Virus record (IMG/VR): IMGVR_UViG_3300034272_001431
Location: 1 to 61,194 of that record
Reading direction: 5' to 3' (one strand)
DNA length: 61,194 nt
Source of the DNA: a virus
Below, one piece after another: positions 1-61,194 of the stretch. Each line of letters begins with the position of its first letter. Position 1 is the stretch's first letter. The notes below the pieces were generated by a model. That model saw only the letters and a program-made list of their open reading frames with translations, had not been told where the DNA came from and made no database searches. Made by a program: the position numbers and the translations under genes.

Positions 1-4
1 AAAA

Positions 5-16
5 GTTCTTTGAAAT
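5..16 (+). promoter_or_regulatory. boxA-like antitermination motif leading the tRNA array
   Basis: GTTCTTTGAAAT resembles the boxA found in the leaders of Bacteroidota rRNA operons, which is bound by NusB/NusE. The identical 12-mer recurs at 7140-7151 near the start of the large structured RNA. The promoter of this array lies outside the window. Function is inferred from similarity and position. Confidence 0.5.
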
Positions 17-67
17 TAAAATATTGTGTGAAGTAAGAAACGGGAAACTTGTAAAGTACATTAACCT

Positions 68-104
68 GTTGACATAAGATGGTGAGACAAGAGTGTGTGT
101 CAAC
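68..104 (+). other. stem-closed element before tRNA-His
   Basis: GTTGACA (68-74) pairs perfectly with TGTCAAC (98-104), closing a 37 nt element. It may be a leader hairpin or processing signal. It is not a tRNA. Confidence 0.4.
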
Positions 105-122
105 TATGAATCACAAATAAAT

Positions 123-196
123 GGTAACTATAGCTCAGTTGGTAGAGCAAAGGTTTGTGGTACCTTGTGCCATGGGTTCAATTCCCATTAGTTACC
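123..196 (+). tRNA. tRNA-His (GTG)
   Basis: Full cloverleaf. The acceptor GTAACTA/TAGTTAC is preceded by an extra G at 123 facing C196, the G-1:C73 pair typical of tRNA-His. The D arm is GCTC...GAGC, the anticodon loop TTGTGGT (anticodon GTG), and the T loop TTCAATT. A full CCA end is not encoded. Confidence 0.93.
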
Positions 197-207
197 CAAA
201 AAAACAT

Positions 208-328
208 AGTTAGGTGGCGGAATTGGTATACGCTATGGCAAATAACCGAATCCTTGAGACCGCAATCTCATTGGCAGTAAGTGAACCCATACCAGACGTG
301 GTTACAGGTTCGATTCCTGTCCTGACTA
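208..328 (+). tRNA. tRNA-Leu-like gene with a roughly 41 nt insertion in the anticodon arm
   Basis: The acceptor AGTTAGG (208-214) pairs with CCTGACT (321-327). The D arm GCGGAATTGGTATACGC is of the tRNA-Leu type, and the T arm ACAGG-TTCGATT-CCTGT is at 304-320. The only matching anticodon stem is TATGG (234-238) with CCATA (287-291), enclosing 48 nt where a 7 nt loop is expected. A short variable stem CCA/TGG follows. The insert contains a hairpin TGAGA/TCTCA. I cannot assign an anticodon. It could be an intron-bearing gene, a degenerate gene or a tRNA-like RNA. Confidence 0.6.
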
Positions 329-332
329 CAAA

Positions 333-438
333 TGTGTTGTTCCCTTGAGAAAGTAAGACTGAACAGACACTATGTATGAAATAAACTACGACCACAATAA
401 AAGTGTAATCGGACAAGTTAAACAGTACAGACAACACA
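333..438 (+). other. stem-closed inter-tRNA element (8 bp closing stem)
   Basis: TGTGTTGT (333-340) pairs with ACAACACA (431-438), closing a 106 nt segment that contains smaller hairpins such as CAC-AATAAAA-GTG. It has no T arm and no D arm. It abuts the anticodon-arm-like hairpin at 439-455. Confidence 0.4.
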
Positions 439-455
439 GAGGACTTCTCATCCTC
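439..455 (+). other. isolated anticodon-arm-like hairpin, Arg (TCT) type
   Basis: GAGGA-CTTCTCA-TCCTC is a 5 bp stem with a 7 nt loop and T at the second loop position, exactly an anticodon arm with anticodon TCT. No matching acceptor, D or T arm flanks it directly. The neighbours are the stem-closed elements at 333-438 and 459-552. Confidence 0.4.
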
Positions 456-458
456 AAA

Positions 459-552
459 ACATTAGTAAACTTCAGTTCCCACACAGCGGTGAGACGGGCT
501 AAGTTAGATACAATTCCTCGGTGCTGGGAGTAGAAAGTTGAAGTGCTAATGT
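459..552 (+). other. stem-closed inter-tRNA element with stacked stems
   Basis: ACATTAG (459-465) pairs with CTAATGT (546-552). Inside it ACTTCA (469-474) pairs with TGAAGT (539-544), and TCCCA (477-481) pairs with TGGGA (525-529). This nested structure is unlikely by chance, but I recognise no RNA family. Confidence 0.45.
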
Positions 553-558
553 TGATAT

Positions 559-633
559 AGTCAGGTGGGTGTAATGAGGAATGGTTCCGAGTCCTATATG
601 GTTACTTATCCGGTTCGAGTCCGGCCCTGACTA
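559..633 (+). tRNA. tRNA-like unit, degenerate or unassigned
   Basis: It has normal tRNA length (75 nt), a perfect acceptor AGTCAGG (559-565)/CCTGACT (626-632) and a T arm with loop TTCGAGT (614-620). I cannot fold a convincing D arm or anticodon arm between them, so no amino acid is assigned. It may be a decayed tRNA or a tRNA mimic. The acceptor 3' strand is the same as in the Leu-like unit at 208-328. Confidence 0.5.
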
Positions 634-645
634 CAACTAAGGAAG

Positions 646-704
646 CAATACGAGAGTCCTGAATTGTACACAAAATATCCGTATTGACACCTCGGAAAGA
701 CGAG
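646..704 (+). other. two small stem elements before tRNA-Ile
   Basis: CAATACG (646-652) pairs with CGTATTG (680-686). A hairpin CTCG-GAAAGA-CGAG follows at 691-704, just 5 nt before tRNA-Ile. They may be processing or spacer structures. Confidence 0.35.
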
Positions 705-709
705 AATAT

Positions 710-783
710 AGTTAATTAGCTCAGTTGGTTAGAGCAATTCCCTGATACGGAATAGGTCATTGGTTCGAGTCCAATATTAACTA
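710..783 (+). tRNA. tRNA-Ile (GAT)
   Basis: Regular cloverleaf: acceptor AGTTAAT/ATTAACT, D arm GCTC-AGTTGGTTA-GAGC, anticodon stem ATTCC/GGAAT with loop CTGATAC (anticodon GAT), T arm ATTGG-TTCGAGT-CCAAT, discriminator A. Confidence 0.95.
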
Positions 784-788
784 CATAT

Positions 789-861
789 CGCGGGATGTGG
801 AAATTGGTCATCCGCTAGGTCTCATAAGCCTAGATTACAGGTTCGAACCCTGTTCCCGCAA
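789..861 (+). tRNA. tRNA-Met (CAT), initiator type
   Basis: Anticodon loop CTCATAA gives CAT. The acceptor CGCGGGA/TCCCGCA leaves position 1 (C) unpaired against position 72 (A), the hallmark of bacterial initiator tRNA. The anticodon stem TAGGT/GCCTA keeps two of the three G:C pairs typical of initiators, the third being a G-U wobble. The T arm is ACAGG-TTCGAAC-CCTGT. An elongator or a lysidine-modified Ile tRNA is less likely because of the C1/A72 mismatch. Confidence 0.87.
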
Positions 862-864
862 CTA

Positions 865-929
865 AAAGGGTAGAATATTAGTAAGGGCCTTTCCTGAAAG
901 ATGGCTAGCTAGGCCCGTGTCTACCCTTT
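865..929 (+). other. stem-closed RNA element, tRNA-sized, no T arm
   Basis: AAAGGGTAG (865-873) pairs with CTACCCTTT (921-929), 9 bp. Inside, GGGCCT pairs with AGGCCC around a hairpin CTTT-CCTG-AAAG. It is 65 nt long with an acceptor-like closing stem but has no TTCGA loop and no anticodon arm. Confidence 0.45.
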
Positions 930-935
930 AATTAT

Positions 936-1016
936 GATGATGTACCAGTGGACGCTTATATCGTCTATGACTGTAGTGGTAAGTTTAAAACGTTGGTTCG
1001 AATCCAACCATCAGTA
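936..1016 (+). tRNA. tRNA-like unit, possibly Ile (TAT), apparently without a D arm
   Basis: The T arm GTTGG-TTCGAAT-CCAAC (992-1008) is clear, followed by CATCAGT, which pairs with GATGATG (936-942) except for one mismatch and one wobble. GGACG-CTTATAT-CGTCT (950-966) forms a good anticodon arm with anticodon TAT. Only 7 nt separate the acceptor from it, so no D arm fits, and about 25 nt fill the variable region. The identity is tentative. Confidence 0.4.
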
Positions 1017-1230
1017 CGGGAGTGTTGGCAGTAGGGGTCAGCTTATGATGGTAGGAACACACACTTTAAAAGGGGTTCAAAAGAGATAAGCCGTTTATTC
1101 AGTTTTGGTTGTTAAAAACTGACGTTTTGTGGTGATAGTTTATCGTTAAAACTTACACCCGTGATATCAGTAGGATTGGCCTCCTCATTCACGTAAACGT
1201 GACGAAACTTCCCAAGGAGTAGTCACAACT
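1017..1230 (+). other. non-coding spacer with hairpins
   Basis: No gene is seen here. It contains GTGTT...AACAC around 1024-1062, a strong hairpin TCAGTTTT/AAAACTGA near 1098-1122, and TCACG-TAAA-CGTGA near 1188-1201 nested inside CTCCT/AGGAG. The short open frame antisense to it crosses tRNA-Gly and is not a gene. Confidence 0.35.
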
Positions 1231-1301
1231 GCGGGTATCGTATAATGGTATTACTTCAGACTTCCAATCTGAAGACGAGAGTTCGATTCTCTCTACCCGC
1301 T
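1231..1301 (+). tRNA. tRNA-Gly (TCC)
   Basis: Acceptor GCGGGTA/TACCCGC, anticodon stem TCAGA/TCTGA with loop CTTCCAA (anticodon TCC), and a T arm with loop TTCGATT. No CCA is encoded. Confidence 0.95.
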
Positions 1302-1419
1302 CTAAATGAAACAACAGAAGTCCGACTTGCACGGATGAAAGGAACTTTGACTTCACTAAATAAACGCTTAATAGAACAAAGTACAAGTTCAGAGTGAGGA
1401 GCGGGTCTCACAAACTTTT

Positions 1420-1494
1420 GGTCCCATCGACTATCGGTTAGGTCGTCAGGTTTTCATCCTGGAAAGTCGGGTTCGATTCCCGGTGGGACTACCA
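1420..1494 (+). tRNA. tRNA-Glu (TTC)
   Basis: Acceptor GGTCCCA/TGGGACT with a G-T wobble at the end, anticodon stem TCAGG/CCTGG with loop TTTTCAT (anticodon TTC), and T arm TCGGG-TTCGATT-CCCGG. CCA is encoded (1492-1494). Confidence 0.94.
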
Positions 1495-1571
1495 TAGCCA
1501 ACCAAGCTTTACTACGATACAGGTTCATACCTGTGGGTTAGAGGTGACGTTCAGGAAAGACTGATAAACTT
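1495..1571 (+). other. spacer with a T-arm-like hairpin
   Basis: ACAGG-TTCATA-CCTGT near 1519-1534 looks like a T arm with a 6 nt loop, flanked by AACC and GGTT segments that could pair. It may be a remnant of a tRNA. No complete RNA can be folded. Confidence 0.3.
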
Positions 1572-1661
1572 GGTCTCGGCGCATAACGGTTGGTGTACTA
1601 CCCTGTCACGGTAGCGAGTAGGTAAACGAAAAAGAGGGTTCGACTCCCTTCGAGACCGCCA
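1572..1661 (+). tRNA. tRNA-Asp (GTC) with an extended variable region
   Basis: Acceptor GGTCTCG/CGAGACC, anticodon stem CTACC/GGTAG with loop CTGTCAC (anticodon GTC), T arm GAGGG-TTCGACT-CCCTT, CCA encoded at 1659-1661. About 19 nt (1620-1638) separate the anticodon stem from the T stem, whereas tRNA-Asp normally has 4-5 nt there. Confidence 0.88.
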
Positions 1662-1682
1662 AAATAATAAAAAATAAGTATT

Positions 1683-1844
1683 ATGAAAAAATTTAGATTG
1701 CCACGAAAGATTAAAAAAAAATTAAAAAATAATTTATACAGCTATCCAAAAAGTGAAAAAAACACTTATTTAATTGCTTGGCCATATAAATACGAAAAAG
1801 ATTATATTGCATACAAAAAAGGATTGTTAAGAAGTTACCGATAA
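1683..1844 (+). CDS. small basic hypothetical protein (53 aa)
   Basis: ATG at 1683, TAA at 1842-1844. The product is short, very basic in its first half (many Lys and Arg) and aromatic-rich in the second half (YPYKYEKDYIAY). It sits 21 nt after tRNA-Asp and 22 nt before the next gene, both starting with the same ATGAAAAAATTT context. I recognise no family. A small nucleic-acid-binding protein is possible but unproven. Confidence 0.55.
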   Translation: MKKFRLPRKIKKKLKNNLYSYPKSEKNTYLIAWPYKYEKDYIAYKKGLLRSYR

Positions 1845-1866
1845 TAATTTAAAAAAAATAACTATT

Positions 1867-2139
1867 ATGAAAAAATTTGAAGATTTAGAGTTTAAAAAAA
1901 TTGAAGAAGATTCGCACAGAATTGGTGTTAAGTGTAGAATGGTGTTTGAAAATGGATACGGTGTGTCTGTTGTATGTCACACACATTCATATGGAGGTAA
2001 AAATGGTTTGTTTGAGATTGCGGTTCTTGGTAAAGATGGTGACTTAACTTACGATACTCCTGTAACAAATGATGTTATCGGGTACTTGAGTCGAGAAGAA
2101 GTTACTGATATTATGAAACAAGTACAAGAGTTAAAATAA
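1867..2139 (+). CDS. hypothetical protein (90 aa)
   Basis: A compact protein with mixed alpha/beta composition and no recognisable motif. It contains a central Gly/His segment (CHTHSYGGKNGLFEIAVLG) and ends in a predicted helix. The start ATG is preceded by an A-rich stretch, the usual start context in this genome, which lacks Shine-Dalgarno sequences. An AT-rich inverted repeat followed by a T-run (about 2138-2180) follows the stop and may be a weak terminator. Function unknown. Confidence 0.7.
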   Translation: MKKFEDLEFKKIEEDSHRIGVKCRMVFENGYGVSVVCHTHSYGGKNGLFEIAVLGKDGDLTYDTPVTNDVIGYLSREEVTDIMKQVQELK

Positions 2140-2194
2140 TTTATTTCTTTATGTTTACCATAAATTGTTTATTTTTTTTTAAAAAATTAAAAAT

Positions 2195-2737
2195 ATGGAA
2201 AATAAAATAAATGTGTTTGGGTTAGATAAATTAATTCAAAAACAATCAGCGGTGACTAAAAGTAAAATTTTAAGTCAAACCATTATTGATGGTGTTAAAG
2301 TAAAATTTATTCGACCTGTTCCTCATGAGGATGGAACATTATGTGAGATTGCCAGAACAGATTGGGATGAAATTACTGACCCTATTGTTCACACTCATGT
2401 AACAACAACTCAAATAGGTAGAATCCGTGCTTGGGGGTTACATCAAAATAGTACAGACAGATTATTTGTTGTTAAAGGTCTTGTTTCAATCGTAGTTTAT
2501 GATGGAAGAATAGATTCTCCAACATATGGTGTTATTAATGAATTTAAAGTTTCGGAAAGAAATCCTGTATTGTTAGTTATCCCACCAAATTTATATCACG
2601 GATGGAAGAATATTGGGACTGATGAGGCATATATTATTAACATGCCAACTTCGATGTATAATTATCATAAACCTGACGCTCTTGATTTACCTTATGAATC
2701 TGATGAGGCGATAGAAATAGTTCCTTTTCGATGGTAA
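2195..2737 (+). CDS. dTDP-4-dehydrorhamnose 3,5-epimerase-like cupin protein
   Basis: 180 aa, the size of RmlC-family sugar epimerases. The double-stranded beta-helix core is visible from IGRIRAWGLHQNSTDRLFVV (about 72-90) to VLLVIPPNLYHGWKNIG (about 128-144). The C-terminal tail ends in PFRW, as is common in RmlC relatives. The His of the GLHQN segment is a candidate catalytic or binding residue. The 3' end overlaps the following glycosyltransferase by 7 nt, so both are probably co-translated and act in sugar modification of a phage or host surface structure. The exact nucleotide-sugar substrate cannot be read from sequence. Confidence 0.75.
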   Translation: MENKINVFGLDKLIQKQSAVTKSKILSQTIIDGVKVKFIRPVPHEDGTLCEIARTDWDEITDPIVHTHVTTTQIGRIRAWGLHQNSTDRLFVVKGLVSIVVYDGRIDSPTYGVINEFKVSERNPVLLVIPPNLYHGWKNIGTDEAYIINMPTSMYNYHKPDALDLPYESDEAIEIVPFRW

Positions 2738-3471
2738 CATCGGTTATGGTGATTATTCCAACACATAATCACCCCACAACACTTAAATATTCTGTTGAAA
2801 GTGCTCAAAATCAAACTGTTGATGATTTGGATATTGTTATTATTGGTGATGGTGTTACTGATGACACAAGAGACGTTATTAGTGATATAATTAAAACTGA
2901 CAATAGGGTTAGGTTTGAAGACGAACCAAAAAGATTAAGTAGAAACGAAGTTGCAAGACATAGGGTAATTTCTGAGTCAAAATCAGACATAGTCACTTAT
3001 CTTGGGGATGATGACCTTCTATTATCTAAACACGTTGAAGTAATGAAAAATATGTTGGTTGATAGTGATTTTACTCACCCATTACCTGTTTTGGTGTATC
3101 CAGATAAAAGTATAGACTCTTTAAGGGTTAACTTAAAAGAAAAAAAATGGGTTGATTATCATTTAAAACCTAAACAAAATAAAATTAGTTTAACTGGTGC
3201 CTCCCATACGATGGATTTATATCGAAAATTAAAATTTGGTTGGAGGGCTGCACCAAAAAATATTTGGAGCGACCTTTATATGTGGAGACAAATATTTTTA
3301 ACGCCAAATATTAGATTATCAAGTTCTGATTTATCAACCATGATTAAACTACCTTCATCAGCTAGAATAGAAAATGATTTAAATAGAAAGTTTGAAATTG
3401 AAACTTGGTCTATTATTATAAAAAACCCTGATTTTTTTGATTTATGGCAGAAAAAAGTTCTCCCATTATAA
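2731..3471 (+). CDS. family 2 glycosyltransferase
   Basis: 246 aa GT-A fold. The N-terminus VMVIIPTHNHPTTLKYSVES is the typical GT2 start, followed by DLDIVIIGDGVTDDT and an acidic metal/nucleotide-sugar site LGDDD near residue 92. It overlaps the upstream epimerase-like gene, which suggests a two-gene sugar pathway. Acceptor unknown. It is one of several glycosyltransferases in this window; the others form a cluster at 39762-49665. Confidence 0.85.
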   Translation: MVTSVMVIIPTHNHPTTLKYSVESAQNQTVDDLDIVIIGDGVTDDTRDVISDIIKTDNRVRFEDEPKRLSRNEVARHRVISESKSDIVTYLGDDDLLLSKHVEVMKNMLVDSDFTHPLPVLVYPDKSIDSLRVNLKEKKWVDYHLKPKQNKISLTGASHTMDLYRKLKFGWRAAPKNIWSDLYMWRQIFLTPNIRLSSSDLSTMIKLPSSARIENDLNRKFEIETWSIIIKNPDFFDLWQKKVLPL

Positions 3472-3488
3472 ACAGAACCCTTGGTAGT

Positions 3489-3519
3489 TTTGTTTTTTAA
3501 TAAAAAAATAGTATCTTTG
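3489..3519 (+). promoter_or_regulatory. Bacteroidota-type promoter (TTTG-N19-TATCTTTG)
   Basis: TTTG at 3489-3492, a 19 nt spacer and TATCTTTG at 3512-3519 match the Bacteroidota primary sigma consensus. Transcription would start around 3525, about 20 nt before the ATG at 3544. Confidence 0.8.
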
Positions 3520-3543
3520 TACCTTAATTAAAAATAATGTGTA

Positions 3544-4053
3544 ATGAATATATTTTTTTTAGACGAGAATCCTACATTATCGGCTCAATATCATGTTGAC
3601 AAACACGTAGTTAAAATGATTTTGGAAACCGCTCAGTTATTGTGTGGTGTTCATCACATGACCGTACATGATACAATACATGATACCGGCCAAGTACCGT
3701 ACAAGTTATCACATAAAAACCACCCATGTTCTATTTGGTGTCGCGAGTCATTATCAAATTATTTGTATTTGTGTGAGTTGGGTTTGGAATTAAGTAAAGA
3801 ATACACTTACCGATACGGTAAACGACATAAATCTCAAGATGTAATTGAGTGGTGTTTGATTAATAAACCAAACATCCCTGATATTGAATTTACAGACCCA
3901 GCTAAGGCGATGCCTGATGAGTTTAAAGTTGATTCTGTTGTAGAATCTTACAGAAATTATTACATAGGGGCTAAATCTAATTTAGCGGCTTGGAAAAACA
4001 GAGAAAAACCTTTTTGGTTTGAAAAAAAAGAATTAACTTTGGAATATGATTAA
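3544..4053 (+). CDS. conserved phage protein of unknown function
   Basis: 169 aa. It starts with MNIFFLDENPTLSAQYHVDK and contains HVVKMILETAQLL, then KNHPCSIW and a C-terminal aromatic segment. This layout recurs in T4-like phages, where it is sometimes labelled a pyrimidine-dimer glycosylase, a label I cannot confirm here. Conserved His and Lys near the N-terminus could be functional. It has its own host-type promoter and is followed after 17 nt by a small Cys-rich gene. It is probably expressed early. Confidence 0.75.
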   Translation: MNIFFLDENPTLSAQYHVDKHVVKMILETAQLLCGVHHMTVHDTIHDTGQVPYKLSHKNHPCSIWCRESLSNYLYLCELGLELSKEYTYRYGKRHKSQDVIEWCLINKPNIPDIEFTDPAKAMPDEFKVDSVVESYRNYYIGAKSNLAAWKNREKPFWFEKKELTLEYD

Positions 4054-4070
4054 AATACGGTTGTAGGATA

Positions 4071-4286
4071 ATGGCTTGTAAAGAATGTCCTTGGGTTATA
4101 AGGAATAAACATAATGACATGATTGTGGAGTTTTCCAAAAAAATGGATAAACCCCACAACTGTCATATAAAAAACGGAGGAAAAAACCTTTGGAGTACAA
4201 CAGAAAAAAATAAATGTGATGGAAGAAAAGAATACGAAGAAAGTATTATACGGAATTTAACCACCGATAAATTTAAAAAACTATAA
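4071..4286 (+). CDS. small Cys/His-rich protein, possible zinc-binding (DUF6283-like)
   Basis: 71 aa with CKECPW at residues 3-8, a CH pair near residue 31 and a later C-D-G. The spacing resembles the small CxxCPW...CH...C.G phage proteins grouped as DUF6283, which probably bind a metal. The function is not known. A clear rho-independent terminator follows its stop codon, so this gene ends the transcript that begins at the promoter near 3519. Confidence 0.65.
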   Translation: MACKECPWVIRNKHNDMIVEFSKKMDKPHNCHIKNGGKNLWSTTEKNKCDGRKEYEESIIRNLTTDKFKKL

Positions 4287-4312
4287 AACACGACTTAAAA
4301 TCGTGTTTTTTT
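4287..4312 (+). terminator. rho-independent terminator
   Basis: AACACGA/TCGTGTT 7 bp stem, 7 nt loop, then a run of T to 4312. Confidence 0.85.
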
Positions 4313-4323
4313 GGTTATCATAA

Positions 4324-4335
4324 TATTTATTATAA
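4324..4335 (+). promoter_or_regulatory. late-type element TATTTATTATAA
   Basis: 18 nt upstream of the ATG at 4349. One of the recurrent TATTTATwA motifs of this genome (see findings). Confidence 0.5.
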
Positions 4336-4348
4336 AAATATATTATTT

Positions 4349-4954
4349 ATGTCCACAGAAGTTATTGTTGCGTTTATATCAGGCGTATTAGGTCCTATTA
4401 TTCTTTTATATACAAAGAACAAATTAGAGAAAAAAAAAGAAATGCCTGACATGGTTAAAGAAACACTACTAGTTAGTGAATTAATTACAACAAAAATTGA
4501 ACATATTAAAGAAGAATTTAAAGCGGACAGAGTTTGGATAACACAATTTCATAATGGAGGCCACTTTTACCCGACAGGTAAATCAATGGCAAAATTCAGT
4601 GTCATTTATGAGACGGTTTCCCAAAATACAAATTCAATTCAATCAAATTTTCAAAACATTCCTGTTAATTTATTTAGTAAGTCTATCAATTATTTACTAG
4701 AAAATGATGTAATTGAAATTCACGATTATAAAGACGAATCTGTTGCAACTCACGGTTTAAAATATATTGCGGAAGATACAGGATGTAAATCAGGGTATTT
4801 ATTTTCAATAAAAACAATTGATAATAAGTTTATTGGGACCTTAGGGTTAGATTTTTCAAAAAGAAAAACAAAACTTGATATGGAGTCGATAAATCACTTA
4901 CAAGTTCACGCAACTTCAATTGGTGGAGTTCTTATGGGTCACCTAAATGGTTAA
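4349..4954 (+). CDS. membrane-anchored GAF-like domain protein
   Basis: 201 aa. The N-terminus VIVAFISGVLGPIILLY is a single membrane segment followed by a Lys-rich stretch. Residues of about 55-200 look like a GAF-type sensor fold: a start around VWITQFHNGGHFYP, then a beta-rich core, and a final helix beginning near LQVHATSIGG. No effector domain is attached. It could be an inner-membrane sensor or a superinfection or lysis regulator, but that is a guess. It is preceded by a late-type element and followed by lysin-type genes. Confidence 0.6.
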   Translation: MSTEVIVAFISGVLGPIILLYTKNKLEKKKEMPDMVKETLLVSELITTKIEHIKEEFKADRVWITQFHNGGHFYPTGKSMAKFSVIYETVSQNTNSIQSNFQNIPVNLFSKSINYLLENDVIEIHDYKDESVATHGLKYIAEDTGCKSGYLFSIKTIDNKFIGTLGLDFSKRKTKLDMESINHLQVHATSIGGVLMGHLNG

Positions 4955-4972
4955 CAAACCTAAATCTCTTTA

Positions 4973-4981
4973 TATTTATTA
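4973..4981 (+). promoter_or_regulatory. late-type element TATTTATTA
   Basis: Only 4 nt separate TATTTAT from the ATG at 4984, so a transcript started from it would be nearly leaderless. Confidence 0.45.
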
Positions 4982-4983
4982 AA

Positions 4984-6192
4984 ATGAGAAGTTATATTAA
5001 CGAGAAGCCCGAATCGGTCCAACCTTCAAAATATAGTAATGTTAATTTTAAACAAATTGGTCACGGTAATCCCGCCTCTGATAAAATAAACCCATCTTTA
5101 TTAATGGATGTAAATTTAGCGGCTAAAAACGCTAATGTTATGGCTAGTGTAACAACCGCAGTTTCAGGACATAAAAAAGGTACTAGACATGAGCTTGGTT
5201 TGGCGGTTGATTTGGCAATGTTTGATAATAAAGGTTACGGTAGTAAAGAAAGTGCTCAAAAAAAAGGTATTTACGATAAAATTGAAAAATTTGTTAGAAC
5301 CCTAGAATCTATGGGGTATAAAGTAAATTCTGAACGAGGTAACGATAAAGCCGTTTTATGGTTTGGATTCCCAAATCATCATCATCATGTTCATGTATCA
5401 AGAAAATCTGATAATGGTACGTCTACAGGGAGTGATACTCAATCTACAAATTTTAAAAACTTACCTGAAAAAATTAAATCCTCGATAAATAAATTAAAAA
5501 CAAAGTATGGTATTAACATTACTCAATCACATATTGATAAAGAATTTAAACAAGAAGGTAATATACAACCAGATAATGGAGGGATTAATAACGAAGCTAA
5601 GAAAAGTATTGAAAAATTAATAAAAGATTGTAAAAAAGCAAACCCTAAAATTCGGTTTCCCGACGGTATTGTTTCTGATTATAGAAGTTATGATGACCAA
5701 GTAGATAATTTTGGAAAAAAAGCTAAAGATAGGGGTGTTGATGACACACAAAAGTATAACACAGTTCCTGGTTTTTCTCAACACCACACAGGAAAGGCCT
5801 TTGACATATTTAGTACTGAACCTAGTTGGTGGGATACAAATTCAGGGGTTAAAAATTGGGTTGCGGATAATTGTAAAAAATATGGGTTTAAGGTAACTTA
5901 CAATGTTGATGGGGTACTTAGAAAAAAAGAACCTTGGCATTTATTTTATATTGGTAATGAATCAATCTCAACAACGTCTAATTCAACTAACGATTCAACC
6001 TCTAACTCAACTTCTATCTCAACTAATGATTCGACTAATAATTTGACTAATGATTCTAATGATTCATCACAAAGTAACGACGTTATCCAAAAATTTTTAA
6101 GCCCATTGTTAGGTTCTTTAGGGTTTAAAGAAGGTGAGGAACCAACCAATAAATTGATTGAGAATATTAAAAGAATTAAAAATTTATTATAA
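4984..6192 (+). CDS. double M15-type peptidase (candidate endolysin or virion lysin)
   Basis: 402 aa with two metallopeptidase domains. Domain 1 (about 50-140) has H69 and D76 in RHELGLAVDLA and a final HVH near 137, as in M15A/hedgehog-type enzymes. Domain 2 (about 220-325) is VanY-like (M15B), with SQHHTGKAFD (S265, H267, D274) and EPWH (E316, H319), so all zinc ligands are present. A Ser/Thr/Asn-rich linker follows, then a tail with FLSPLLGSLGFK that recurs in the neighbouring hydrolase-like genes. It is predicted to cut peptidoglycan stem peptides. It has no signal peptide, so it needs a holin or acts as a virion component. Confidence 0.85.
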   Translation: MRSYINEKPESVQPSKYSNVNFKQIGHGNPASDKINPSLLMDVNLAAKNANVMASVTTAVSGHKKGTRHELGLAVDLAMFDNKGYGSKESAQKKGIYDKIEKFVRTLESMGYKVNSERGNDKAVLWFGFPNHHHHVHVSRKSDNGTSTGSDTQSTNFKNLPEKIKSSINKLKTKYGINITQSHIDKEFKQEGNIQPDNGGINNEAKKSIEKLIKDCKKANPKIRFPDGIVSDYRSYDDQVDNFGKKAKDRGVDDTQKYNTVPGFSQHHTGKAFDIFSTEPSWWDTNSGVKNWVADNCKKYGFKVTYNVDGVLRKKEPWHLFYIGNESISTTSNSTNDSTSNSTSISTNDSTNNLTNDSNDSSQSNDVIQKFLSPLLGSLGFKEGEEPTNKLIENIKRIKNLL

Positions 6193-6854
6193 TGGAAAAA
6201 TTTATTAACCCAGCCCCGTATGGTAATATGAAATCATCTATGATGTCAAAATCTGTTGATTTAATTGCATACCCAAATTCAAAATTAATAAATCCCTATG
6301 ACGGTGTTATTATTTTTGACAGAACACCTTCTTGTGAAAATTTTATTAAAATTAAACATGAGTTTAATGGTGATGATATATATTCCGAATTTTGTAATGT
6401 TGGTAAATCATTTGTTTCACCAGGCGATAGAATAAAACAAGGTCAAATTATTGGACATTTCACTGACGATAGAATTAGTTACTCAATAAAAAACAATGAT
6501 GATAAAAAATTAGACGTATCAACATATCTAAAAGGTGTTGGTCCTAAAAAAGAAGACCCTAAAAAAGAAGACCCTAAAAAAGAAGACCCTAAAAAAAATA
6601 AACCAATACAAGATGACCCTAAACTTGATGATAACCCTAAACTTGATATTGGAAATAAAAATGTTGGGTCTGGTAATGTTTTCTTAGATACATTATTATC
6701 CCCATTTTCAATTGCCGATGATATTACCAAAGGTGTCGGTAAAAACATAAAAGATGTTGGTAAAAACATTAAGAAAGCTTTCAAAGAAGATTATGGTAAT
6801 AATAAAAGACTTGTCGAACAAATAGATAAGATTAAAAAAATTATAAATAATTAA
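6192..6854 (+). CDS. degenerate M23-like (LytM) protein with repeat linker
   Basis: 220 aa, overlapping the previous gene by one base. Residues of about 30-105 follow the M23 beta-core pattern (PYDGVIIF, IKIKHEFNGDDIYSEF, VSPGDRIKQGQIIGHF), but the HxxxD and HxH zinc motifs are missing, so it is probably inactive and may bind peptidoglycan. A PKKED repeat linker follows, then FLDTLLSPF and a terminal helix RLVEQIDKIKKIINN that resembles the end of the upstream M15 protein. A shared role with that protein is likely. Confidence 0.65.
   Translation: MEKFINPAPYGNMKSSMMSKSVDLIAYPNSKLINPYDGVIIFDRTPSCENFIKIKHEFNGDDIYSEFCNVGKSFVSPGDRIKQGQIIGHFTDDRISYSIKNNDDKKLDVSTYLKGVGPKKEDPKKEDPKKEDPKKNKPIQDDPKLDDNPKLDIGNKNVGSGNVFLDTLLSPFSIADDITKGVGKNIKDVGKNIKKAFKEDYGNNKRLVEQIDKIKKIINN
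6543..6602 (+). repeat. 15 nt tandem repeat (PKKED)
   Basis: CCTAAAAAAGAAGAC is repeated three times in a row with a partial fourth copy. In frame it encodes a charged linker. Confidence 0.9.
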
Positions 6855-6856
6855 AT

Positions 6857-6886
6857 AATCCCCCTTTTTTAGGGGGTTTTTTTTTC
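6857..6886 (+). terminator. rho-independent terminator
   Basis: CCCCCT/AGGGGG stem with a T-rich loop and a run of T. It ends the lysin-type transcript just before the tandem promoters. Confidence 0.85.
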
Positions 6887-6898
6887 TTTAAAAAAAAT

Positions 6899-6930
6899 TT
6901 TGGTGAATCGAAAAAGTTTACTTATCTTTG
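6899..6930 (+). promoter_or_regulatory. tandem promoter 1 of the structured RNA
   Basis: TTTG (6899-6902), 20 nt, TATCTTTG (6923-6930). First of three near-identical promoter repeats. Confidence 0.88.
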
Positions 6931-6989
6931 TAAAACAAAAGAGATAGATAACGATTCAGATACAAATCTTTAAAAAAAATAAAAAAAGA

Positions 6990-7021
6990 TTTGGTAAATC
7001 AAAAAAGTTTACTTATCTTTG
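6990..7021 (+). promoter_or_regulatory. tandem promoter 2 of the structured RNA
   Basis: TTTG (6990-6993), 20 nt, TATCTTTG (7014-7021). The box is 91 nt downstream of the first. Confidence 0.88.
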
Positions 7022-7081
7022 TACAACAAAAGAGATAGATAACAATTCAGATACAAATCTTAAAAAAAAAATAAAAAAAGA

Positions 7082-7113
7082 TTTGGTAAATCAAAAAACT
7101 TTACTTATCTTTG
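7082..7113 (+). promoter_or_regulatory. tandem promoter 3 of the structured RNA
   Basis: TTTG (7082-7085), 20 nt, TATCTTTG (7106-7113). The box is 92 nt downstream of the second. Transcription should start near 7118. Confidence 0.88.
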
Positions 7114-7139
7114 TAAAACAAATCGGAAGAGTCCGAAAC

Positions 7140-7151
7140 GTTCTTTGAAAT
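7140..7151 (+). promoter_or_regulatory. boxA-like motif in the leader of the structured RNA
   Basis: GTTCTTTGAAAT, identical to positions 5-16 upstream of the tRNA array. It lies about 22 nt into the transcript, after a small hairpin CGGA-AGAG-TCCG (7124-7135). A role in antitermination through an untranslated RNA is inferred. Confidence 0.5.
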
Positions 7152-8041
7152 ATTATTATCCATTACAACACTTCGGTGTTGTATAAAAGATAATCGGCCG
7201 TATATGGTCGTTAAATAAACCTCGAAAGGGGGATAAAGTGAAATCATAAGTGTTAATGGTTTTGCGGTTCGGGTAACCGAACTCGAGTATACAAGTGGGA
7301 TATCAGTGAGCCTGTAGTACCGAGGATAACTTCGTAGGGAAATGGAAAACTGAACGGGCAATGTGGATTGTCAGTTTGAGGTGGGAACACCAATAAGAAT
7401 AACCCATAGGGGCCAAGTGAGAAGTGTACTCCGAATACACAATTGCGGGTCCCAATATAAGAGGTGACTTAAAACCGAAGGGATAAAACCTGAAGGTAAG
7501 ATAGAGAACGAGTGGTGTCGCTAATATCCTTACCACAGACCCACCAAGGTCTTGGTACGAAGTAATCTTAAAATATGAGAGTGGGGACACTCTACCGAGT
7601 AGAAAAGTATCTTGTTGTTCAAAAGACAACGAGGCTTAAGACGGACCTCTACTTGGAATCATCCACAACACATAACTTATACTAAATTTAAGTAAAACTA
7701 AAATAACTATAAGCAAAAGTGTTCGTCAGGTTTTGATGAAAGTCGCCTACATAGTCATGAGTTGTTCATGGCATACCGAGACCGCAAGTCAACGTATATT
7801 GTTACCAAAAACCTCTAAGGAGTCGAATCCTAAGTCAGTTCGCAAGATTGAGGAGAGTAGAGTAGTAATAGAGTAGTTAAAACCTTAAGAAGTGATTGGT
7901 CTAACCAATCGGCGATGAGGATTACCATTCAAAAGATGGTGGAAATGAAGGGAAACAATAATCCTTCTAAAGATTCTCACAAAACGGTGTATTCTCAGCC
8001 CTTTTTAAAATTACCCAATATATAGAATACGATTTTTAATC

Positions 8042-8068
8042 AAACCTCAATAATCTTGGGGTTTTTTT
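8042..8068 (+). terminator. rho-independent terminator of the structured RNA
   Basis: AAACCTCAA/TTGGGGTTT, 9 bp with one G-T pair, loop TAATC, followed by a T-run. Confidence 0.88.
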
Positions 8069-8103
8069 ATTTTAAAAAAAGTTTTGTAATTTAATTTATG
8101 TGT

Positions 8104-8136
8104 ATAAAAAAACCCCACCTTTTTAAGATGAGGTTT
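8104..8136 (-). terminator. rho-independent terminator of tmRNA
   Basis: On the minus strand AAACCTCATCTT pairs with AAGGTGGGGTTT (12 bp with wobbles), followed by a T-run. It lies 7 nt beyond the tmRNA 3' end. Confidence 0.85.
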
Positions 8137-8142
8137 AATTAG

Positions 8143-8529
8143 TGGAGGTAGAGGGGTTCGAACCCTCGTGTTGTACACCTTACCTATTAAGGACTACACG
8201 CTTAGGATAACATTTTCTAATGTTCCAAAAATAGTTAGTTCGTTCTTCACCATCGTAAACTAACAACCAATGGATGACTCAATTTTGGGTTCAGTCATTT
8301 TTCCACCCTTGTAAAGACTTCTGTTCCTAGGTTGTATGTCCACCGACCCGTATGGTTGTTTCCTATATGTTAGGCAACTACCGCAGCGTCTTCACGGATT
8401 AATCCGATTGTCGCCATTTTGTTTAAAACGTTTCCGTTTACTGTTTACATCCGTAGATTTAAGTGAAAGGATACATCTCACTGCGTGCCCCGAATAACTA
8501 ACAATGCCAGTCAATTCCAAGTTACCCCC
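8143..8529 (-). ncRNA. ssrA: transfer-messenger RNA (tmRNA), phage-encoded
   Basis: 387 nt on the minus strand, normal tmRNA length. The 5' GGGGGTA pairs with the 3' TACCTCC as acceptor stem, followed by discriminator A. The 5' segment GGAATTGACTGGCATT matches the conserved tmRNA D-loop region, and the T arm is GAGGG-TTCGAAC-CCCTC. The tag reading frame (8414-8370) is inferred to resume at GCG and read ATIGLIREDAAVVA-stop. The end is CTA rather than CCA, so CCA must be added enzymatically. tmRNA with SmpB rescues stalled ribosomes and appends a degradation tag. SmpB is not in the window. It has its own promoter and terminator. Confidence 0.9.
8370..8414 (-). other. tmRNA tag reading frame
   Basis: GCG ACA ATC ... 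GCC TAA encodes ATIGLIREDAAVVA. Usual bacterial tags end in LAA (for example YALAA), and this one ends in VVA. The resume codon is inferred as GCG following AAACAAAATG. Resumption one codon earlier at ATG cannot be excluded. Confidence 0.7.
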
Positions 8530-8555
8530 ATATTTCAAAAAACTTATTTCTTGTA

Positions 8556-8586
8556 CAAAGATAGTAAAGTCTTATTAATTACCAAA
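8556..8586 (-). promoter_or_regulatory. promoter of tmRNA
   Basis: Read on the minus strand: TTTG (8586-8583), 19 nt, TATCTTTG (8563-8556). Transcription would begin about 20 nt before the mature 5' end at 8529. Confidence 0.85.
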
Positions 8587-8594
8587 CTATTTTA

Positions 8595-8602
8595 TATTTA
8601 TA
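8595..8602 (+). promoter_or_regulatory. late-type element TATTTATA
   Basis: 16 nt upstream of the GTG start at 8618, and back to back with the tmRNA promoter. Confidence 0.45.
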
Positions 8603-8617
8603 TGTAAATAAATATTT

Positions 8618-9982
8618 GTGAAAGATTCAAAAAATGCTAAAATAATATTTGAAAACGAGTATGTTGTATTTGTACAGGTGTTCAACAAGAACGCGGCCAC
8701 ATATTACGGACCTCCAAAAGTTACTGAATTATATGACCGAGATTTTAGTCATGGTGAATTATTTTTTGCCGTAAGTAAATTTAATCCTGGTCCTGAATAT
8801 ATATATACACTATACAAACCTACAGACGGTGAACTTGAATACTATTCAGGTATTGAATTAAAACTTGAAAGTTACGATAACATCACATTTAAGTATCCGT
8901 ACTTAAAACCCTATGTCCAAGATATTAGAGGAAATAGTGAAATATATGATTTGTTATTGAAAATTAAAAATGGTCAAAAGGTAAATAACTGGGACGCTAA
9001 TAACTTTGACCCAATCGTATATGACATCAAATTTAATGAACAAACACCGGGTAAGAGTAGAGTTAAATTAAAATTTGACAATTATGAGGATTATTGGAAA
9101 TTATTTGACCTATCTGATGGAGATATTTGGTTTGCAAATTACGTATATTCTAATTATGAGTCCTACGATTTTGAAAGTGGAGATTTTGTTGATGAGGATT
9201 GGAGAAGAGGTTATTTATTACGTGAATTAAATGATGAAAACCTAATTAAATTAAAAGAAATTTTAAAAATACTATCACCAGAACTTTCACAATTACGAAA
9301 TGATGAAGAATGGGAAAAATCGTCTATTTTATTATTAACAACATTTGAACGTGAATCTCAGGAAATTATGTCTGATTGGTTGTCAGAAAGAAATAACTGT
9401 AAAGAACGAGGTGCCCGTAAGATGATGGAAGACGACTGTTGTAATTTTTTCCAAAATTATGGAATATTCAATATGGGAAATTGTTTTTATAGTTATGTGA
9501 CGACAGTATCTGTGTTATTATCTTTATATTCAATGACGGGCGAAAGACATTTAACGGTTAGTGAGGTTTTAAGTGATATTGGACATAAATCAGGCAATAT
9601 TGGTGGATGGGAAGAATATTCTTATGAACAAGATTGTATTGATTTTGATGATGAATCATTTAATCGTACTTGTGGTTGGCAATTAGATAATATGTTTACT
9701 AAACTTGAAGACTCTGACGAATTTGAAGATATTAAAAAATTCTCAGATAATGCGTCAAAAATTTTAAGTAAGTACGATATGGAAACTAATTACAAATTAC
9801 CCAAAGACGAATCAAGAAATTTTAAAATAGTTAAAATGGACCCAAAAACAAATAAAGTCCATGTTGTGGTTTCATTAAAAGGTGGGTATCGTGGAGAAAA
9901 AAGAAGTTATGATTTTGAAGACTTTGACCAACTTTTACATCAATCGGAATTATTTGAAAATAAATTTGTCAAAGTCAAGTAA
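8618..9982 (+). CDS. hypothetical protein (454 aa), acidic
   Basis: The start is probably GTG at 8618, because an in-frame stop lies just upstream and the next Met is deep inside. The first 100 residues hold a pattern (KIIFENEYVVFVQVFNKNAATYYG) that looks like a compact beta domain. The rest is rich in Asp, Glu, Tyr and Phe. A Cys-containing segment (MMEDDCCNFFQNYGIFNMGNC) lies near residues 269-289. I recognise no family. It is followed immediately by a peptidase gene whose promoter lies inside this gene's end. Confidence 0.75.
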   Translation: MKDSKNAKIIFENEYVVFVQVFNKNAATYYGPPKVTELYDRDFSHGELFFAVSKFNPGPEYIYTLYKPTDGELEYYSGIELKLESYDNITFKYPYLKPYVQDIRGNSEIYDLLLKIKNGQKVNNWDANNFDPIVYDIKFNEQTPGKSRVKLKFDNYEDYWKLFDLSDGDIWFANYVYSNYESYDFESGDFVDEDWRRGYLLRELNDENLIKLKEILKILSPELSQLRNDEEWEKSSILLLTTFERESQEIMSDWLSERNNCKERGARKMMEDDCCNFFQNYGIFNMGNCFYSYVTTVSVLLSLYSMTGERHLTVSEVLSDIGHKSGNIGGWEEYSYEQDCIDFDDESFNRTCGWQLDNMFTKLEDSDEFEDIKKFSDNASKILSKYDMETNYKLPKDESRNFKIVKMDPKTNKVHVVVSLKGGYRGEKRSYDFEDFDQLLHQSELFENKFVKVK

Positions 9983-9996
9983 TTTACTTATCTTTG
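9965..9996 (+). promoter_or_regulatory. promoter of the M20-type peptidase gene
   Basis: TTTG (9965-9968), 20 nt, TATCTTTG (9989-9996), overlapping the 3' end of the upstream gene. The ATG at 10001 follows the box by only 4 nt, so the mRNA would be leaderless or nearly so. Confidence 0.8.
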
Positions 9997-10000
9997 GCCT

Positions 10001-10831
10001 ATGGAGAGAAACTATCAATTACTAAAGGACGTTTTGTCGGTCCCAACAAAGACATATAAGGAAGACCGAATGATTGAGTTTTTAGTTAATTGGTTAACTG
10101 AAAACCAAATACCATTTCAAGTTGACAAACACCGAAACATTTACGCAACTAAAACATCTCAGGATATTACTAAAGATTTCTTTTTCCCGTGTGTTATTGC
10201 CCATACTGACACCGTACATCAATTAGATGTTATAAACGTCAAAGAAATGGAATTACCTAACGCTCAGGGAGTAATTAAACCATCTTTAAAAGCGTTCAAC
10301 GATTTAGGACAATCAACAGGAATTGGTGGTGATGATAAATGTGGCGTTTATGCATGTTTAGAATTATTAAAAGAATTACCAAATCTTAAAGCCGCATTTT
10401 TTGTTTCTGAAGAAACAGGTTGTCACGGTTCAAAACAAGCCGATAAAGATTTCTTCAAGAACGTAGGGTACGGAATTCAATTTGATGCACCTGAGAATTG
10501 GATGGTTAGTGAGTTCTGTATGGGTGTTCAGTTATTTGGTAGAGACACCGAGTTTTTTAAATCGTGTGATGAGGTATTAACCGAAACATTTAATCCTGAC
10601 AGAAAATATCAGTCTCACCCATATACCGATGTTTACGCATTGAAGAATACATTCGACTTCTCATGTATTAACTTCTCAATTGGGTACTATGATTACCACA
10701 CAAGAGAAGAATATGTGGTTATTGAGGATGTTTATAACGGAATTAAAACGGGTAAAGAATTAATTGAAAAATTGGGTAACGTAAAATACCCATTCAAATC
10801 AAAACCACGATACAGTTATTTATTTGACTAA
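10001..10831 (+). CDS. M20-family metallopeptidase-like protein (peptidase T type)
   Basis: 276 aa. Motifs in family order: AHTD (H68, D70), GGDDKCG (D111/D112, bridging metal ligand), SEETG (E137/E138, general base and ligand), FDAP (D162) and a late His in YYDYHTREE. This is a full dinuclear zinc aminopeptidase/carboxypeptidase set. It lacks the extra dimerisation domain of longer M20 enzymes. A role in recycling peptides or trimming a host protein is possible. It is transcribed from its own host-type promoter, which suggests early expression. Confidence 0.82.
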   Translation: MERNYQLLKDVLSVPTKTYKEDRMIEFLVNWLTENQIPFQVDKHRNIYATKTSQDITKDFFFPCVIAHTDTVHQLDVINVKEMELPNAQGVIKPSLKAFNDLGQSTGIGGDDKCGVYACLELLKELPNLKAAFFVSEETGCHGSKQADKDFFKNVGYGIQFDAPENWMVSEFCMGVQLFGRDTEFFKSCDEVLTETFNPDRKYQSHPYTDVYALKNTFDFSCINFSIGYYDYHTREEYVVIEDVYNGIKTGKELIEKLGNVKYPFKSKPRYSYLFD

Positions 10832-10850
10832 AAAAACCCCTAAGTCATTA

Positions 10851-10955
10851 ATTTTAAGCTCATCTAATGTTTGTTTTAAGCTCATTTTTAATTAAAATTG
10901 AGCTATAAAGTTAATCATTATGAGCTCTATTTTACTATTTGAATCTCAAATTCAA
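10851..10955. repeat. cluster of AGCTC-containing direct and inverted repeats
   Basis: TTTTAAGCTCAT occurs twice (10851-10862, 10874-10885). AGCTCA...TGAGCT forms an imperfect palindrome near 10880-10905, and ATGAGCTC follows near 10920-10927. It lies in the 176 nt non-coding gap between convergent genes. It may be a protein-binding site, but the purpose is unknown. Confidence 0.5.
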
Positions 10956-10996
10956 AACGTATAATGTGGGGTTATTTTTTACTTATTAATGAACAT

Positions 10997-11023
10997 AAAA
11001 AAAGGGGTTATTCAACCCCTTTT
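10997..11023 (-). terminator. rho-independent terminator overlapping the ClpC-like stop
   Basis: AAAAGGGGTT/AACCCCTTTT with loop ATTC and a minus-strand T-run. The stop codon at 11010-11008 lies within the stem. A T-run on the other side may make it bidirectional. Confidence 0.82.
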
Positions 11024-13050
11024 CTTTTTCTTGTAACTTTCTTCACTTCTTTAAATTTAACATCCCCATTTTCACTAATTAACGTGTATTTAGTGTTTTC
11101 TTGAATGTTACTTTTAAGAACTTCTTCCGATATAAAGTCTTCAATTTTATCTTGAATAGCCCTTTTCAATGGACGAGCCCCATACATGTCATCAAACCCA
11201 ACCTCAGAAATCATATCAACAAGTGAGTCATCAAATATTATATTATATTTAAGACCCGTTAATCTTTCTGATAAGACACTCAACTCAAGTTTAACAATTT
11301 TTTTAACATCTTCTTTCACTAATGAATTAAAAATAATGACTTCATCAATACGGTTTAAAAATTCAGGGGCAAAAAACTTCTTAAGCTCTTTCTTCAAAAC
11401 TTCTCTTTTTTGTTCTTCTTCAACGTAAGAACTTGAGCTAGTTTTAAACCCTACTCCAGCACCAAAATCTTGTAGTTTCTTAACCCCAACATTTGATGTC
11501 ATAATAATAATACAGTTTTTGAAATTAATCTTTCTTCCCATACCATCAGTTAGATGACCGTCATCCAACACTTGTAATAATGTTGAGAATATGTCTTTGT
11601 TTGCTTTTTCAATCTCATCAAACAAAATTACTGAGTAAGGTTTGTTTTTAACTTGTTCGGTTAATTGTCCTCCTTCATCATAACCAACATATCCTGGAGG
11701 TGCTCCAATTAATCTTGAGATACTATGTTTTTCTTGATATTCAGACATATCTACACGAATCATATTTTCCTGACTACCAAACATTTGTTTTGCTAATTGT
11801 TTTGCTAAGTAGGTTTTACCCACACCTGTTGAACCAAGAAAAATAAATGAACCAATTGGTTTATTAGGGTCTTTGATACCTAATCTGTTTCGTCTGATTG
11901 ACTTAGCAATTTTCATAACCGCCTCAGATTGCCCAATAACTTTATCAGATAAGTTTGCCTCCATTTCAGACAATAATTTGGTTTCATCCGCATTTAGTTT
12001 ACTGATAGGGATTTTGGTCATATTTGAAACAACCTCATAAACCAATTCAATAGAAACTTCTTTCTTCTTAACTAAAAGTTCATCTTCAAATTTTTTCTTC
12101 TCAACATCTAATTTATTAAGAATACGTTTTTCTTTATCACGTAAATTTGCAGCTTCTTCGTAATTTTGTTTTTTAACAACATCAAGTTTTTCAATTTTAA
12201 CATCTGTGGCGGCTTGTTTTAATTTTTCAATAATCTCAGGCATTTTAATTTCAACCTGACATCTTGCACCAACCTCATCAATAATATCAAATGCTTTATC
12301 AGGGAACTCTCTATCCGTGATATATCTTGCGGCCAAATCAACGCATACAGAAAGTACTTCATCAGTATAGGATACCTTATGGAATGTTTCGTACTTATCT
12401 TTAACATTTTTAAGAATCTCTAATGTTTCTTCTTTTGTTGAAGCGTCAACAATAACTTTTTGGAAACGTCTTTCTAACGCTCCATCCTTCTCAAAGTTTT
12501 TACGATACTCATCAAGAGTTGTAGCACCAACACATTGAATTTCTCCACGAGCAAGTGCTGGTTTAAAGATATTTGACGCATCTAAAGAACCTGATGAATT
12601 ACCCGCCCCAACTATAGTGTGAATCTCATCAATAAACACAATGATATTTGGGGCGTTTTGTAATTCCTCAATAATTACTTTCATACGTTCCTCAAACTGA
12701 CCACGATATTTTGTGCCCGCAACTATTGAAGTCATATCTAACGATACAATTCTTTTATCCATTAAATTTCTTGGACATTCGCCGTTAAAAATTTTAATTG
12801 CCAATCCTTCCACAATTGCGGTTTTACCACAACCAGGTTCACCAATAATAATAGGGTTGTTTTTCTTTCTACGAGAAAGAATTTGGGCAATCCTCGTAAT
12901 TTCTCTCTCTCTACCAACAACAGGGTCTAATTTACCTTGTTCGGCTAATTTAATTAAATCTCTACTGAAGTTATCCAACACAGGTGTTGAAGAGTCAGAT
13001 ATTGATTTAGGTGGGTTATTCTTTCCCCCGTTGTCCACAGATTCTATCAT
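11008..13050 (-). CDS. ClpC/ClpA-type AAA+ unfoldase lacking the N-terminal domain
   Basis: 680 aa with two AAA+ modules. D1 has GEPGCGKT and VFIDEIHTIVGAG. D2 has GSTGVGKT, ILFDEIEKA and a sensor/Arg-finger region FLNRIDEVIIF. A UVR-like coiled segment with RDKEKRILNKLDVEKKK separates them. The usual Clp-N domain of about 140 residues is absent, since D1 begins by residue 45. A GVGF segment sits where ClpC/ClpA carry the ClpP-binding loop, so docking to host ClpP is plausible. It could degrade host proteins or products tagged by the phage tmRNA 2.5 kb away. It is monocistronic with its own terminator. Confidence 0.92.
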   Translation of the reverse strand: MIESVDNGGKNNPPKSISDSSTPVLDNFSRDLIKLAEQGKLDPVVGREREITRIAQILSRRKKNNPIIIGEPGCGKTAIVEGLAIKIFNGECPRNLMDKRIVSLDMTSIVAGTKYRGQFEERMKVIIEELQNAPNIIVFIDEIHTIVGAGNSSGSLDASNIFKPALARGEIQCVGATTLDEYRKNFEKDGALERRFQKVIVDASTKEETLEILKNVKDKYETFHKVSYTDEVLSVCVDLAARYITDREFPDKAFDIIDEVGARCQVEIKMPEIIEKLKQAATDVKIEKLDVVKKQNYEEAANLRDKEKRILNKLDVEKKKFEDELLVKKKEVSIELVYEVVSNMTKIPISKLNADETKLLSEMEANLSDKVIGQSEAVMKIAKSIRRNRLGIKDPNKPIGSFIFLGSTGVGKTYLAKQLAKQMFGSQENMIRVDMSEYQEKHSISRLIGAPPGYVGYDEGGQLTEQVKNKPYSVILFDEIEKANKDIFSTLLQVLDDGHLTDGMGRKINFKNCIIIMTSNVGVKKLQDFGAGVGFKTSSSSYVEEEQKREVLKKELKKFFAPEFLNRIDEVIIFNSLVKEDVKKIVKLELSVLSERLTGLKYNIIFDDSLVDMISEVGFDDMYGARPLKRAIQDKIEDFISEEVLKSNIQENTKYTLISENGDVKFKEVKKVTRKRKGVE

Positions 13051-13103
13051 ATTTTGTTTTTAGTTAATTATAAGGATTAATTTTGTATTTTCAACTACAG
13101 GAA

Positions 13104-13111
13104 CAAAGGTA
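13104..13111 (-). promoter_or_regulatory. possible promoter of the ClpC-like gene
   Basis: Minus strand TACCTTTG fits the TAnnTTTG box, about 53 nt before the start codon. The -33 element is only T-rich, so this is weak. Confidence 0.4.
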
Positions 13112-13154
13112 AGAAAAATATCTAAATTAAAAAATTTAATTTTTGGTTATATTT

Positions 13155-13496
13155 ATGAATATGATAAAACACTATACCAAATATATTGAGACTCTTGGTG
13201 CCGACAAAGAACTTATAGAAACCTATAAGAATCTTAGACAGGCCTTTCAAAGAGAAGGATGGTCAGAAAAAGATTTAGAAAACCCACCATACTACCCTCA
13301 AGATATTATGAGGAACTTTCAAAAGTTTAGCAGTTTACATTCAAAATTATTCCAAGAATTAAAAAGTTTTTTTCCTGATATTGACCACAATGAGTTTGTT
13401 CATTATCTTAGAGGTAAATTACAAATAATAGATTCAGAAACACCTTTACAAAATGGCAGTAAAAAAAGAAGAGATAATCGGGACGAAGATTATTAA
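13155..13496 (+). CDS. hypothetical protein (113 aa)
   Basis: The ATG at 13155 is chosen over an upstream TTG. A TATTTAT motif (13150-13156) overlaps this ATG, so the start could instead be the ATG at 13161. The protein is helical and charged, with NPPYYPQDIMRNFQKFSSLH in the middle. Its 3' end overlaps the next gene by 44 nt in another frame, which suggests coupled translation. No known family. Confidence 0.65.
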   Translation: MNMIKHYTKYIETLGADKELIETYKNLRQAFQREGWSEKDLENPPYYPQDIMRNFQKFSSLHSKLFQELKSFFPDIDHNEFVHYLRGKLQIIDSETPLQNGSKKRRDNRDEDY

Positions 13497-13695
13497 TGAG
13501 ATTGACTCAAGTAACTTAGTAAAAACTGAGTACGACACCGAAACCAAATTAATGGTGGTGGAATTTAAAAACGGTATGAAATACCAATATGATGCGGTGC
13601 CTCATGAGGTTTACACAAGATTTAGAATGAATGAATCACAAGGTAAATTTTTTAACACAGAAATTTCTAAAAAATTCAAATATACTAAACTTTAA
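13453..13695 (+). CDS. KTSC-domain protein
   Basis: 80 aa. TEYDTETKLMVVEFKNGMKY, VPHEVYTRF and SQGKFFNTEISKKFKY match the KTSC domain (lysyl-tRNA-synthetase-associated/phage small beta domain). KTSC domains are common in phages with no established activity. It overlaps the upstream gene by 44 nt, and the overlap is consistent with the A-rich start around ATGGCAGTAAAAAAAG. Confidence 0.8.
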   Translation: MAVKKEEIIGTKIINEIDSSNLVKTEYDTETKLMVVEFKNGMKYQYDAVPHEVYTRFRMNESQGKFFNTEISKKFKYTKL

Positions 13696-13713
13696 TTATT
13701 ATCAATATTCGAC

Positions 13714-13720
13714 TATTTAT
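13714..13720 (+). promoter_or_regulatory. late-type element TATTTAT
   Basis: 5 nt upstream of the ATG at 13726. Confidence 0.4.
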
Positions 13721-13725
13721 TATTA

Positions 13726-15051
13726 ATGGGCGATTTAAAAAGTATATTAACTAGTTTTCAGGTGCAAGAGGAATTAAACCCTAAAATTTGGGATGATTCT
13801 TTAAAAAAAATGTCACCTAAAGTTAGGTCACGTCTACTTCAGATTGCTTATGAGTTTATAGAGTTTTTAAAAGTAGATATTGTTGTATCAGATGTTATAA
13901 TGACTGGGTCATTATCAAACTATAATTGGTCAAAATTTTCAGATGTTGATTTACACATTTTAGTCGACTTCAATCAGTTCTCTAAAACTGAATTACCTTT
14001 ATACGAAGAATTATTTCAATTAAAAAAAACCATATATAACGACAAACACGATATCAGCATCTACGGATATGAAGTTGAGTTATATGTTCAAAATGAAATT
14101 GAGGCTCACTTTAGTAGTGGGGTGTACTCGGTTTTATTTGATAAATGGGAAAACAAACCTAAAAAAGAAAATATTAAAATTGACCTTGAATTGATTAAAA
14201 ACAAATCAAAACAATGGATGGATATTATTGATGGGGTTATTGAAAATGTTAAAGATGAGTCTATTGACGAGGCTAAACAAATAATTGACAAATACAAGAA
14301 AAAACTTAAAAAGTATAGAACTTGTGGGTTAGAAGAGGGTGGTGAATATTCGGATGAAAATTTAGTTTTCAAAGTACTAAGAAGAAATGGGTATATTGAA
14401 AAGTTATATCAATATGAAGATAATTATATTGATAAAAAATTATCCCTGAAGGAATCATCCACCAATATCGGAGGTAATTTTAAAACTGATTTAGAAAACG
14501 GGCCAAAAAATCACGGTAGTAGAAAATTAGGTAATTGGCAATCAGATAACGCTTGGGATATTTTCGCACCTCCCAATACAGTTGTTAATTCATATACTAA
14601 CGGTACTGTTACTAACATTAGAGATACAGGAAAAAATTCTGGAAAAATTTTTGGGACACAAGTATCAATTAAAGGTGCTGAGGGATTTCCCAATATTTTT
14701 TACACTCACGTTAAAAATGTAAAACTAAAAATTGGTGATACTATTAAAGTTGGTGATTACATTGGGGTTATTTCTGAATGGATTGGTCATGACACAATGA
14801 CTCATGTACACATAGGTTTACCTTATGGTGAACATATAAGAAGTTTATTAAAAAATTCTGGAAAAATTTTTACTAATAAAACAAGTACTGACTATAATGT
14901 TGATAGTAATGACGATAAAACAAATTCCGAGAATCCTGTAATTACCAAAGGTAGTGAAGAAAATACGGTCATTACTAAAGATAATAAAGGAAATAATGAA
15001 GAAGTTAATAGTTGGTTAACCCCATTATTGGCGGCATTAGGATTTAAATAA
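13726..15051 (+). CDS. nucleotidyltransferase-M23 endopeptidase fusion
   Basis: 441 aa. Residues of about 30-230 are a nucleotidyltransferase-fold domain with GSLSNYNWSKFSDVDLHI (GS at 61-62, D73, D75). Residues of about 245-375 are an M23/LytM domain with SDNAWDIFAP, an IFYTHV strand, VGDYIG and a THVHIGL His pair (H360, H362). In the first zinc motif an Asp (D274) stands where most M23 enzymes have His. A Ser/Asn/Thr-rich linker leads to a terminal SWLTPLLAALGFK, shared with the M15 protein at 4984-6192. Such a fusion is unusual. It could modify host RNA/protein or small molecules and cut cell wall on entry. Confidence 0.82.
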   Translation: MGDLKSILTSFQVQEELNPKIWDDSLKKMSPKVRSRLLQIAYEFIEFLKVDIVVSDVIMTGSLSNYNWSKFSDVDLHILVDFNQFSKTELPLYEELFQLKKTIYNDKHDISIYGYEVELYVQNEIEAHFSSGVYSVLFDKWENKPKKENIKIDLELIKNKSKQWMDIIDGVIENVKDESIDEAKQIIDKYKKKLKKYRTCGLEEGGEYSDENLVFKVLRRNGYIEKLYQYEDNYIDKKLSLKESSTNIGGNFKTDLENGPKNHGSRKLGNWQSDNAWDIFAPPNTVVNSYTNGTVTNIRDTGKNSGKIFGTQVSIKGAEGFPNIFYTHVKNVKLKIGDTIKVGDYIGVISEWIGHDTMTHVHIGLPYGEHIRSLLKNSGKIFTNKTSTDYNVDSNDDKTNSENPVITKGSEENTVITKDNKGNNEEVNSWLTPLLAALGFK

Positions 15052-15095
15052 ATGACTGAATTATGTTAGAACGATAACATTTTTGATTCTGAATA

Positions 15096-15104
15096 TATTT
15101 ATAA
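15096..15104 (+). promoter_or_regulatory. late-type element TATTTATAA
   Basis: About 30 nt upstream of the ATG at 15134, before an A-rich leader. Confidence 0.5.
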
Positions 15105-15133
15105 TATAAATTAATTTTAAAAAAAACAAAATA

Positions 15134-16423
15134 ATGGGAAACTTAAAACCAATCGGAAGTGAAAAATTACAAGGTATGGACAAAATCAACCGTATCATTG
15201 AGATTTCTAGATATAATGAAAATATGCCGACACCTGTAAATGAAGATAAATCAATCGAATATATAAAGACTTTATCTGACGGAAACAATTATCAAATTGT
15301 TAAAGAAAAAAACGGATATGTGATTAAAAAAACACTAGCAGAATCTGCGGGTAAAAATGATTACTTAGAACCAATGAAAAATAGAAAATACTATTCTTCT
15401 TATTCACAAGCATTCAAACGTCTTAACTTAATTGCCAAAGAGGTTAATGTTAACGAAGGGTATGAATCAAATGTTTCATTATTTGGTGAGAGTGATGTAG
15501 ATGAAAAAGCGGCAACAAAATACATTTTAAAAATGGGGGAAACTAAGGAACAAGCGGCACCTGCTCCCGCACCTGCTCCCGTACCTGCACCTGCTCCCGC
15601 ACCTGCACCCGCACCTGCACCCGCACCAACAGATGACTTAGGTATGGAAGATGATTTAGGTATGGAAGACCCTGAAGGTGAAGAAATGGAACAACCTGAA
15701 GAGGATGAAGTTATAACATTAAAAGTTATTCAAAAATTGACAGGTAAATTAGCTCAGAAATTAAGGGCTTTCCAAGACTCTCAAGAAGATGAAGAACCAA
15801 TGACCTCTAAAGACATTAAATATGTTGTTAATTCTATATTATCGGCATTAAATTTAGAATCTTTAGACGAAGAAGATAAAGAAGATATCTTAAATAAACT
15901 TGAAGGTGTTGAAAATGATGAAGAATTTGGTGGTGAAGAAATGGATATGGAAGAACCTGACGGTGAAGAAATAGGTATTGAAGAACCTACTGGTGAAATG
16001 TCTGAAAGTGATTTTGATATGGACGGCCAAGAATTTGATGATAATTTATATGGTGAAGGTGGATATGAAGAAGTTGGTGAAGGACATAACCATCACTCAA
16101 AAATTAAAGGTGTTAATCCAAAACATGGTAAACACATGGAAGATGTTATCGAAGGACTTTTTACCGAATCTAAAATTGATAATATATTAAAAAAATACTT
16201 TAAAGTTGAGGAAAACGAAAAGAATTTAATTAAAGAAAATAAATTAAAAACTATTAGTAAAATTAAAACTGTTTCTGAAAGTATTTCTCAAGAAGTTGCA
16301 TCAACTAAGTTAGTGTCCAAATATCCTAACGCAAAACTTGTTGGAAAAACAAACCACAAAAATTTAGTGTTTGAAATGAACAATAAACAATTTCGAGTTA
16401 CTGTTAAAGGTCAGATACTATAA
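15134..16423 (+). CDS. acidic hypothetical protein with Ala-Pro linker
   Basis: 429 aa. An N-terminal basic region (about 1-135) contains KTLAESAGKN, an [IL]-x-E type site. An Ala-Pro repeat linker follows (about 142-165), then a long Asp/Glu-rich region and a basic C-terminal domain (LVSKYPNAKLVGKTNHKNLV). The composition resembles head-interior or scaffold-associated proteins, and it begins the head gene run. Its stop overlaps the start of the next gene. Function unknown. Confidence 0.65.
   Translation: MGNLKPIGSEKLQGMDKINRIIEISRYNENMPTPVNEDKSIEYIKTLSDGNNYQIVKEKNGYVIKKTLAESAGKNDYLEPMKNRKYYSSYSQAFKRLNLIAKEVNVNEGYESNVSLFGESDVDEKAATKYILKMGETKEQAAPAPAPAPVPAPAPAPAPAPAPAPTDDLGMEDDLGMEDPEGEEMEQPEEDEVITLKVIQKLTGKLAQKLRAFQDSQEDEEPMTSKDIKYVVNSILSALNLESLDEEDKEDILNKLEGVENDEEFGGEEMDMEEPDGEEIGIEEPTGEMSESDFDMDGQEFDDNLYGEGGYEEVGEGHNHHSKIKGVNPKHGKHMEDVIEGLFTESKIDNILKKYFKVEENEKNLIKENKLKTISKIKTVSESISQEVASTKLVSKYPNAKLVGKTNHKNLVFEMNNKQFRVTVKGQIL
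15557..15627 (+). repeat. CCTGCTCCCGCA-type tandem repeat (Ala-Pro)
   Basis: Twelve-nucleotide units with synonymous changes encode alternating Ala and Pro, a stiff linker. Confidence 0.85.
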
Positions 16424-16833
16424 TGATTTATTTGATATATGTTAATGAATTAGGACCTAATTATAAGGGTGATAACATATATGAATTTATATTTTCTGAT
16501 AATTTAGAAAATATATGGGGGGAAAACTGGGAATCAAAACCGTCTAACGGTTACCCACTACCACCTGATTTAGAATTCATACGAAAAGTAGGGACTCTAA
16601 AAAATGACCAAGTTACATTATCAGTAATCCAAAATTCTGATAACTTCTCAATGTTGGATTCTATAGATGGTGTAATTGCTTTAGCTTGGGAGAATGAGAG
16701 TGACGAGGTTGATTTTGACCGTCAAAAAAGATTAGTGTTTAGATTCGGTGACGAAGAGACCACTGTCAAAGATAAATTATATGAACGTGATATCGTTTTA
16801 GAATTTGAAAAAAAGGTTGTCTATGAAAACTAA
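16423..16833 (+). CDS. conserved hypothetical protein (136 aa)
   Basis: It starts on the last base of the previous stop codon (TAATG overlap). The protein begins MIYLIYVNELGPNYKGDNIYEFIF, with a Trp-rich middle (IWGENWESKP) and an acidic C-terminus. No known family. Its position between the acidic protein and the terminase-proximal genes suggests a head or packaging accessory. Confidence 0.68.
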   Translation: MIYLIYVNELGPNYKGDNIYEFIFSDNLENIWGENWESKPSNGYPLPPDLEFIRKVGTLKNDQVTLSVIQNSDNFSMLDSIDGVIALAWENESDEVDFDRQKRLVFRFGDEETTVKDKLYERDIVLEFEKKVVYEN

Positions 16834-17752
16834 CCAAAAACAATTAAGATTAATACAACACGGGTTGAAAGCGTCCACTGTCACTAGATTAAGTGAATCA
16901 CAAGTGGATATTTTGTTTAACAGACTTAATGAGTCTAAAAAAGAAAATAAAGAACAAGTTACTAAAACTACTGAACCTGCTAAAGAAATTGTTACTATAG
17001 GGGCTCAAGGAGGCGATTTACCAAATAACCCAACAGGGAAGGGATATAAGTTTGAAAAGAAACCTGATGGTACTATGAAAGCGACTCCCATGGAGACTGA
17101 GATGACTGAAGACACTGATTCTGAAATGGAGTGGTTAATGAAAGGTGATACTCAGGACCCTATTCAAAAAGGACCTACGGGTGATGGTGACCCTGATTCA
17201 TTACAAGAATATAAAAATCTTGCAGAGAAATTTGAATCTAAAAAACAACAAAAATATTTCTTTGCTAAGTGTGGTGATGGTAAAACAAAAGAACAGAAGA
17301 AATGGTGTAAAATGGCCGAAGAATTTGCCGACAAAACAAACTTTAAAAAATTACCTGAAAAGAAAAAAACAGAAGCGAAAGAAAGTGGTTTAAATAATTT
17401 AGTTAATAAAGTTTCTGCGGCATATGCGGGTGGTGTAAAAAATAAGTTGAATTCCATGTCTCCAAGCGTTACCTTTGGTGAAAATGAAATAGAAAAAAAA
17501 ATTATGAAATTAGTTGAAAAACATATTACCCCAAAAATGACTAAAAGGGAATTCCTTAATTTAGTTAAAGAACAAGGCCCTAAAACGGCACCATCAATAC
17601 CAGGGGTTAGACCTGATGTTGATACCCCAACAAGACCATCAAAACCTGGAACACCATACCTACCTAAACCAGGAGTTAAACCTGCACCTAAAGCTAAACA
17701 AAAGGTACCAAGTTGGTTGTCATTTAAATCATTAGGAATTAAATTAAAGTAA
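16823..17752 (+). CDS. hypothetical protein (309 aa) in the head module
   Basis: The ATG at 16823 is preferred over the one at 16805, giving an 11 nt overlap with the upstream gene. The protein has a Lys-rich N-terminal helix with SESQVDILFNRLNE, a segment FFAKCGDGKTKEQKKWCKMA with two Cys, and a Pro-rich C-terminus (RPSKPGTPYLPKPGVKPAPK). It contains several Glu-containing sites of [IL]-x-E type. Unknown function; probable virion or core component by context. Confidence 0.65.
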   Translation: MKTNQKQLRLIQHGLKASTVTRLSESQVDILFNRLNESKKENKEQVTKTTEPAKEIVTIGAQGGDLPNNPTGKGYKFEKKPDGTMKATPMETEMTEDTDSEMEWLMKGDTQDPIQKGPTGDGDPDSLQEYKNLAEKFESKKQQKYFFAKCGDGKTKEQKKWCKMAEEFADKTNFKKLPEKKKTEAKESGLNNLVNKVSAAYAGGVKNKLNSMSPSVTFGENEIEKKIMKLVEKHITPKMTKREFLNLVKEQGPKTAPSIPGVRPDVDTPTRPSKPGTPYLPKPGVKPAPKAKQKVPSWLSFKSLGIKLK

Positions 17753-17756
17753 GAAA

Positions 17757-19073
17757 ATGAGTCTAAATCCAAATACAGAAAAAAACCTAAAAGTTAAAAA
17801 ATTTTTAGAAAAAAAATTAGTTAGTGAAGGGTTAACTAATAATGAACGTAGTCTTTTAAGTGAGTTAAAAAATAACTTAAAAGAAGCTCCTATTGATTAT
17901 GAAGGGCCTGAAAGAATGGAACCTGGTATTGAAAGAAAAATTACGTCAAAAGAGACTCCTTACAATAACTTTCCTGCAATCCCTAAGATGGATAAGGATT
18001 ATATTGAATTAATATCATCAAAAAGATTTAAAGATTCTGTAGATAAAGTTAGAAGAGCCATGGGTGACACCAGAGTAATCCAAGGGGGCAATCCATTAAA
18101 TAATCTAATGATGACCGCGATGCAATCGTTACAAACAGTTGTATCAATTCAAATGGAAAACAAAGAAGTTTTAGAACAACTTGCAGTTGATTTAGTTATT
18201 AAAGAGATGGGTATTCCTGAAGGAGCAATGCAGTTTGACGCTAAATTAGTTATGAGACCTATGGGTGCGGCAGAAGGAATGAAAGAAGAACCTGAAATGC
18301 CTAGCGAAGAAGAAATCGAAGAGTTTATGGGTGACGCCGAAACATTTGATTTAGAAAGAGCTAAAAGAAGATTTATTAACTCACTTATTCAAGGTGCTGC
18401 GTTTAAAGGCGGTCACATGTTTAATTTAGTTTCAAGAGAACTTAATGATATTGACCCTAGATTAATGAATTTATACACCGTGTCACAATCTTTAATGGAA
18501 CACGCATATTGGTTATTCCCTGATATGGAAGGAATGGCTGGTGGCGGTGGTGGTCAAATGGGACAATCAGAAGTTGACACCGAAACTGACCCACCAACAG
18601 TTAAAGCAAGAGCAATGACGTTCCCGCTTTTAATTCATGAATTAGTTAAAGGTATTTACGAAATATTTGGTACTCACGGTTTACCTGATGACCCAAAACA
18701 ACAAGAAATGATTATGAGTGCTGAAGATACTTTACCGGCAGAAATTTGGGATTCTCGATTAGGTCCAATTTTTTGGGAAAAATTCTTACAAGCTTATCCA
18801 ATCGAATTGTTTGATGAAGACATGAAACACATCCAACATTACTTATTTATGAGATTTTCTAAATTAAATGCTGAAGAATTTTTTAGAGTTGCTAAACTTA
18901 TACTTTCAGGTGACCCACAAGGAACTCAATTTATTCAGAGGATGGTTAATGAAATTGTTACTGAATTGAAAGAATATGACGCGGAAGAAGCGTTGAGTGG
19001 CGGTGACGATGAAGATGACGATGAAGGATTTGATGATTTCTTAAATGGACTAGGATTATCGAGACCAAAATAA
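17757..19073 (+). CDS. conserved head-module protein, unknown function
   Basis: 438 aa, immediately before the terminase. It is acidic and Met-rich, with helical segments (LNNLMMTAMQSLQTVVSIQM), a Gly-rich loop (AGGGGGQMGQ) near residue 262 and an Asp-rich C-terminal tail (GGDDEDDDEGFDDF). It does not resemble T4 small terminase by motif, but it occupies a similar place. A packaging or head-assembly role is inferred from context only. Confidence 0.68.
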   Translation: MSLNPNTEKNLKVKKFLEKKLVSEGLTNNERSLLSELKNNLKEAPIDYEGPERMEPGIERKITSKETPYNNFPAIPKMDKDYIELISSKRFKDSVDKVRRAMGDTRVIQGGNPLNNLMMTAMQSLQTVVSIQMENKEVLEQLAVDLVIKEMGIPEGAMQFDAKLVMRPMGAAEGMKEEPEMPSEEEIEEFMGDAETFDLERAKRRFINSLIQGAAFKGGHMFNLVSRELNDIDPRLMNLYTVSQSLMEHAYWLFPDMEGMAGGGGGQMGQSEVDTETDPPTVKARAMTFPLLIHELVKGIYEIFGTHGLPDDPKQQEMIMSAEDTLPAEIWDSRLGPIFWEKFLQAYPIELFDEDMKHIQHYLFMRFSKLNAEEFFRVAKLILSGDPQGTQFIQRMVNEIVTELKEYDAEEALSGGDDEDDDEGFDDFLNGLGLSRPK

Positions 19074-19079
19074 TGAAAC

Positions 19080-20849
19080 ATGTTAAATTTATCCAAAGAA
19101 CAGGTACTAATAGAGTACGTAAAATGTCATAAGGATGTAAAATACGCGTTAAGAACTTATCTACAAACCTACGACAATACAGTTTCTAAATACGTACCAT
19201 TAGAATTATTTCCTGACCAAGCATCATTACTTGAAGATTACGAGAATTATAACGAAAACATCGCCCTAAAATATCGACAAGCGGGAGTATCTACAGTTAC
19301 CGCAGCTTGGGCTTCGATGAAACTTTCTTTTGCTAAAAAAAATAAACCCGAAAAAGTTCTTATAATTGCTAATAAACTTGATACGTCATTAGAAATGGCG
19401 AACAAGATTAGAGCCTTTGTTGGTCAATGGCCAAGTTGGGTTGGGGTTGACTTTGCAGTTGAAAAAAACTCACAAAAACATTATAAATTAAATAACGGTA
19501 GTGAGGTTAAAGCCGTTGCAACATCTAAAGATGCCTTACGTGGATTTACTCCTACAATACTTGTATTTGATGAGGCGGCGTTTATCGAGGCCGACAGTGA
19601 TTTTTGGGCGGCTTGTATGGCGTCCCTATCTACAGGAGGTAAAGTAATTGTAGTCTCAACGCCAAATGGTTATGACCGAATTTATTATGAAATATACGAC
19701 CAAGCATTAAGAAACATGAATGACTTTAGGATTACTGAAATGTATTGGTTTCGTGACCCTCGTTATACAAAAGATTTATATTTAGTTAAAACCGAGGATA
19801 TGATTCACTATCTTTTAAATAAAGAAGAGTATAGTGAAAAAGATATACTTAGTTGGTCACATATACCAGCGTCCGAAAGAGATTATAGTGAACTAAAAAA
19901 ATTAATGGACCAAGGTTATAAACCTTGTTCTTCTTGGTTTGAGGCGATGGTTAAGAAATTAAAATATGATAAACGTAAAGTATCTCAGGAGTTGGAATGT
20001 AACTTCTTAGGTTCAGGTGATAACGTATTTGATTCTAAAATGTTACAAACTATTAGAGAAAATTCTATTACAGAACCCAAGAATAAAATGATGGGTAATG
20101 CTTTATGGATTTGGAAAGAACCTGTTGTTGGCCATAAATACATTATGGGGGTTGACGTATCTCGTGGAGATAGTGAAGATTTTAGCTCCTTTCAAATTAT
20201 TGATTTTGATGAGAGAGAACAGGTTGCAGAATATGTTGGTAAATTACCACCAGATACTATGGCGGAAATTTGTTATAAATGGGCCAACATGTATTCATGT
20301 TTTATTGTAATTGATATTACTGGCGGTATGGGTGTTTCCACATCAAGAAAATTACAGGAAATGGGTTACAAAGACTTATATGTTGATGGTGTCGATACTG
20401 CTAATAAGTGGAAGTACGATGCCAAGGCACATGAAAAAATACCAGGGATTAACTTTAACAATAAAAGGGTTCAAATTATCTCGTCATTTGAAGAGGGGAT
20501 GAGACATGGATTTAAAATTTATAGTTCAAGACTTTTTAATGAAATGAATACGTTCATCTACATTAATGGCCGTCCTGACCACCAAAAAGGACATCATGAC
20601 GATTTAATTATGTCGGTGGCTATGGCAACTTACGTTGCCGAGTCTTCATTTAGTAATTTGACTAAGGTTGTTGAGCACACTAAAGCGATGATTGAGGCTT
20701 GGGCGGTTAATAATAATGACCAAACATCAAAAAAATTAGAATTTAATCCTGTTATACCGCACATGTCTGAAAGAATTAATCAGTATAACAGTCAGAACAT
20801 GTCTAGAGAAGATTATCAAAAGTATGGTTGGTTATTTGGTGTTAGATAA
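19080..20849 (+). CDS. large terminase subunit (T4 gp17-like)
   Basis: 589 aa DNA-packaging motor. The ATPase has a variant Walker A KYRQAGVST (about 64-72) and Walker B ILVFDEAAF (about 160-168, D164/E165), followed by a coupling motif STPNG. The RNase H-fold nuclease has GVDVSRGD, VIDITGG and HHDDLIMS, three acidic clusters that bind metal. This matches gp17 length and order. It acts at the portal encoded just downstream. Confidence 0.96.
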   Translation: MLNLSKEQVLIEYVKCHKDVKYALRTYLQTYDNTVSKYVPLELFPDQASLLEDYENYNENIALKYRQAGVSTVTAAWASMKLSFAKKNKPEKVLIIANKLDTSLEMANKIRAFVGQWPSWVGVDFAVEKNSQKHYKLNNGSEVKAVATSKDALRGFTPTILVFDEAAFIEADSDFWAACMASLSTGGKVIVVSTPNGYDRIYYEIYDQALRNMNDFRITEMYWFRDPRYTKDLYLVKTEDMIHYLLNKEEYSEKDILSWSHIPASERDYSELKKLMDQGYKPCSSWFEAMVKKLKYDKRKVSQELECNFLGSGDNVFDSKMLQTIRENSITEPKNKMMGNALWIWKEPVVGHKYIMGVDVSRGDSEDFSSFQIIDFDEREQVAEYVGKLPPDTMAEICYKWANMYSCFIVIDITGGMGVSTSRKLQEMGYKDLYVDGVDTANKWKYDAKAHEKIPGINFNNKRVQIISSFEEGMRHGFKIYSSRLFNEMNTFIYINGRPDHQKGHHDDLIMSVAMATYVAESSFSNLTKVVEHTKAMIEAWAVNNNDQTSKKLEFNPVIPHMSERINQYNSQNMSREDYQKYGWLFGVR

Positions 20850-20856
20850 TATTTAT
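20850..20856 (+). promoter_or_regulatory. late-type element TATTTAT
   Basis: Directly after the terminase stop, 14 nt upstream of the small gene at 20871. Confidence 0.45.
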
Positions 20857-20870
20857 TAATAAAACATCAC

Positions 20871-21026
20871 ATGGGATTAACTTCTAGAAAAAAATCGGGG
20901 AATAAGCTTAATGGCAGTAAATTAAACGTGCCTGGTCAGGGTATTAGTAATGTTAAACCTGGTGGTGATAATAAAATAAACCAACAAAAAGGTGACCCTA
21001 ACAGAAAAAAAGGTAATCAAAATTAA
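20871..21026 (+). CDS. small basic Gly/Asn/Lys-rich protein (51 aa)
   Basis: ATG at 20871, TAA at 21024-21026. The product is very hydrophilic (Lys, Asn, Gly) with VPGQGISNVKPGGDNK in the middle and looks disordered. It lies between terminase and portal and has its own TATTTAT element. It may be a small DNA-binding or head-decoration peptide. No family recognised. Confidence 0.55.
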   Translation: MGLTSRKKSGNKLNGSKLNVPGQGISNVKPGGDNKINQQKGDPNRKKGNQN

Positions 21027-21063
21027 CTATTTAATTATAGATAATTAGAATTAAATTTATTAC

Positions 21064-22887
21064 ATGGAAAATAATCAAAATAATCAATTTACAGTTTGGC
21101 AGAGGTTATCCCAAGCTTTTGGGCCTAACGCCCTGTTAAATCAAGATTATCCAACATATAATTTAGACAAGACTGAATTATTAAAAACATCATCAAAACA
21201 GGAATACGAAAGAGAAAAACTACAAGCTCAACAAACGTTTTACTTAGCCAATCAATGGACAAAAATTGAGAGTAACTTATATACTCAAGCGGTTTATTAT
21301 GAACCAACAAGATTAGCATCATTTTATGATTACGAATCTATGGAATATACTCCCGAAATTTCGGCGGCTTTAGATATCTACGGTGAAGAATCAACAACTG
21401 TTGACCAAAATGGATACATGTTACAAATTTATTCAGAATCTAAACGTATTAAATCAATCTTAATTGATTTATTTAATAATGTTTTAGACATCAATACTAA
21501 TTTACCAATGTGGACAAGAAATACCGCAAAATACGGTGATAATTTTGTTTATTTAAAATTAGATGCCGAGAAAGGTATTGTTGGTTGTATGCAATTACCA
21601 AATATTGAGATTGAACGACTTGAAAGAGGTATGGCGGCAAAATCTGCAAACGTTGAGGAACCCGTAGAAAACAAAGGTTTAAGATTTAAGTGGAAGGCTA
21701 AAGACATGGAATTTAATTCATGGGAAATTGCTCACTTTAGATTATTAGGTGATGATAGAAAATTACCTTATGGTACTTCTATGTTAGAAAAAGCAAGACG
21801 TATTTGGAAACAATTATTATTGTCGGAAGACGCAATGTTAATCTATCGGACTTCAAGAGCACCTGAAAGACGTGTATTTAAAGTTTTTGTTGGTAACATG
21901 GACGATAAAGATGTTGAGGCATATGTACAACGTGTTGCAAACAAATTTAAACGTAGTCAGGTGGTTGATAGTCAATCAGGTAATGTTGATATGAGATTTA
22001 ACCAAATGGCGGTTGACCAAGATTATTTTATTCCTGTTCGTGACCAAGCGGCGCCAAATCCAATTGATACTTTACCTGGAGCTCAGAACCTTTCTGAGAT
22101 TGCCGATATTGAATACATCCAAAAGAAATTATTAACCGCACTTCGGGTACCTAAGGCGTTTTTAGGGTTTGAGGAAGTGGTTGGTGATGGTAAGAATTTA
22201 TCATTACAAGACATCCGTTTTGCAAGAACAATTAATAGAATTCAAAAATCTATGATTGCAGAAATGAATAAAATCGCCATCATACATTTATTCTTATTAG
22301 GTTTTGAAGATGAATTATCAAACTTTACCTTAGGATTAACTAATCCATCAACACAAGCCGATTTATTAAAAATTGATGTTTGGAAAGAAAAAGTTTTATT
22401 ATACAAAGATGCTGTAACGGCAATCGAGGGTATTGCACCAGTGTCAGTGACTTGGGCTAAGAAACATGTACTAGGATTCTCGGATGAAGAAATTAAATTA
22501 GATTTGCAACAACAACGTGTTGAGAAAGCCGTTGGGGCAGAATTAACTAATACCGCAACTATTATCAACCATACAGGAGTATTTGATAATATTGACAAAT
22601 TATATGGTGTTAAATCAGGCGCAACCCAAACTGTGGGAGCGACCCCACCACCTTTAGGAGGATTAGGAGGTCCTGAAGATACTGGCGGAGGAGCACCACC
22701 ACCACCTCCAGGTCCTGAAATAGGTGGTGACGCGGGGATAACACCTGAGTCATTTAAACGTGATAATTTATCAATTTTATTAGAAAGTGATAACTTAACA
22801 GAGTCAGATTCATTTATTGATTTATCTAAAGCGAGAAATTCTTTAGGTGAAATAGAGAAAGAATTAAACAAAATTCTAAAAGATTGA
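21064..22887 (+). CDS. portal protein (T4 gp20-like)
   Basis: 607 aa, similar in length to gp20 (524 aa) with a longer C-terminus. The N-terminal wing includes YEPTRLASFYDYESMEYTPEI, then LDIYGEESTT and the stem/crown region (NMDDKDVEAYVQRVANKFKR, DTLPGAQNLSEIADIEYIQKKL). The C-terminus has a Gly/Pro-rich stretch and ends in acidic helices. It forms the dodecameric vertex through which the terminase pumps DNA. Confidence 0.92.
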   Translation: MENNQNNQFTVWQRLSQAFGPNALLNQDYPTYNLDKTELLKTSSKQEYEREKLQAQQTFYLANQWTKIESNLYTQAVYYEPTRLASFYDYESMEYTPEISAALDIYGEESTTVDQNGYMLQIYSESKRIKSILIDLFNNVLDINTNLPMWTRNTAKYGDNFVYLKLDAEKGIVGCMQLPNIEIERLERGMAAKSANVEEPVENKGLRFKWKAKDMEFNSWEIAHFRLLGDDRKLPYGTSMLEKARRIWKQLLLSEDAMLIYRTSRAPERRVFKVFVGNMDDKDVEAYVQRVANKFKRSQVVDSQSGNVDMRFNQMAVDQDYFIPVRDQAAPNPIDTLPGAQNLSEIADIEYIQKKLLTALRVPKAFLGFEEVVGDGKNLSLQDIRFARTINRIQKSMIAEMNKIAIIHLFLLGFEDELSNFTLGLTNPSTQADLLKIDVWKEKVLLYKDAVTAIEGIAPVSVTWAKKHVLGFSDEEIKLDLQQQRVEKAVGAELTNTATIINHTGVFDNIDKLYGVKSGATQTVGATPPPLGGLGGPEDTGGGAPPPPPGPEIGGDAGITPESFKRDNLSILLESDNLTESDSFIDLSKARNSLGEIEKELNKILKD

Positions 22888-22896
22888 TATTTATAA
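22888..22896 (+). promoter_or_regulatory. late-type element TATTTATAA
   Basis: Sits at the portal stop and 10 nt before the ATG at 22907. Confidence 0.5.
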
Positions 22897-22906
22897 ATAA
22901 AAAGAG

Positions 22907-23626
22907 ATGACAAATTTTGGAATAATTAAATCAAAGATTGAAGATGTGTTATTAGAGTCATATAAAAATGACACATTTAAAGAAGAATTCAAAAAATTTA
23001 AAAAGTTAGTTTTAGAAAATAAAAAGATACGCAAACTTTTTTATTTGTATGATGATTTATCTTCTAATAAAGGATTGGCAGAATCTATTGTTGACGATTA
23101 TGTGAATGAATGTATTACCATTTATGAAAATACCGTTAATAAAATACAAGAGTCGGATATTACCCCACTAAAGTTATGGGTTAAAAATTCTAAAGTTGTT
23201 AATCAGTATAATAATATTGATAATTTATTCTCAAGAGATATTTTAACAATTGAATCAAGAATAACAAGTAAAAAACTTATTTCTGAAACTATTAAGAAAT
23301 TACCTATCAAGAAAACAGACACCGTTCAAATTCCGTTAACCTCTATGGTAAACATTGCAAATAAAACAATCTCAAATTTTATTGAGTCATTAAGTGAGTC
23401 AGATAAAAAAGAATTAACAAAATTTTTATCTGAAGATGATGTTACTTTAAATCAAAAATTTGATAATGTTAAAGAAAGTGTTGTGAATAAATTAACTGAA
23501 ATGAAAAATAATAATAAGGACAAGTCAACTCAAATAAGAATTGATGAAACTCTTGATAAAGTAATATCAGAAAAATACGACAAGTTAACTTATTTCAAAC
23601 TTAAAAGTTTGAATGAGAATCTTTAA
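22907..23626 (+). CDS. hypothetical helical protein in the prohead module (239 aa)
   Basis: Lys/Glu/Asn-rich and almost entirely helical. The N-terminus reads IIKSKIEDVLLESYKND, with LLE at 17-19 as a possible prohead-protease site. Its position between portal and protease corresponds to the T4 gp67/gp68 prohead-core region, but I see no sequence proof. A core or scaffold accessory role is inferred. Confidence 0.65.
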   Translation: MTNFGIIKSKIEDVLLESYKNDTFKEEFKKFKKLVLENKKIRKLFYLYDDLSSNKGLAESIVDDYVNECITIYENTVNKIQESDITPLKLWVKNSKVVNQYNNIDNLFSRDILTIESRITSKKLISETIKKLPIKKTDTVQIPLTSMVNIANKTISNFIESLSESDKKELTKFLSEDDVTLNQKFDNVKESVVNKLTEMKNNNKDKSTQIRIDETLDKVISEKYDKLTYFKLKSLNENL

Positions 23627-23817
23627 TCATTGTTTGATTTATATTTTTTTTGTACGTATTTTGCTTTTGAAATTTCATTTCTCCTTTTAACGGATTTTTT
23701 TTGGAATTCTTTTCTCTCGTTTAATTCTCTACTTTGTCTTGTCTTTATAACTTTACTTTTGTAAATTTTTAACGCTTTTTCAAGAGTTACATTCTTTCCT
23801 ACTTTTACTATTAACAT
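23623..23817 (-). CDS. rpsU: ribosomal protein bS21 homologue
   Basis: 64 aa on the strand opposite to the head genes. MLIVKVGKNVTLEKALKIYK, a basic middle and SVKRRNEISKAKYVQ match the bS21 layout, and the KAxYVQ end is like that of Bacteroidota. bS21 sits on the small subunit next to the 16S 3' end and in Flavobacterium helps hide the anti-Shine-Dalgarno sequence. No Shine-Dalgarno sequence precedes this gene, whereas host rpsU in Flavobacterium carries one for feedback control. It probably joins host ribosomes and shifts their mRNA preference. Confidence 0.85.
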   Translation of the reverse strand: MLIVKVGKNVTLEKALKIYKSKVIKTRQSRELNERKEFQKKSVKRRNEISKAKYVQKKYKSNND

Positions 23818-23904
23818 ATTTTTTTGAGTTTATATTTATTTTGACTATTGCTGTAAATATACCTATTTTTCTAAAAACAATAAACTTAAAAATTATGAAA
23901 TTTA

Positions 23905-24375
23905 ATGAAAAAGGGGAAAACCTCACATATTCACGGATTCAACACCGCCAAAATAATATATGGAACAGTTGATTCGATGAATTTTAAGTCACTCTATCTT
24001 AACATCCAAACATGGGTGGAACCGACCACAGAGTGTCAAAATTGGTCACGGACAGTTCTTAATATGAACAGAGCCATAAAACATTCAATCTACGAATCCT
24101 TAGATAAAGAGTTATTTGATGATAAATTTATAGTGGATTTAGATTTAAGGTCCAGCGGACTAAATCAAGGTAAAAAATCTTTTATGAATTTAGAAATTAA
24201 TTTCTTTTTGAATCATGAAGGACATGACTTTAAATCAAAAGAAATTAAAGAGTCTCTTAAAGATATTACTACTAGAATTTTTTACGAAAACTTTATAGGT
24301 AACAATTACTTTAACTTTTATCTAACTAAAAAAATCAAAACAAACGATGAGATGCTACAATTAGAGAATGTTTAA
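23905..24375 (+). CDS. hypothetical protein (156 aa) in the head module
   Basis: Mixed alpha/beta protein containing MNFKSLYLNIQTWVEPTTE, LDLRSSGLNQGKKSFMNLEI and a C-terminal FYENFIGNNYFNFYL. No recognised family. It lies just upstream of the prohead protease and ends at the TATTTATATAA element that precedes it. The ATG at 23905 is in the frame that remains open. A nearby ATG at 23895 belongs to another frame. Confidence 0.68.
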   Translation: MKKGKTSHIHGFNTAKIIYGTVDSMNFKSLYLNIQTWVEPTTECQNWSRTVLNMNRAIKHSIYESLDKELFDDKFIVDLDLRSSGLNQGKKSFMNLEINFFLNHEGHDFKSKEIKESLKDITTRIFYENFIGNNYFNFYLTKKIKTNDEMLQLENV

Positions 24376-24386
24376 TATTTATATAA
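24376..24386 (+). promoter_or_regulatory. late-type element TATTTATATAA
   Basis: Begins directly after the stop codon at 24375, upstream of the prohead protease gene. Confidence 0.5.
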
Positions 24387-24404
24387 AACCTTTGGTGGTT
24401 ATAA

Positions 24405-25160
24405 ATGAAAATTTGTGGTAAAAAAATGGATAATTTAAAAATTAATATTAATAACGAGTTGAATAAAAAATCAATTCTTGTTGAATACGATGCGGGATAT
24501 ATTAATCCAAATGACAATCGTAACGAAAAGTTAATTAGAGAATCTAAAGGTAATATGTTAGACCATTCTAAACCATTTGAATTTTATGCGGTATTACAAA
24601 AATATAACACCCCAAATAGAAATGGTAGAATATATCCTGAACGTATTTTAAAAAGAGAAGCGGAAAACTATAAAAAAATGATAGAAAAAGGTACAGCTCT
24701 TTCAGAGTTAAATCATCCTGAATCATCATTAATTGACTTAGATAGAGTATCTCACGCAATAAATGAAATATGGTGGGAAGGACCTATATTAATGGGTAAG
24801 ATACAATTACTCACTTCACCAGGATTCCACGAAAGAGGTATTGTATCAACTAAAGGAGATTTGGCGGCTAACTACCTAAGACAAGGTGTTACCTTAGGGA
24901 TTTCTTCAAGAGGGGTGGGTTCCCTTAAAAAAGTTGGTGAACAGAATGAAGTACAAGAAGATTTTGAATTAATCTGTTTTGACTTAGTATCATCACCATC
25001 AACACCTGGAGCATACTTATTCCAAAATCCTGAAGATAGATTTAACTTTGACGAGAACTTGGAAGAAGAGAAAAAAATGTCGGTAGAAAGAAATGTTGGT
25101 GAAAATGGTAACAAATCACTTGACTTAATGAGAAAATTAACCGATTATTTAGGAAATTAA
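24405..25160 (+). CDS. prohead maturation protease (T4 gp21-like, family S80)
   Basis: 251 aa, or 244 aa if the ATG at 24426 is used. The core has NGRIYPERIL, then SELNHP (H104) and GISSRG (S167/S168), which carry the His and Ser of the S80 triad, and IWWEGP between them. T4 gp21 cuts after Glu in [I/L]-x-E sites in capsid, core and internal proteins. Such sites occur in this protein (SILVE), in the scaffold and in the capsid protein (E60), and at the N-terminus of several small proteins elsewhere in the window. Confidence 0.92.
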   Translation: MKICGKKMDNLKININNELNKKSILVEYDAGYINPNDNRNEKLIRESKGNMLDHSKPFEFYAVLQKYNTPNRNGRIYPERILKREAENYKKMIEKGTALSELNHPESSLIDLDRVSHAINEIWWEGPILMGKIQLLTSPGFHERGIVSTKGDLAANYLRQGVTLGISSRGVGSLKKVGEQNEVQEDFELICFDLVSSPSTPGAYLFQNPEDRFNFDENLEEEKKMSVERNVGENGNKSLDLMRKLTDYLGN

Positions 25161-25173
25161 AAAAATTTATAAC

Positions 25174-25383
25174 ATGGACGAAAAGTATTTTATTGCAAAA
25201 ATCACAACCGATATGATTGATGAAAAATCGGGAAAACTTAAAAAATTAAGAGAAGAAAAATTAGTAAAAGGTTATAACCCTACTGATGTTGAGGCCAAAG
25301 TAACTAAAGTTTACGAAAACTACACACAGGATTGGAGATTAACCGCAATTGTTGAAAGTAAAATTGATGAGGTGATAGAATAA
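25174..25383 (+). CDS. small protein resembling half a DUF4494 domain
   Basis: 69 aa. YFIAKITTDMIDEKSGKLKK, then EEKLVKGYNPTDVEAKVTKVY and a final IVESKIDEVIE follow the pattern of DUF4494, a small Bacteroidota domain with no known function. The resemblance is by eye only. It sits between the protease and the scaffold and is followed by a strong terminator. Confidence 0.6.
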   Translation: MDEKYFIAKITTDMIDEKSGKLKKLREEKLVKGYNPTDVEAKVTKVYENYTQDWRLTAIVESKIDEVIE

Positions 25384-25406
25384 AATTTTCACATTTCGAT
25401 AATAAT

Positions 25407-25436
25407 AAAAAGGGGGCATTAGTCCCCTTTTTTGTT
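25407..25436 (+). terminator. rho-independent terminator
   Basis: AAAAGGGG/CCCCTTTT with a GCATTAGT loop and a T-run, separating the protease unit from the scaffold unit. Confidence 0.85.
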
Positions 25437-25519
25437 TTTTTTTAAAAATGGCACTATTTATAATAAATTAAAAACCAATTATTAAATTAGTTTAATTAAA
25501 ACTTTTTTAACATTGGGGA

Positions 25520-25529
25520 TATTTATATA
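25520..25529 (+). promoter_or_regulatory. late-type element TATTTATATA
   Basis: About 20 nt before the scaffold ATG at 25549 and after a terminator, so this should drive scaffold and capsid expression. Confidence 0.6.
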
Positions 25530-25548
25530 GTAAATTAAAAACATACAA

Positions 25549-27021
25549 ATGGCAAAAGAAAAATCTTTAGTTGAAGAAGCAATCATCCAAATGAAAAATT
25601 TAGAGGATGCAGTTGCTGAAAATGCAAAAGGAATACTTGCTTCAACTATGAAGCAAGAAATCAAAGAACTAGTAAAAGAGTCTCTGACTGAACAAGAAGA
25701 TGAGATTGAAACAGACATTGAAATGGACGAACCTGAAATGGAAGACGATATGTCTGACGAAGAAGGGTTGGACTTGGATATGGATAATTTAGATATGGAT
25801 GATGAAGATTCTATGGATGATGAAGATTCTATGGATGACGACGAAACTATTGACCTTACTGACGTTGATGACGAGGATGAAATCTTACGTGTATTCAGCT
25901 TAATGGGTCCTGAAGATAATATCGTGGTTACCAAAGATAATTCAGGTAATATCAATCTTAAAGATTCTGAAAAAGAGTATATGATTGTCGGAGAAGGTGA
26001 CGAATACGTTGATGAAACAGAAATGTTCGAAATGGATGATATGTCAGATTTTGGCATGGAAGACGAAGACGAAGACGAAGACGACATTAATAGCATCATC
26101 GATAAAGTATTTAACACTAACGAAGAAGAAGAAATGGATTTTGGAATGGACGAACCTAAAATGGACAGTGAAGAAATTGTTTATGAAATAGAATTTGACG
26201 AAGAAGAAGAAGAAATGGACAGTGAAGAAATTGTTTATGAAATTGAATTTGACGAACAAGAAGGCGAAGAAGACATGGGTCTATACGACGATGATGAACC
26301 TGTAATGGAATCTAAGAAAATGTCAATCAAACCTAAAGGTGTCGGAATTGGAAATCCAAATAAGAAAAAAATATATTCAAACAAACCTAACCAAGAAGGT
26401 GGTTTTAAAACTGTAAAAAGAACAGTTAATAAAACCATGGGTACTGGTAAAGCAAAATTTGAATATAAAGAGGGTGAAAATCTTGACGGTGATATGAAAA
26501 CTGTTAAAAAGGTTGAAACCAAAGAAGCATCAAGAACTTTAGGAAGTGGTTCTAATTTTAGAACTGGCGGTTTACCAAAACCAAGAGCTCATTCAAAATT
26601 TAACACGGCAATCCAAAAAGAAAGTATTGATAACAGAGAATTACAAGTTCTTAGAGAAAAAAATGAAGAGTACAGAAAAGCACTTAACATTTTTAGAAAT
26701 AAATTAAACGAAGTTGCAGTGTTCAACTCAAACTTAGCATACGCTACACGTTTGTTCACAGAACATTCAACATCAAAACAAGAAAAGATTAATATCTTAA
26801 GACGTTTTGATAGTGTTGAAACTATTAAAGAATCTAAAAACTTGTATAAGACATTAAAAGATAACCTTTCGTCTAAGACAAATCAACCAATGAATGAGTC
26901 AATTGAAAGAACTATTCAAAGTTCTCCATCGACAGGGTCATCGGCTAATTTGATTGAGTCTAAAACATATGAAAATCCTCAGTTCTTAAGAATGAAAGAT
27001 TTAATGTCAAAATTAAAATAA
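25549..27021 (+). CDS. prohead core/scaffold protein (T4 gp22-like role)
   Basis: 490 aa, very acidic in residues of about 48-250 with Asp/Glu/Met-rich repeats. A basic middle follows, then a helical C-terminus (LREKNEEYRKALNIFRNKLN, FNSNLAYATRLFTEH). The site ESLTE near residue 48 fits prohead-protease cleavage. The gene directly precedes the major capsid gene, as gp22 precedes gp23 in T4. It is expected to form the inner core and to be degraded on maturation. Assignment is by context and composition. Confidence 0.8.
   Translation: MAKEKSLVEEAIIQMKNLEDAVAENAKGILASTMKQEIKELVKESLTEQEDEIETDIEMDEPEMEDDMSDEEGLDLDMDNLDMDDEDSMDDEDSMDDDETIDLTDVDDEDEILRVFSLMGPEDNIVVTKDNSGNINLKDSEKEYMIVGEGDEYVDETEMFEMDDMSDFGMEDEDEDEDDINSIIDKVFNTNEEEEMDFGMDEPKMDSEEIVYEIEFDEEEEEMDSEEIVYEIEFDEQEGEEDMGLYDDDEPVMESKKMSIKPKGVGIGNPNKKKIYSNKPNQEGGFKTVKRTVNKTMGTGKAKFEYKEGENLDGDMKTVKKVETKEASRTLGSGSNFRTGGLPKPRAHSKFNTAIQKESIDNRELQVLREKNEEYRKALNIFRNKLNEVAVFNSNLAYATRLFTEHSTSKQEKINILRRFDSVETIKESKNLYKTLKDNLSSKTNQPMNESIERTIQSSPSTGSSANLIESKTYENPQFLRMKDLMSKLK
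26162..26259 (+). repeat. 55 nt duplication inside the scaffold gene
   Basis: The segment coding for MDSEEIVYEIEFDE occurs twice in tandem, nearly identical at DNA level. Confidence 0.85.
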
Positions 27022-27059
27022 AATAAAATAAACTAAAAAAAAAATAAAAAACCAAAAAA

Positions 27060-28910
27060 ATGGGAGCATTATTAGAATCAGGTCTTGTTGGTAACATCGG
27101 GTTAAAACACCTTAAAGTTATCAAAGAAGATACAATTAACAAATGGGATAAATTAGGATTCCTAGAAGGCCTTAAAGGTCACCTAAAAGAAAACGTAGCT
27201 CAATTATATGAGAACCAAGCGTCTTTCTTAATTAACGAAGCAACGTCTGACGGGTCTTCAGGTTCATTTGAAACTGTTGTATTCCCTATCGTAAGACGTG
27301 TATTTTCTAAATTATTAGCGAATGACATCGTATCAGTACAAGCTATGAACTTACCAATCGGTAAATTATTCTACTTTGTACCTAAAATTCAAGGTTATTC
27401 AGGTGGTACTAACACTCAATGGAGTGATGTATCTTCAGGAGACCACTACGCACCACTAGGAGCACCAAACGGACCAACATCTCAAAATGCAGGTTACACA
27501 GGAGCTGGAGCGGTAAGTAAAAACCTTTATGACTTATTCTACGAAGGAACTGAACCAGGTTTAGACCCAGCAGGTTTATTCGATTATTCAAAAGGTCGTT
27601 GGTCAGCAATCACTGCTACAACCTCAATCCAAAAATGGACTAACGGTTTATTAGTTGATGCTAATATTTCAGGTGATACTGCAGGTGCTGCAACTATCCC
27701 TTCAGGTAACACAAGAAAAGTTATCGTTAAAATGTGTGGTTTTGCTGACACAGGAGCAGGTAAATTAATCGGACCTGATGGTAATGAAATGGATACAGAA
27801 TCTTTCTTATCTGATTTAATTATCTTCACAGGTGCAGGTTTAGATGTTTCTGCAACAACACCATGTCCAGTATCAACAGGAGCTTTATTGTTCAGAGTTG
27901 TTACTCAACAATATGGTAAAGGTATCGTTTCTTACGGTAGCACTACTCAAACTACTTGGGCATCAACTGGTAACGGTGGTTCGTTTAAAAACGTATGTGA
28001 TGCTAACGGATGTATCTACTTAGAAGTTGATTTATCTTGTCCAGTATGTGCTGATTGTGATTCAACATCTTTAGATGGTTACACAGGTACTACTATTACT
28101 GAAGCGGCTTCAGGAACATCATTCTACGCAGCGTTCAGACGTTACGAAGAATTAGAATTTGAAGACAAAATAGGTGAGGTTTCTTTCGACTTAGATTCAG
28201 TTACTGTATCTGTTACAGAAAGAAAATTAAGAGCACAATGGTCTCCTGAGTTAGCTCAAGACGTTGCTGCATTCCACAACATCGATGCTGAAGCTGAATT
28301 AACAGCTTTATTGTCTGAACAAGTTGCGGCTGAAATTGACCGTGAAATCTTAAGAGATTTACGTAAAGGAGCAGCATGGAACTTACGTTGGGATTACAAC
28401 GGATGGAGAAGAATTTCTCAAACTACATCTTATACTCAAAAAGATTGGAATCAAACATTAATTACTGCAATTAACCAATTGTCAGCACAAATCCACAAAT
28501 CTACATTAAGAGGTGGAGCTAACTGGATTGTAGTTTCTTCTGAGATTTCAGCTATTTTTGATGATTTAGAGTACTTCCACGTATCTAACGCATCTCCTGA
28601 GCAAGACCAGTATAACATGGGTATTGAAAGAGTTGGTACTCTTGCAGGACGTTACCAAGTTTACCGTGACCCTTACTTCCCAGCTAACACAGTGTTAGTA
28701 GGACACAAAGGAACATCATTGTTAGACACAGGTTACATCTACGCACCGTATGTACCTCTACAATTAACACCTACAATGTACAATCCGTTCAACTTTACTC
28801 CGATAAAAGGAATAATGACGAGATACGCAAAAAAGATGGTCAACAACCGTTTTTATGGACGTATTACTGTTGATGGTGTTCGTACATTCGATTTAAGAGA
28901 ATTGAGATAA
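27060..28910 (+). CDS. major capsid protein (T4 gp23-like)
   Basis: 616 aa HK97-fold capsid protein. The N-terminus contains the propeptide with YENQASFLINEATSD; cleavage after E60 is expected, as after E65 in T4 gp23. The region FETVVFPIVRRVFSKLLAND and the C-terminal RYAKKMVNNRFYGRITVDG are typical of the family. An internal Cys- and Gly-rich stretch (about 290-350) may be an insertion domain. Codon choice is enriched in C-ending codons compared with neighbours, as expected for a very highly expressed gene. Confidence 0.95.
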   Translation: MGALLESGLVGNIGLKHLKVIKEDTINKWDKLGFLEGLKGHLKENVAQLYENQASFLINEATSDGSSGSFETVVFPIVRRVFSKLLANDIVSVQAMNLPIGKLFYFVPKIQGYSGGTNTQWSDVSSGDHYAPLGAPNGPTSQNAGYTGAGAVSKNLYDLFYEGTEPGLDPAGLFDYSKGRWSAITATTSIQKWTNGLLVDANISGDTAGAATIPSGNTRKVIVKMCGFADTGAGKLIGPDGNEMDTESFLSDLIIFTGAGLDVSATTPCPVSTGALLFRVVTQQYGKGIVSYGSTTQTTWASTGNGGSFKNVCDANGCIYLEVDLSCPVCADCDSTSLDGYTGTTITEAASGTSFYAAFRRYEELEFEDKIGEVSFDLDSVTVSVTERKLRAQWSPELAQDVAAFHNIDAEAELTALLSEQVAAEIDREILRDLRKGAAWNLRWDYNGWRRISQTTSYTQKDWNQTLITAINQLSAQIHKSTLRGGANWIVVSSEISAIFDDLEYFHVSNASPEQDQYNMGIERVGTLAGRYQVYRDPYFPANTVLVGHKGTSLLDTGYIYAPYVPLQLTPTMYNPFNFTPIKGIMTRYAKKMVNNRFYGRITVDGVRTFDLRELR

Positions 28911-28933
28911 TCAAAATCTTAAAGAATAAGACT

Positions 28934-28961
28934 AAAGGGACAATTTATTGTCCCTTTTTTT
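28934..28961 (+). terminator. rho-independent terminator after the capsid gene
   Basis: Perfect 10 bp stem AAAGGGACAA/TTGTCCCTTT, TTTA loop, T-run. Confidence 0.92.
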
Positions 28962-29004
28962 ATGTTTAATATATAACACTTGATTTTTTGGTATAATAAT
29001 TATA

Positions 29005-29012
29005 TATTTATA
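29005..29012 (+). promoter_or_regulatory. late-type element TATTTATA
   Basis: 4-5 nt upstream of the ATG at 29017. Confidence 0.4.
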
Positions 29013-29016
29013 TTAT

Positions 29017-29703
29017 ATGAAAAAATTTATACCTACAGAAGAAGAATTAAATAGAATACTTAAAATGTATAATGAAGAACTTTTAGGTTCTCAAACAATT
29101 TCAGAAAAAATAGGCATAAGTAAACCAACAATTTTAAGAATATTAAAAGAAAATGGTATTATTATGGGACCGTCAGGAAGACGATTTATTGGCGGTAGAG
29201 AAGTTGCAACAAAGAAATATTTTTCTAAACCTGAAACAAAAGAACGTCTAAAGAAAAATCACAAAAAATGGGCAGAACAAAATAAAGAACATTTAACTAA
29301 ATATCTTAAAGAATACCGAGAAAATAATGTTGATAAAATTCGTCAAATAAAACGTGATTACGAAAGAAATCGTAAAGCGAGAGACCCCCTCTATAAACTA
29401 ATCAGTAATTTCAGAACTGCTATCTACACCGTATTAAAAGAAAGTAATGTGGATAAATACGGACATTACTTTGACATATTACAATACACTCCTGAACAAT
29501 TAATATCACATTTAGAATTACAATTCAAGGAGACAATGACGTGGGACAATTATGGTGAATGGCATGTTGACCATAAATTACCTATAACTTATTTTAATAT
29601 CTCTGAAATGGGTGATGAAGAGTTTATGAGATGTTGGTCCTTAGATAACCTACAACCAATGTGGGGTATTGAGAATATTCGTAAATCAAATAAAACGGAA
29701 TAG
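29017..29703 (+). CDS. HNH homing endonuclease, free-standing
   Basis: 228 aa. The N-terminus (about 1-50) is a helix-turn-helix with TISEKIGISKPTILRILKEN. A basic linker rich in Lys, Arg and Asn follows. The C-terminal HNH nuclease has WHVDHKLPI, a CWSLDNLQPMWG segment and a final N..KSNK, the full His-Asn-His layout. It sits between the capsid gene and small virion-type genes, a usual place for mobile intergenic homing genes. It probably promotes its own spread among related phages. Confidence 0.88.
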   Translation: MKKFIPTEEELNRILKMYNEELLGSQTISEKIGISKPTILRILKENGIIMGPSGRRFIGGREVATKKYFSKPETKERLKKNHKKWAEQNKEHLTKYLKEYRENNVDKIRQIKRDYERNRKARDPLYKLISNFRTAIYTVLKESNVDKYGHYFDILQYTPEQLISHLELQFKETMTWDNYGEWHVDHKLPITYFNISEMGDEEFMRCWSLDNLQPMWGIENIRKSNKTE

Positions 29704-29715
29704 GATAAAGGATAC

Positions 29716-29737
29716 AAGAAATTGTTTCTTTTTTTTA
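29716..29737 (+). terminator. weak terminator-like hairpin
   Basis: AAGAAA-TTG-TTTCTT followed by a T-run. It is AT-only apart from one G-C pair, so doubtful. Confidence 0.35.
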
Positions 29738-29801
29738 TGTTATAAAAAAATATTAATAAGTTATTTAAACACCAATTACTGTATAATTAAAAATTTTGAG
29801 A

Positions 29802-29811
29802 TATTTATTAA
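29802..29811 (+). promoter_or_regulatory. late-type element TATTTATTAA
   Basis: 15 nt upstream of the ATG at 29824. Confidence 0.5.
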
Positions 29812-29823
29812 TAAAGAAATATT

Positions 29824-30360
29824 ATGAATAGATTTAATTTAAATACTGAAGAAAGAAATAGGATTTTAAATTTACATGAAAGTATTAGAGAAAAAACTAT
29901 TAAAAAAATTATTTCAGAGGCGGGTCCATATGAAGATGGGGAAATCCCTGTCCCTACTACGGCAACAACTGCGACTCCTGGTACACCCGCAGGTCCAGGT
30001 CTTTCTGGATTTAATGCTGATTCAGATGGTGATGGTGCTCCTGATTATTTACAAGCGAAAAATCCGCAAGATAAATCTGCATTAACACCTGCGACTCCTG
30101 GTAAAACAAACTACTCGGCTAAAGATATTCAAACTTGGTTAAATACTAATAAACAATCAGGGTTGGTGGTTGATGGTAAAATAGGTCCTAAAACTATTGC
30201 TGCGATAATTGCTGCTTTAGGGGTAACAACAAATGTTGCACCTGTTGGAGCACCTGTTGGAGCACCTGTTGGAGCACCTGTTGGAGCACCTGTTGTGGCA
30301 AAAACAAATAATTCGTCGTCACAGACATCAGGGGGTGGTGACCCATCAACTGATGCTTAA
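29824..30360 (+). CDS. small virion candidate with cleavable N-tag and peptidoglycan-binding-like domain
   Basis: 178 aa. A basic amphipathic N-terminus ends in KTIKKIISE-AG (E32), a predicted prohead-protease site. Next come a Thr/Pro/Gly linker, a Ca-binding-like DSDGDGAPDYLQ, and YSAKDIQTWLN...VDGKIGPKTIAAI, the half-repeat typical of PG_binding_1 domains. The end is a GAPV repeat and a Ser-rich tail. It could be packaged in the head or attached to the virion and bind host wall. The tag reading is an inference. Confidence 0.68.
   Translation: MNRFNLNTEERNRILNLHESIREKTIKKIISEAGPYEDGEIPVPTTATTATPGTPAGPGLSGFNADSDGDGAPDYLQAKNPQDKSALTPATPGKTNYSAKDIQTWLNTNKQSGLVVDGKIGPKTIAAIIAALGVTTNVAPVGAPVGAPVGAPVGAPVVAKTNNSSSQTSGGGDPSTDA
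30238..30295 (+). repeat. 12 nt tandem repeat (GAPV)
   Basis: GCACCTGTTGGA repeated four times with a fifth partial copy. In frame it gives a flexible linker. Confidence 0.9.
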
Positions 30361-30590
30361 TCTTTTGTTTCGTCTTTAATTACTTGTTTTGACATAACTC
30401 TAATTGCCCTTGACACAACTTCAGACTCACCTAAAGAATACACACCATCGTGGTACGCTTTCTTAACTGCCTGTATTAATATGTATGATGCGTTGTCTTT
30501 ATCCATAGACTGTAGTAACACATCTAAATGGTCTTCAGTTAGTAGTGGTATTGTGTCGAATAGTTTTCCAAATAATTGTTGTTCTTCCAT
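30357..30590 (-). CDS. hypothetical protein (77 aa)
   Basis: Helical, acidic protein (LFDTIPLLTEDHLDVLLQSM, YILIQAVKKAYHDGVYSLGE). Its stop overlaps the stop of the gene at 29824-30360 on the other strand by 4 nt. No known family. The reading frame has a good ATG in an A-rich context. Confidence 0.6.
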   Translation of the reverse strand: MEEQQLFGKLFDTIPLLTEDHLDVLLQSMDKDNASYILIQAVKKAYHDGVYSLGESEVVSRAIRVMSKQVIKDETKD

Positions 30591-30613
30591 TGTAATAATA
30601 TCTTTTTTTGATG

Positions 30614-30622
30614 TATTTATAA
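30614..30622 (+). promoter_or_regulatory. late-type element TATTTATAA
   Basis: About 16 nt upstream of the ATG at 30639. Confidence 0.5.
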
Positions 30623-30638
30623 GTATATTAAAAATTCT

Positions 30639-31460
30639 ATGCTAAATCAATTAATAAAGAAAATATTGCTTGAGGCAACTTCTGATAGTAGTGGTGGTAG
30701 AGGGTCCTATGTTTCTCCTTTGCAACCTGGTGTTAGGGAATTTAGTAAAGAGTCATTACAACCATTTACAACACCCGTATCAAAGTATATTGATGCTGAG
30801 TTGGAATACGATAGTTATGGCGGTAAGATGAGTACACCTAAAAAAAAAATTAAAAAGATGGAGAATAAAGTAAAAAAGATTTCTAACTATATTAAAAATA
30901 ACCCTATGTCAACATTTAGTGATGAAGATGGGAATAATATTAATCAAACTCCTGGTGGTAAAAAAAGTATTGTGCCAATCACAACATTAAAAGAATGGAT
31001 TGAAATAAAAAAAGATACTGTGGTTGTTGGTGAAAAAAAAGTAATTAAACTTAACGAAAACGATTTAATAAAAATTGTTAAACGAGTTTTAACAGAACAA
31101 ACCGCACCTAAAGGAAAGGTACTTAATCTTTTTTGTCAAAGTAAAAACAATTCATTTAGAGAAAGTGGGTTAACTTTAGATTCTGAAGAAGATATGTACG
31201 GAGGATTAAATGGTGGTGGACTTAAAAGAATATTTTTAACACCATCCCCAACCATACCAAGAGAATCATATGAACCTTCCACAGTAATCTTAGATGTTGT
31301 TCCTGCGGCTAAGATGAATAAAGATTTCTTAGAAAAAAGTAAAATGGCGAACCCGAATCAAAAAATTTATTTGATTAGTAATAGAATTAGCGTTAATCAT
31401 TTCTGTTCAATTGACGCTGGTACAGAGAAAGAGTGGGCCGATTACCTAAATAAACTTTAA
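30639..31460 (+). CDS. virion candidate with two prohead-protease-type tags (273 aa)
   Basis: The N-terminus MLNQLIKKILLE-ATSDSSGG ends in LLE, followed by ATSD, the same four residues that follow the capsid cleavage site (LINE-ATSD). A second tag-like segment LNENDLIKIVKRVLTE-Q lies at about 138-154 and closely resembles the N-terminus of the protein at 32210-32692. The rest has a Lys-rich part and a compact C-terminal domain (VILDVVPAAKMNKDFLE, IYLISNRISVNHFCS). It may be a fusion of two tagged proteins or a polyprotein. The enzyme or partner is unknown. Confidence 0.68.
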   Translation: MLNQLIKKILLEATSDSSGGRGSYVSPLQPGVREFSKESLQPFTTPVSKYIDAELEYDSYGGKMSTPKKKIKKMENKVKKISNYIKNNPMSTFSDEDGNNINQTPGGKKSIVPITTLKEWIEIKKDTVVVGEKKVIKLNENDLIKIVKRVLTEQTAPKGKVLNLFCQSKNNSFRESGLTLDSEEDMYGGLNGGGLKRIFLTPSPTIPRESYEPSTVILDVVPAAKMNKDFLEKSKMANPNQKIYLISNRISVNHFCSIDAGTEKEWADYLNKL

Positions 31461-31717
31461 TCTTCTTTTTGGTAAGGTTGGATAGGTTTGTCGGGGATTG
31501 TAAAGTTTCCTCGTGTGTAACAAAAAGTTTTATTAAACCAATCAATTTTTTCATTAGACCAAGTGGCCATTTCTTGAGCATATTCTGCACTAAACTGATT
31601 GATGTCATAACCAATATAAACTAATGTATCAGTTTTTGGATTAACCGTATTTGTAATTGTTTGTGAAAACAAATTACAAGAAGTGAACAATGCTAGTGCG
31701 ATAAATAATTTTTTCAT
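31457..31717 (-). CDS. secreted small protein (signal peptide)
   Basis: 86 aa. MKKLFIALALFTSCNLFSQ is a clear signal peptide. The Cys could make it a lipoprotein, although the box FTSC is not canonical. The mature part is Tyr/Trp/Asn-rich (YIGYDINQFSAEYAQEMATW). The ending in SQ before the mature part is common in host Bacteroidota exported proteins. It may be a moron that alters the host envelope. The stop overlaps the opposite-strand gene by 4 nt. Confidence 0.65.
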   Translation of the reverse strand: MKKLFIALALFTSCNLFSQTITNTVNPKTDTLVYIGYDINQFSAEYAQEMATWSNEKIDWFNKTFCYTRGNFTIPDKPIQPYQKED

Positions 31718-31741
31718 ATGATTTAGTTTATTAGGTTTTTG

Positions 31742-32137
31742 TTATATTTTTTCTAAAATTTTTTTAATAGAATATTTGATATTAGAAGTAATTTCTTTTT
31801 CAAATTTATTACGTCTTGACTCAACTTCTGAATCAAATAAAGTAACTACAGAATTCCACGAATTATCTCCTAATATTACAGTGTACGAATAAACGTGGTT
31901 GATTATTTTTACGCTATAATTTTCTAAAATTACGAAAATTTGGTCTTCTTCGTTTTTAATATAACGTTTGTTTGAGATTGGGGTTAACAATAAAACAGTT
32001 TCATTTTTTTTTATTAATTTTTCACAAATAGAAACACAATCTTTTTCGTATGTAGTAATTTTTGGGGTTGAAGACCGATAGAATTTAATATATTGTTTTT
32101 GGATTAATCGTTTTAATTTGTGAATAATTTGTTTCAT
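31742..32137 (-). CDS. hypothetical protein (131 aa)
   Basis: It has a basic N-terminus (MKQIIHKLKRLIQKQYIKFY), then alternating beta-type segments (ETVLLLTPISN, IFVILENYSVKIINHVY) and a C-terminal basic helix. No known family. It is transcribed leftward with the signal-peptide gene, separated by 24 nt. Confidence 0.62.
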   Translation of the reverse strand: MKQIIHKLKRLIQKQYIKFYRSSTPKITTYEKDCVSICEKLIKKNETVLLLTPISNKRYIKNEEDQIFVILENYSVKIINHVYSYTVILGDNSWNSVVTLFDSEVESRRNKFEKEITSNIKYSIKKILEKI

Positions 32138-32209
32138 AATCTTATATTAGTATTTATTTACAAATATAATGATATTATTTAAATAAAAAAATTAATTATA
32201 TATTTTTTT

Positions 32210-32692
32210 TTAACAATAAGCTCCCGAACAATGTGTTTCACCATCAAGACCTTTCATTTTTCCTTTACATACTTGAATAGCGTGACCATTAGCATAAGCA
32301 CTTGGATATACGTCATATGTAGCCTTTGCAGATGCAATACCTCTTGCACAAAGGGGTGTACCTGTTTTTTTACGACCCTCCATCATGGCCATATCTTTAT
32401 CATCAATAGACATAGATAATTCCATACCGTCTTTTTTGGTTTCATTCATTAAGAAATCAAATACTTGGTCTAAGTTATTTTTAGATTCTGCAATATGGTC
32501 TTGAGCCCAGTCATGTCCATTTTCTAAAATAGACTCAACCATATCATGGTCTAAATCTAATAACAAATCACATTGTCTTCTCATTTGTTCTAAATTACTA
32601 AAAAACATGTATCTTTGAGATTCTTGTTCACTTAATACTTTTTTAATAAGTTTAGTTAAGTGTGTTTCATTAAGTTTAACTATCTGTTTCAT
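32210..32692 (-). CDS. tagged virion candidate with Cys-rich C-terminal domain (160 aa)
   Basis: The N-terminus holds LNETHLTKLIKKVLSE-QE (E22), the same tag as at about 138-154 in the gene at 30639. The C-terminal 50 residues contain GTPLCARGIASAKATYDVYP, PSAYANG and four Cys. This small PSAYAN module is seen in virion-associated and giant-virus proteins (DUF5872-like) with no known activity. It starts 2 nt after the upstream gene's stop, so it is translated in an operon with 32694-33296. Confidence 0.7.
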   Translation of the reverse strand: MKQIVKLNETHLTKLIKKVLSEQESQRYMFFSNLEQMRRQCDLLLDLDHDMVESILENGHDWAQDHIAESKNNLDQVFDFLMNETKKDGMELSMSIDDKDMAMMEGRKKTGTPLCARGIASAKATYDVYPSAYANGHAIQVCKGKMKGLDGETHCSGAYC

Positions 32693-32693
32693 A

Positions 32694-33296
32694 TTAACTA
32701 TTTAATCCGTTACCACCGATAAGAACCGCGTTCATTTGAACTACTTCTTGGCCCGCACTATTTATATAGGTTGGATGTAGTGGAATTATTGTAATTACCG
32801 AATTGTCACATACTTCTTGACATATAGTGGATTCAGTGTTGGCACTTATTGGCGGTGGTGATACACAATCTTCACAATCTAAAAAGGGTCCTGAAACGTA
32901 ATAATAATTTGTTTCACCCGAATTAGTTAACCCATCAAAAGTTACGCAAAATGGTGTTTCACGACCAAATTGTATTTCATAAGTAACACCTGTTGTAGGA
33001 GCACCAAAGTAACTACAAAAGTTAGTTGCTTCTATATTAATTTGTTCTTCTGTACCACATCGTATAAAACTAAAATTTAAAGACTCTGTAAGACCACTTA
33101 AACACGCACAACAATCGTCGTGTAATTGAACAAAGGATATATTTAGAGTTTCCGAGCTTCCTGTTACTGCCCCAACAGTACCACAAAATCGAGCCTCGCT
33201 AATATCGAACTCTACTGTGGCCCCCAAAGTTAACGTTGATGCAGAAAGAATGTATACATCATTAGTTATACATTCATTTATAATATAATTTGGCAT
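32694..33296 (-). CDS. hypothetical Cys-rich beta protein (200 aa)
   Basis: Contains repeated beta-type segments and many Cys (DDCCACLSG, FLDCEDCVSPPP, ICQEVCDN). It resembles small head- or tail-fibre-type proteins but has no named domain. A late-type element lies on the same strand at 33383-33375, upstream of a leader of about 80 nt. Probably a virion surface protein, by composition. Confidence 0.6.
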   Translation of the reverse strand: MPNYIINECITNDVYILSASTLTLGATVEFDISEARFCGTVGAVTGSSETLNISFVQLHDDCCACLSGLTESLNFSFIRCGTEEQINIEATNFCSYFGAPTTGVTYEIQFGRETPFCVTFDGLTNSGETNYYYVSGPFLDCEDCVSPPPISANTESTICQEVCDNSVITIIPLHPTYINSAGQEVVQMNAVLIGGNGLNS

Positions 33297-33374
33297 ATCT
33301 TTATTTTTTTTTTAATTTCTATAGGTTATAATGTAAAATTTAATAATTTTATCTTATTTAACATTTTGTTTTTA

Positions 33375-33383
33375 TTATAAATA
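33375..33383 (-). promoter_or_regulatory. late-type element TATTTATAA (minus strand)
   Basis: Upstream of the gene starting at 33296. Confidence 0.4.
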
Positions 33384-33388
33384 TCTTA

Positions 33389-34879
33389 TTAATCTAAATA
33401 CTTCATATTAACGATTTGAAATTTAACTTGTCGTTTGTATGTATTTATCTCTCCGCTACTATCCACCTTAATATCTATGTAATACTCGTTAGGGATTTTA
33501 TCTCTAGTATCAAATATAAAATAGTATTCGTTTGGTGTTCTATTAATTTTAGTCCAATCTTGAACCTCAACTTCTGTCTGACCTTCTCTAACATAGACTC
33601 TATAATAAGCACTAACATTTTGTAAAAGTTTTTGAGTTGTGTAAGCTTGTTTTATGATAACACCAACTTTTCTAATGTCGGTATTATATATTTTTTCATC
33701 TTGTTTGATACCATAAAAATCAAATCCATATAATTTTGGGTCGACAGAATTAGTACCAATTTGAATTGAATTTTTTAATGGTTGTATTGTGAATTCATTA
33801 AATGATTGAGGTAATGGGAAACCATTGTAATTTAAGTTATACCATTTATCGGTAAACATACATGGTGTTTGATACCCAATAAGTGGTGGTATAATAACTT
33901 CATAAACACCTTTAGTTCTTTGGCAGGTAGTTAATCCTGTTAATCCGGCAATTTCAGTCCCCGAAGAATCCATAATAGTAACATTTGGATTGTTGTCTAA
34001 ATTGATTGGGTTACCATTATCAAACAAGTACAAATAAAGTTTATTTGTCTTACCTAAAGAGAATAAATTTCTATCGTCTTCAATAAGGTCGTTATAGTTT
34101 GTTTCTAAAAACGGTTCGTAAAATGTTTGAGTATGTCTTGTAAAAAATTGAGTTTCATAGGTATCAGTAAGTCCCGATAAGTTTTCAACCTGAGGTTTGT
34201 AAGCGATTCCCCATCCGGTTACATTAGTTAATGAACCGTTAATAATTGAATTTATTTCACTAGTCATATCAAAACTAACATTCTCATTACCAAACTCAAA
34301 GTGTTGTACGTCAACAATAGTTATTGCCGAATAATTGACCCCCGTACCTGTTGCGGTATTTGTGTTGTCATATATTCCTGGTTCTGTCCAAACCCCAATG
34401 GTTGTTGTTTGAAACCAATTTGATGGTCTATCAGAGAAGTTCTTATCAAAGTCACTATAATCGTAGATTAAGTCGGCAAAATCATAACCAACACCCTCAT
34501 CCCAAATTTGTGGGGTTAGTGGGTCATTATTGATATAAGGAATTCTAAATAATATTAAATCAAATGATGTTGCCCTTTTTCTACCTTGAGATGTTGAGGT
34601 ATTTAATAACTCAATATCAAAGGTTGAGGTATTCACCATTCTTAGAGTGTGGACAATTGTGTCGGTACAAGTTGTTGAAGTTGAAATTGTGCCGTCATTT
34701 ATCTTCTGAAATAGTAATGAAAGGTCTAAATCGAATATGAATCTACTATACCCACTAGGGTATTGAGACACTGCGGTAGAACCATAAAATAATTCCGTAA
34801 CTGGGTTTCTACCAGTATTGGTGAAACTGTTGGATATGATAGTATTGTTCTTACTAAAGTAGGAGTTGTTAATTGACAT
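33389..34879 (-). CDS. putative tail or baseplate structural protein (496 aa)
   Basis: Beta-rich protein. Residues of about 40-250 look like a DNRLRE-like jelly-roll (SRFIFDLDLSLLFQKI, FDMTSEINSIINGSLTN). The C-terminal half has Ig-like strands (YYRVYVREGQTEVEVQDWTK, YYIDIKVDSSGEINTYK). No catalytic motif. It follows the baseplate hub gene in the same direction and has its own late-type element, so a baseplate, wedge or fibre-attachment role is likely. Confidence 0.65.
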   Translation of the reverse strand: MSINNSYFSKNNTIISNSFTNTGRNPVTELFYGSTAVSQYPSGYSRFIFDLDLSLLFQKINDGTISTSTTCTDTIVHTLRMVNTSTFDIELLNTSTSQGRKRATSFDLILFRIPYINNDPLTPQIWDEGVGYDFADLIYDYSDFDKNFSDRPSNWFQTTTIGVWTEPGIYDNTNTATGTGVNYSAITIVDVQHFEFGNENVSFDMTSEINSIINGSLTNVTGWGIAYKPQVENLSGLTDTYETQFFTRHTQTFYEPFLETNYNDLIEDDRNLFSLGKTNKLYLYLFDNGNPINLDNNPNVTIMDSSGTEIAGLTGLTTCQRTKGVYEVIIPPLIGYQTPCMFTDKWYNLNYNGFPLPQSFNEFTIQPLKNSIQIGTNSVDPKLYGFDFYGIKQDEKIYNTDIRKVGVIIKQAYTTQKLLQNVSAYYRVYVREGQTEVEVQDWTKINRTPNEYYFIFDTRDKIPNEYYIDIKVDSSGEINTYKRQVKFQIVNMKYLD

Positions 34880-34892
34880 TTAAGTGTTTTAC

Positions 34893-34901
34893 TTATAAAT
34901 A
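34893..34901 (-). promoter_or_regulatory. late-type element TATTTATAA (minus strand)
   Basis: About 13 nt before the start codon at 34879. Confidence 0.5.
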
Positions 34902-36482
34902 TCAATTAATTCGGATATTTTGATTTAAGATGGTATTTTCTGCGTCAGCAAGAATTGCATTAATTTCTGCTGCGGTTTGTCCATTACCTGCAGCGACAGG
35001 AATAGGTGGTGCCGTGGCAACAGGATGTACGTGTCCAGTAACAAATGAAAATATTTTTCTAAGTAGTGACATTAACTCATCCCCCCTTGTTGTTGGATAT
35101 GTTTTACTATAAATACTACTTTCGTCACCAACAAATTTATCTTGTGGTATACCATATAAAGTTTGACTTAAACTAATTTTACCTTTAGGTCCTGTAGAGT
35201 CTTGTGATAGTAAATAAATTTTTTGGGACCCTAAAATACCATAGGATACATCTGAAGGAACAAACTCGGATGGTGTAACTTTTTCAATCTTAATATCCCC
35301 TTGAGGGCCAATAACAGCAGTACCATTTTTGTTTTCCCAAACTAAAAACCACCCACTATTAATTAATCCCATATTTAATTTAATTTTACTATAAAACTTA
35401 ACATAATTAGTTAATTCCGCAACATCATTTACAACTTGTGATGGCGAGAATTTAGTACCTTTTTGATATGTTAATTTTGATGGTGTAACTACAAAAGGGA
35501 ATATTTGGTCTTGGGGTATATTACGTAATTGATTATTAACAATATAATTAGGTAAGTCAATAAAATTTTTAAAAACTCCATCACAGAATTTATTAATTAA
35601 ACTTAATGAATCGTTAAAATTTGTGGCGGTAAATTTAACCTCTTCAATAGGACCACTATAATCAGTACCAACGCTTAAATTAACAATAGTATCGGATTTA
35701 AAATTTTTACTATTAACTCGTTGACTAGGAATTACATTATATAAACCAACAGACCCATTAAAGACATTCTGAGTATTTTCTAAATTTTCAATATCCCAAA
35801 TTATTATTTTTTTAACCACCTTAACATTTTCAATTAATCTAGTTTGGGTTTCTTGAGGTAATAAAAGTTTTTGTTGAGTAAAATTTGAAAGTTGTAAGAA
35901 TGACCTCAAGGTATTACCAACAGGTATTTGGGTTGTACTTAATACTTTTGTTTTACCCGCTCTAATTAAAACCTCATTTTCTTTAACAACAACATCGGCA
36001 GAACCACGGCCTAATAATGCGTTATCGCCTGGTTCAGGAAATACGCCATAACTATCTTTGTTACGATATTGTCCTTCACTATTTTTAATTGAGATACCTT
36101 GTTTAATTCTATCACCAGACGCTAAAAATTTCTTAGAACCTTGGTAATATTCAAAAGGTGTTGTCATTGGTGATGAAAACGGACCTTGAATATAGAATTG
36201 GTTTTGAAAGTTAAATTTTTTATTTTGGTATATAATGTGTACGTACTCATTTTTTTTTGGTACTTGGCTAAAATAAAAAGGTAATAATGGTAAGAAGATT
36301 AATGGGTCTTTTGATGTCCATTTATCAATCTCCTCATTCCAATTGGGAACTGATGCTATAATATCGGTATATGTTTGAGTTTCAGGTATGACTCTAAGTC
36401 TACCTAACATCATCGGGTCTTCGTTATCATAAACAATTCCCGGAAATATAATTTGATGTATGTTAGATTCGTCTATTTTCAT
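34902..36482 (-). CDS. baseplate hub/spike protein (T4 gp5 N-domain-like)
   Basis: 526 aa. The N-terminus [21 protein letters not shown] is the OB-fold start seen in gp5/VgrG-type hub proteins. A conserved [15 protein letters not shown] follows near 142-156, and [16 protein letters not shown] near the end is typical of spike or baseplate proteins. No lysozyme domain is visible. It should form part of the central tail spike. It overlaps the small gene upstream by one base. Confidence 0.78.
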
Positions 36483-36694
36483 TATTTACTAGTTCTGTTT
36501 TGATATTCTTTAAGAATAGTATTGTAAGTTAATTCTAATTTATCTAAATGTTCGGTCATTTTAATAACGGCGTCTTTGGTAAATTTAAAATCTTCTTGAA
36601 TAAAATCCATAACAAAAGTCAAATCTTTATTTGAGTGTGATTTGTAATCTTTTATTATTTTTATGGCTTTTTCTGATTGTTCTTTTTTCGTCAT
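36482..36694 (-). CDS. small helical protein in the baseplate module (70 aa)
   Basis: Lys/Asp-rich helices ([40 protein letters not shown]). It lies 2 nt after the large protein gene and shares a base with the next one, so it is operonic. Function unknown; perhaps an assembly helper. Confidence 0.65.
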
Positions 36695-36696
36695 AA

Positions 36697-38604
36697 TTAC
36701 ATTTTTTTACCAAAAGAACTCGCAGGAACTGTCAGACCTGCTGGGGTCATTGTTAATGCCCCTACCGCAATTTGTACCTTACCATTTTCCGCCTCTTCCG
36801 AAGCCATAGCTTTCATCTGTCCTAACATTTTTAAAACATCTAAATTAGGACTTCCGTCAGGCATTGGTCCTGTTGGAATACCAAGTTTTTGCATTTCCTC
36901 AATAGCCCCAATAAATGCTCGAGTTTCAGAATACCCACCCGCAAATTGGGAGGCAAACAATAGTGGTAATGGTATATCACCACCCCAACCTGTTCCCGCA
37001 ATTTTTAACAGCCACAGAATTTCATCAATAACACTTTTACATTTACGCCAATCTGAAATAAACTGAGCAACAATTATGATAAGTTGAATTAATTTTAAAA
37101 TTATAATAATTCGTTTATCTAATTTTTCTCTAGCAACGTCTTGGATTACTGATTGTATTAAATTTAAAATATCTTTTTTAATTAGATAAAAAAGTTCTTT
37201 AACAAATAACGCTCCAATTTTTGATATTAAATTTATAAAAAACTTTTTAAAGGTTTTCATAAAATCAACAAATGAATTAACACCATCAACAAATGTTTGA
37301 CCTATTGACTTTAACATTACAAATATTGGTAATAATATTTTTGGAGATAGTAGAGCGGCGGCAATTCCTTGAACAATTAATTTAAGGAAGTTTAAATCTA
37401 CCGCGGCTTTAATATTACCCTGAATAGCAAATCCTTGCCATTCGGGATTATTAATTAACGTTTGAGTTAACGCATCCGCAGCATCAACTAAGTCCTTATC
37501 CTCAATAAAATTTAATGTACCTAAATCATTTAGAATATCATCATAATTAACCGGTAATTTAACATTACCACAATCTTCAAATTCAACCACACCATTTTTA
37601 ATGTTAGTAACTCTTTGGTCTATATTACGTAAATCAATATCTGTGAATTCAAAAAATGACTCATCAATATCGTCTAATTCCGCCAATTTTGCAATACCAC
37701 TAACATCAATTTCTTTTTTATTGTCAAAACATAAACCTAAAACCCTTTGGATTATCATCATAAATTTACTAGTATCTTCGGCTTGAGCAACACCAACATT
37801 AGCACTAATAGATATCGCCCCACTTAATGACTCCATAATATTTGCCATAATATTTGTAAACTCAACAACCTTAATTGTTCTATAATAATCCGCTAAAAAA
37901 GTACCAACCTTATTAATACTACCTATTCTATTTGCAAGAGTTACCTTAAACCAATGTCCTGTCTCACCTAAAGCGTTTATAGTAACGTATTGAATATCAA
38001 ATAATGCTTGTCCTGATTGACCAATATATTGTGCTCCATTATCGGTTGAATAAGGGTTACCACTTTGTATTCTTTCATATAATTCTTTATTCATTGAGAA
38101 TGGATAAAGTTGTATTGCAATTGGGTTTTTTTCGTATAAGACTTTTCCATCTTTACTTGCAGGTACTTTCTTTAATAGATTGATTAAATCTATTGAACTT
38201 ACTTTGACATAGATTACCTGTGCGGCATATGTTTGTTGTTGGTCACAGCCAACAGCGTTTATTGCTTCTTCCTGAAGAATTTCGATGATTTGAGGTTCAA
38301 TATTCTTAATAGTTCTAATTAAGGTTTTTTTAACGTAACTAATTGTACTAGCACCTTTACCGCCAGTAAGGTTATTAATGTCTAATAATTGTTCAAATTG
38401 ATTTTTGATTTCTTTTTGAAATCTTTTAGTTTGTTCTTTAACTTTATCTAAAGATTCTGTAACGTTTTCTTTTGCAGTATCAAAAGACTCTCCGGCAGTT
38501 TTAGAGGTGGTGTCATATTGAGATTTTAAATCTTTGTATGAGGTTGTTGCCGAAATCTTTTTTTGTGCGGATTTATAATCAACCCCTAAATCTAATGAGC
38601 CCAT
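36697..38604 (-). CDS. large baseplate-module protein with hydrophobic C-terminal half
   Basis: 635 aa. The N-terminus is helical and charged (about 1-110). A beta-containing middle follows (YAAQVIYVKVSSIDLINLLK). The second half has several hydrophobic stretches (IAAALLSPKILLPIFVMLKS, IIIILKLIQLIIIVAQF) that could be membrane-interacting or buried tail-hub helices. It contains no enzyme motif. Its position between a gp55-like sigma and a gp5-like hub suggests a tail-hub, tape-measure-like or membrane-penetration role. I cannot name it. Confidence 0.65.
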   Translation of the reverse strand: MGSLDLGVDYKSAQKKISATTSYKDLKSQYDTTSKTAGESFDTAKENVTESLDKVKEQTKRFQKEIKNQFEQLLDINNLTGGKGASTISYVKKTLIRTIKNIEPQIIEILQEEAINAVGCDQQQTYAAQVIYVKVSSIDLINLLKKVPASKDGKVLYEKNPIAIQLYPFSMNKELYERIQSGNPYSTDNGAQYIGQSGQALFDIQYVTINALGETGHWFKVTLANRIGSINKVGTFLADYYRTIKVVEFTNIMANIMESLSGAISISANVGVAQAEDTSKFMMIIQRVLGLCFDNKKEIDVSGIAKLAELDDIDESFFEFTDIDLRNIDQRVTNIKNGVVEFEDCGNVKLPVNYDDILNDLGTLNFIEDKDLVDAADALTQTLINNPEWQGFAIQGNIKAAVDLNFLKLIVQGIAAALLSPKILLPIFVMLKSIGQTFVDGVNSFVDFMKTFKKFFINLISKIGALFVKELFYLIKKDILNLIQSVIQDVAREKLDKRIIIILKLIQLIIIVAQFISDWRKCKSVIDEILWLLKIAGTGWGGDIPLPLLFASQFAGGYSETRAFIGAIEEMQKLGIPTGPMPDGSPNLDVLKMLGQMKAMASEEAENGKVQIAVGALTMTPAGLTVPASSFGKKM

Positions 38605-38609
38605 TTTAG

Positions 38610-38987
38610 TTAGTTTTTCATTTTGTAAGACCCATCAGGTTTAGAGGCATCTTTTTGTATTAAATTTTCTAATAAATCATCATCCACACCTAAATCAGTA
38701 ATTGAGAAACCACCACTTCCTGCGGAGTTAGACTTTTCCCACATAGTAGATTGTAGTTTAGATAATGTTAATTTTTTTTCAACACAGTCGTTAATAATTT
38801 TTTGTTGTTTTTCAATAACAGGACCTATTAGAGTCATATCCTCAGGTTCTTTCATCATTGTCAACATTTTATTTTGTATTCTAATAGCCGTGTTTCTTTG
38901 CTCAACAAGTTCATTATAAATTTCTTGCATCAAAGATAACATTGACTCCTTAGTTAAATTAATTTCTTTTTTTTGCGGTCTTCCCAT
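38610..38987 (-). CDS. coiled-coil protein in the baseplate module (125 aa)
   Basis: Mostly a long helix (LTKESMLSLMQEIYNELVEQ, IEKQQKIINDCVEKKLTLSK) with a Gly/Ser-rich hinge and an acidic end. It is preceded by a late-type element just upstream (38998-38991) and followed 5 nt later by the 635 aa gene. Probably structural or a chaperone. Confidence 0.65.
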   Translation of the reverse strand: MGRPQKKEINLTKESMLSLMQEIYNELVEQRNTAIRIQNKMLTMMKEPEDMTLIGPVIEKQQKIINDCVEKKLTLSKLQSTMWEKSNSAGSGGFSITDLGVDDDLLENLIQKDASKPDGSYKMKN

Positions 38988-38990
38988 TAC

Positions 38991-38998
38991 AATAAATA
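38991..38998 (-). promoter_or_regulatory. late-type element TATTTATT (minus strand)
   Basis: 3 nt before the start codon at 38987. It would give a nearly leaderless transcript. Confidence 0.4.
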
Positions 38999-39012
38999 TT
39001 AACTATAAAATT

Positions 39013-39762
39013 TTATTTAACCATATTTTGCACTAAAGTATAATACATCGATTTGTATTTCTTCATTGACCCCCTAATTTCTTTGGTTGACAAATTTGTC
39101 ATTTCCCTTAATGAAAGTAGTATTATATTTTTATTAAATTTATTATTATCATTACCAATAAAAATAGATTCATAGTTCTCAAAAAGGTCATGTAAGGCAT
39201 ACCCTAATTTGACTTCATTATCCGATAAATTTTCATTTTTTAAAAAATTGTCTAACTCAAGTAAAAAGTTTTTGATTACTTTTTCTGAGTCAATACCTTC
39301 TTTTTCAATACTGTACGAAAAGTTGGGGTTATTTTCCAAACTTGTGGAAATATCCTCATATGATATTTTTCGGTTAGTTTCTTTTTGGTCCTTAATGATT
39401 TGCCCCATAAGATAGTTCTTACAGATTGTACCAAAATATGAATAAGCTTTTTTCTCCCTAGAGGGTTTAAACTTTTCAATTTTTGTCATTAAGAATGAGT
39501 GAGTGTCTACATGTATATCCGTAAAGTCCATGTCTTTTCTATATAATTTGTATCTTCGTATTATTGAAGATATCATCTTATCTAAAGGTTTTTTTAAAAA
39601 ATCGTTATAAATTTTATTTCTTTCTTCGTAAGTTGTTGCTTCTAAAAATCTAACAACGGCCAACTCTTCTGGAACATCAAAATAATTTAATTGTTTAGGT
39701 TTTCTACCTTTCTTCTTTAACTCAACATTTGTATCTCCTGTTAAATTAATAATTTCTGTCAT
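39013..39762 (-). CDS. late-transcription sigma factor (T4 gp55-like)
   Basis: 249 aa. The central part FKPSREKKAYSYFGTICKNYLMGQIIKDQ matches sigma region 2 as found in gp55-type late sigma factors. A basic N-terminus (KKKGRKPKQLNYFDVPEE) and a C-terminal helical part (LSLREMTNLSTKEIRGSMKK) follow the family pattern. It should direct host RNA polymerase to late promoters, plausibly the TATTTATwA elements listed here. Its start overlaps the stop of the upstream glycosyltransferase gene. Confidence 0.78.
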   Translation of the reverse strand: MTEIINLTGDTNVELKKKGRKPKQLNYFDVPEELAVVRFLEATTYEERNKIYNDFLKKPLDKMISSIIRRYKLYRKDMDFTDIHVDTHSFLMTKIEKFKPSREKKAYSYFGTICKNYLMGQIIKDQKETNRKISYEDISTSLENNPNFSYSIEKEGIDSEKVIKNFLLELDNFLKNENLSDNEVKLGYALHDLFENYESIFIGNDNNKFNKNIILLSLREMTNLSTKEIRGSMKKYKSMYYTLVQNMVK

Positions 39763-40586
39763 TAAACTGTTTGTGGTTCATACTTTATGGCTCTGTCATT
39801 AATAAAAAAGTATTCTTTTTTGGCAGAGTCAATCCAAAATCTTACTTCGTCTTCTGTTAATCTATCGTCGCCATTTTTATAATTCCAAAAAATAGAACCA
39901 TCTCTCAGGTTAGTGTGTTTATAACCAATCTTAGGTATTGACATAAATTTAACTGAATTATGTGTCATTCTTAAGAAGAATTCGTAACCAAATGTTAATT
40001 TGAATGAGGATTTAATTAAACCAAAATCAATAAACGATGATGTTTTAATTACCATACCAGAAATTTGAAAATTTTGATATTCTAATAAAGTTTCATTAGT
40101 TAAAATACCCATTTCAGGTGTGAAGTTTGCCGCAAATGTCGCTTCATTAGTAAATCCAGCAAATTTACCTGTTTGGTCTGTATCAACAACAATAGGTAAG
40201 AACGCGTCAACCTCTGAATACGCATTAGAGTAAACCTCAACGTTTTTGAACCAAATGCTCGAATACTCATCATCAAACTCAAATAGAGAAACCCATTTAG
40301 ATTTTGCGGACCTTACACCGTAATTTATTTGTGATGCGTAGTTTGCATCTTTTGTCCACTCAACTTTAATAACGTTTAAAGTTCCAAAATCAAATTGATT
40401 GATATAATCAACAATATACGTTTCGTTAGTGTGAACGATAATTAATTCATTGATACCAACTTTTTGATTTTTTAATGACTCAATACATTTTTCAAAGTAT
40501 TCAGTAAATCCGTTTGCTTTTCCTGACTTAATTGGTAAAATAACCGATACGTCAAATTTTTGTGTGTTTTCCATATTATTCTTCAA
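39762..40586 (-). CDS. family 2 glycosyltransferase (GT-A)
   Basis: 274 aa. DVSVILPIKSGKANGFTEYF is the GT2 start. An acidic site FEFDDEYSS near residue 100 replaces the usual DxD, and the C-terminal RMTHNSVKFMSIPKIGYKH fits the acceptor half. It overlaps the upstream gene by about 10 nt. Substrate unknown. Confidence 0.8.
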   Translation of the reverse strand: MKNNMENTQKFDVSVILPIKSGKANGFTEYFEKCIESLKNQKVGINELIIVHTNETYIVDYINQFDFGTLNVIKVEWTKDANYASQINYGVRSAKSKWVSLFEFDDEYSSIWFKNVEVYSNAYSEVDAFLPIVVDTDQTGKFAGFTNEATFAANFTPEMGILTNETLLEYQNFQISGMVIKTSSFIDFGLIKSSFKLTFGYEFFLRMTHNSVKFMSIPKIGYKHTNLRDGSIFWNYKNGDDRLTEDEVRFWIDSAKKEYFFINDRAIKYEPQTV

Positions 40587-41640
40587 TAATTTCTAGTTTA
40601 GTTAATTGTTCTTCAAATGAAGTAAGTCTTGTGTTAACGTAATCGTTAAATAACTTTACAGAAACCTCATCGAATTCTTTTTTTGTTGATAAATTCTCAA
40701 CAGTTTTAATCATTTCCTCATATAAATTAGGGTTAACATTGTCCTCTAACCAATTTTGTAGGAAGTCCGCAACAAAATCTACCATTTGATTCTTATTGTT
40801 AATCCAAATACCATTATTCTCTGACATCCAAGGGGGTAGTAAGTTTGGTGTTAAACCTAAGACAGGAACTCCACAAGTCATTGACTCTAATGGGAATGTA
40901 CCATAAGCACTTTTGTCATCAATCCATACAGATAAGAAACTTTCTTTTAATGCTTTGGCAAATTCTTCTTCAGATAAACCTCTCATATCTCTAAAAGTAA
41001 CCCATCTATATTGTGGGAATTTTATATAGAAAGATTTAATTAAATTAACGGAATCTCTTTGTTCTCTTGAATGAACCGCAATGATTGGTTTTGGGGGTAA
41101 TGTTTGTTTGGTGAATGATTCTGAAATAAACGGTCTTAAAATATCATAAGAAATACCTTTCATTAAATTTTCTAAAAACTCCATTTGAGATTCTGATGTG
41201 GTAATACATTTGTAAAAACCTAATTGTGACCAAGATTGTCCTGGTTGCAAGGTTTCCAATACGTGGTCATAAGCTTGACATAGTACAATTTTACCACAAG
41301 GTAATTTAGAAATTTGACTCATCACAAATCCGTATAATTCAGGAATAACAATAAAGTCTTCAGGTGAAACTTCTAAGTTTTCGCCTTCAATTGATTTATG
41401 GGGTAATGATGTCATGTATGATTCCCCTAACCATCCTGATACGCCAGTGTAGTCAGGTTTCTCATGTAAAATGATTGGGTTATACCCTTCATTTAATAAT
41501 GACATCCCTAAATTATAGATGTAAGCAATTGATGATTTGGCGTTACCCTTAGTATCCTGAACTAAAAGATAGATTCTTGATTTCTTATCTTTCATGTTTT
41601 GGATTGACTGTTCTAATTTTGAAATTTGTTCTTTATTCAT
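40576..41640 (-). CDS. GT-B glycosyltransferase
   Basis: 354 aa. An N-terminal Rossmann half begins near RIYLLVQDTKGNAKSSIAYI. The C-terminal half has IIAVHSREQRDSVNLIKSF and FPLESMTCGVPVLGLTPNL, the E-x7-E-like nucleotide-sugar signature of family 4. It is part of the sugar cluster. The donor cannot be read. Confidence 0.82.
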   Translation of the reverse strand: MNKEQISKLEQSIQNMKDKKSRIYLLVQDTKGNAKSSIAYIYNLGMSLLNEGYNPIILHEKPDYTGVSGWLGESYMTSLPHKSIEGENLEVSPEDFIVIPELYGFVMSQISKLPCGKIVLCQAYDHVLETLQPGQSWSQLGFYKCITTSESQMEFLENLMKGISYDILRPFISESFTKQTLPPKPIIAVHSREQRDSVNLIKSFYIKFPQYRWVTFRDMRGLSEEEFAKALKESFLSVWIDDKSAYGTFPLESMTCGVPVLGLTPNLLPPWMSENNGIWINNKNQMVDFVADFLQNWLEDNVNPNLYEEMIKTVENLSTKKEFDEVSVKLFNDYVNTRLTSFEEQLTKLEIIEE

Positions 41641-41644
41641 GGTA

Positions 41645-41920
41645 TTAGTATTTGTTTAGTAATTTTTTATTTAAAAGTGTGTTAAACGCTAATTTAAATG
41701 GTATTGATATTTCTGAACCTTTACCTGCTAAGGTTTCATCAATTTCATCTGTGACATCCATAATCACTTCTAACATTAGTTTAATTGTTTCGTATTTTAC
41801 TATATTAATTTGTGTACTCTCAGTTTCGCCAGAAGACGATAATGAATCTTGATTTATTTGAATGTATTCATCAATCTTGTCTAAATCCAAATAGTAATGT
41901 TCTCCTAATATTTTTAACAT
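41645..41920 (-). CDS. hypothetical protein (91 aa)
   Basis: Acidic helical protein (EYIQINQDSLSSSGETESTQ, MLEVIMDVTDEIDETL). It shares one base with the upstream HAD-like gene and is followed 4 nt later by a glycosyltransferase. Unknown function. Confidence 0.65.
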   Translation of the reverse strand: MLKILGEHYYLDLDKIDEYIQINQDSLSSSGETESTQINIVKYETIKLMLEVIMDVTDEIDETLAGKGSEISIPFKLAFNTLLNKKLLNKY

Positions 41921-42522
41921 TATAAAATAGTTTTTAATTTATCTTTTAATTCTTTGATTGTGTTTATTGTGTGTTCCGACTTAACATTATTATTATAAAT
42001 TGTTTCATATTTAATTAATATCTTATCTGATGGATGGTCTAATAATAATGCAGGATTTGCCGTAAGTAAAACATCAATTTCATTCCACATGGAGTTAATT
42101 GTTGAATTACTATAAAATTTTACTTTTTCCACTAAACAACCAAATTTTGATAGGAAGAATAATGAGGCTGGTTTTGATTTACCTATCTCATCGGAAACAA
42201 TTAATAAATCGTGATTGTCCCTTAAGTTAACATATATTTCATTTAAATCGTTAAATGTTGAATACTCTGATGACTGTGAATGACCAAATACTTCCATTGG
42301 GAATTCTTCATACAGAAATGTGAATAATTCATCATCAGATTGAAAGGTGAAATGACTTCTAAGGTCCAAACTTGTTACGGGAAGATTTATCTCATATTTA
42401 AAGGAATCCTCATCTTCAAGACCGTCCGTTTTATCTATCATATATTTTTGATAGGTTTGTTCTATTTTATCCAATGTGTTTCGTAGAACTCCATTAATTT
42501 CTATACCTATTCTCATATACAT
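41920..42522 (-). CDS. HAD-like protein lacking catalytic aspartates
   Basis: 200 aa. The N-terminus MRIGIEINGVLRNT occupies the place of the HAD DxDGVL motif, but the two catalytic Asp are Glu and Asn. Motif-like DLLIVSDEIGKSKPASLFFL and VLLTANPALL follow, as in 5'-nucleotidase-type HADs. Loss of the nucleophile predicts no phosphatase activity; it may be a binding or regulatory protein. The preferred start is the Met at position 1 or 3. Confidence 0.6.
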   Translation of the reverse strand: MYMRIGIEINGVLRNTLDKIEQTYQKYMIDKTDGLEDEDSFKYEINLPVTSLDLRSHFTFQSDDELFTFLYEEFPMEVFGHSQSSEYSTFNDLNEIYVNLRDNHDLLIVSDEIGKSKPASLFFLSKFGCLVEKVKFYSNSTINSMWNEIDVLLTANPALLLDHPSDKILIKYETIYNNNVKSEHTINTIKELKDKLKTIL

Positions 42523-42534
42523 AAAAAAATATGT

Positions 42535-42580
42535 AAAAAACCCAATAAGTAAATTAAATTAAATTTATACTTATTGGGTT
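42535..42580 (-). terminator. rho-independent terminator after phoH
   Basis: 13 bp stem AACCCAATAAGTA/TACTTATTGGGTT with a minus-strand T-run beyond it. Confidence 0.85.
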
Positions 42581-42590
42581 AATAATAATT

Positions 42591-43328
42591 TTAGTTTTCG
42601 TATCTTTTTAAGATTTTACTTATTAAAGGATTTCTAACAACATCTTCGTGGTTGAATTCAAATGTTCCGATGTCATCTAAATTTTGAAACTTTTGTAGTG
42701 CGTCCCATAAACCTGTTTGAGTTTTGTCTTTATGTCGGTCAAATTGTTCTAAGTCACCTGAAAGGAAGAACTTAGAATTAAACCCAATTCTTGTCAATAG
42801 TAATTTCATTTGACTTGGAGTTGAGTTCTGAGCCTCCTCAAACAATAGAATTGAATTGTCAATATTCATACCTCTCATGTACGCTAACGCAAAAACTTCA
42901 ATTGCCTCAATTTCTTTTAATTTTTCTCTAGCTTCTTTACCAATAATTTTATTTAATAAATAATACGATGGGAAAATATAAGGGTCTAATTTTTCTTCAA
43001 CATTGCCAGGAAGTGACCCTAATTTTTCTTCTGCTTCAACCGCAGGTCTTACGATAATAATTTTTTCATAAGGTGTTGTTGGGTCTGACAATAAGTCCAC
43101 CGCAGCTTTCATGGCAATATAACTTTTACCAACACCAGCAGGTCCTGAACAAATAGTAATTTGACTATTAGTTAAAATGTCATAATACTTTTTTTGATTT
43201 ACGCTTAAAAACTTTTCTTTAGTTTTTCTTTTAATAATCTGACTAATTAAGTCTTTTTTACTCACCGGTTTATTGGTGGTCTCCGGAGTGGGGGTTATTG
43301 TTGGTTTTCTTTTTCGTTGTTCAGCCAT
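42591..43328 (-). CDS. phoH: PhoH-like ATPase
   Basis: 245 aa P-loop ATPase: Walker A GPAGVGKS near 62-69, VRPAVEAEEKLGSLPGNVEE (the PhoH signature), Walker B SILLFEEAQNST and SGDLEQFD. A basic N-terminal extension of about 30 residues is added. PhoH is common in large phages and is linked to RNA metabolism or phosphate stress. It is followed by its own terminator. Confidence 0.93.
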   Translation of the reverse strand: MAEQRKRKPTITPTPETTNKPVSKKDLISQIIKRKTKEKFLSVNQKKYYDILTNSQITICSGPAGVGKSYIAMKAAVDLLSDPTTPYEKIIIVRPAVEAEEKLGSLPGNVEEKLDPYIFPSYYLLNKIIGKEAREKLKEIEAIEVFALAYMRGMNIDNSILLFEEAQNSTPSQMKLLLTRIGFNSKFFLSGDLEQFDRHKDKTQTGLWDALQKFQNLDDIGTFEFNHEDVVRNPLISKILKRYEN

Positions 43329-43414
43329 AGTTAAATTGTTATTGGGTATCTTAATCGGTTATATATTGATAAATTCATTATACCATTACTTTAATTATTA
43401 ATCATTTGTGTAAA

Positions 43415-44926
43415 TTACTGTAGTACTGGTATGTATTTTTTTAATTTATCATAATTTTTATTAACAAACGGCACTAATCCATTTTGATAGTCGTTCTTTA
43501 ATTCTATGTCATTTGATTGTTGAACCCCCCTTGTTTGGCTTTCATAATGGTAAGCAACTGAATTACCATCAATTAAATTTTCAAAACCTAAGGATAGACA
43601 TTTTAAATTTAATTCAACATCTTCAAAACAAGATTGGTAGACCTCATTAAAATAACCGCATTTTTCAAACATTGTTTTTCTAATCATTAGTAATGCCGCT
43701 GTTGAACCTACTACCTTGGATATGTTTGTATAATATCCGTAGTATGTACGTAACCCAATATGAGTTGCTTGTAGTCTTTTTAATTTGTCCACAAAAACAG
43801 TAATCCCATTATGTTGTACTGTGTTATTTTCGTAATGTAATCGACACCCAACGGTTCCAGTTTTATTGGTGTCTTTGAATATCTTTAACATGTTATATAT
43901 TACATTATTCAGTATTTTAATATCGTTATTACAAAATAAAATAAATTCATACTCATTAGGTATATGGTTTGTAACCACATCATTATTTATTTTTGCAAAA
44001 TTGTAATAATCATATTCAATTAAAGTGATGTTATTCTTATTACTAATTAACTCTTTTAATTTTGTTTTACTATCATCAGAGGAGCCAGTGTCGGCGATAA
44101 AAATATGGAAAAGAGTGGGGTTACAATGTTCGTAAAATGATTCAACGCAATTTTGGATTAATTCAAACTTATCTTTTGTTGGGATAATAATTGCAACTTT
44201 ACCAATATTTTTAATTGGTTTTTCAATTACTTTAGGAACGTAAACACTGTTAGGTTTTAAATCTAATGGTAATATAGACAAGAATTTCTCTAAAAATTTA
44301 ACCTTACTTTCAAAAAATTCGTTATTCGGTTGTCCTACAGATTCATGTGTGATGTCAAAAGAAAACGTAACACCAATCTTAACATTTTCAATATAATTAC
44401 TTAAACAAAACGGATGGTCATAAAAGTGAAATTTCCCAATCGTTTCGTCAAACGTGTTTTTAATTTTTGTTTTGTCGAATGACATAAATAACCCATCAAT
44501 AGTTACAACAGGTATCAGTTGAGGTATTTTTGCAGAATATTTGTTAATCCATTTATTTTGACCTACAGGGTGGTGATAAACATGACCAACCATAGTTGTT
44601 CTCATTTCCTCCCAGTATACCCCTGATTCAGGGAAATAACATGACCCCGCCTTACCAATAATTCCATAGTCAGGATTATTTTCAAAATCACTAACTAGTT
44701 TCTTACCCCAATTTTTTTCTAATTTAATGTCGTTATGACAACAAACAACAATATCATATATAGATTGTGATATACCTTTGTTATATACCTCAGCCAAACT
44801 ATACTGATTATTGTTTTGGAATTCTAATATCTGTACATTTTTTAACCCAACAGTTTGTAACAAATGTTGTTTAAATTTGTTATTATATGTTTCGTCTTTA
44901 TGGGTTGAATATATTATTGTTATCAT
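43415..44926 (-). CDS. two-domain glycosyltransferase
   Basis: 503 aa. Residues 1-230 form a GT-A-like domain (ITIIYSTHKDETYNNKF, VVCCHNDIKLEKNWGKKL). Residues 245-503 are a second GT2 domain (VAIIIPTKDKFELIQNCVES, LFCNNDIKIL, then FEDVELNLKCLSLGFENLID). Two catalytic units in one chain suggest synthesis of a disaccharide repeat or sequential additions. It has an isolated start with an AT-rich gap downstream. Confidence 0.85.
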   Translation of the reverse strand: MITIIYSTHKDETYNNKFKQHLLQTVGLKNVQILEFQNNNQYSLAEVYNKGISQSIYDIVVCCHNDIKLEKNWGKKLVSDFENNPDYGIIGKAGSCYFPESGVYWEEMRTTMVGHVYHHPVGQNKWINKYSAKIPQLIPVVTIDGLFMSFDKTKIKNTFDETIGKFHFYDHPFCLSNYIENVKIGVTFSFDITHESVGQPNNEFFESKVKFLEKFLSILPLDLKPNSVYVPKVIEKPIKNIGKVAIIIPTKDKFELIQNCVESFYEHCNPTLFHIFIADTGSSDDSKTKLKELISNKNNITLIEYDYYNFAKINNDVVTNHIPNEYEFILFCNNDIKILNNVIYNMLKIFKDTNKTGTVGCRLHYENNTVQHNGITVFVDKLKRLQATHIGLRTYYGYYTNISKVVGSTAALLMIRKTMFEKCGYFNEVYQSCFEDVELNLKCLSLGFENLIDGNSVAYHYESQTRGVQQSNDIELKNDYQNGLVPFVNKNYDKLKKYIPVLQ

Positions 44927-44932
44927 ATATGG

Positions 44933-45475
44933 TTATCTCAATAAATTATAGATGGATAATGGTTTATTAAAGTGTGTTTTAGTTAATGATTTGTTATAAC
45001 ATTCTTTTGCAAAATGCCCATCAGCATCATACTTGTTTATAAAAAATTGACTAACCCCAACAGTATTTCTTGAAATAATAAAATTGTGACTATCAATCTG
45101 TCTAACATCTATTACTTTACCAACAAGTCTTGTGGTTCCATCTTTGTTTAATTGTATAAATGAAATAAAGTCAGAATTACAATTCTTAATTGTTTCCCAT
45201 AATTCAGGATGTACTGAGGTGTCATCATCATTAAAGTATATATAACCATCATCAATTATGTTTAAAGCATAATTTCGTTGGGCATGACCAACTACACTAC
45301 CTTTTTCTCTATATAAATGTGGCTCACAATTTAATGGGATTAATTCCTTTTTTGGTAGTTCATCCATATCAAAGACAACAATCCATCTATAATTTTCTTT
45401 TGGTATATTAATAGTTTCACTAATTACATGTAGATTCTCAGGTCTACTACACGGTGTAATAATATTTAAAAACAT
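44933..45475 (-). CDS. glycosyltransferase-like protein (180 aa)
   Basis: Short GT-A-type chain. MFLNIITPCSRPENLHVISE is a typical start, and YFNDDDTSVHPELW carries an acidic metal site. The length is on the short side, with no clear C-terminal acceptor domain. It ends 6 nt before the next gene and starts 2 nt after the methyltransferase gene, so it is operonic. Confidence 0.75.
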   Translation of the reverse strand: MFLNIITPCSRPENLHVISETINIPKENYRWIVVFDMDELPKKELIPLNCEPHLYREKGSVVGHAQRNYALNIIDDGYIYFNDDDTSVHPELWETIKNCNSDFISFIQLNKDGTTRLVGKVIDVRQIDSHNFIISRNTVGVSQFFINKYDADGHFAKECYNKSLTKTHFNKPLSIYNLLR

Positions 45476-45477
45476 TG

Positions 45478-46041
45478 TTAATTAATTTTAATTACCCAAC
45501 TAGTATCTTGGAACGTTTTATTTGGTTCACCCACTTTTTCTTTAATTGATTGGACTACCCCACTCCATACAGGATGAAAATCATGACCACCAATAAAACC
45601 ACCTTTAACAATTAATGGTTTATAATTATCAATATCTTTATTTACTTGGGCATAAGTGTGAATACCATCAATATAAATAAAATCAAAACTTTCATTAATT
45701 AATTCATTAATTGCGTCATCAGATGTTTGTTTGATTAAACGGATATTACTGAATGTTTTAGTATTTGATATAAATTCTTCGTATACCTTATTTAAATCCA
45801 TATGATAACAAGTTATATCATTTAAGTCATAATCATTAAGAAATGGGTCTATTGAGATAACTTCTTTAAAATGTTTCGCAAATATTTTAGTAGACTCACC
45901 AGCATACGAACCAATCTCAACCATTCTCATTTTAGTAGTATCCCCAAATTCATTCAGATATTGTATTAAATCCATTAAACCTTTGGTGTAATGCTCATCT
46001 CTCATTACATATAGTTTATTAATTTTTTCTTTATTTACCAT
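45478..46041 (-). CDS. class I SAM methyltransferase (Methyltransf_24-like)
   Basis: 187 aa. The SAM site is VEIGSYAGESTKIFA, followed by VISIDPF, and FIYIDGIHTYAQVNKDIDNY with a metal-type GGHDF. This layout is seen in sugar-O-methyltransferases of surface polysaccharide clusters. It overlaps the next methyltransferase gene by 7 nt. Confidence 0.82.
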   Translation of the reverse strand: MVNKEKINKLYVMRDEHYTKGLMDLIQYLNEFGDTTKMRMVEIGSYAGESTKIFAKHFKEVISIDPFLNDYDLNDITCYHMDLNKVYEEFISNTKTFSNIRLIKQTSDDAINELINESFDFIYIDGIHTYAQVNKDIDNYKPLIVKGGFIGGHDFHPVWSGVVQSIKEKVGEPNKTFQDTSWVIKIN

Positions 46042-46658
46042 TTTTTTAAATTTGTAAAATTTTTATGAGGGTAAATAGAACCATTGGTGTAGTTATTAAA
46101 ACTACTTAGAATTCTATTTGGGTGTTCATTAATATGTTCAGAGTCTTTTATAAAAATAGAAACATAATCCGACCATATATCCATTTCTTTATCACTAGTG
46201 TAGAGCTCAAGAACCTCACAATTATACCCATTACGTTTACCCCAATTAGACATGGCGTTTCCACTATCAGGAAAAAATCTCCAGCAGTCAACAGGATATC
46301 TATGAAAATCCCCGTTTGATGGTGCGTTTAAATAAAAAAGACCTGAAGGTTTCAGAACCCTCATAATTTCCAAAAAATTCAACCAAAAAAATTCACTATG
46401 TTCAAAACAAGATGAACTAATAACATAATCAAAAGAGTTATCTCCAAAAGGTAAGACATATTGGTCTTCAAGTACGACATCAACACCAGGTCCTGAGCCT
46501 AAATCAACCCCAATATATTCCATATTTTCAGGGGATAATGAACGGATGTTAAACCCTCCAATATAAGAACCAATTTCTAATATTTTACCCGAATCTTTTT
46601 TATTATAAATGTAATTCGTAAAAAATCTTTTTGAGTTATCTTCAGCAGTTTTGTGCAT
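46035..46658 (-). CDS. SAM-dependent methyltransferase (type 11)
   Basis: 207 aa. ILEIGSYIGGFNIRSL (motif I), IGVDLGSGPGVDVV, FDYVISSSCFEHSEFFW and LKPSGLFYLNAPSNG follow the Methyltransf_11 order. Probably modifies sugars made by the surrounding glycosyltransferases. The 3' end overlaps the adjacent methyltransferase. Confidence 0.85.
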   Translation of the reverse strand: MHKTAEDNSKRFFTNYIYNKKDSGKILEIGSYIGGFNIRSLSPENMEYIGVDLGSGPGVDVVLEDQYVLPFGDNSFDYVISSSCFEHSEFFWLNFLEIMRVLKPSGLFYLNAPSNGDFHRYPVDCWRFFPDSGNAMSNWGKRNGYNCEVLELYTSDKEMDIWSDYVSIFIKDSEHINEHPNRILSSFNNYTNGSIYPHKNFTNLKKW

Positions 46659-46666
46659 AATATTAA

Positions 46667-47269
46667 TTATATACCTGTAGAACCAAATCCGTTATCGTTT
46701 CTATCTTTTTTGGCCACTTCATTTTTTTCATCTAAATAAACCCAACCACCATTAACTACGGGGCATAAAACTGCTTGAGCAACTTTCATACCTTTAGTAA
46801 TTGTAAAAGGTTCTTTATTTGTGTTGAATATAATCACTTTTACTTCACCTGTGTATCCATTATCCACTGTTCCTGGTGAGTTTAAACACATTAAACCTTG
46901 ATTAATTGCCAATCCACTTTTAGACCTAACTTGGATTTCATAACCATCTTTAATATCAAACGATAGTCCAGTTGGGACTAACCCTCTACCAAGACCTTCA
47001 ATTGTCACATCTTCAACTGAATATAAATCAAAGCCAGAATCACTTGCGTAATTATAACTTGGTGTAACCGCATCAAGATGTAGTTTCGTAAATCCTAAAT
47101 CCAGTTTAGGTTTATAGTTTTTCATATCAACTTCTAATTGTTTGACATCAATACCAAACTCGTCAAGTATTTGATTATAGTCAATATCATCATTTTCTGG
47201 CGTTGATAACATTAATTTTAACTCTTCCGCTTTTTTCTTTAAAAAATCTAAATCAAATTCTTCTGTCAT
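46667..47269 (-). CDS. dut: dUTP diphosphatase with N-terminal extension
   Basis: 200 aa, whereas trimeric dUTPases have about 150. All five motifs are present: SDSGFDLYS, RSKSGLA, GTVDNGYTGEVKV, KVAQAVLCPV and RNDNGFGSTG. The first 60 residues are an acidic helical extension of unknown role. It keeps dUTP low during phage DNA synthesis. It shares one base with the upstream exonuclease gene. Confidence 0.94.
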   Translation of the reverse strand: MTEEFDLDFLKKKAEELKLMLSTPENDDIDYNQILDEFGIDVKQLEVDMKNYKPKLDLGFTKLHLDAVTPSYNYASDSGFDLYSVEDVTIEGLGRGLVPTGLSFDIKDGYEIQVRSKSGLAINQGLMCLNSPGTVDNGYTGEVKVIIFNTNKEPFTITKGMKVAQAVLCPVVNGGWVYLDEKNEVAKKDRNDNGFGSTGI

Positions 47270-47988
47270 TATTTAAGTTCTTTTAATTTTTTTATCACCT
47301 CAATTAATACGTTAACATCTCGTTCGCAGTATTCTGAGATTTCTTTTAATTTTCCGTGATTCCAATATGAATCGTGTACTTTATCACCAGTAATTTCGCC
47401 CTCTTTTGAAGATGGAACATCCATTGACGCACACATTAAGTCTAATGAACCAATTGCAGTGTAAGCACCGTATTGCCAAATTTCTTTAGTGTCAATAGCT
47501 TTAATTTCCCATGGTTTTGTATCGTATGATGGTAGAATTGATGGTGGAAGTAATCCATTAATAATCATTCTTTTGGCAATCATCGGAATATCAAAATTCT
47601 TTAAATTATGACCACACAAAAAGAAATCCAATTTTCCGCAACGGTCCAATAATTTCTGACAATCACGTAATAATTGTTTCTCATCATCACCAAAAAAGGT
47701 TTGTTTTTTAACTTCACCATTATCCATAACAAAGGCGACACTAACACATACAATCTTTGCAAATTCGGGAACCAATGAGGTTCTTGTTGAAAATATAATA
47801 TTTTGTCTTTCATCTTCATTTTCTCCCTTAGTTGAGTCTTCGGGGAATCGTTTTAAAAACCAATCTAAATACTTATCAAATTGATGTGCAATCTCGGGAT
47901 GATTTTTAACACAAGTGTCAAAGTCTTTTTCAATCCCAACGGTTTCTATGTCAAGAAACAAAATTTTAGTAATAGGTATTTTAATCAT
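47269..47988 (-). CDS. 3'-5' exonuclease, DnaQ/PolB-exo type
   Basis: 239 aa. KILFLDIETVG (ExoI), GHNLKNFDIPMIAKRM (ExoII) and EISEYCERDVNVLIEVI (ExoIII) give the DEDD-type catalytic acids, with a SLDLMCASMDVP segment as in predicted PolB-like exonucleases (PF10108). Probable role in DNA repair or processing. It overlaps its upstream gene by 8 nt. Confidence 0.88.
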   Translation of the reverse strand: MIKIPITKILFLDIETVGIEKDFDTCVKNHPEIAHQFDKYLDWFLKRFPEDSTKGENEDERQNIIFSTRTSLVPEFAKIVCVSVAFVMDNGEVKKQTFFGDDEKQLLRDCQKLLDRCGKLDFFLCGHNLKNFDIPMIAKRMIINGLLPPSILPSYDTKPWEIKAIDTKEIWQYGAYTAIGSLDLMCASMDVPSSKEGEITGDKVHDSYWNHGKLKEISEYCERDVNVLIEVIKKLKELK

Positions 47989-48439
47989 TTGTATCTAAAT
48001 TTTTTATTATTTCAGGATTTTGTTTTAATGTTTGTATTGTGATTAAATCTTTAATTTTAGTTGTTGACCAATTGTGAGACCTTGTAGTGTAAACGACATT
48101 AACTGGTAGATGGTCTCCTGTAAATCGTTTACCAATATAATCGTCACCCAAAATTCTAACATCAGGTTTAAAAAACTCAATTAGTTTTACTAAATCTTCT
48201 TCAGTTTGATATGTTACAACGTCATCAACATACTTTATTGACATCAAAGTTTTATATCTTTCATATAATGGAACAACTGGTTTATACTTTGTAAATCTTG
48301 TTTCGGACGGGTCTCTTTGTAAAAAAACCATAAAGTAATCACAATGTTCTTTTGCCGCTTCAAAAGTGTAAATATAACCTGGGTGTAGTAAATCAAAATT
48401 ACCTGCGGTGAACCCAACTTTACCTTTTTTATTATACAT
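47981..48439 (-). CDS. cytidylyltransferase-like nucleotidyltransferase
   Basis: 152 aa. TAGNFDLLHPGYIYTFEAA corresponds to the HxGH signature region, with Tyr in the last place. YERYKTLMSIKYVDDVV and a final STTKIKDLI match the ISSTxxR-like end. Resembles TagD/glycerol-3-phosphate or RfaE-type transferases and may prepare an activated sugar or polyol for the glycosyltransferases. Confidence 0.85.
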   Translation of the reverse strand: MYNKKGKVGFTAGNFDLLHPGYIYTFEAAKEHCDYFMVFLQRDPSETRFTKYKPVVPLYERYKTLMSIKYVDDVVTYQTEEDLVKLIEFFKPDVRILGDDYIGKRFTGDHLPVNVVYTTRSHNWSTTKIKDLITIQTLKQNPEIIKNLDTND

Positions 48440-48444
48440 ATTAT

Positions 48445-49665
48445 TTATTTAATTAATGATTTATAAAATTCTGCTCTATCTTTAGTTACGTTATTTAAAT
48501 CGTATTTGTCTTTAACTGTTTCATATAATCTTTCCCCCATATCAGTAATTAAATTAGGGTTTTGGATTAACTTTTTAATATGTTTAGACCAATCACTATG
48601 ATTTCTATGTTCAGGAACTAACATTGCGTTACCATCAACAAAATTACCATTTTTTAAACAATGTTTCAAGTCAATTGTATAAGGACCAATTTCTGAAGCA
48701 ATTAACGCTTTCTTATAAAATCCTGCCTCAATAACTTTTAATTGGGATTTCATTCTATTAAAGATGTGATTTTTAATTGGTGATAAAGAAATATCAAGCT
48801 TTGAATAATTCATTGCGTAAGATGTTACAGGTTTAGTCCATACTCTAACATAAGGTAATTCTTTGTTAGAAACATAATCACCTTCTTTATATTCTATTAA
48901 AAATTTTTTATAATCTTCATCCACTAAATTATAGTTGTTTGTAAAAATTTCTTCATATTTTGACCATACAGTTTCATGAGGTAAAATATCTCTACGTTTT
49001 TGTTCACCTGTTTGCGGATTAATTTCAGTAACACTACCTCTAGTGTCAAAACCACAAATAACATATTGAATTTTGTTATTAATTTCAGAACCGTTTTTTT
49101 GTGTAAAACCTTGTAATAACATTAAGTCATGTAAGTGAGATGAACCACCTAACCACCCAACTCTGATTCTATCTGATTTGACAGTCGGTTGATTAAATTG
49201 AGGTTCTTTTGGGTTAATTGCGTTAGGGAATACAACAACGTTCTTATTAAATTTTATAATTTCATTTGCAAAAATATCCGTTGTTGTCATAACATAATCG
49301 GCTTCTTTTAAATTTGCAACAATTTTTTCGTTAATTTTTTGTTGTACAATTATTTGATGAATAGGATGTTCTTTTGTCGGTAACCAATAATCATCAATAT
49401 CAACAATGACAATAACCCCAATTGATTTTAAATTTCTAATAATATTAGGTGTATTATCGTAGTTACTTCCAATATTTCTATGTACGTGTACAATTTGGTA
49501 TTTACTCCAATAACTCGGGTCACCAATTCTTGGTTCGTAGTCAATGTCTACGTGAAAGTCATCGGGATATAGATTTTGTAAGTGTACGTGGGGGTCGACC
49601 GAGCGAAATTTCCCAACACCACTTTTATCACTTGGTAGTACTAAAACATTAATTTTTTCTTTCAT
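48445..49665 (-). CDS. GT-B glycosyltransferase (family 4-like)
   Basis: 406 aa. An N-terminal domain with HVHRNIGSNYDNTPNIIRNL and VIVDIDDYW, then RVGWLGGSSHLHDLMLL and KVIEAGFYKKALIASEIGPY, the C-terminal nucleotide-sugar half. First gene of the leftward sugar/nucleotide operon, starting after the bidirectional terminator at about 49750. Substrate unknown. Confidence 0.85.
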   Translation of the reverse strand: MKEKINVLVLPSDKSGVGKFRSVDPHVHLQNLYPDDFHVDIDYEPRIGDPSYWSKYQIVHVHRNIGSNYDNTPNIIRNLKSIGVIVIVDIDDYWLPTKEHPIHQIIVQQKINEKIVANLKEADYVMTTTDIFANEIIKFNKNVVVFPNAINPKEPQFNQPTVKSDRIRVGWLGGSSHLHDLMLLQGFTQKNGSEINNKIQYVICGFDTRGSVTEINPQTGEQKRRDILPHETVWSKYEEIFTNNYNLVDEDYKKFLIEYKEGDYVSNKELPYVRVWTKPVTSYAMNYSKLDISLSPIKNHIFNRMKSQLKVIEAGFYKKALIASEIGPYTIDLKHCLKNGNFVDGNAMLVPEHRNHSDWSKHIKKLIQNPNLITDMGERLYETVKDKYDLNNVTKDRAEFYKSLIK

Positions 49666-49725
49666 ATTATAAAATTCTCTAAAAAATATAATAAGAAATT
49701 AAAGAAATATCAACCGTATTAAAAT

Positions 49726-49759
49726 AAAAAAACCCCACATAGTTATGAGGGGGTTTTTT
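49726..49759. terminator. bidirectional rho-independent terminator
   Basis: An A-run plus CCCC pairs with GGGG plus a T-run around a 12-13 nt loop. It can stop leftward transcription from 49779-52362 and rightward read-through. Confidence 0.75.
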
Positions 49760-49778
49760 ATTTAATGTAAACTTCTCT

Positions 49779-50363
49779 TTAAGGTATTTTTTTTATCTTA
49801 GTAACCTTACCCTCAAATATATGTTTACCTACCTTAAAGGAAAATATTTCATTTGATTTTTGGGTGGATTCGGCAATTAATCCATTTTCTTGTAGCACTT
49901 CTTCAACAACCTCTCTTAATAATTCTTTTAAAGTTGATAAATCTTGAGTTGGTATTGATTGTTCTACCATTCTATTTGGTTGATGGCCTTTTGGACTTCC
50001 TTTAGCATCAAGATTCATTAATCTAGACGCTTTATCAATCAAATCATTAGATAATGACGGCCCCGCCATTGAGTTTGGTTGATTGATGGGGTGTTCTATC
50101 ATTAATCTTTTAATCTCATCAGGTAATTTAGAAGACATTACTCTATCTTTAGTTATTGGTTGTTGATGTGATGGGGATGATTGAGTAACTGATTCCTGCA
50201 TAAATTCTTGTGGTAAATTATATTTAGCTTGTGGAGCTTCATAATTTTCTACCGTTGGACTTGTCATATTTAAATTATTACCCGACCTTGGGGTGTTATT
50301 ATGCTTATCCATAATAGCTTTAGATATCATTAATTTTTCTATTAAGTCGTTTTCGTTTGTCAT
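49779..50363 (-). CDS. hypothetical virion-type protein (194 aa)
   Basis: Pro/Ser/Gln-rich disordered first two thirds. The C-terminal part LKELLREVVEEVLQENGLIAESTQ contains an amphipathic helix and an IAE site, then a beta strand FSFKVGKHIFEGKVTKIKK. It may be a head or core component. No family name. Confidence 0.62.
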   Translation of the reverse strand: MTNENDLIEKLMISKAIMDKHNNTPRSGNNLNMTSPTVENYEAPQAKYNLPQEFMQESVTQSSPSHQQPITKDRVMSSKLPDEIKRLMIEHPINQPNSMAGPSLSNDLIDKASRLMNLDAKGSPKGHQPNRMVEQSIPTQDLSTLKELLREVVEEVLQENGLIAESTQKSNEIFSFKVGKHIFEGKVTKIKKIP

Positions 50364-50384
50364 ATCTTATATTATTGGAGGTTG

Positions 50385-50768
50385 TTAATTAAACACTGCG
50401 TTAATAATAATTCTATTCATGCTTTTGTCTCCTGATGGATTATACCCTGGTTTAGACGATTCAAATTTTTCTCCCGTTGGTTTAAATGATAATATTTTAT
50501 CAACTCTGAATAATCTCCACCCTGGTAAAGGTTGTTCTCCCTTATATGCGGTATGAGAAGACCCTTCATTATCCCAAGCTCTTAAAACAGGATTATCTGA
50601 CTTACTATACCCAAGACAAACAGGTTCAATTTCTCTTAACCCTCTACCACCTGGTTCATCACCATCATAGTAAATTACTATCTTATCTCTTTTTTTTATA
50701 GCATCAACGATTGAATCAATCGATGCTACTTCTAAAATAAGGGATTTAACTGTATTGTAAAGTTTCAT
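50385..50768 (-). CDS. tagged WYL-like domain protein (127 aa)
   Basis: The N-terminus MKLYNTVKSLILE-VAS has the size and ending of T4 capsid-targeting peptides. The rest follows the WYL beta-barrel pattern: KIVIYYDGDEPGGRGLREIEP, a CLGY segment, LRAWDNEG, and WRLFRVDKILSFKP. WYL domains bind nucleic acids or ligands in bacterial regulators, and here no HTH is attached. It could be injected with the DNA. The domain call is by eye. Confidence 0.65.
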   Translation of the reverse strand: MKLYNTVKSLILEVASIDSIVDAIKKRDKIVIYYDGDEPGGRGLREIEPVCLGYSKSDNPVLRAWDNEGSSHTAYKGEQPLPGWRLFRVDKILSFKPTGEKFESSKPGYNPSGDKSMNRIIINAVFN

Positions 50769-51061
50769 TACGCACTTGGTGTAGTGTATGGTGAGTTAGG
50801 TTTAAATTCATTAATAACTATCTCAGCCTTTCGTTCTAAGATGTCTTGAATTGCTCCCGCACCTTGATTATAAACATCTAAAAATCCTCCAGTACCTTTA
50901 CCTTGAGCATCGCCATCAGCGATAGCGTCAGGATTAACTGCCGAATATTGATTTGTTGGTTTATAATCATTCTTTGGGAATAACTTTGCTCTTTCCATGT
51001 CAGCGATTGATGACAAGTCATTTTTAGGTTGTTCAAACACAATTGGGTCTATTGTCGCCAT
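50768..51061 (-). CDS. hypothetical protein (97 aa)
   Basis: Polar, Asp/Asn/Pro-rich with a helical end (GAIQDILERKAEIVINEFKP). It shares its last base with the next gene and follows 51063-51533 after 1 nt. Unknown; probably structural. Confidence 0.65.
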   Translation of the reverse strand: MATIDPIVFEQPKNDLSSIADMERAKLFPKNDYKPTNQYSAVNPDAIADGDAQGKGTGGFLDVYNQGAGAIQDILERKAEIVINEFKPNSPYTTPSA

Positions 51062-51062
51062 A

Positions 51063-51533
51063 TTATATTATTTTTTTAATTAAATTGTTTATTCTGATTA
51101 GATTCTCCATAATAGCGGTATCATATTTATCAACAGTTGCTTTATGACTTTTACTTGGTCTATTAATTGTTGTCATGTCATTCTTTTCATGTGGCTGAAT
51201 AAATTGATTAGGCAAAACCTCAGATTTATTCTTTTTAGTATTGTATACATTATCTCTCATTGAAGTTAAAGTATTGTGAACCCAATTCTTAACATAATGG
51301 CCACCATTCAATATATAAGATAAATCATTTTCATCACCCTCAAACTTATCAAACCAATTTTTCATTCGTTTTAATTGTTGATATGTAACCTCACGACTAT
51401 CTCTTAGTTCTTTGTTTCTCTTATAACCCTCAACACTTTCGTCAGCACCTCCTGCGGCATCATGGCACTGTTGTAAATAACTTACAACCTCCTCAGGTAG
51501 GGAAAATTTATTTCCGTATAAGTCCTTATTCAT
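51063..51533 (-). CDS. hypothetical protein (156 aa)
   Basis: MNKDLYGNKFSLPEEVVSYL, then helices with QLKRMKNWFDKFEGDENDLS and a C-terminal basic helix (IRINNLIKKII). It overlaps the upstream gene by 8 nt. No named family. It lies in a run of five small minus-strand genes that look virion-related. Confidence 0.65.
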   Translation of the reverse strand: MNKDLYGNKFSLPEEVVSYLQQCHDAAGGADESVEGYKRNKELRDSREVTYQQLKRMKNWFDKFEGDENDLSYILNGGHYVKNWVHNTLTSMRDNVYNTKKNKSEVLPNQFIQPHEKNDMTTINRPSKSHKATVDKYDTAIMENLIRINNLIKKII

Positions 51534-52362
51534 TTGATTTTAATATGTTAATTAATTTAGAAATACTGATACCTTCTTTATCCGCTAATTTTTTAATTGA
51601 TTGTAAATTTTTAACTAATATCTTACTAACGCTTTCATCACGTTTTACAACGTCTGAACTATCTTTAGATTTCTTAGTTAAGATATCCTCAACCATTTTA
51701 ATCATTTTTTCTTTTTGTTGTTCTTCAATACTATCTTTTTCAGAAAGTCTTTGTTTTAATTTGCCATTAACTTTTTTAGCTTTAGGTAATTTACCAAATT
51801 CTTTCGCTCTTTGTACCGGATTTTCAACACCCATTTTTTTCAATATATTTACCGTTTGTCTAAAATCTTTTCCTTCGGTCTCAACATACCCAAAGGCTTC
51901 TGAATAATCAACTTCCGAAACAATATTTTCTTTTTTGTCTTCACTCTCACCATAATAAACACGGTAACCTCTTGTTACAGGGTCATTAGTTGTTCTAGCC
52001 ATAACAACAGTCTGGTCCATTGTTTTTCTTGGTGAAAGGGTTAAATTTATTAAAGGAATTTTTGAACTTAACATTGTTCCATCAGAATCAACTAACTCTC
52101 CAATCTCACCTGAAGATTTTTTTACATCTTTTAATTTATCCTCAATATCTTTTGTTGTTTGTTTTTCTTTTGAGTTTAAAACATTATATACAACATCTTT
52201 AACTTTTTTTGCATCTTTTTTATCGAAGTCTATTTTTTTGTCTTTTTTTCTAGATTCACTTAAAGTGTTAGCAATAGAATAGTATAAGGAGATTTGGTTA
52301 CCCCTATCTTTTAGAAAGAAGTAATAATTATTACTGTAGTATTCTTTGTTAAAATTTATCAT
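51526..52362 (-). CDS. hypothetical Lys-rich protein (278 aa)
   Basis: Highly charged helices (KKDKKIDFDKKDAKKVKDVV) with a central beta-containing part (LINLTLSPRKTMDQTVVMAR) and a basic helical C-terminus. First gene of the small-gene operon, preceded by a late-type element on its strand. Unknown function. Confidence 0.65.
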   Translation of the reverse strand: MINFNKEYYSNNYYFFLKDRGNQISLYYSIANTLSESRKKDKKIDFDKKDAKKVKDVVYNVLNSKEKQTTKDIEDKLKDVKKSSGEIGELVDSDGTMLSSKIPLINLTLSPRKTMDQTVVMARTTNDPVTRGYRVYYGESEDKKENIVSEVDYSEAFGYVETEGKDFRQTVNILKKMGVENPVQRAKEFGKLPKAKKVNGKLKQRLSEKDSIEEQQKEKMIKMVEDILTKKSKDSSDVVKRDESVSKILVKNLQSIKKLADKEGISISKLINILKSNE

Positions 52363-52374
52363 AACATATTTTTC

Positions 52375-52382
52375 AATAAATA
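52375..52382 (-). promoter_or_regulatory. late-type element TATTTATT (minus strand)
   Basis: Drives leftward genes starting at 52362. It lies back to back with the plus-strand element at 52396 across an imperfect palindrome AAATACT/AGTATTT. Confidence 0.5.
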
Positions 52383-52395
52383 CTTCGATTTGGAG

Positions 52396-52407
52396 TATTT
52401 ATCATAA
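52396..52407 (+). promoter_or_regulatory. late-type element TATTTATCATAA
   Basis: 10 nt before the ATG at 52413. Half of a divergent pair. Confidence 0.5.
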
Positions 52408-52412
52408 AAAAG

Positions 52413-55400
52413 ATGGCAAGTCAAAATATAAATCAGTATTATCGTCCAAATTGGTCTCTAAAACTTAATTTAGACTCTAGTGATATGTCTTTGACCTCAG
52501 ATGAACAAGACTACAATCAAGAAGTTGTTTTTTCACCATATTTGATTGCTCAAACATATGGAGACAGACTCCCAATTTATTTTGACATTAACAATCCTTT
52601 AAGTGTTCAAAATCAAACACTTTTGTATAAACAATACAATAATAATAATATTTTTGTATCTCAAAATTATTACAACCCAAATAATGAAGATTTAACTTGT
52701 TATTCATCATCAACATCATGTGATATTGGGTTAACAGGTATTGATAATGGATTAGTCGACCAAATGACCGGTGAAACGATAACATTTACTAAAGGATTAT
52801 ACTCTGATTATTTGAAATTTAATAGAATGTACTATGACCGAAGACTTAAGTTACACCAAGTTACAGGTCACACTATGTCACCTAATGTAAGATTTTCAGG
52901 ATTCAATAAAACCGTGTTATACGAAGTTGTTAGTAAATCAAGCCCTTTTGAAGGTAGGTACCACGAATTATACGGTGGGTTTTATCAAGGATTTTATAAG
53001 TTATTTGGGTTTGATTATGAAGTTTTCCCTGAAAGAATGAATAAAGGGTGGTCGGTTGAGATGGTATTAAAACCAAGATTATTCAACGAACACACTCCAT
53101 TACCAAATGAAACAACTCTTAATGAAATTTATCCAAATAATAAAAATACTTTTTTTTATTTTGGGACTAGAGCTGAAAATAAATTTTATCACCATGCAAG
53201 TGGTAGTCCATTATGTTTTTCAGGTTATAATAGAGTTACATCAGGTTTAACTGAACTACAAACATGTGCATGTTGTAATAGAACAATTACGGATAGTAGA
53301 TGTATTTTTGTTTATCCACCTAGGTCAGTGAATAATATCCATGACCCTCACGTTAATTATGGTTGTGGTAGTTGTAAGGGAGACCCACAAAAAAAAATTA
53401 CGTGTGGTTGTGATTGTAATTTAGACCCATGCGAAACTTGTGGATGGGAGTGTCAAACACACGTATGTAGTACGGTTATTGAACCAACCCCAACACCTTC
53501 ACCAACGCCAACCCCAATACCTGATTGTGAACTACCACCTGTTTGCTCTCCATCATGTGATGTTTGTACACCAACCACGACTTGTTATAATTGTAATACA
53601 GGATTTACATCAATTGAAAATACTTGTGAGACAAACCCAATATATGATTCTATGTCAAACGCGTTATCTTTTAGATTATGTGGCGACCCAAAAAACCCTG
53701 GTATTGGTGTTAGAATGTTAAAATTTACAGGAGATTGTGTTACTACAGGCTCTTGTGAAACAAGTGGAATTACTTACACTACAGGACACACTATTGTTGA
53801 TTATTGTACGCCGCCAATTTACCCTACATGTTTATTAGAGAATCCTGCGTGGTTAGATGAGGAACATTGGTTCCAAGTAGACGCGGTATGGGAAAGATAT
53901 ACATGGTTAGATACTTGCGATTTATGGTATCGAGGAGGACTTGGTGATATAACTGAAAAACTTTATTTAGAGTCACTAGCCAATAATGCATCGTCATTAA
54001 TAACTGTACCATACACACAAATTGACTGTAAACCATCAGAACAAATCGAACTGGTCAGGTTAAATGAAAAATGGTTAATTGATAAATTATACAGAAACGG
54101 AAGACTTAAAATTTATGTTAATGGTAAGTTATTCCATACTATAGAAAATTTTGAGGAAATCATCCCAAGAGGATTAGATACTGACAAAGAAAAACAAGTT
54201 GGGGTTCCGTTTAATATATCGTGGGGTGGGGGTACTCAAGGACTTAGAGAAAATTTAACTTTTTCATCAATAACACAACCTTACGGACCATATATACAAG
54301 ACCCTGAAAATTTCCCAATTAATGATTTATCAGGAACAACATTTAGTGGATTAAAAACTAATATATTAATTGAGCAAAATTTTGCGGGAACTTTTGATGG
54401 TGCTATTTCACAATTTAGAATGTATGTTACCCCATTATCGGCACCTGAGGTAAAACACAACTTTAATTTATTAAAAAATATTTTCAGAATGTTTAATCCT
54501 GATTGTCCTGACTGCTCAACATCGGTTTGTTTACCTAACGACTTTACCTACAAAATATCCGATGAGACAACCACAACAACCACCACGGCAAATTTAACAA
54601 CAACAACTACAACCTCAAATTTAACAACAACAACTACAACCACATATTCACCAACAACAACTACAACCACATATTCACCAACAACAACTACAACCACATA
54701 TTCGCCAACGCCTACACCAACAAAACAACCATCGGTAAGCTGGCCCCCAACTTCAACACCAACTTCAACACCAACACCTACGCCTACGCCTACGGTTTAT
54801 ACACCTGGAGAGTGTATTCGTTTTATTGATGAAGGAACGACTTGTAGTGGTACAATTGTATTACCATCAAATATAAATCCTTCACCTCAGATTAATGGTA
54901 AATCATCATATTATTTTACTTATTTTGCTCTCGCACCCCCCACCTTATTAATGAGGATTTCTTGGGATAATATAAATAATTATTGGATTTTAGAGGATAT
55001 GACCACATATTATCCATTACCTGACCCACTCGCATATCTTCCTATAAATAGTCCAACACCAATTGGGTCAATGGCTCAATGGGTGGCACTACCAAGTCTT
55101 ATAGGTAGTTGTCTATATGGTGGCGGTAGTGGTAGTGAGGGTCCACTTTTTCTTACGACTACCGGTATTGGAGATTGTTCACCTTGTTGCAAAACATTCC
55201 AATTATATAGTGGATTTGGACCTGGAACTGGTTCAACGTATCAAATTTTATATTGTGATAATACTGTTGAAGTTATTGATGTACCATTATATGTTACCAT
55301 AACTTATAAATGTGCTATCAATGTAATTAAACTTAATGGTGGAGGAACTGTAACAGTTGTTGATATCAATTGTGATTGTGACCCAAATAATCTAACTTTA

Positions 55401-56060
55401 TTTAATGAGCAAAAATTAGGTAGAATATTTATTGAGGACAAAAGAGATAACAAATATTTAATTCAAGATAAATTAACAATACCTAAAACAACTATAACTA
55501 AAAAAGAATGGGATGGTAATGTTTGGTGGGGTAATCAAGGCAACACACCGCAATGTGTTGGTTATGCTTGGGCACATTGGATTTGTGATGGGCCAATAAC
55601 TCATAGAGGAGCTTTACCAATAATCCAACCATCGTTGATTTATCGTGAAGCTCAAAAGGTTGATGAATGGCCGGGTGAAAGGTATAACGGTACGTCTGTT
55701 AGAGGTGGTGCAAAATATCTAATGAGTTCAGGTAAAATATCATCATACTTATGGGCGTTTGATATTAACACACTAATTAATACTGTGTTAAATGTTGGAC
55801 CAGTCGTTGTTGGAACCAATTGGTATTATAATATGTTTTTTCCTAATAAAAATGGTTTAATTCGTTTAAGTGGACATATTGCGGGAGGACACGCTTATGT
55901 TATTAATGGAGTGAACACCATCACAAAACAATTTAGAATTAAAAATAGTTGGGGGAAAGCTTGGGGAGTTTCAGGACATGCCTATATAAGTTTTTCAGAT
56001 ATGAAAAGACTAATAATAGAAAGGGGTGAAATCTGTTTAGCAATAGAGAAACCTTTCTAA
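52413..56060 (+). CDS. giant virion protein with lectin-like, mucin-like and papain-like parts
   Basis: 1215 aa. Residues of about 180-700 have LamG/concanavalin-type features (GWSVEMVLKPRLF, LKIYVNGKLFHTIENFEEII), interrupted by a Cys-rich block and Thr/Pro repeats. A Thr-rich linker follows (about 718-790). The last 190 residues are a papain-like C1 protease: Q1042, C1048 in PQCVGYAWAH, H1160 in GGHAYVINGV and N1178 in KNSWGKAWG, the full catalytic set. No signal or membrane segment is seen. It is probably a tail appendage that binds host glycans and cleaves a surface or self protein. Confidence 0.85.
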   Translation: MASQNINQYYRPNWSLKLNLDSSDMSLTSDEQDYNQEVVFSPYLIAQTYGDRLPIYFDINNPLSVQNQTLLYKQYNNNNIFVSQNYYNPNNEDLTCYSSSTSCDIGLTGIDNGLVDQMTGETITFTKGLYSDYLKFNRMYYDRRLKLHQVTGHTMSPNVRFSGFNKTVLYEVVSKSSPFEGRYHELYGGFYQGFYKLFGFDYEVFPERMNKGWSVEMVLKPRLFNEHTPLPNETTLNEIYPNNKNTFFYFGTRAENKFYHHASGSPLCFSGYNRVTSGLTELQTCACCNRTITDSRCIFVYPPRSVNNIHDPHVNYGCGSCKGDPQKKITCGCDCNLDPCETCGWECQTHVCSTVIEPTPTPSPTPTPIPDCELPPVCSPSCDVCTPTTTCYNCNTGFTSIENTCETNPIYDSMSNALSFRLCGDPKNPGIGVRMLKFTGDCVTTGSCETSGITYTTGHTIVDYCTPPIYPTCLLENPAWLDEEHWFQVDAVWERYTWLDTCDLWYRGGLGDITEKLYLESLANNASSLITVPYTQIDCKPSEQIELVRLNEKWLIDKLYRNGRLKIYVNGKLFHTIENFEEIIPRGLDTDKEKQVGVPFNISWGGGTQGLRENLTFSSITQPYGPYIQDPENFPINDLSGTTFSGLKTNILIEQNFAGTFDGAISQFRMYVTPLSAPEVKHNFNLLKNIFRMFNPDCPDCSTSVCLPNDFTYKISDETTTTTTTANLTTTTTTSNLTTTTTTTYSPTTTTTTYSPTTTTTTYSPTPTPTKQPSVSWPPTSTPTSTPTPTPTPTVYTPGECIRFIDEGTTCSGTIVLPSNINPSPQINGKSSYYFTYFALAPPTLLMRISWDNINNYWILEDMTTYYPLPDPLAYLPINSPTPIGSMAQWVALPSLIGSCLYGGGSGSEGPLFLTTTGIGDCSPCCKTFQLYSGFGPGTGSTYQILYCDNTVEVIDVPLYVTITYKCAINVIKLNGGGTVTVVDINCDCDPNNLTLFNEQKLGRIFIEDKRDNKYLIQDKLTIPKTTITKKEWDGNVWWGNQGNTPQCVGYAWAHWICDGPITHRGALPIIQPSLIYREAQKVDEWPGERYNGTSVRGGAKYLMSSGKISSYLWAFDINTLINTVLNVGPVVVGTNWYYNMFFPNKNGLIRLSGHIAGGHAYVINGVNTITKQFRIKNSWGKAWGVSGHAYISFSDMKRLIIERGEICLAIEKPF
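54567..54795 (+). repeat. Thr/Pro-coding low-complexity repeat
   Basis: ACAACAACTACAACC-type units with TTTTTTYSP in frame, then TPTPTP. Mucin-like linker. Confidence 0.88.
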
Positions 56061-56142
56061 TTACAACGTTAACCTTCGTTCCTTGTTAGACACCAATATT
56101 ATCATAAGAATTTAAACTAACAAAAAAACTAAAGATATAAAT

Positions 56143-56172
56143 AAAATCCTCCGAAGTTTTGGGGGATTTTTT
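56143..56172 (+). terminator. rho-independent terminator
   Basis: AAAATCCTCC/GGGGGATTTT (one G-T), loop GAAGTTTT, T-run. It ends the transcript of the giant virion protein. Confidence 0.85.
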
Positions 56173-56203
56173 GTTTTATAAAAGAGTTAAAGTAAACACC
56201 AAC

Positions 56204-56210
56204 TATTTAT
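56204..56210 (+). promoter_or_regulatory. late-type element TATTTAT
   Basis: 5 nt upstream of the ATG at 56216. Confidence 0.4.
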
Positions 56211-56215
56211 TCAAT

Positions 56216-56524
56216 ATGACGCAAATTGAGATTACTGGAGTTTTTGGAGTTACATTACCGTATAATTTATATGTATGTGATGTCTATGGTAATCAATGTG
56301 TTTTGTTGGCAACTGTTAACGTTTCTGTACCACCCGCAATATCAATGTTACTACCTACACAATTTGATTCGGCACCATCTGTTGGTGTTAAAATTATTGA
56401 TTTTTTGGGGTGTGAGAAGTTTGGAATAATTTATTGTGGTTTAATCACATCTCTTAGTGATTACCAAAATGGGGAATCTTTTATTTTTATGGATGCAAAT
56501 ATTTATACAGTTGAAACCCAATAA
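56216..56524 (+). CDS. hypothetical beta-rich protein (102 aa)
   Basis: The start at 56216 is chosen because an upstream ATG lies inside the terminator. Beta-type sequence MTQIEITGVFGVTLPYNLYV, with CDVYGNQC and a C-terminal FIFMDANIYTVE. No family. Probably a small tail-fibre or baseplate component, given its neighbours. Confidence 0.62.
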   Translation: MTQIEITGVFGVTLPYNLYVCDVYGNQCVLLATVNVSVPPAISMLLPTQFDSAPSVGVKIIDFLGCEKFGIIYCGLITSLSDYQNGESFIFMDANIYTVETQ

Positions 56525-56547
56525 AAACCAAATTATAAAAATATTCA

Positions 56548-56555
56548 TATTTATA
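56548..56555 (+). promoter_or_regulatory. late-type element TATTTATA
   Basis: 16 nt upstream of the ATG at 56572. Confidence 0.5.
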
Positions 56556-56571
56556 CATATAGACTAATAAG

Positions 56572-56808
56572 ATGCCGAATTATCAAAGACTGACCAAAAG
56601 ACCCCAATCACTGATAGTATCGCCAGATGACATTGCACACATTGTTATTACGGGAGATACATTACAAAATCCTGCAGGTTCGTCATACAAATCAAGTATA
56701 CAACAAATTGTGTATGAGTTATTACTTGGTGGTTTATTGGTTATTAGTGGTCAAAATATTTTTTCAGGAATTAATGGTGCGTTAAGAATAAGTGAGACTA
56801 ATATATGA
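56572..56808 (+). CDS. hypothetical protein (78 aa)
   Basis: [20 protein letters not shown], then a Gly-rich end. It overlaps the next gene by 4 nt (ATGA), so the two are coupled. Unknown; likely structural. Confidence 0.65.
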
Positions 56809-58145
56809 ACGAAACAATTGTAATATCTAGTACCAATTATGATGGTCAAATTGTTAATGTCGTATTTAAACCTGACAACAGTATGGATGCGATTAATTTA
56901 GGTGATGTATTATTACCTTTTTTATTTGAACCCGACTTATTAATACCCCCAAGAGAAATTTATGGGACTTACACTATTTTATCGGTTAATTCAGACTGTC
57001 CTAACTTCTTATCTGTTGCTAGACCAACACCGACACCAACACCAACGCCAACAAATACACCGACAAGTACACCGACGGTAACACCAACAAATACTCCAAC
57101 CCCAACTTTAGACCCATGTAAGGTTCCGACTCCAACCCCAACAGTTACCCCCACGCCAACCAATACTCCAACCAATACCCCAACACCAAGTGCAACTTGT
57201 ACAAATCCTTGTGGTTGTCCTAAACCAAGTAAAACTCCAAGACCAACCCCAACTTCAACTCCTACTCCAACATATAACCCTTGTGCAACATCTACACCAA
57301 CACCAACACAAACACCAACAGTAACACCAACGCCTGTAACACCTACGCCAACAGTAACACCAACACCTGTAACACCTACACCAACAAAAACACCAACAAA
57401 TACTCCTACCCCAACTAACACCCCAACGCCTACATCAACCACAACTAACACCCCAACACCTACATCAACCTTAACACCAACTCCTACGCCAACAGTACCC
57501 CCAATATTTGCTTATGTGGTCCCTGAACCTCAAGACAATGGTGGTTCATCAACATCGGCGTATAAATTAGGTAGTTATATGTATTACTTAAGTGATGGTG
57601 TTACTATAGATACTAATGTTGATTGGTATGGGTATAGTAGTGGTGGATGGGCTGACCCAACAAACCCTTACTATAGTTATATGATGGATAAGTATATTTC
57701 TTACTCAGGATTTACTTTAGGTTCTGATGGTAATTTTATGACACCAGTAACATCATTTAATGGATTGATTAAACAATCCCCTGGTGTAGATACAGACGGA
57801 TATGGATGTTCAATTAACCAATACACATTTGAAACTATTACAATTAGTACTTTAAATATAAACCCTAACGAATATTATTTTTATTCTGTGTGGATACCTT
57901 TATCAGGTGTTGGGGGTGTTATGAACAATATGACAATAGGTGTTGGATATATGTCATACCCTTGCAGTTTTGACCTTTTATTAACTCCGGCAACAACAAT
58001 TTCAACTACTGACATTACAGTAACTTCAGGGGCGGCAATTCCTGCGGGAGTTTACCGTGTATTATATTGTTCCGTATCGACTTTATTACCACCATCTACA
58101 CCATCAACAAATAATTTTTATTTCAAAGGGGAGACTAAAACTTAA
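56805..58145 (+). CDS. tail-fibre-type protein with Thr-Pro repeats (446 aa)
   Basis: An N-terminal domain of about 70 residues ([20 protein letters not shown]). Then about 160 residues of TPTPT repeats, interrupted by two short Cys-containing blocks ([18 protein letters not shown]). The C-terminal beta-rich domain (about 235-446) resembles carbohydrate-binding or receptor-binding heads ([20 protein letters not shown]). Probably an exposed fibre. Confidence 0.75.
57024..57499 (+). repeat. Thr-Pro-coding repeat tract
   Basis: CCAACACC/CCGACA-type codons repeat over about 480 nt. The antisense frame is also open, a by-product of the repeat. Confidence 0.9.
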
Positions 58146-58174
58146 TTTTCGAATAATTATAATAAAAAAGATTT

Positions 58175-61100
58175 ATGCCGTTTCCATATAAAAATCCATT
58201 AAATGCTCAACTTTCAATAGGTCCTTATACTGTCGCTAGAAATTCAGTACAAGGCACAGATTACAGTGTGCTTGGTATTGGTGGATGGATGGAAGTTGCT
58301 AATCTTAGTGACCTTTCATTAACCTTTTCGGGAATTGGGTTACAAACTTTATCCGCAAACACAATACCAATCAATTTATATATTGGTAATGGGACACCAT
58401 TTAACCCATCATACATTAATTTAAATTCGGATAATTTTTCATCAGGAAGAAGAAGAATTGGTATGATTGCTTATGTTAATGAAACAGGATTTGCATATCA
58501 ATATCAGATTGATAATTATGAAACACTATGGAACGCAGCCACAGGTGCAACAGGTACGGTTACATTTAACCCTTATGACACCCAAGTTAAAAATAATAGT
58601 GTTGCAGGTCAAAATTTTATAAATGCGTGGACAGGTTCAACTATTGAAGGTGTATCAGGGACTACAAGAACAAATGCTAGATGGAGAATATTTCCTGAAG
58701 ATTGTTGTTTAACAGGGGGAACTTATTTTTCTGCAACTAGTCAATTAGATTTATATAATAGTGATGGTACTACGGTAGTTGTTACAGGTATTACCGCATC
58801 AGGGGGTGGTTCAGGAACTTCAGGTTCAAGTGGGACATCCGGCTCAAGTGGTTCTTCAGGAACTAGCGGAACATCAGGTTCAAGTGGAAGTTCAGGGAAT
58901 GACGGAAGTTCAGGAACTAGCGGAACAAGTGGTAGTAGTGGTTCTTCAGGAACTAGCGGAACATCTGGCTCAAGCGGAAGTTCAGGTTCAAGTGGAAGTT
59001 CAGGAAATAACGGTTCTTCAGGAACTAGCGGAACATCAGGGTCTAGTGGTATTAGTGGGGTGAACGGTTCTTCAGGAACTAGCGGAACATCAGGTTCAAG
59101 CGGTAGTAGTGGTTCTTCAGGTGATAGCGGTTCTTCAGGTTCAAGTGGAAGTTCAGGTTCAAGTGGTGATAGCGGTTCTTCAGGAACTAGTGGAACATCA
59201 GGTTCAAGCGGAAGTTCAGGTTCAAGCGGTTCTTCAGGAGATAGCGGTTCTTCAGGAACTAGCGGAACATCAGGCTCAAGCGGTTCTTCAGGAGATAGTG
59301 GTTCTTCAGGAACTAGCGGAACATCAGGTTCAAGCGGAAGTAGTGGTTCTTCAGGAACAAGTGGCTCAAGCGGAAGTTCAGGGAATGACGGTTCTTCAGG
59401 AACATCTGGCTCAAGCGGAAGTTCAGGTTCAAGTGGTTCAAGCGGAAGTTCAGGGAATGACGGTTCTTCAGGAACTAGCGGAACATCAGGCTCAAGTGGA
59501 AGTTCAGGTTCAAGCGGTTCTTCAGGAGATAGCGGTTCTTCAGGGACTAGCGGAACATCAGGCTCAAGCGGTTCTTCAGGAGATAGTGGTTCTTCAGGAA
59601 CTAGCGGAAGTTCAGGTTCAAGTGGTGATAGTGGTTCTTCAGGAACAAGTGGCTCAAGCGGAAGTTCAGGGAATGACGGTTCTTCAGGAACATCAGGTTC
59701 AAGTGGAAGTTCAGGTTCAAGTGGCTCAAGCGGAAGTTCAGGGAATGACGGTTCTTCAGGAACTAGCGGAACATCAGGTTCTTCAGGAACTAGCGGAACA
59801 TCTGGCTCAAGTGGAAGTTCAGGTTCAAGTGGAAGTTCAGGGAATGACGGTTCTTCAGGAACTAGTGGTTCAAGTGGAAGTTCAGGGAATGACGGTTCTT
59901 CAGGAACTAGCGGAACATCAGGGTCTAGTGGTGTTAGTGGTTCTTCAGGAACAAGTGGCTCAAGCGGAAGTTCAGGGAATGACGGTTCTTCAGGAACTAG
60001 CGGAACATCAGGGTCTAGTGGAAGTTCAGGTTCAAGTGGTGATAGTGGTTCTTCAGGAACATCTGGCTCAAGTGGAAGTTCAGGTTCAAGTGGTTCAAGC
60101 GGAAGTTCAGGGAATGACGGTTCTTCAGGAACTAGCGGAACATCAGGGTCTAGTGGTATTAGTGGGGTAAACGGTTCTTCAGGAACTAGCGGAACATCAG
60201 GTTCAAGCGGTTCTTCAGGAACTAGCGGAAGTTCAGGTTCAAGTGGTGATAGTGGTTCTTCAGGAACTAGCGGAAGTTCAGGTTCAAGTGGTTCTTCAGG
60301 AACAAGTGGCTCAAGTGGAAGTAGTGGTTCTTCAGGAACAAGTGGCTCAAGCGGAAGTTCAGGGAATGACGGTTCTTCAGGAACTAGCGGAACATCTGGT
60401 TCAAGTGGAAGTTCAGGTTCAAGTGGTGATAGTGGTTCTTCAGGAACTAGCGGAACAAGTGGAACAGATGGTTCTTCAGGAACTAGCGGAAGTTCAGGTT
60501 CAAGTGGTGATAGTGGTTCTTCAGGAACTAGCGGAACAAGTGGTTCTTCAGGAGATAGTGGTTCTTCAGGAACTAGCGGAACATCTGGTTCAAGTGGAAG
60601 TTCAGGTTCAAGTGGTGATAGCGGTTCTTCAGGAACAAGTGGAACAAGTGGAATAGATGGTTCTTCAGGAACTAGCGGAACAAGTGGTACAGATGGTTCT
60701 TCAGGAACTAGCGGAACAAGTGGGACAGATGGTTCTTCAGGAACTAGCGGAACAAGTGGTACAGATGGTTCTTCAGGAACTAGCGGAAGTTCAGGTTCAA
60801 GTGGTGATAGTGGTTCTTCAGGAACTAGTGGAAGTTCAGGTTCAAGTGGTGATAGTGGTTCTTCAGGAACTAGTGGAAGTTCAGGTTCAAGTGGTGATAG
60901 TGGTTCTTCAGGAACTAGCGGAACAAGTGGTTCAAGTGGTACAGATGGTTCTTCAGGAACAAGTGGTACAGATGGTTCTTCAGGAACTAACGGAACATCT
61001 GGCTCAAGTGGAACATCAGGTACAGATGGTTCTTCAGGAACTAGCGGAACAAGTGGTTCAAGTGGTACATCAGGCACAGATGGTTCTTCAGGAACTAGCG

Positions 61101-61194
61101 GAACAAGTGGCACAGATGGTTCTTCAGGAACTAGCGGAACAGATGGTTCTTCAGGAACAAGTGGAACAAGTGGAACAGATGGTTCTTCAGGAAC
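58175..61194 (+). CDS. collagen-like tail-fibre protein, 3' end beyond the window
   Basis: ATG at 58175 with no stop to the window edge (1006 codons). Residues 1-208 are a beta-rich N-terminal domain (VQGTDYSVLGIGGWMEVANL, WRIFPEDCCLTGGTYF). From 208 on, the chain is an uninterrupted Gly-X-Y array, mostly GSS, GTS, GND, GDS and GTD triplets. This would form a collagen-like rod, Ser/Thr-rich and perhaps glycosylated by the phage glycosyltransferases. The long open frame on the other strand and in another plus-strand frame is a repeat artefact. Confidence 0.85.
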   Translation, partial: MPFPYKNPLNAQLSIGPYTVARNSVQGTDYSVLGIGGWMEVANLSDLSLTFSGIGLQTLSANTIPINLYIGNGTPFNPSYINLNSDNFSSGRRRIGMIAYVNETGFAYQYQIDNYETLWNAATGATGTVTFNPYDTQVKNNSVAGQNFINAWTGSTIEGVSGTTRTNARWRIFPEDCCLTGGTYFSATSQLDLYNSDGTTVVVTGITASGGGSGTSGSSGTSGSSGSSGTSGTSGSSGSSGNDGSSGTSGTSGSSGSSGTSGTSGSSGSSGSSGSSGNNGSSGTSGTSGSSGISGVNGSSGTSGTSGSSGSSGSSGDSGSSGSSGSSGSSGDSGSSGTSGTSGSSGSSGSSGSSGDSGSSGTSGTSGSSGSSGDSGSSGTSGTSGSSGSSGSSGTSGSSGSSGNDGSSGTSGSSGSSGSSGSSGSSGNDGSSGTSGTSGSSGSSGSSGSSGDSGSSGTSGTSGSSGSSGDSGSSGTSGSSGSSGDSGSSGTSGSSGSSGNDGSSGTSGSSGSSGSSGSSGSSGNDGSSGTSGTSGSSGTSGTSGSSGSSGSSGSSGNDGSSGTSGSSGSSGNDGSSGTSGTSGSSGVSGSSGTSGSSGSSGNDGSSGTSGTSGSSGSSGSSGDSGSSGTSGSSGSSGSSGSSGSSGNDGSSGTSGTSGSSGISGVNGSSGTSGTSGSSGSSGTSGSSGSSGDSGSSGTSGSSGSSGSSGTSGSSGSSGSSGTSGSSGSSGNDGSSGTSGTSGSSGSSGSSGDSGSSGTSGTSGTDGSSGTSGSSGSSGDSGSSGTSGTSGSSGDSGSSGTSGTSGSSGSSGSSGDSGSSGTSGTSGIDGSSGTSGTSGTDGSSGTSGTSGTDGSSGTSGTSGTDGSSGTSGSSGSSGDSGSSGTSGSSGSSGDSGSSGTSGSSGSSGDSGSSGTSGTSGSSGTDGSSGTSGTDGSSGTNGTSGSSGTSGTDGSSGTSGTSGSSGTSGTDGSSGTSGTSGTDGSSGTSGTDGSSGTSGTSGTDGSSG
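58799..61194 (+). repeat. 9 nt collagen-like repeat array
   Basis: About 2.4 kb of nine-base units such as GGTTCTTCA, GGAACTAGC and GGAAGTTCA, arranged in higher-order blocks of about 27-45 nt. The array reaches the window edge. It is a likely place for recombination or assembly error. Confidence 0.95.

Follow-up and report, generated by a model that had tools for sequence, protein, structure and literature searches.

The stretch of DNA analyzed here (the window) is the whole 61,194-base virus record IMGVR_UViG_3300034272_001431. It carries terminase, portal and major head genes, a tRNA array and a single GOLLD RNA gene. The GOLLD gene is preceded by three tandem promoters and a leader with a hairpin and a boxA-like word and is followed by an intrinsic terminator and a convergent tmRNA gene (Table 1). 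The RNA measures approximately 885 nt up to where the modelled 3' domain ends and approximately 950 nt up to the terminator. The original GOLLD paper is said to be that of Weinberg in 2009.

Table 1: Features of the GOLLD locus and of the tRNA array in the window.
Feature	Position	Strand	Basis
Second boxA-like element GTTCTTTGA	5-13	+	110 nt before first called tRNA (124) of the array
Host-type promoter 1, TTTG-N20-TATCTTTG	6899-6930	+	Pattern search; 91-nt repeat
Host-type promoter 2, TTTG-N20-TATCTTTG	6990-7021	+	Pattern search; same 91-nt repeat
Host-type promoter 3, TTTG-N20-TATCTTTG	7082-7113	+	Pattern search; same 91-nt repeat
Hairpin TCGGA-AGAG-TCCGA directly before boxA, boxB-like position	7123-7136	+	Folding against shuffles, window z -5.2
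boxA-like element GTTCTTTGA	7140-7148	+	Recurrent leader word; Bacteroidota 16S rRNA leader form
UUCG hairpin, variable leader between boxA and core	7165-7182	+	Read from sequence
GOLLD 5' domain, widespread type	7186-7594	+	Co-occurrence with 3' half, alignment, covariation; invariant GAAA loop 7224-7227
GOLLD 3' domain	7595-8001	+	RF02032 model 1-416
A/U-rich variable linker	7659-7713	+	RF02032 alignment, limits by eye
Hairpin corresponding to L21a, self-complementary CG at 7824-7825 (bridge B8)	7818-7831	+	Assigned by position
Intrinsic terminator	8042-8071	+	Hairpin 8042-8064 and T run
tmRNA gene, convergent with GOLLD	8140-8529	-	Rfam

The identity of the RNA was determined by an Rfam scan of the window. 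The GOLLD model RF02032 matched with 324.3 bits and an E value of 4e-92 at a cut-off of 150 bits, and the alignment covered all of its 416 positions. A preliminary description of this DNA had assigned the RNA to an unknown family, which this match contradicts. It had also proposed a check with the Rfam models of large RNAs, and its GOLLD alternative is settled by this result. The further suggestion of a divergent GOLLD- or ROOL-like member or a new class was right in that the RNA is GOLLD-like and from a phage. It is neither divergent nor a new class, since its score falls in the range of 153 to 332 bits of the other GOLLDs compared here. No match to ROOL, for which Rfam includes a model, was obtained in the scan of the window, nor in 6850-8700 up to an E value of 1.

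Rfam models the 3' half of GOLLD only, and the scan gave no match for the 5' half itself, which precedes the 3' domain in the window. A pattern from the GOLLD 3' end retrieved at least 120 stretches from viral contigs (123 loci at the time of the following count). Among the matches listed, both halves of the window RNA were found by blastn in 78 of the 123 loci, including the window itself (L001) and a contig with an identical RNA (L091). A large RNA of a new class, unrelated to GOLLD, would fit the missing Rfam match of the 5' half, but the full-model match at 324 bits and the joint occurrence of the two halves make it extremely improbable. In the 635-kb phage LR745206.1 the GOLLD is 78% identical to that of the window in the sole stretch found by blastn (22% of the query).

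For the structural analysis 77 sequences were grouped into 90% clusters with 49 representatives, the window included; L048 was left out with its 5' part cut off. The 5' domain was alignable over its length across all representatives. RNAalifold predicted 104 pairs in 23 helices, and 85 of the pairs showed changes on both sides. The covariation score was 0.658. Shuffled alignments gave 0.234, with none of 500 reaching the observed value, and shifted pairs gave 0.086-0.121. Relatedness alone can beat a shuffle control in this type of test, but it would not account for a difference from the shifted pairs as large as this one. In the consensus 96.9% of the alignment cells were paired, a figure which is flattered by the use of one alignment both for deriving the structure and for scoring it. 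A covarying secondary structure is thus found in both domains, by alignment for the 5' domain and by the Rfam model for the 3' domain. Lack of covariation above background had been named in advance as a possible refutation; the score is far above both controls. Of the stable hairpins of the preliminary description, the UUCG hairpin and the GAAA loop were recovered, the latter being invariant in 49 of 49 representatives. Because of the full RF02032 match and the widespread, covarying 5' domain, the body of the window RNA is an ordinary GOLLD and a new member of a known family. That it is a full-length GOLLD is virtually certain.

GOLLD env-38, the best-studied relative, forms a hollow homo-14-mer cage by cryo-EM with an A/U-rich variable linker placed inside, and switching between GC and CG supports a bridge B8 between chains (PMC12286853, in excerpt). 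The loop dinucleotide at the L21a position was self-complementary in all 49 representatives (GC 36, CG 11 including the window, AT 2), AT being a third self-complementary state. The script itself returned GC 34, CG 10 and AT 2; L005, left unresolved, and L123 and L056, folded otherwise, were assigned by eye. These 49 loops are not 49 independent cases because relatives share states by descent. By analogy with env-38, the window RNA would be expected to assemble into a similar cage.

The longest open frame in 7117-8001 has 110 codons, with a shuffle mean of 86 and 23 of 200 shuffles reaching the same length. An antisense ORF of 108 amino acids gave tblastn matches in 42 of the 49 representatives, the window included, and 27 of these contained stops in the aligned part. 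No conserved protein frame, the other refutation named in advance, was found across the 49 representatives. The window GOLLD is non-coding by these measures, as the statement that there is no credible protein gene had it. The antisense ORF could be cited in favour of a cryptic protein gene, but this reading and that of chance folding can practically be dismissed in view of the frame length in the shuffle range, the stops and the covariation of the 5' domain.

The pattern TTTG-N20-TAnnTTTG has four sites in the window, compared with 0.97 (sd 1.05) expected by chance for the whole window; 3 of 100 shuffles reached four. Three sites are arranged in tandem on a 91-nt direct repeat before GOLLD. 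These are the three host-type promoters of the preliminary description, located just upstream of the interval 7114-8068 given there. A sigma-70 scan did not detect them; we take the sites to be of the Bacteroidota promoter type. Transcription probably starts at about 7117-7121. The terminator claimed earlier was recovered as well, and 10 terminator-like sites were counted in 6700-8700 against 1.2 expected. High abundance of the RNA during infection is plausible. A 76-nt tRNA-Glu stretch matched Flavobacterium phages with 96% identity. From this match and the promoter type we infer that the host of the phage belongs to the Bacteroidota.

A fourth promoter copy with the word TTTACTTATCTTTG was found at 9965-9996, just before a gene at 10001, and this 14-mer may be the strong promoter consensus of the phage. 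A PDB search with a 454-aa protein encoded downstream gave no match. In phage LR745206.1, 141 nt of the promoter repeat region are 87% identical. The promoter repeat (window 6889-7162, L003 4507-4646) is better conserved than the blastn-matched GOLLD stretch, with 87% over 141 nt versus 78%. It contains short palindromes, GATTTggtAAATC, which are operator-like in look.

Between the third promoter and the GOLLD core the window contains first a hairpin and then the word GTTCTTTGA. A comparison of the leaders of 78 loci revealed one recurring word between promoter and core, either GTTCTTTGA or GTTCTTTAA. Two of the 49 representatives had too little sequence upstream; GTTCTTTRA was present in 45 of the 47 non-redundant leaders that remained. 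The background of this motif is 0.05-0.06 per kb per strand. A motif-free word count likewise gave GTTCTTT as the most widespread 7-mer (45 of 47 leaders), followed by AAAAAAA (36). With duplicates included, the word occurred within 800 nt before the 3' domain in 71 of the 74 loci that share the 5' type of the window and had sufficient sequence upstream, and in 78 of the 87 loci of all types. The window-type loci without it were L002, L054 (GTTCTTAGA) and L096 (GTTCTTTTA); the cluster of L096 is represented by L073, which carries the word. Among 13 loci with a 5' half too divergent for a blastn match, the word was found in seven, L099 and L087 were one or two bases off, and L239, L055 and L007/L053 were without it. 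On visual inspection, this second 5' type resembles a remote variant of the first more than an unrelated domain. In the stretches examined the motif was absent from L239 (a Streptococcus phage), L183 (Mycobacterium), L002, L007/L053 and L055. Consequently, boxA is not required for GOLLD as such.

Among the 38 leaders for which a promoter was located, the window included, the hairpin upstream of boxA had a z value below -1.5 in 24 and was not clearly better than shuffles in the other 14; mononucleotide shuffles and a loose promoter search were used. Among the open-access PMC papers searched, no paper was found which joined boxA with GOLLD or boxA with phage tRNAs of Bacteroidota. As far as these searches show, the boxA leader on GOLLD is new, and the novelty sits in the leader, not in the RNA body.

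The antitermination leader of rrn operons works with NusA, NusB, NusE, NusG, SuhB and S4. Leaders of rRNA operons have the order boxB, boxA, boxC; for the antitermination complex of rRNA, boxA is both required and sufficient (PMC10250234, in excerpt). Of 52 Bacteroidota 16S leaders, 40 contained a boxA-like word 60-250 nt upstream of the 16S start (shuffle chance 1.6%), and 12 were without a motif match. The leaders were at least 200 nt long, their start was set by an anchor and mononucleotide shuffles were used; the set includes two operons of one genome and one locus without anchor. Since a leader may hold two words, 44 words were counted: 16 times GTTCTTTGA, 15 times GTTCATTGA, 9 times GTTCATTAA and 4 others. 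GTTCTTTGA, the word of the window, is thus the commonest single boxA word in the rRNA leaders of the presumed host phylum, and the related forms beside it are mostly GTTCATTRA. In a Flavobacterium-family set a boxA-like word was found in 21 of 28 leaders, and GTTCATTRA made up 22 of 24 words. If the host is a Flavobacterium, the phage word is therefore one base off the usual rRNA leader form. Compared with the gamma-proteobacterial boxA consensus GYTCTTTAANA (PMC5725501, in excerpt) the window word has one mismatch, G for A at position 8. Taken as a whole, the word is very probably a boxA homologue.

boxA-like words were also observed before other RNA genes. The loci of the 49 representatives contain 58 such words apart from those in the GOLLD leader. 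Of these, 17 were located within 300 nt before a same-strand tRNA or tmRNA, versus 3.6% of positions; L113, L022 and L077 each have the word 14 nt before a tmRNA. The 16-mer GTTCTTTGANATATTG gave at least 121 sites in at least 119 newly fetched viral loci. Among the matches listed, 54 of 121 sites had a same-strand tRNA within 600 nt downstream, compared with 1 of 121 in the opposite direction and 9.9% of random positions. The spacing was 40 nt or less at 34 of the sites listed and 22-30 nt at 32 of these. The other 67 of the 121 sites listed had no tRNA within 600 nt, and some of them may be due to chance. One GTTCTTTGANATATTG site leads a further GOLLD (L380). The window contains 7 GTTCTTTRA words against 3.1 expected, with as many in 5 of 100 shuffles, and one of them precedes the tRNA array (Table 1). 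This array (1-1661) has long spacers with T-arm-like stretches outside the called tRNAs (seen by eye, for example, at approximately 207-331, 545-635 and 940-1016), which may be atypical or degenerate tRNAs.

The tRNAs next to GOLLD were then identified in the 49 representatives. Within 600 nt upstream 22 of 24 were tRNA-Met(CAU), and within 30 nt downstream 3 of 7, versus 10 of 151 among the other tRNAs of the same loci (Fisher P 3e-18 for the upstream set). Read by eye, 27 Met tRNAs lying no more than 600 nt from GOLLD in either direction included 23 with GG-CTCATAA-CC, 15 of these starting with an unpaired C1; farther off, GG-CTCATAA-CC was present in 1 of 8 Met tRNAs. We take both features to be marks of initiator tRNA, and the Met tRNAs beside GOLLD appear mostly initiator-like. 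In the window no tRNA-Met adjoins GOLLD. The tRNA proximity put forward earlier holds with a correction: the nearest called tRNA lies 5.5 kb upstream, but among the phage genes a convergent tmRNA follows 139 nt past the 3' domain. A convergent tmRNA was found in 7 of 12 loci scanned (L091, L106, L109, L041, L103, L032 and, 1.7 kb off, L064); L091, the copy of the window, L106, L109 and L041 are all in the 90% cluster of the window. Some GOLLD linkers contain tRNAs, env-38 lies downstream of a Met-tRNA, ribosomes were found in GOLLD pull-downs and GOLLD expression rises at lysis in other members (PMC12286853, in excerpt).

The tmRNA of the window was found by Rfam and missed by ARAGORN, which reads the tag GNVLNKMETLGLLRESEVTVA in the tmRNA of L103. 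Judged by analogy, the window tmRNA would encode the tag GNVLNKMATIGLIREDAAVVA, which is long and lacks the usual ALAA end. This tmRNA has its own host-type promoter at 8586-8556 on the minus strand, read by eye. Its leader contains GTTTTTTGA at 8543-8535 (minus strand), one base off boxA at C4, which was left out of the counts.

A scan of bacterial genomes with the GOLLD pattern yielded at least 115 stretches. Eight of those listed matched the 3' domain profile at an E value of 1e-3 or better (L139, L157, L176, L183, L191, L202, L228 and L232), and only L183 and L191 were above the Rfam cut-off. The remaining stretches are probably chance matches. L183 from Mycobacterium alsense contains a GOLLD at 221 bits with a tRNA inside it at 1953-2025 and many tRNAs after it, and L191 from a Verrucomicrobia MAG contains one at 152.6 bits. 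GOLLD-like sequences under the cut-off were observed in the Saprospiraceae genomes L139, L176 and L228, and those of L139 and L228 lie within long tRNA arrays. GTTCATTGA precedes the GOLLD-like sequence in L139 and L176, and a similar word precedes it in L228. These three may be divergent GOLLDs.

The best explanation of the locus, to which we give a probability of roughly three in four on the sequence evidence, is a full-length GOLLD led by an rRNA-type antitermination leader and transcribed by polymerase under the host Nus complex. Host RNA polymerase would start at the three tandem promoters, and host NusB-S10 would bind the putative site GTTCTTTGA as boxA emerges. The Nus complex would then carry the polymerase through approximately 900 nt of untranslated, strongly folded RNA, would shield the transcript from Rho and might aid folding, as proposed for rRNA. 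The finished RNA would fold into its two domains and assemble into the cage. More generally, Bacteroidota phages appear to make GOLLD and tRNAs under the antitermination system of host rRNA.

Alternatively, GTTCTTTGA could be another start-proximal element, such as a processing site, an initial-transcribed sequence or a part of the fold, and not a Nus site. The 14 of 38 leaders without a clear boxB-like hairpin and the single base which differs from most Flavobacteriaceae rRNA leaders would agree with this. However, boxA lies anywhere between 8 and 213 nt from the aligned core in the representatives, the element also stands before the more divergent 5' halves, and it is identical to a word that occupies the corresponding position in Bacteroidota rRNA leaders. 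We consider this alternative unlikely. Slightly less likely still is an action of boxA in trans, by which the 14 leaders of a cage would act as a sponge for NusB-S10 and in this way stop the host from making rRNA. Such a sponge would be in line with one boxA near the 5' end of each subunit and with the reported rise at lysis and binding of ribosomes in pull-downs. But phage tRNA arrays and some tmRNAs are led by the same element, which processing would cut off there, and a single boxA per long RNA is just what action in cis needs. Because boxA before tRNAs would be lost on tRNA processing, action in cis is favoured, and it is the probable mode for the GOLLD leader.

The proposed antitermination leader bears on the question of how hundreds of untranslated, tightly folded nucleotides are made without Rho halting the polymerase. 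The host-type boxA conserved in front of almost every GOLLD of one large group offers an answer that is direct and testable, and the rRNA-type leader suggests how phages make such large RNAs. The known targets of boxA would be extended to phage RNAs, and GOLLD is linked to the neighbouring translation genes, initiator tRNA in particular. As a conjecture in line with these neighbours, the GOLLD cage may act on the translation apparatus, that is on initiator tRNA and ribosomes. A boxA regulon of Bacteroidota phages comprising GOLLD, tRNA arrays, initiator tRNA and some tmRNAs, together with a GOLLD that manages translation through initiator tRNA or ribosomes during infection, is a proposition for and against which we see equal chances. 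If this regulon exists, the host's rRNA transcription machine would be turned to making phage structural RNAs.

ROOL is likewise a large phage RNA cage often found near tRNAs (PMC12286853, in excerpt). It shares these properties with GOLLD, but no ROOL match is among the Rfam hits of the window. With GOLLD env-38 and RF02032 the window RNA shares the whole 3' domain model, the two-domain plan, the A/U-rich linker, the self-complementary loop at the B8 position, the phage setting and the tRNA or tmRNA neighbours. It differs from env-38 by the lack of a directly adjacent tRNA, the convergent tmRNA, the three tandem promoters and the rRNA-type boxA leader, a feature not mentioned in the excerpts of PMC12286853. 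With the rrn leader it has in common the order of promoter, hairpin, boxA and long structured untranslated RNA and the Bacteroidota boxA form GTTCTTTGA; in contrast to the rrn leader it precedes a phage RNA, and its Nus site is putative. A boxA before CRISPR arrays was reportedly described by Stringer et al. in 2020. There, too, a host boxA stands on a long non-coding transcript other than rRNA, in that case in host immune arrays, whereas here it leads a phage RNA and phage tRNA arrays.
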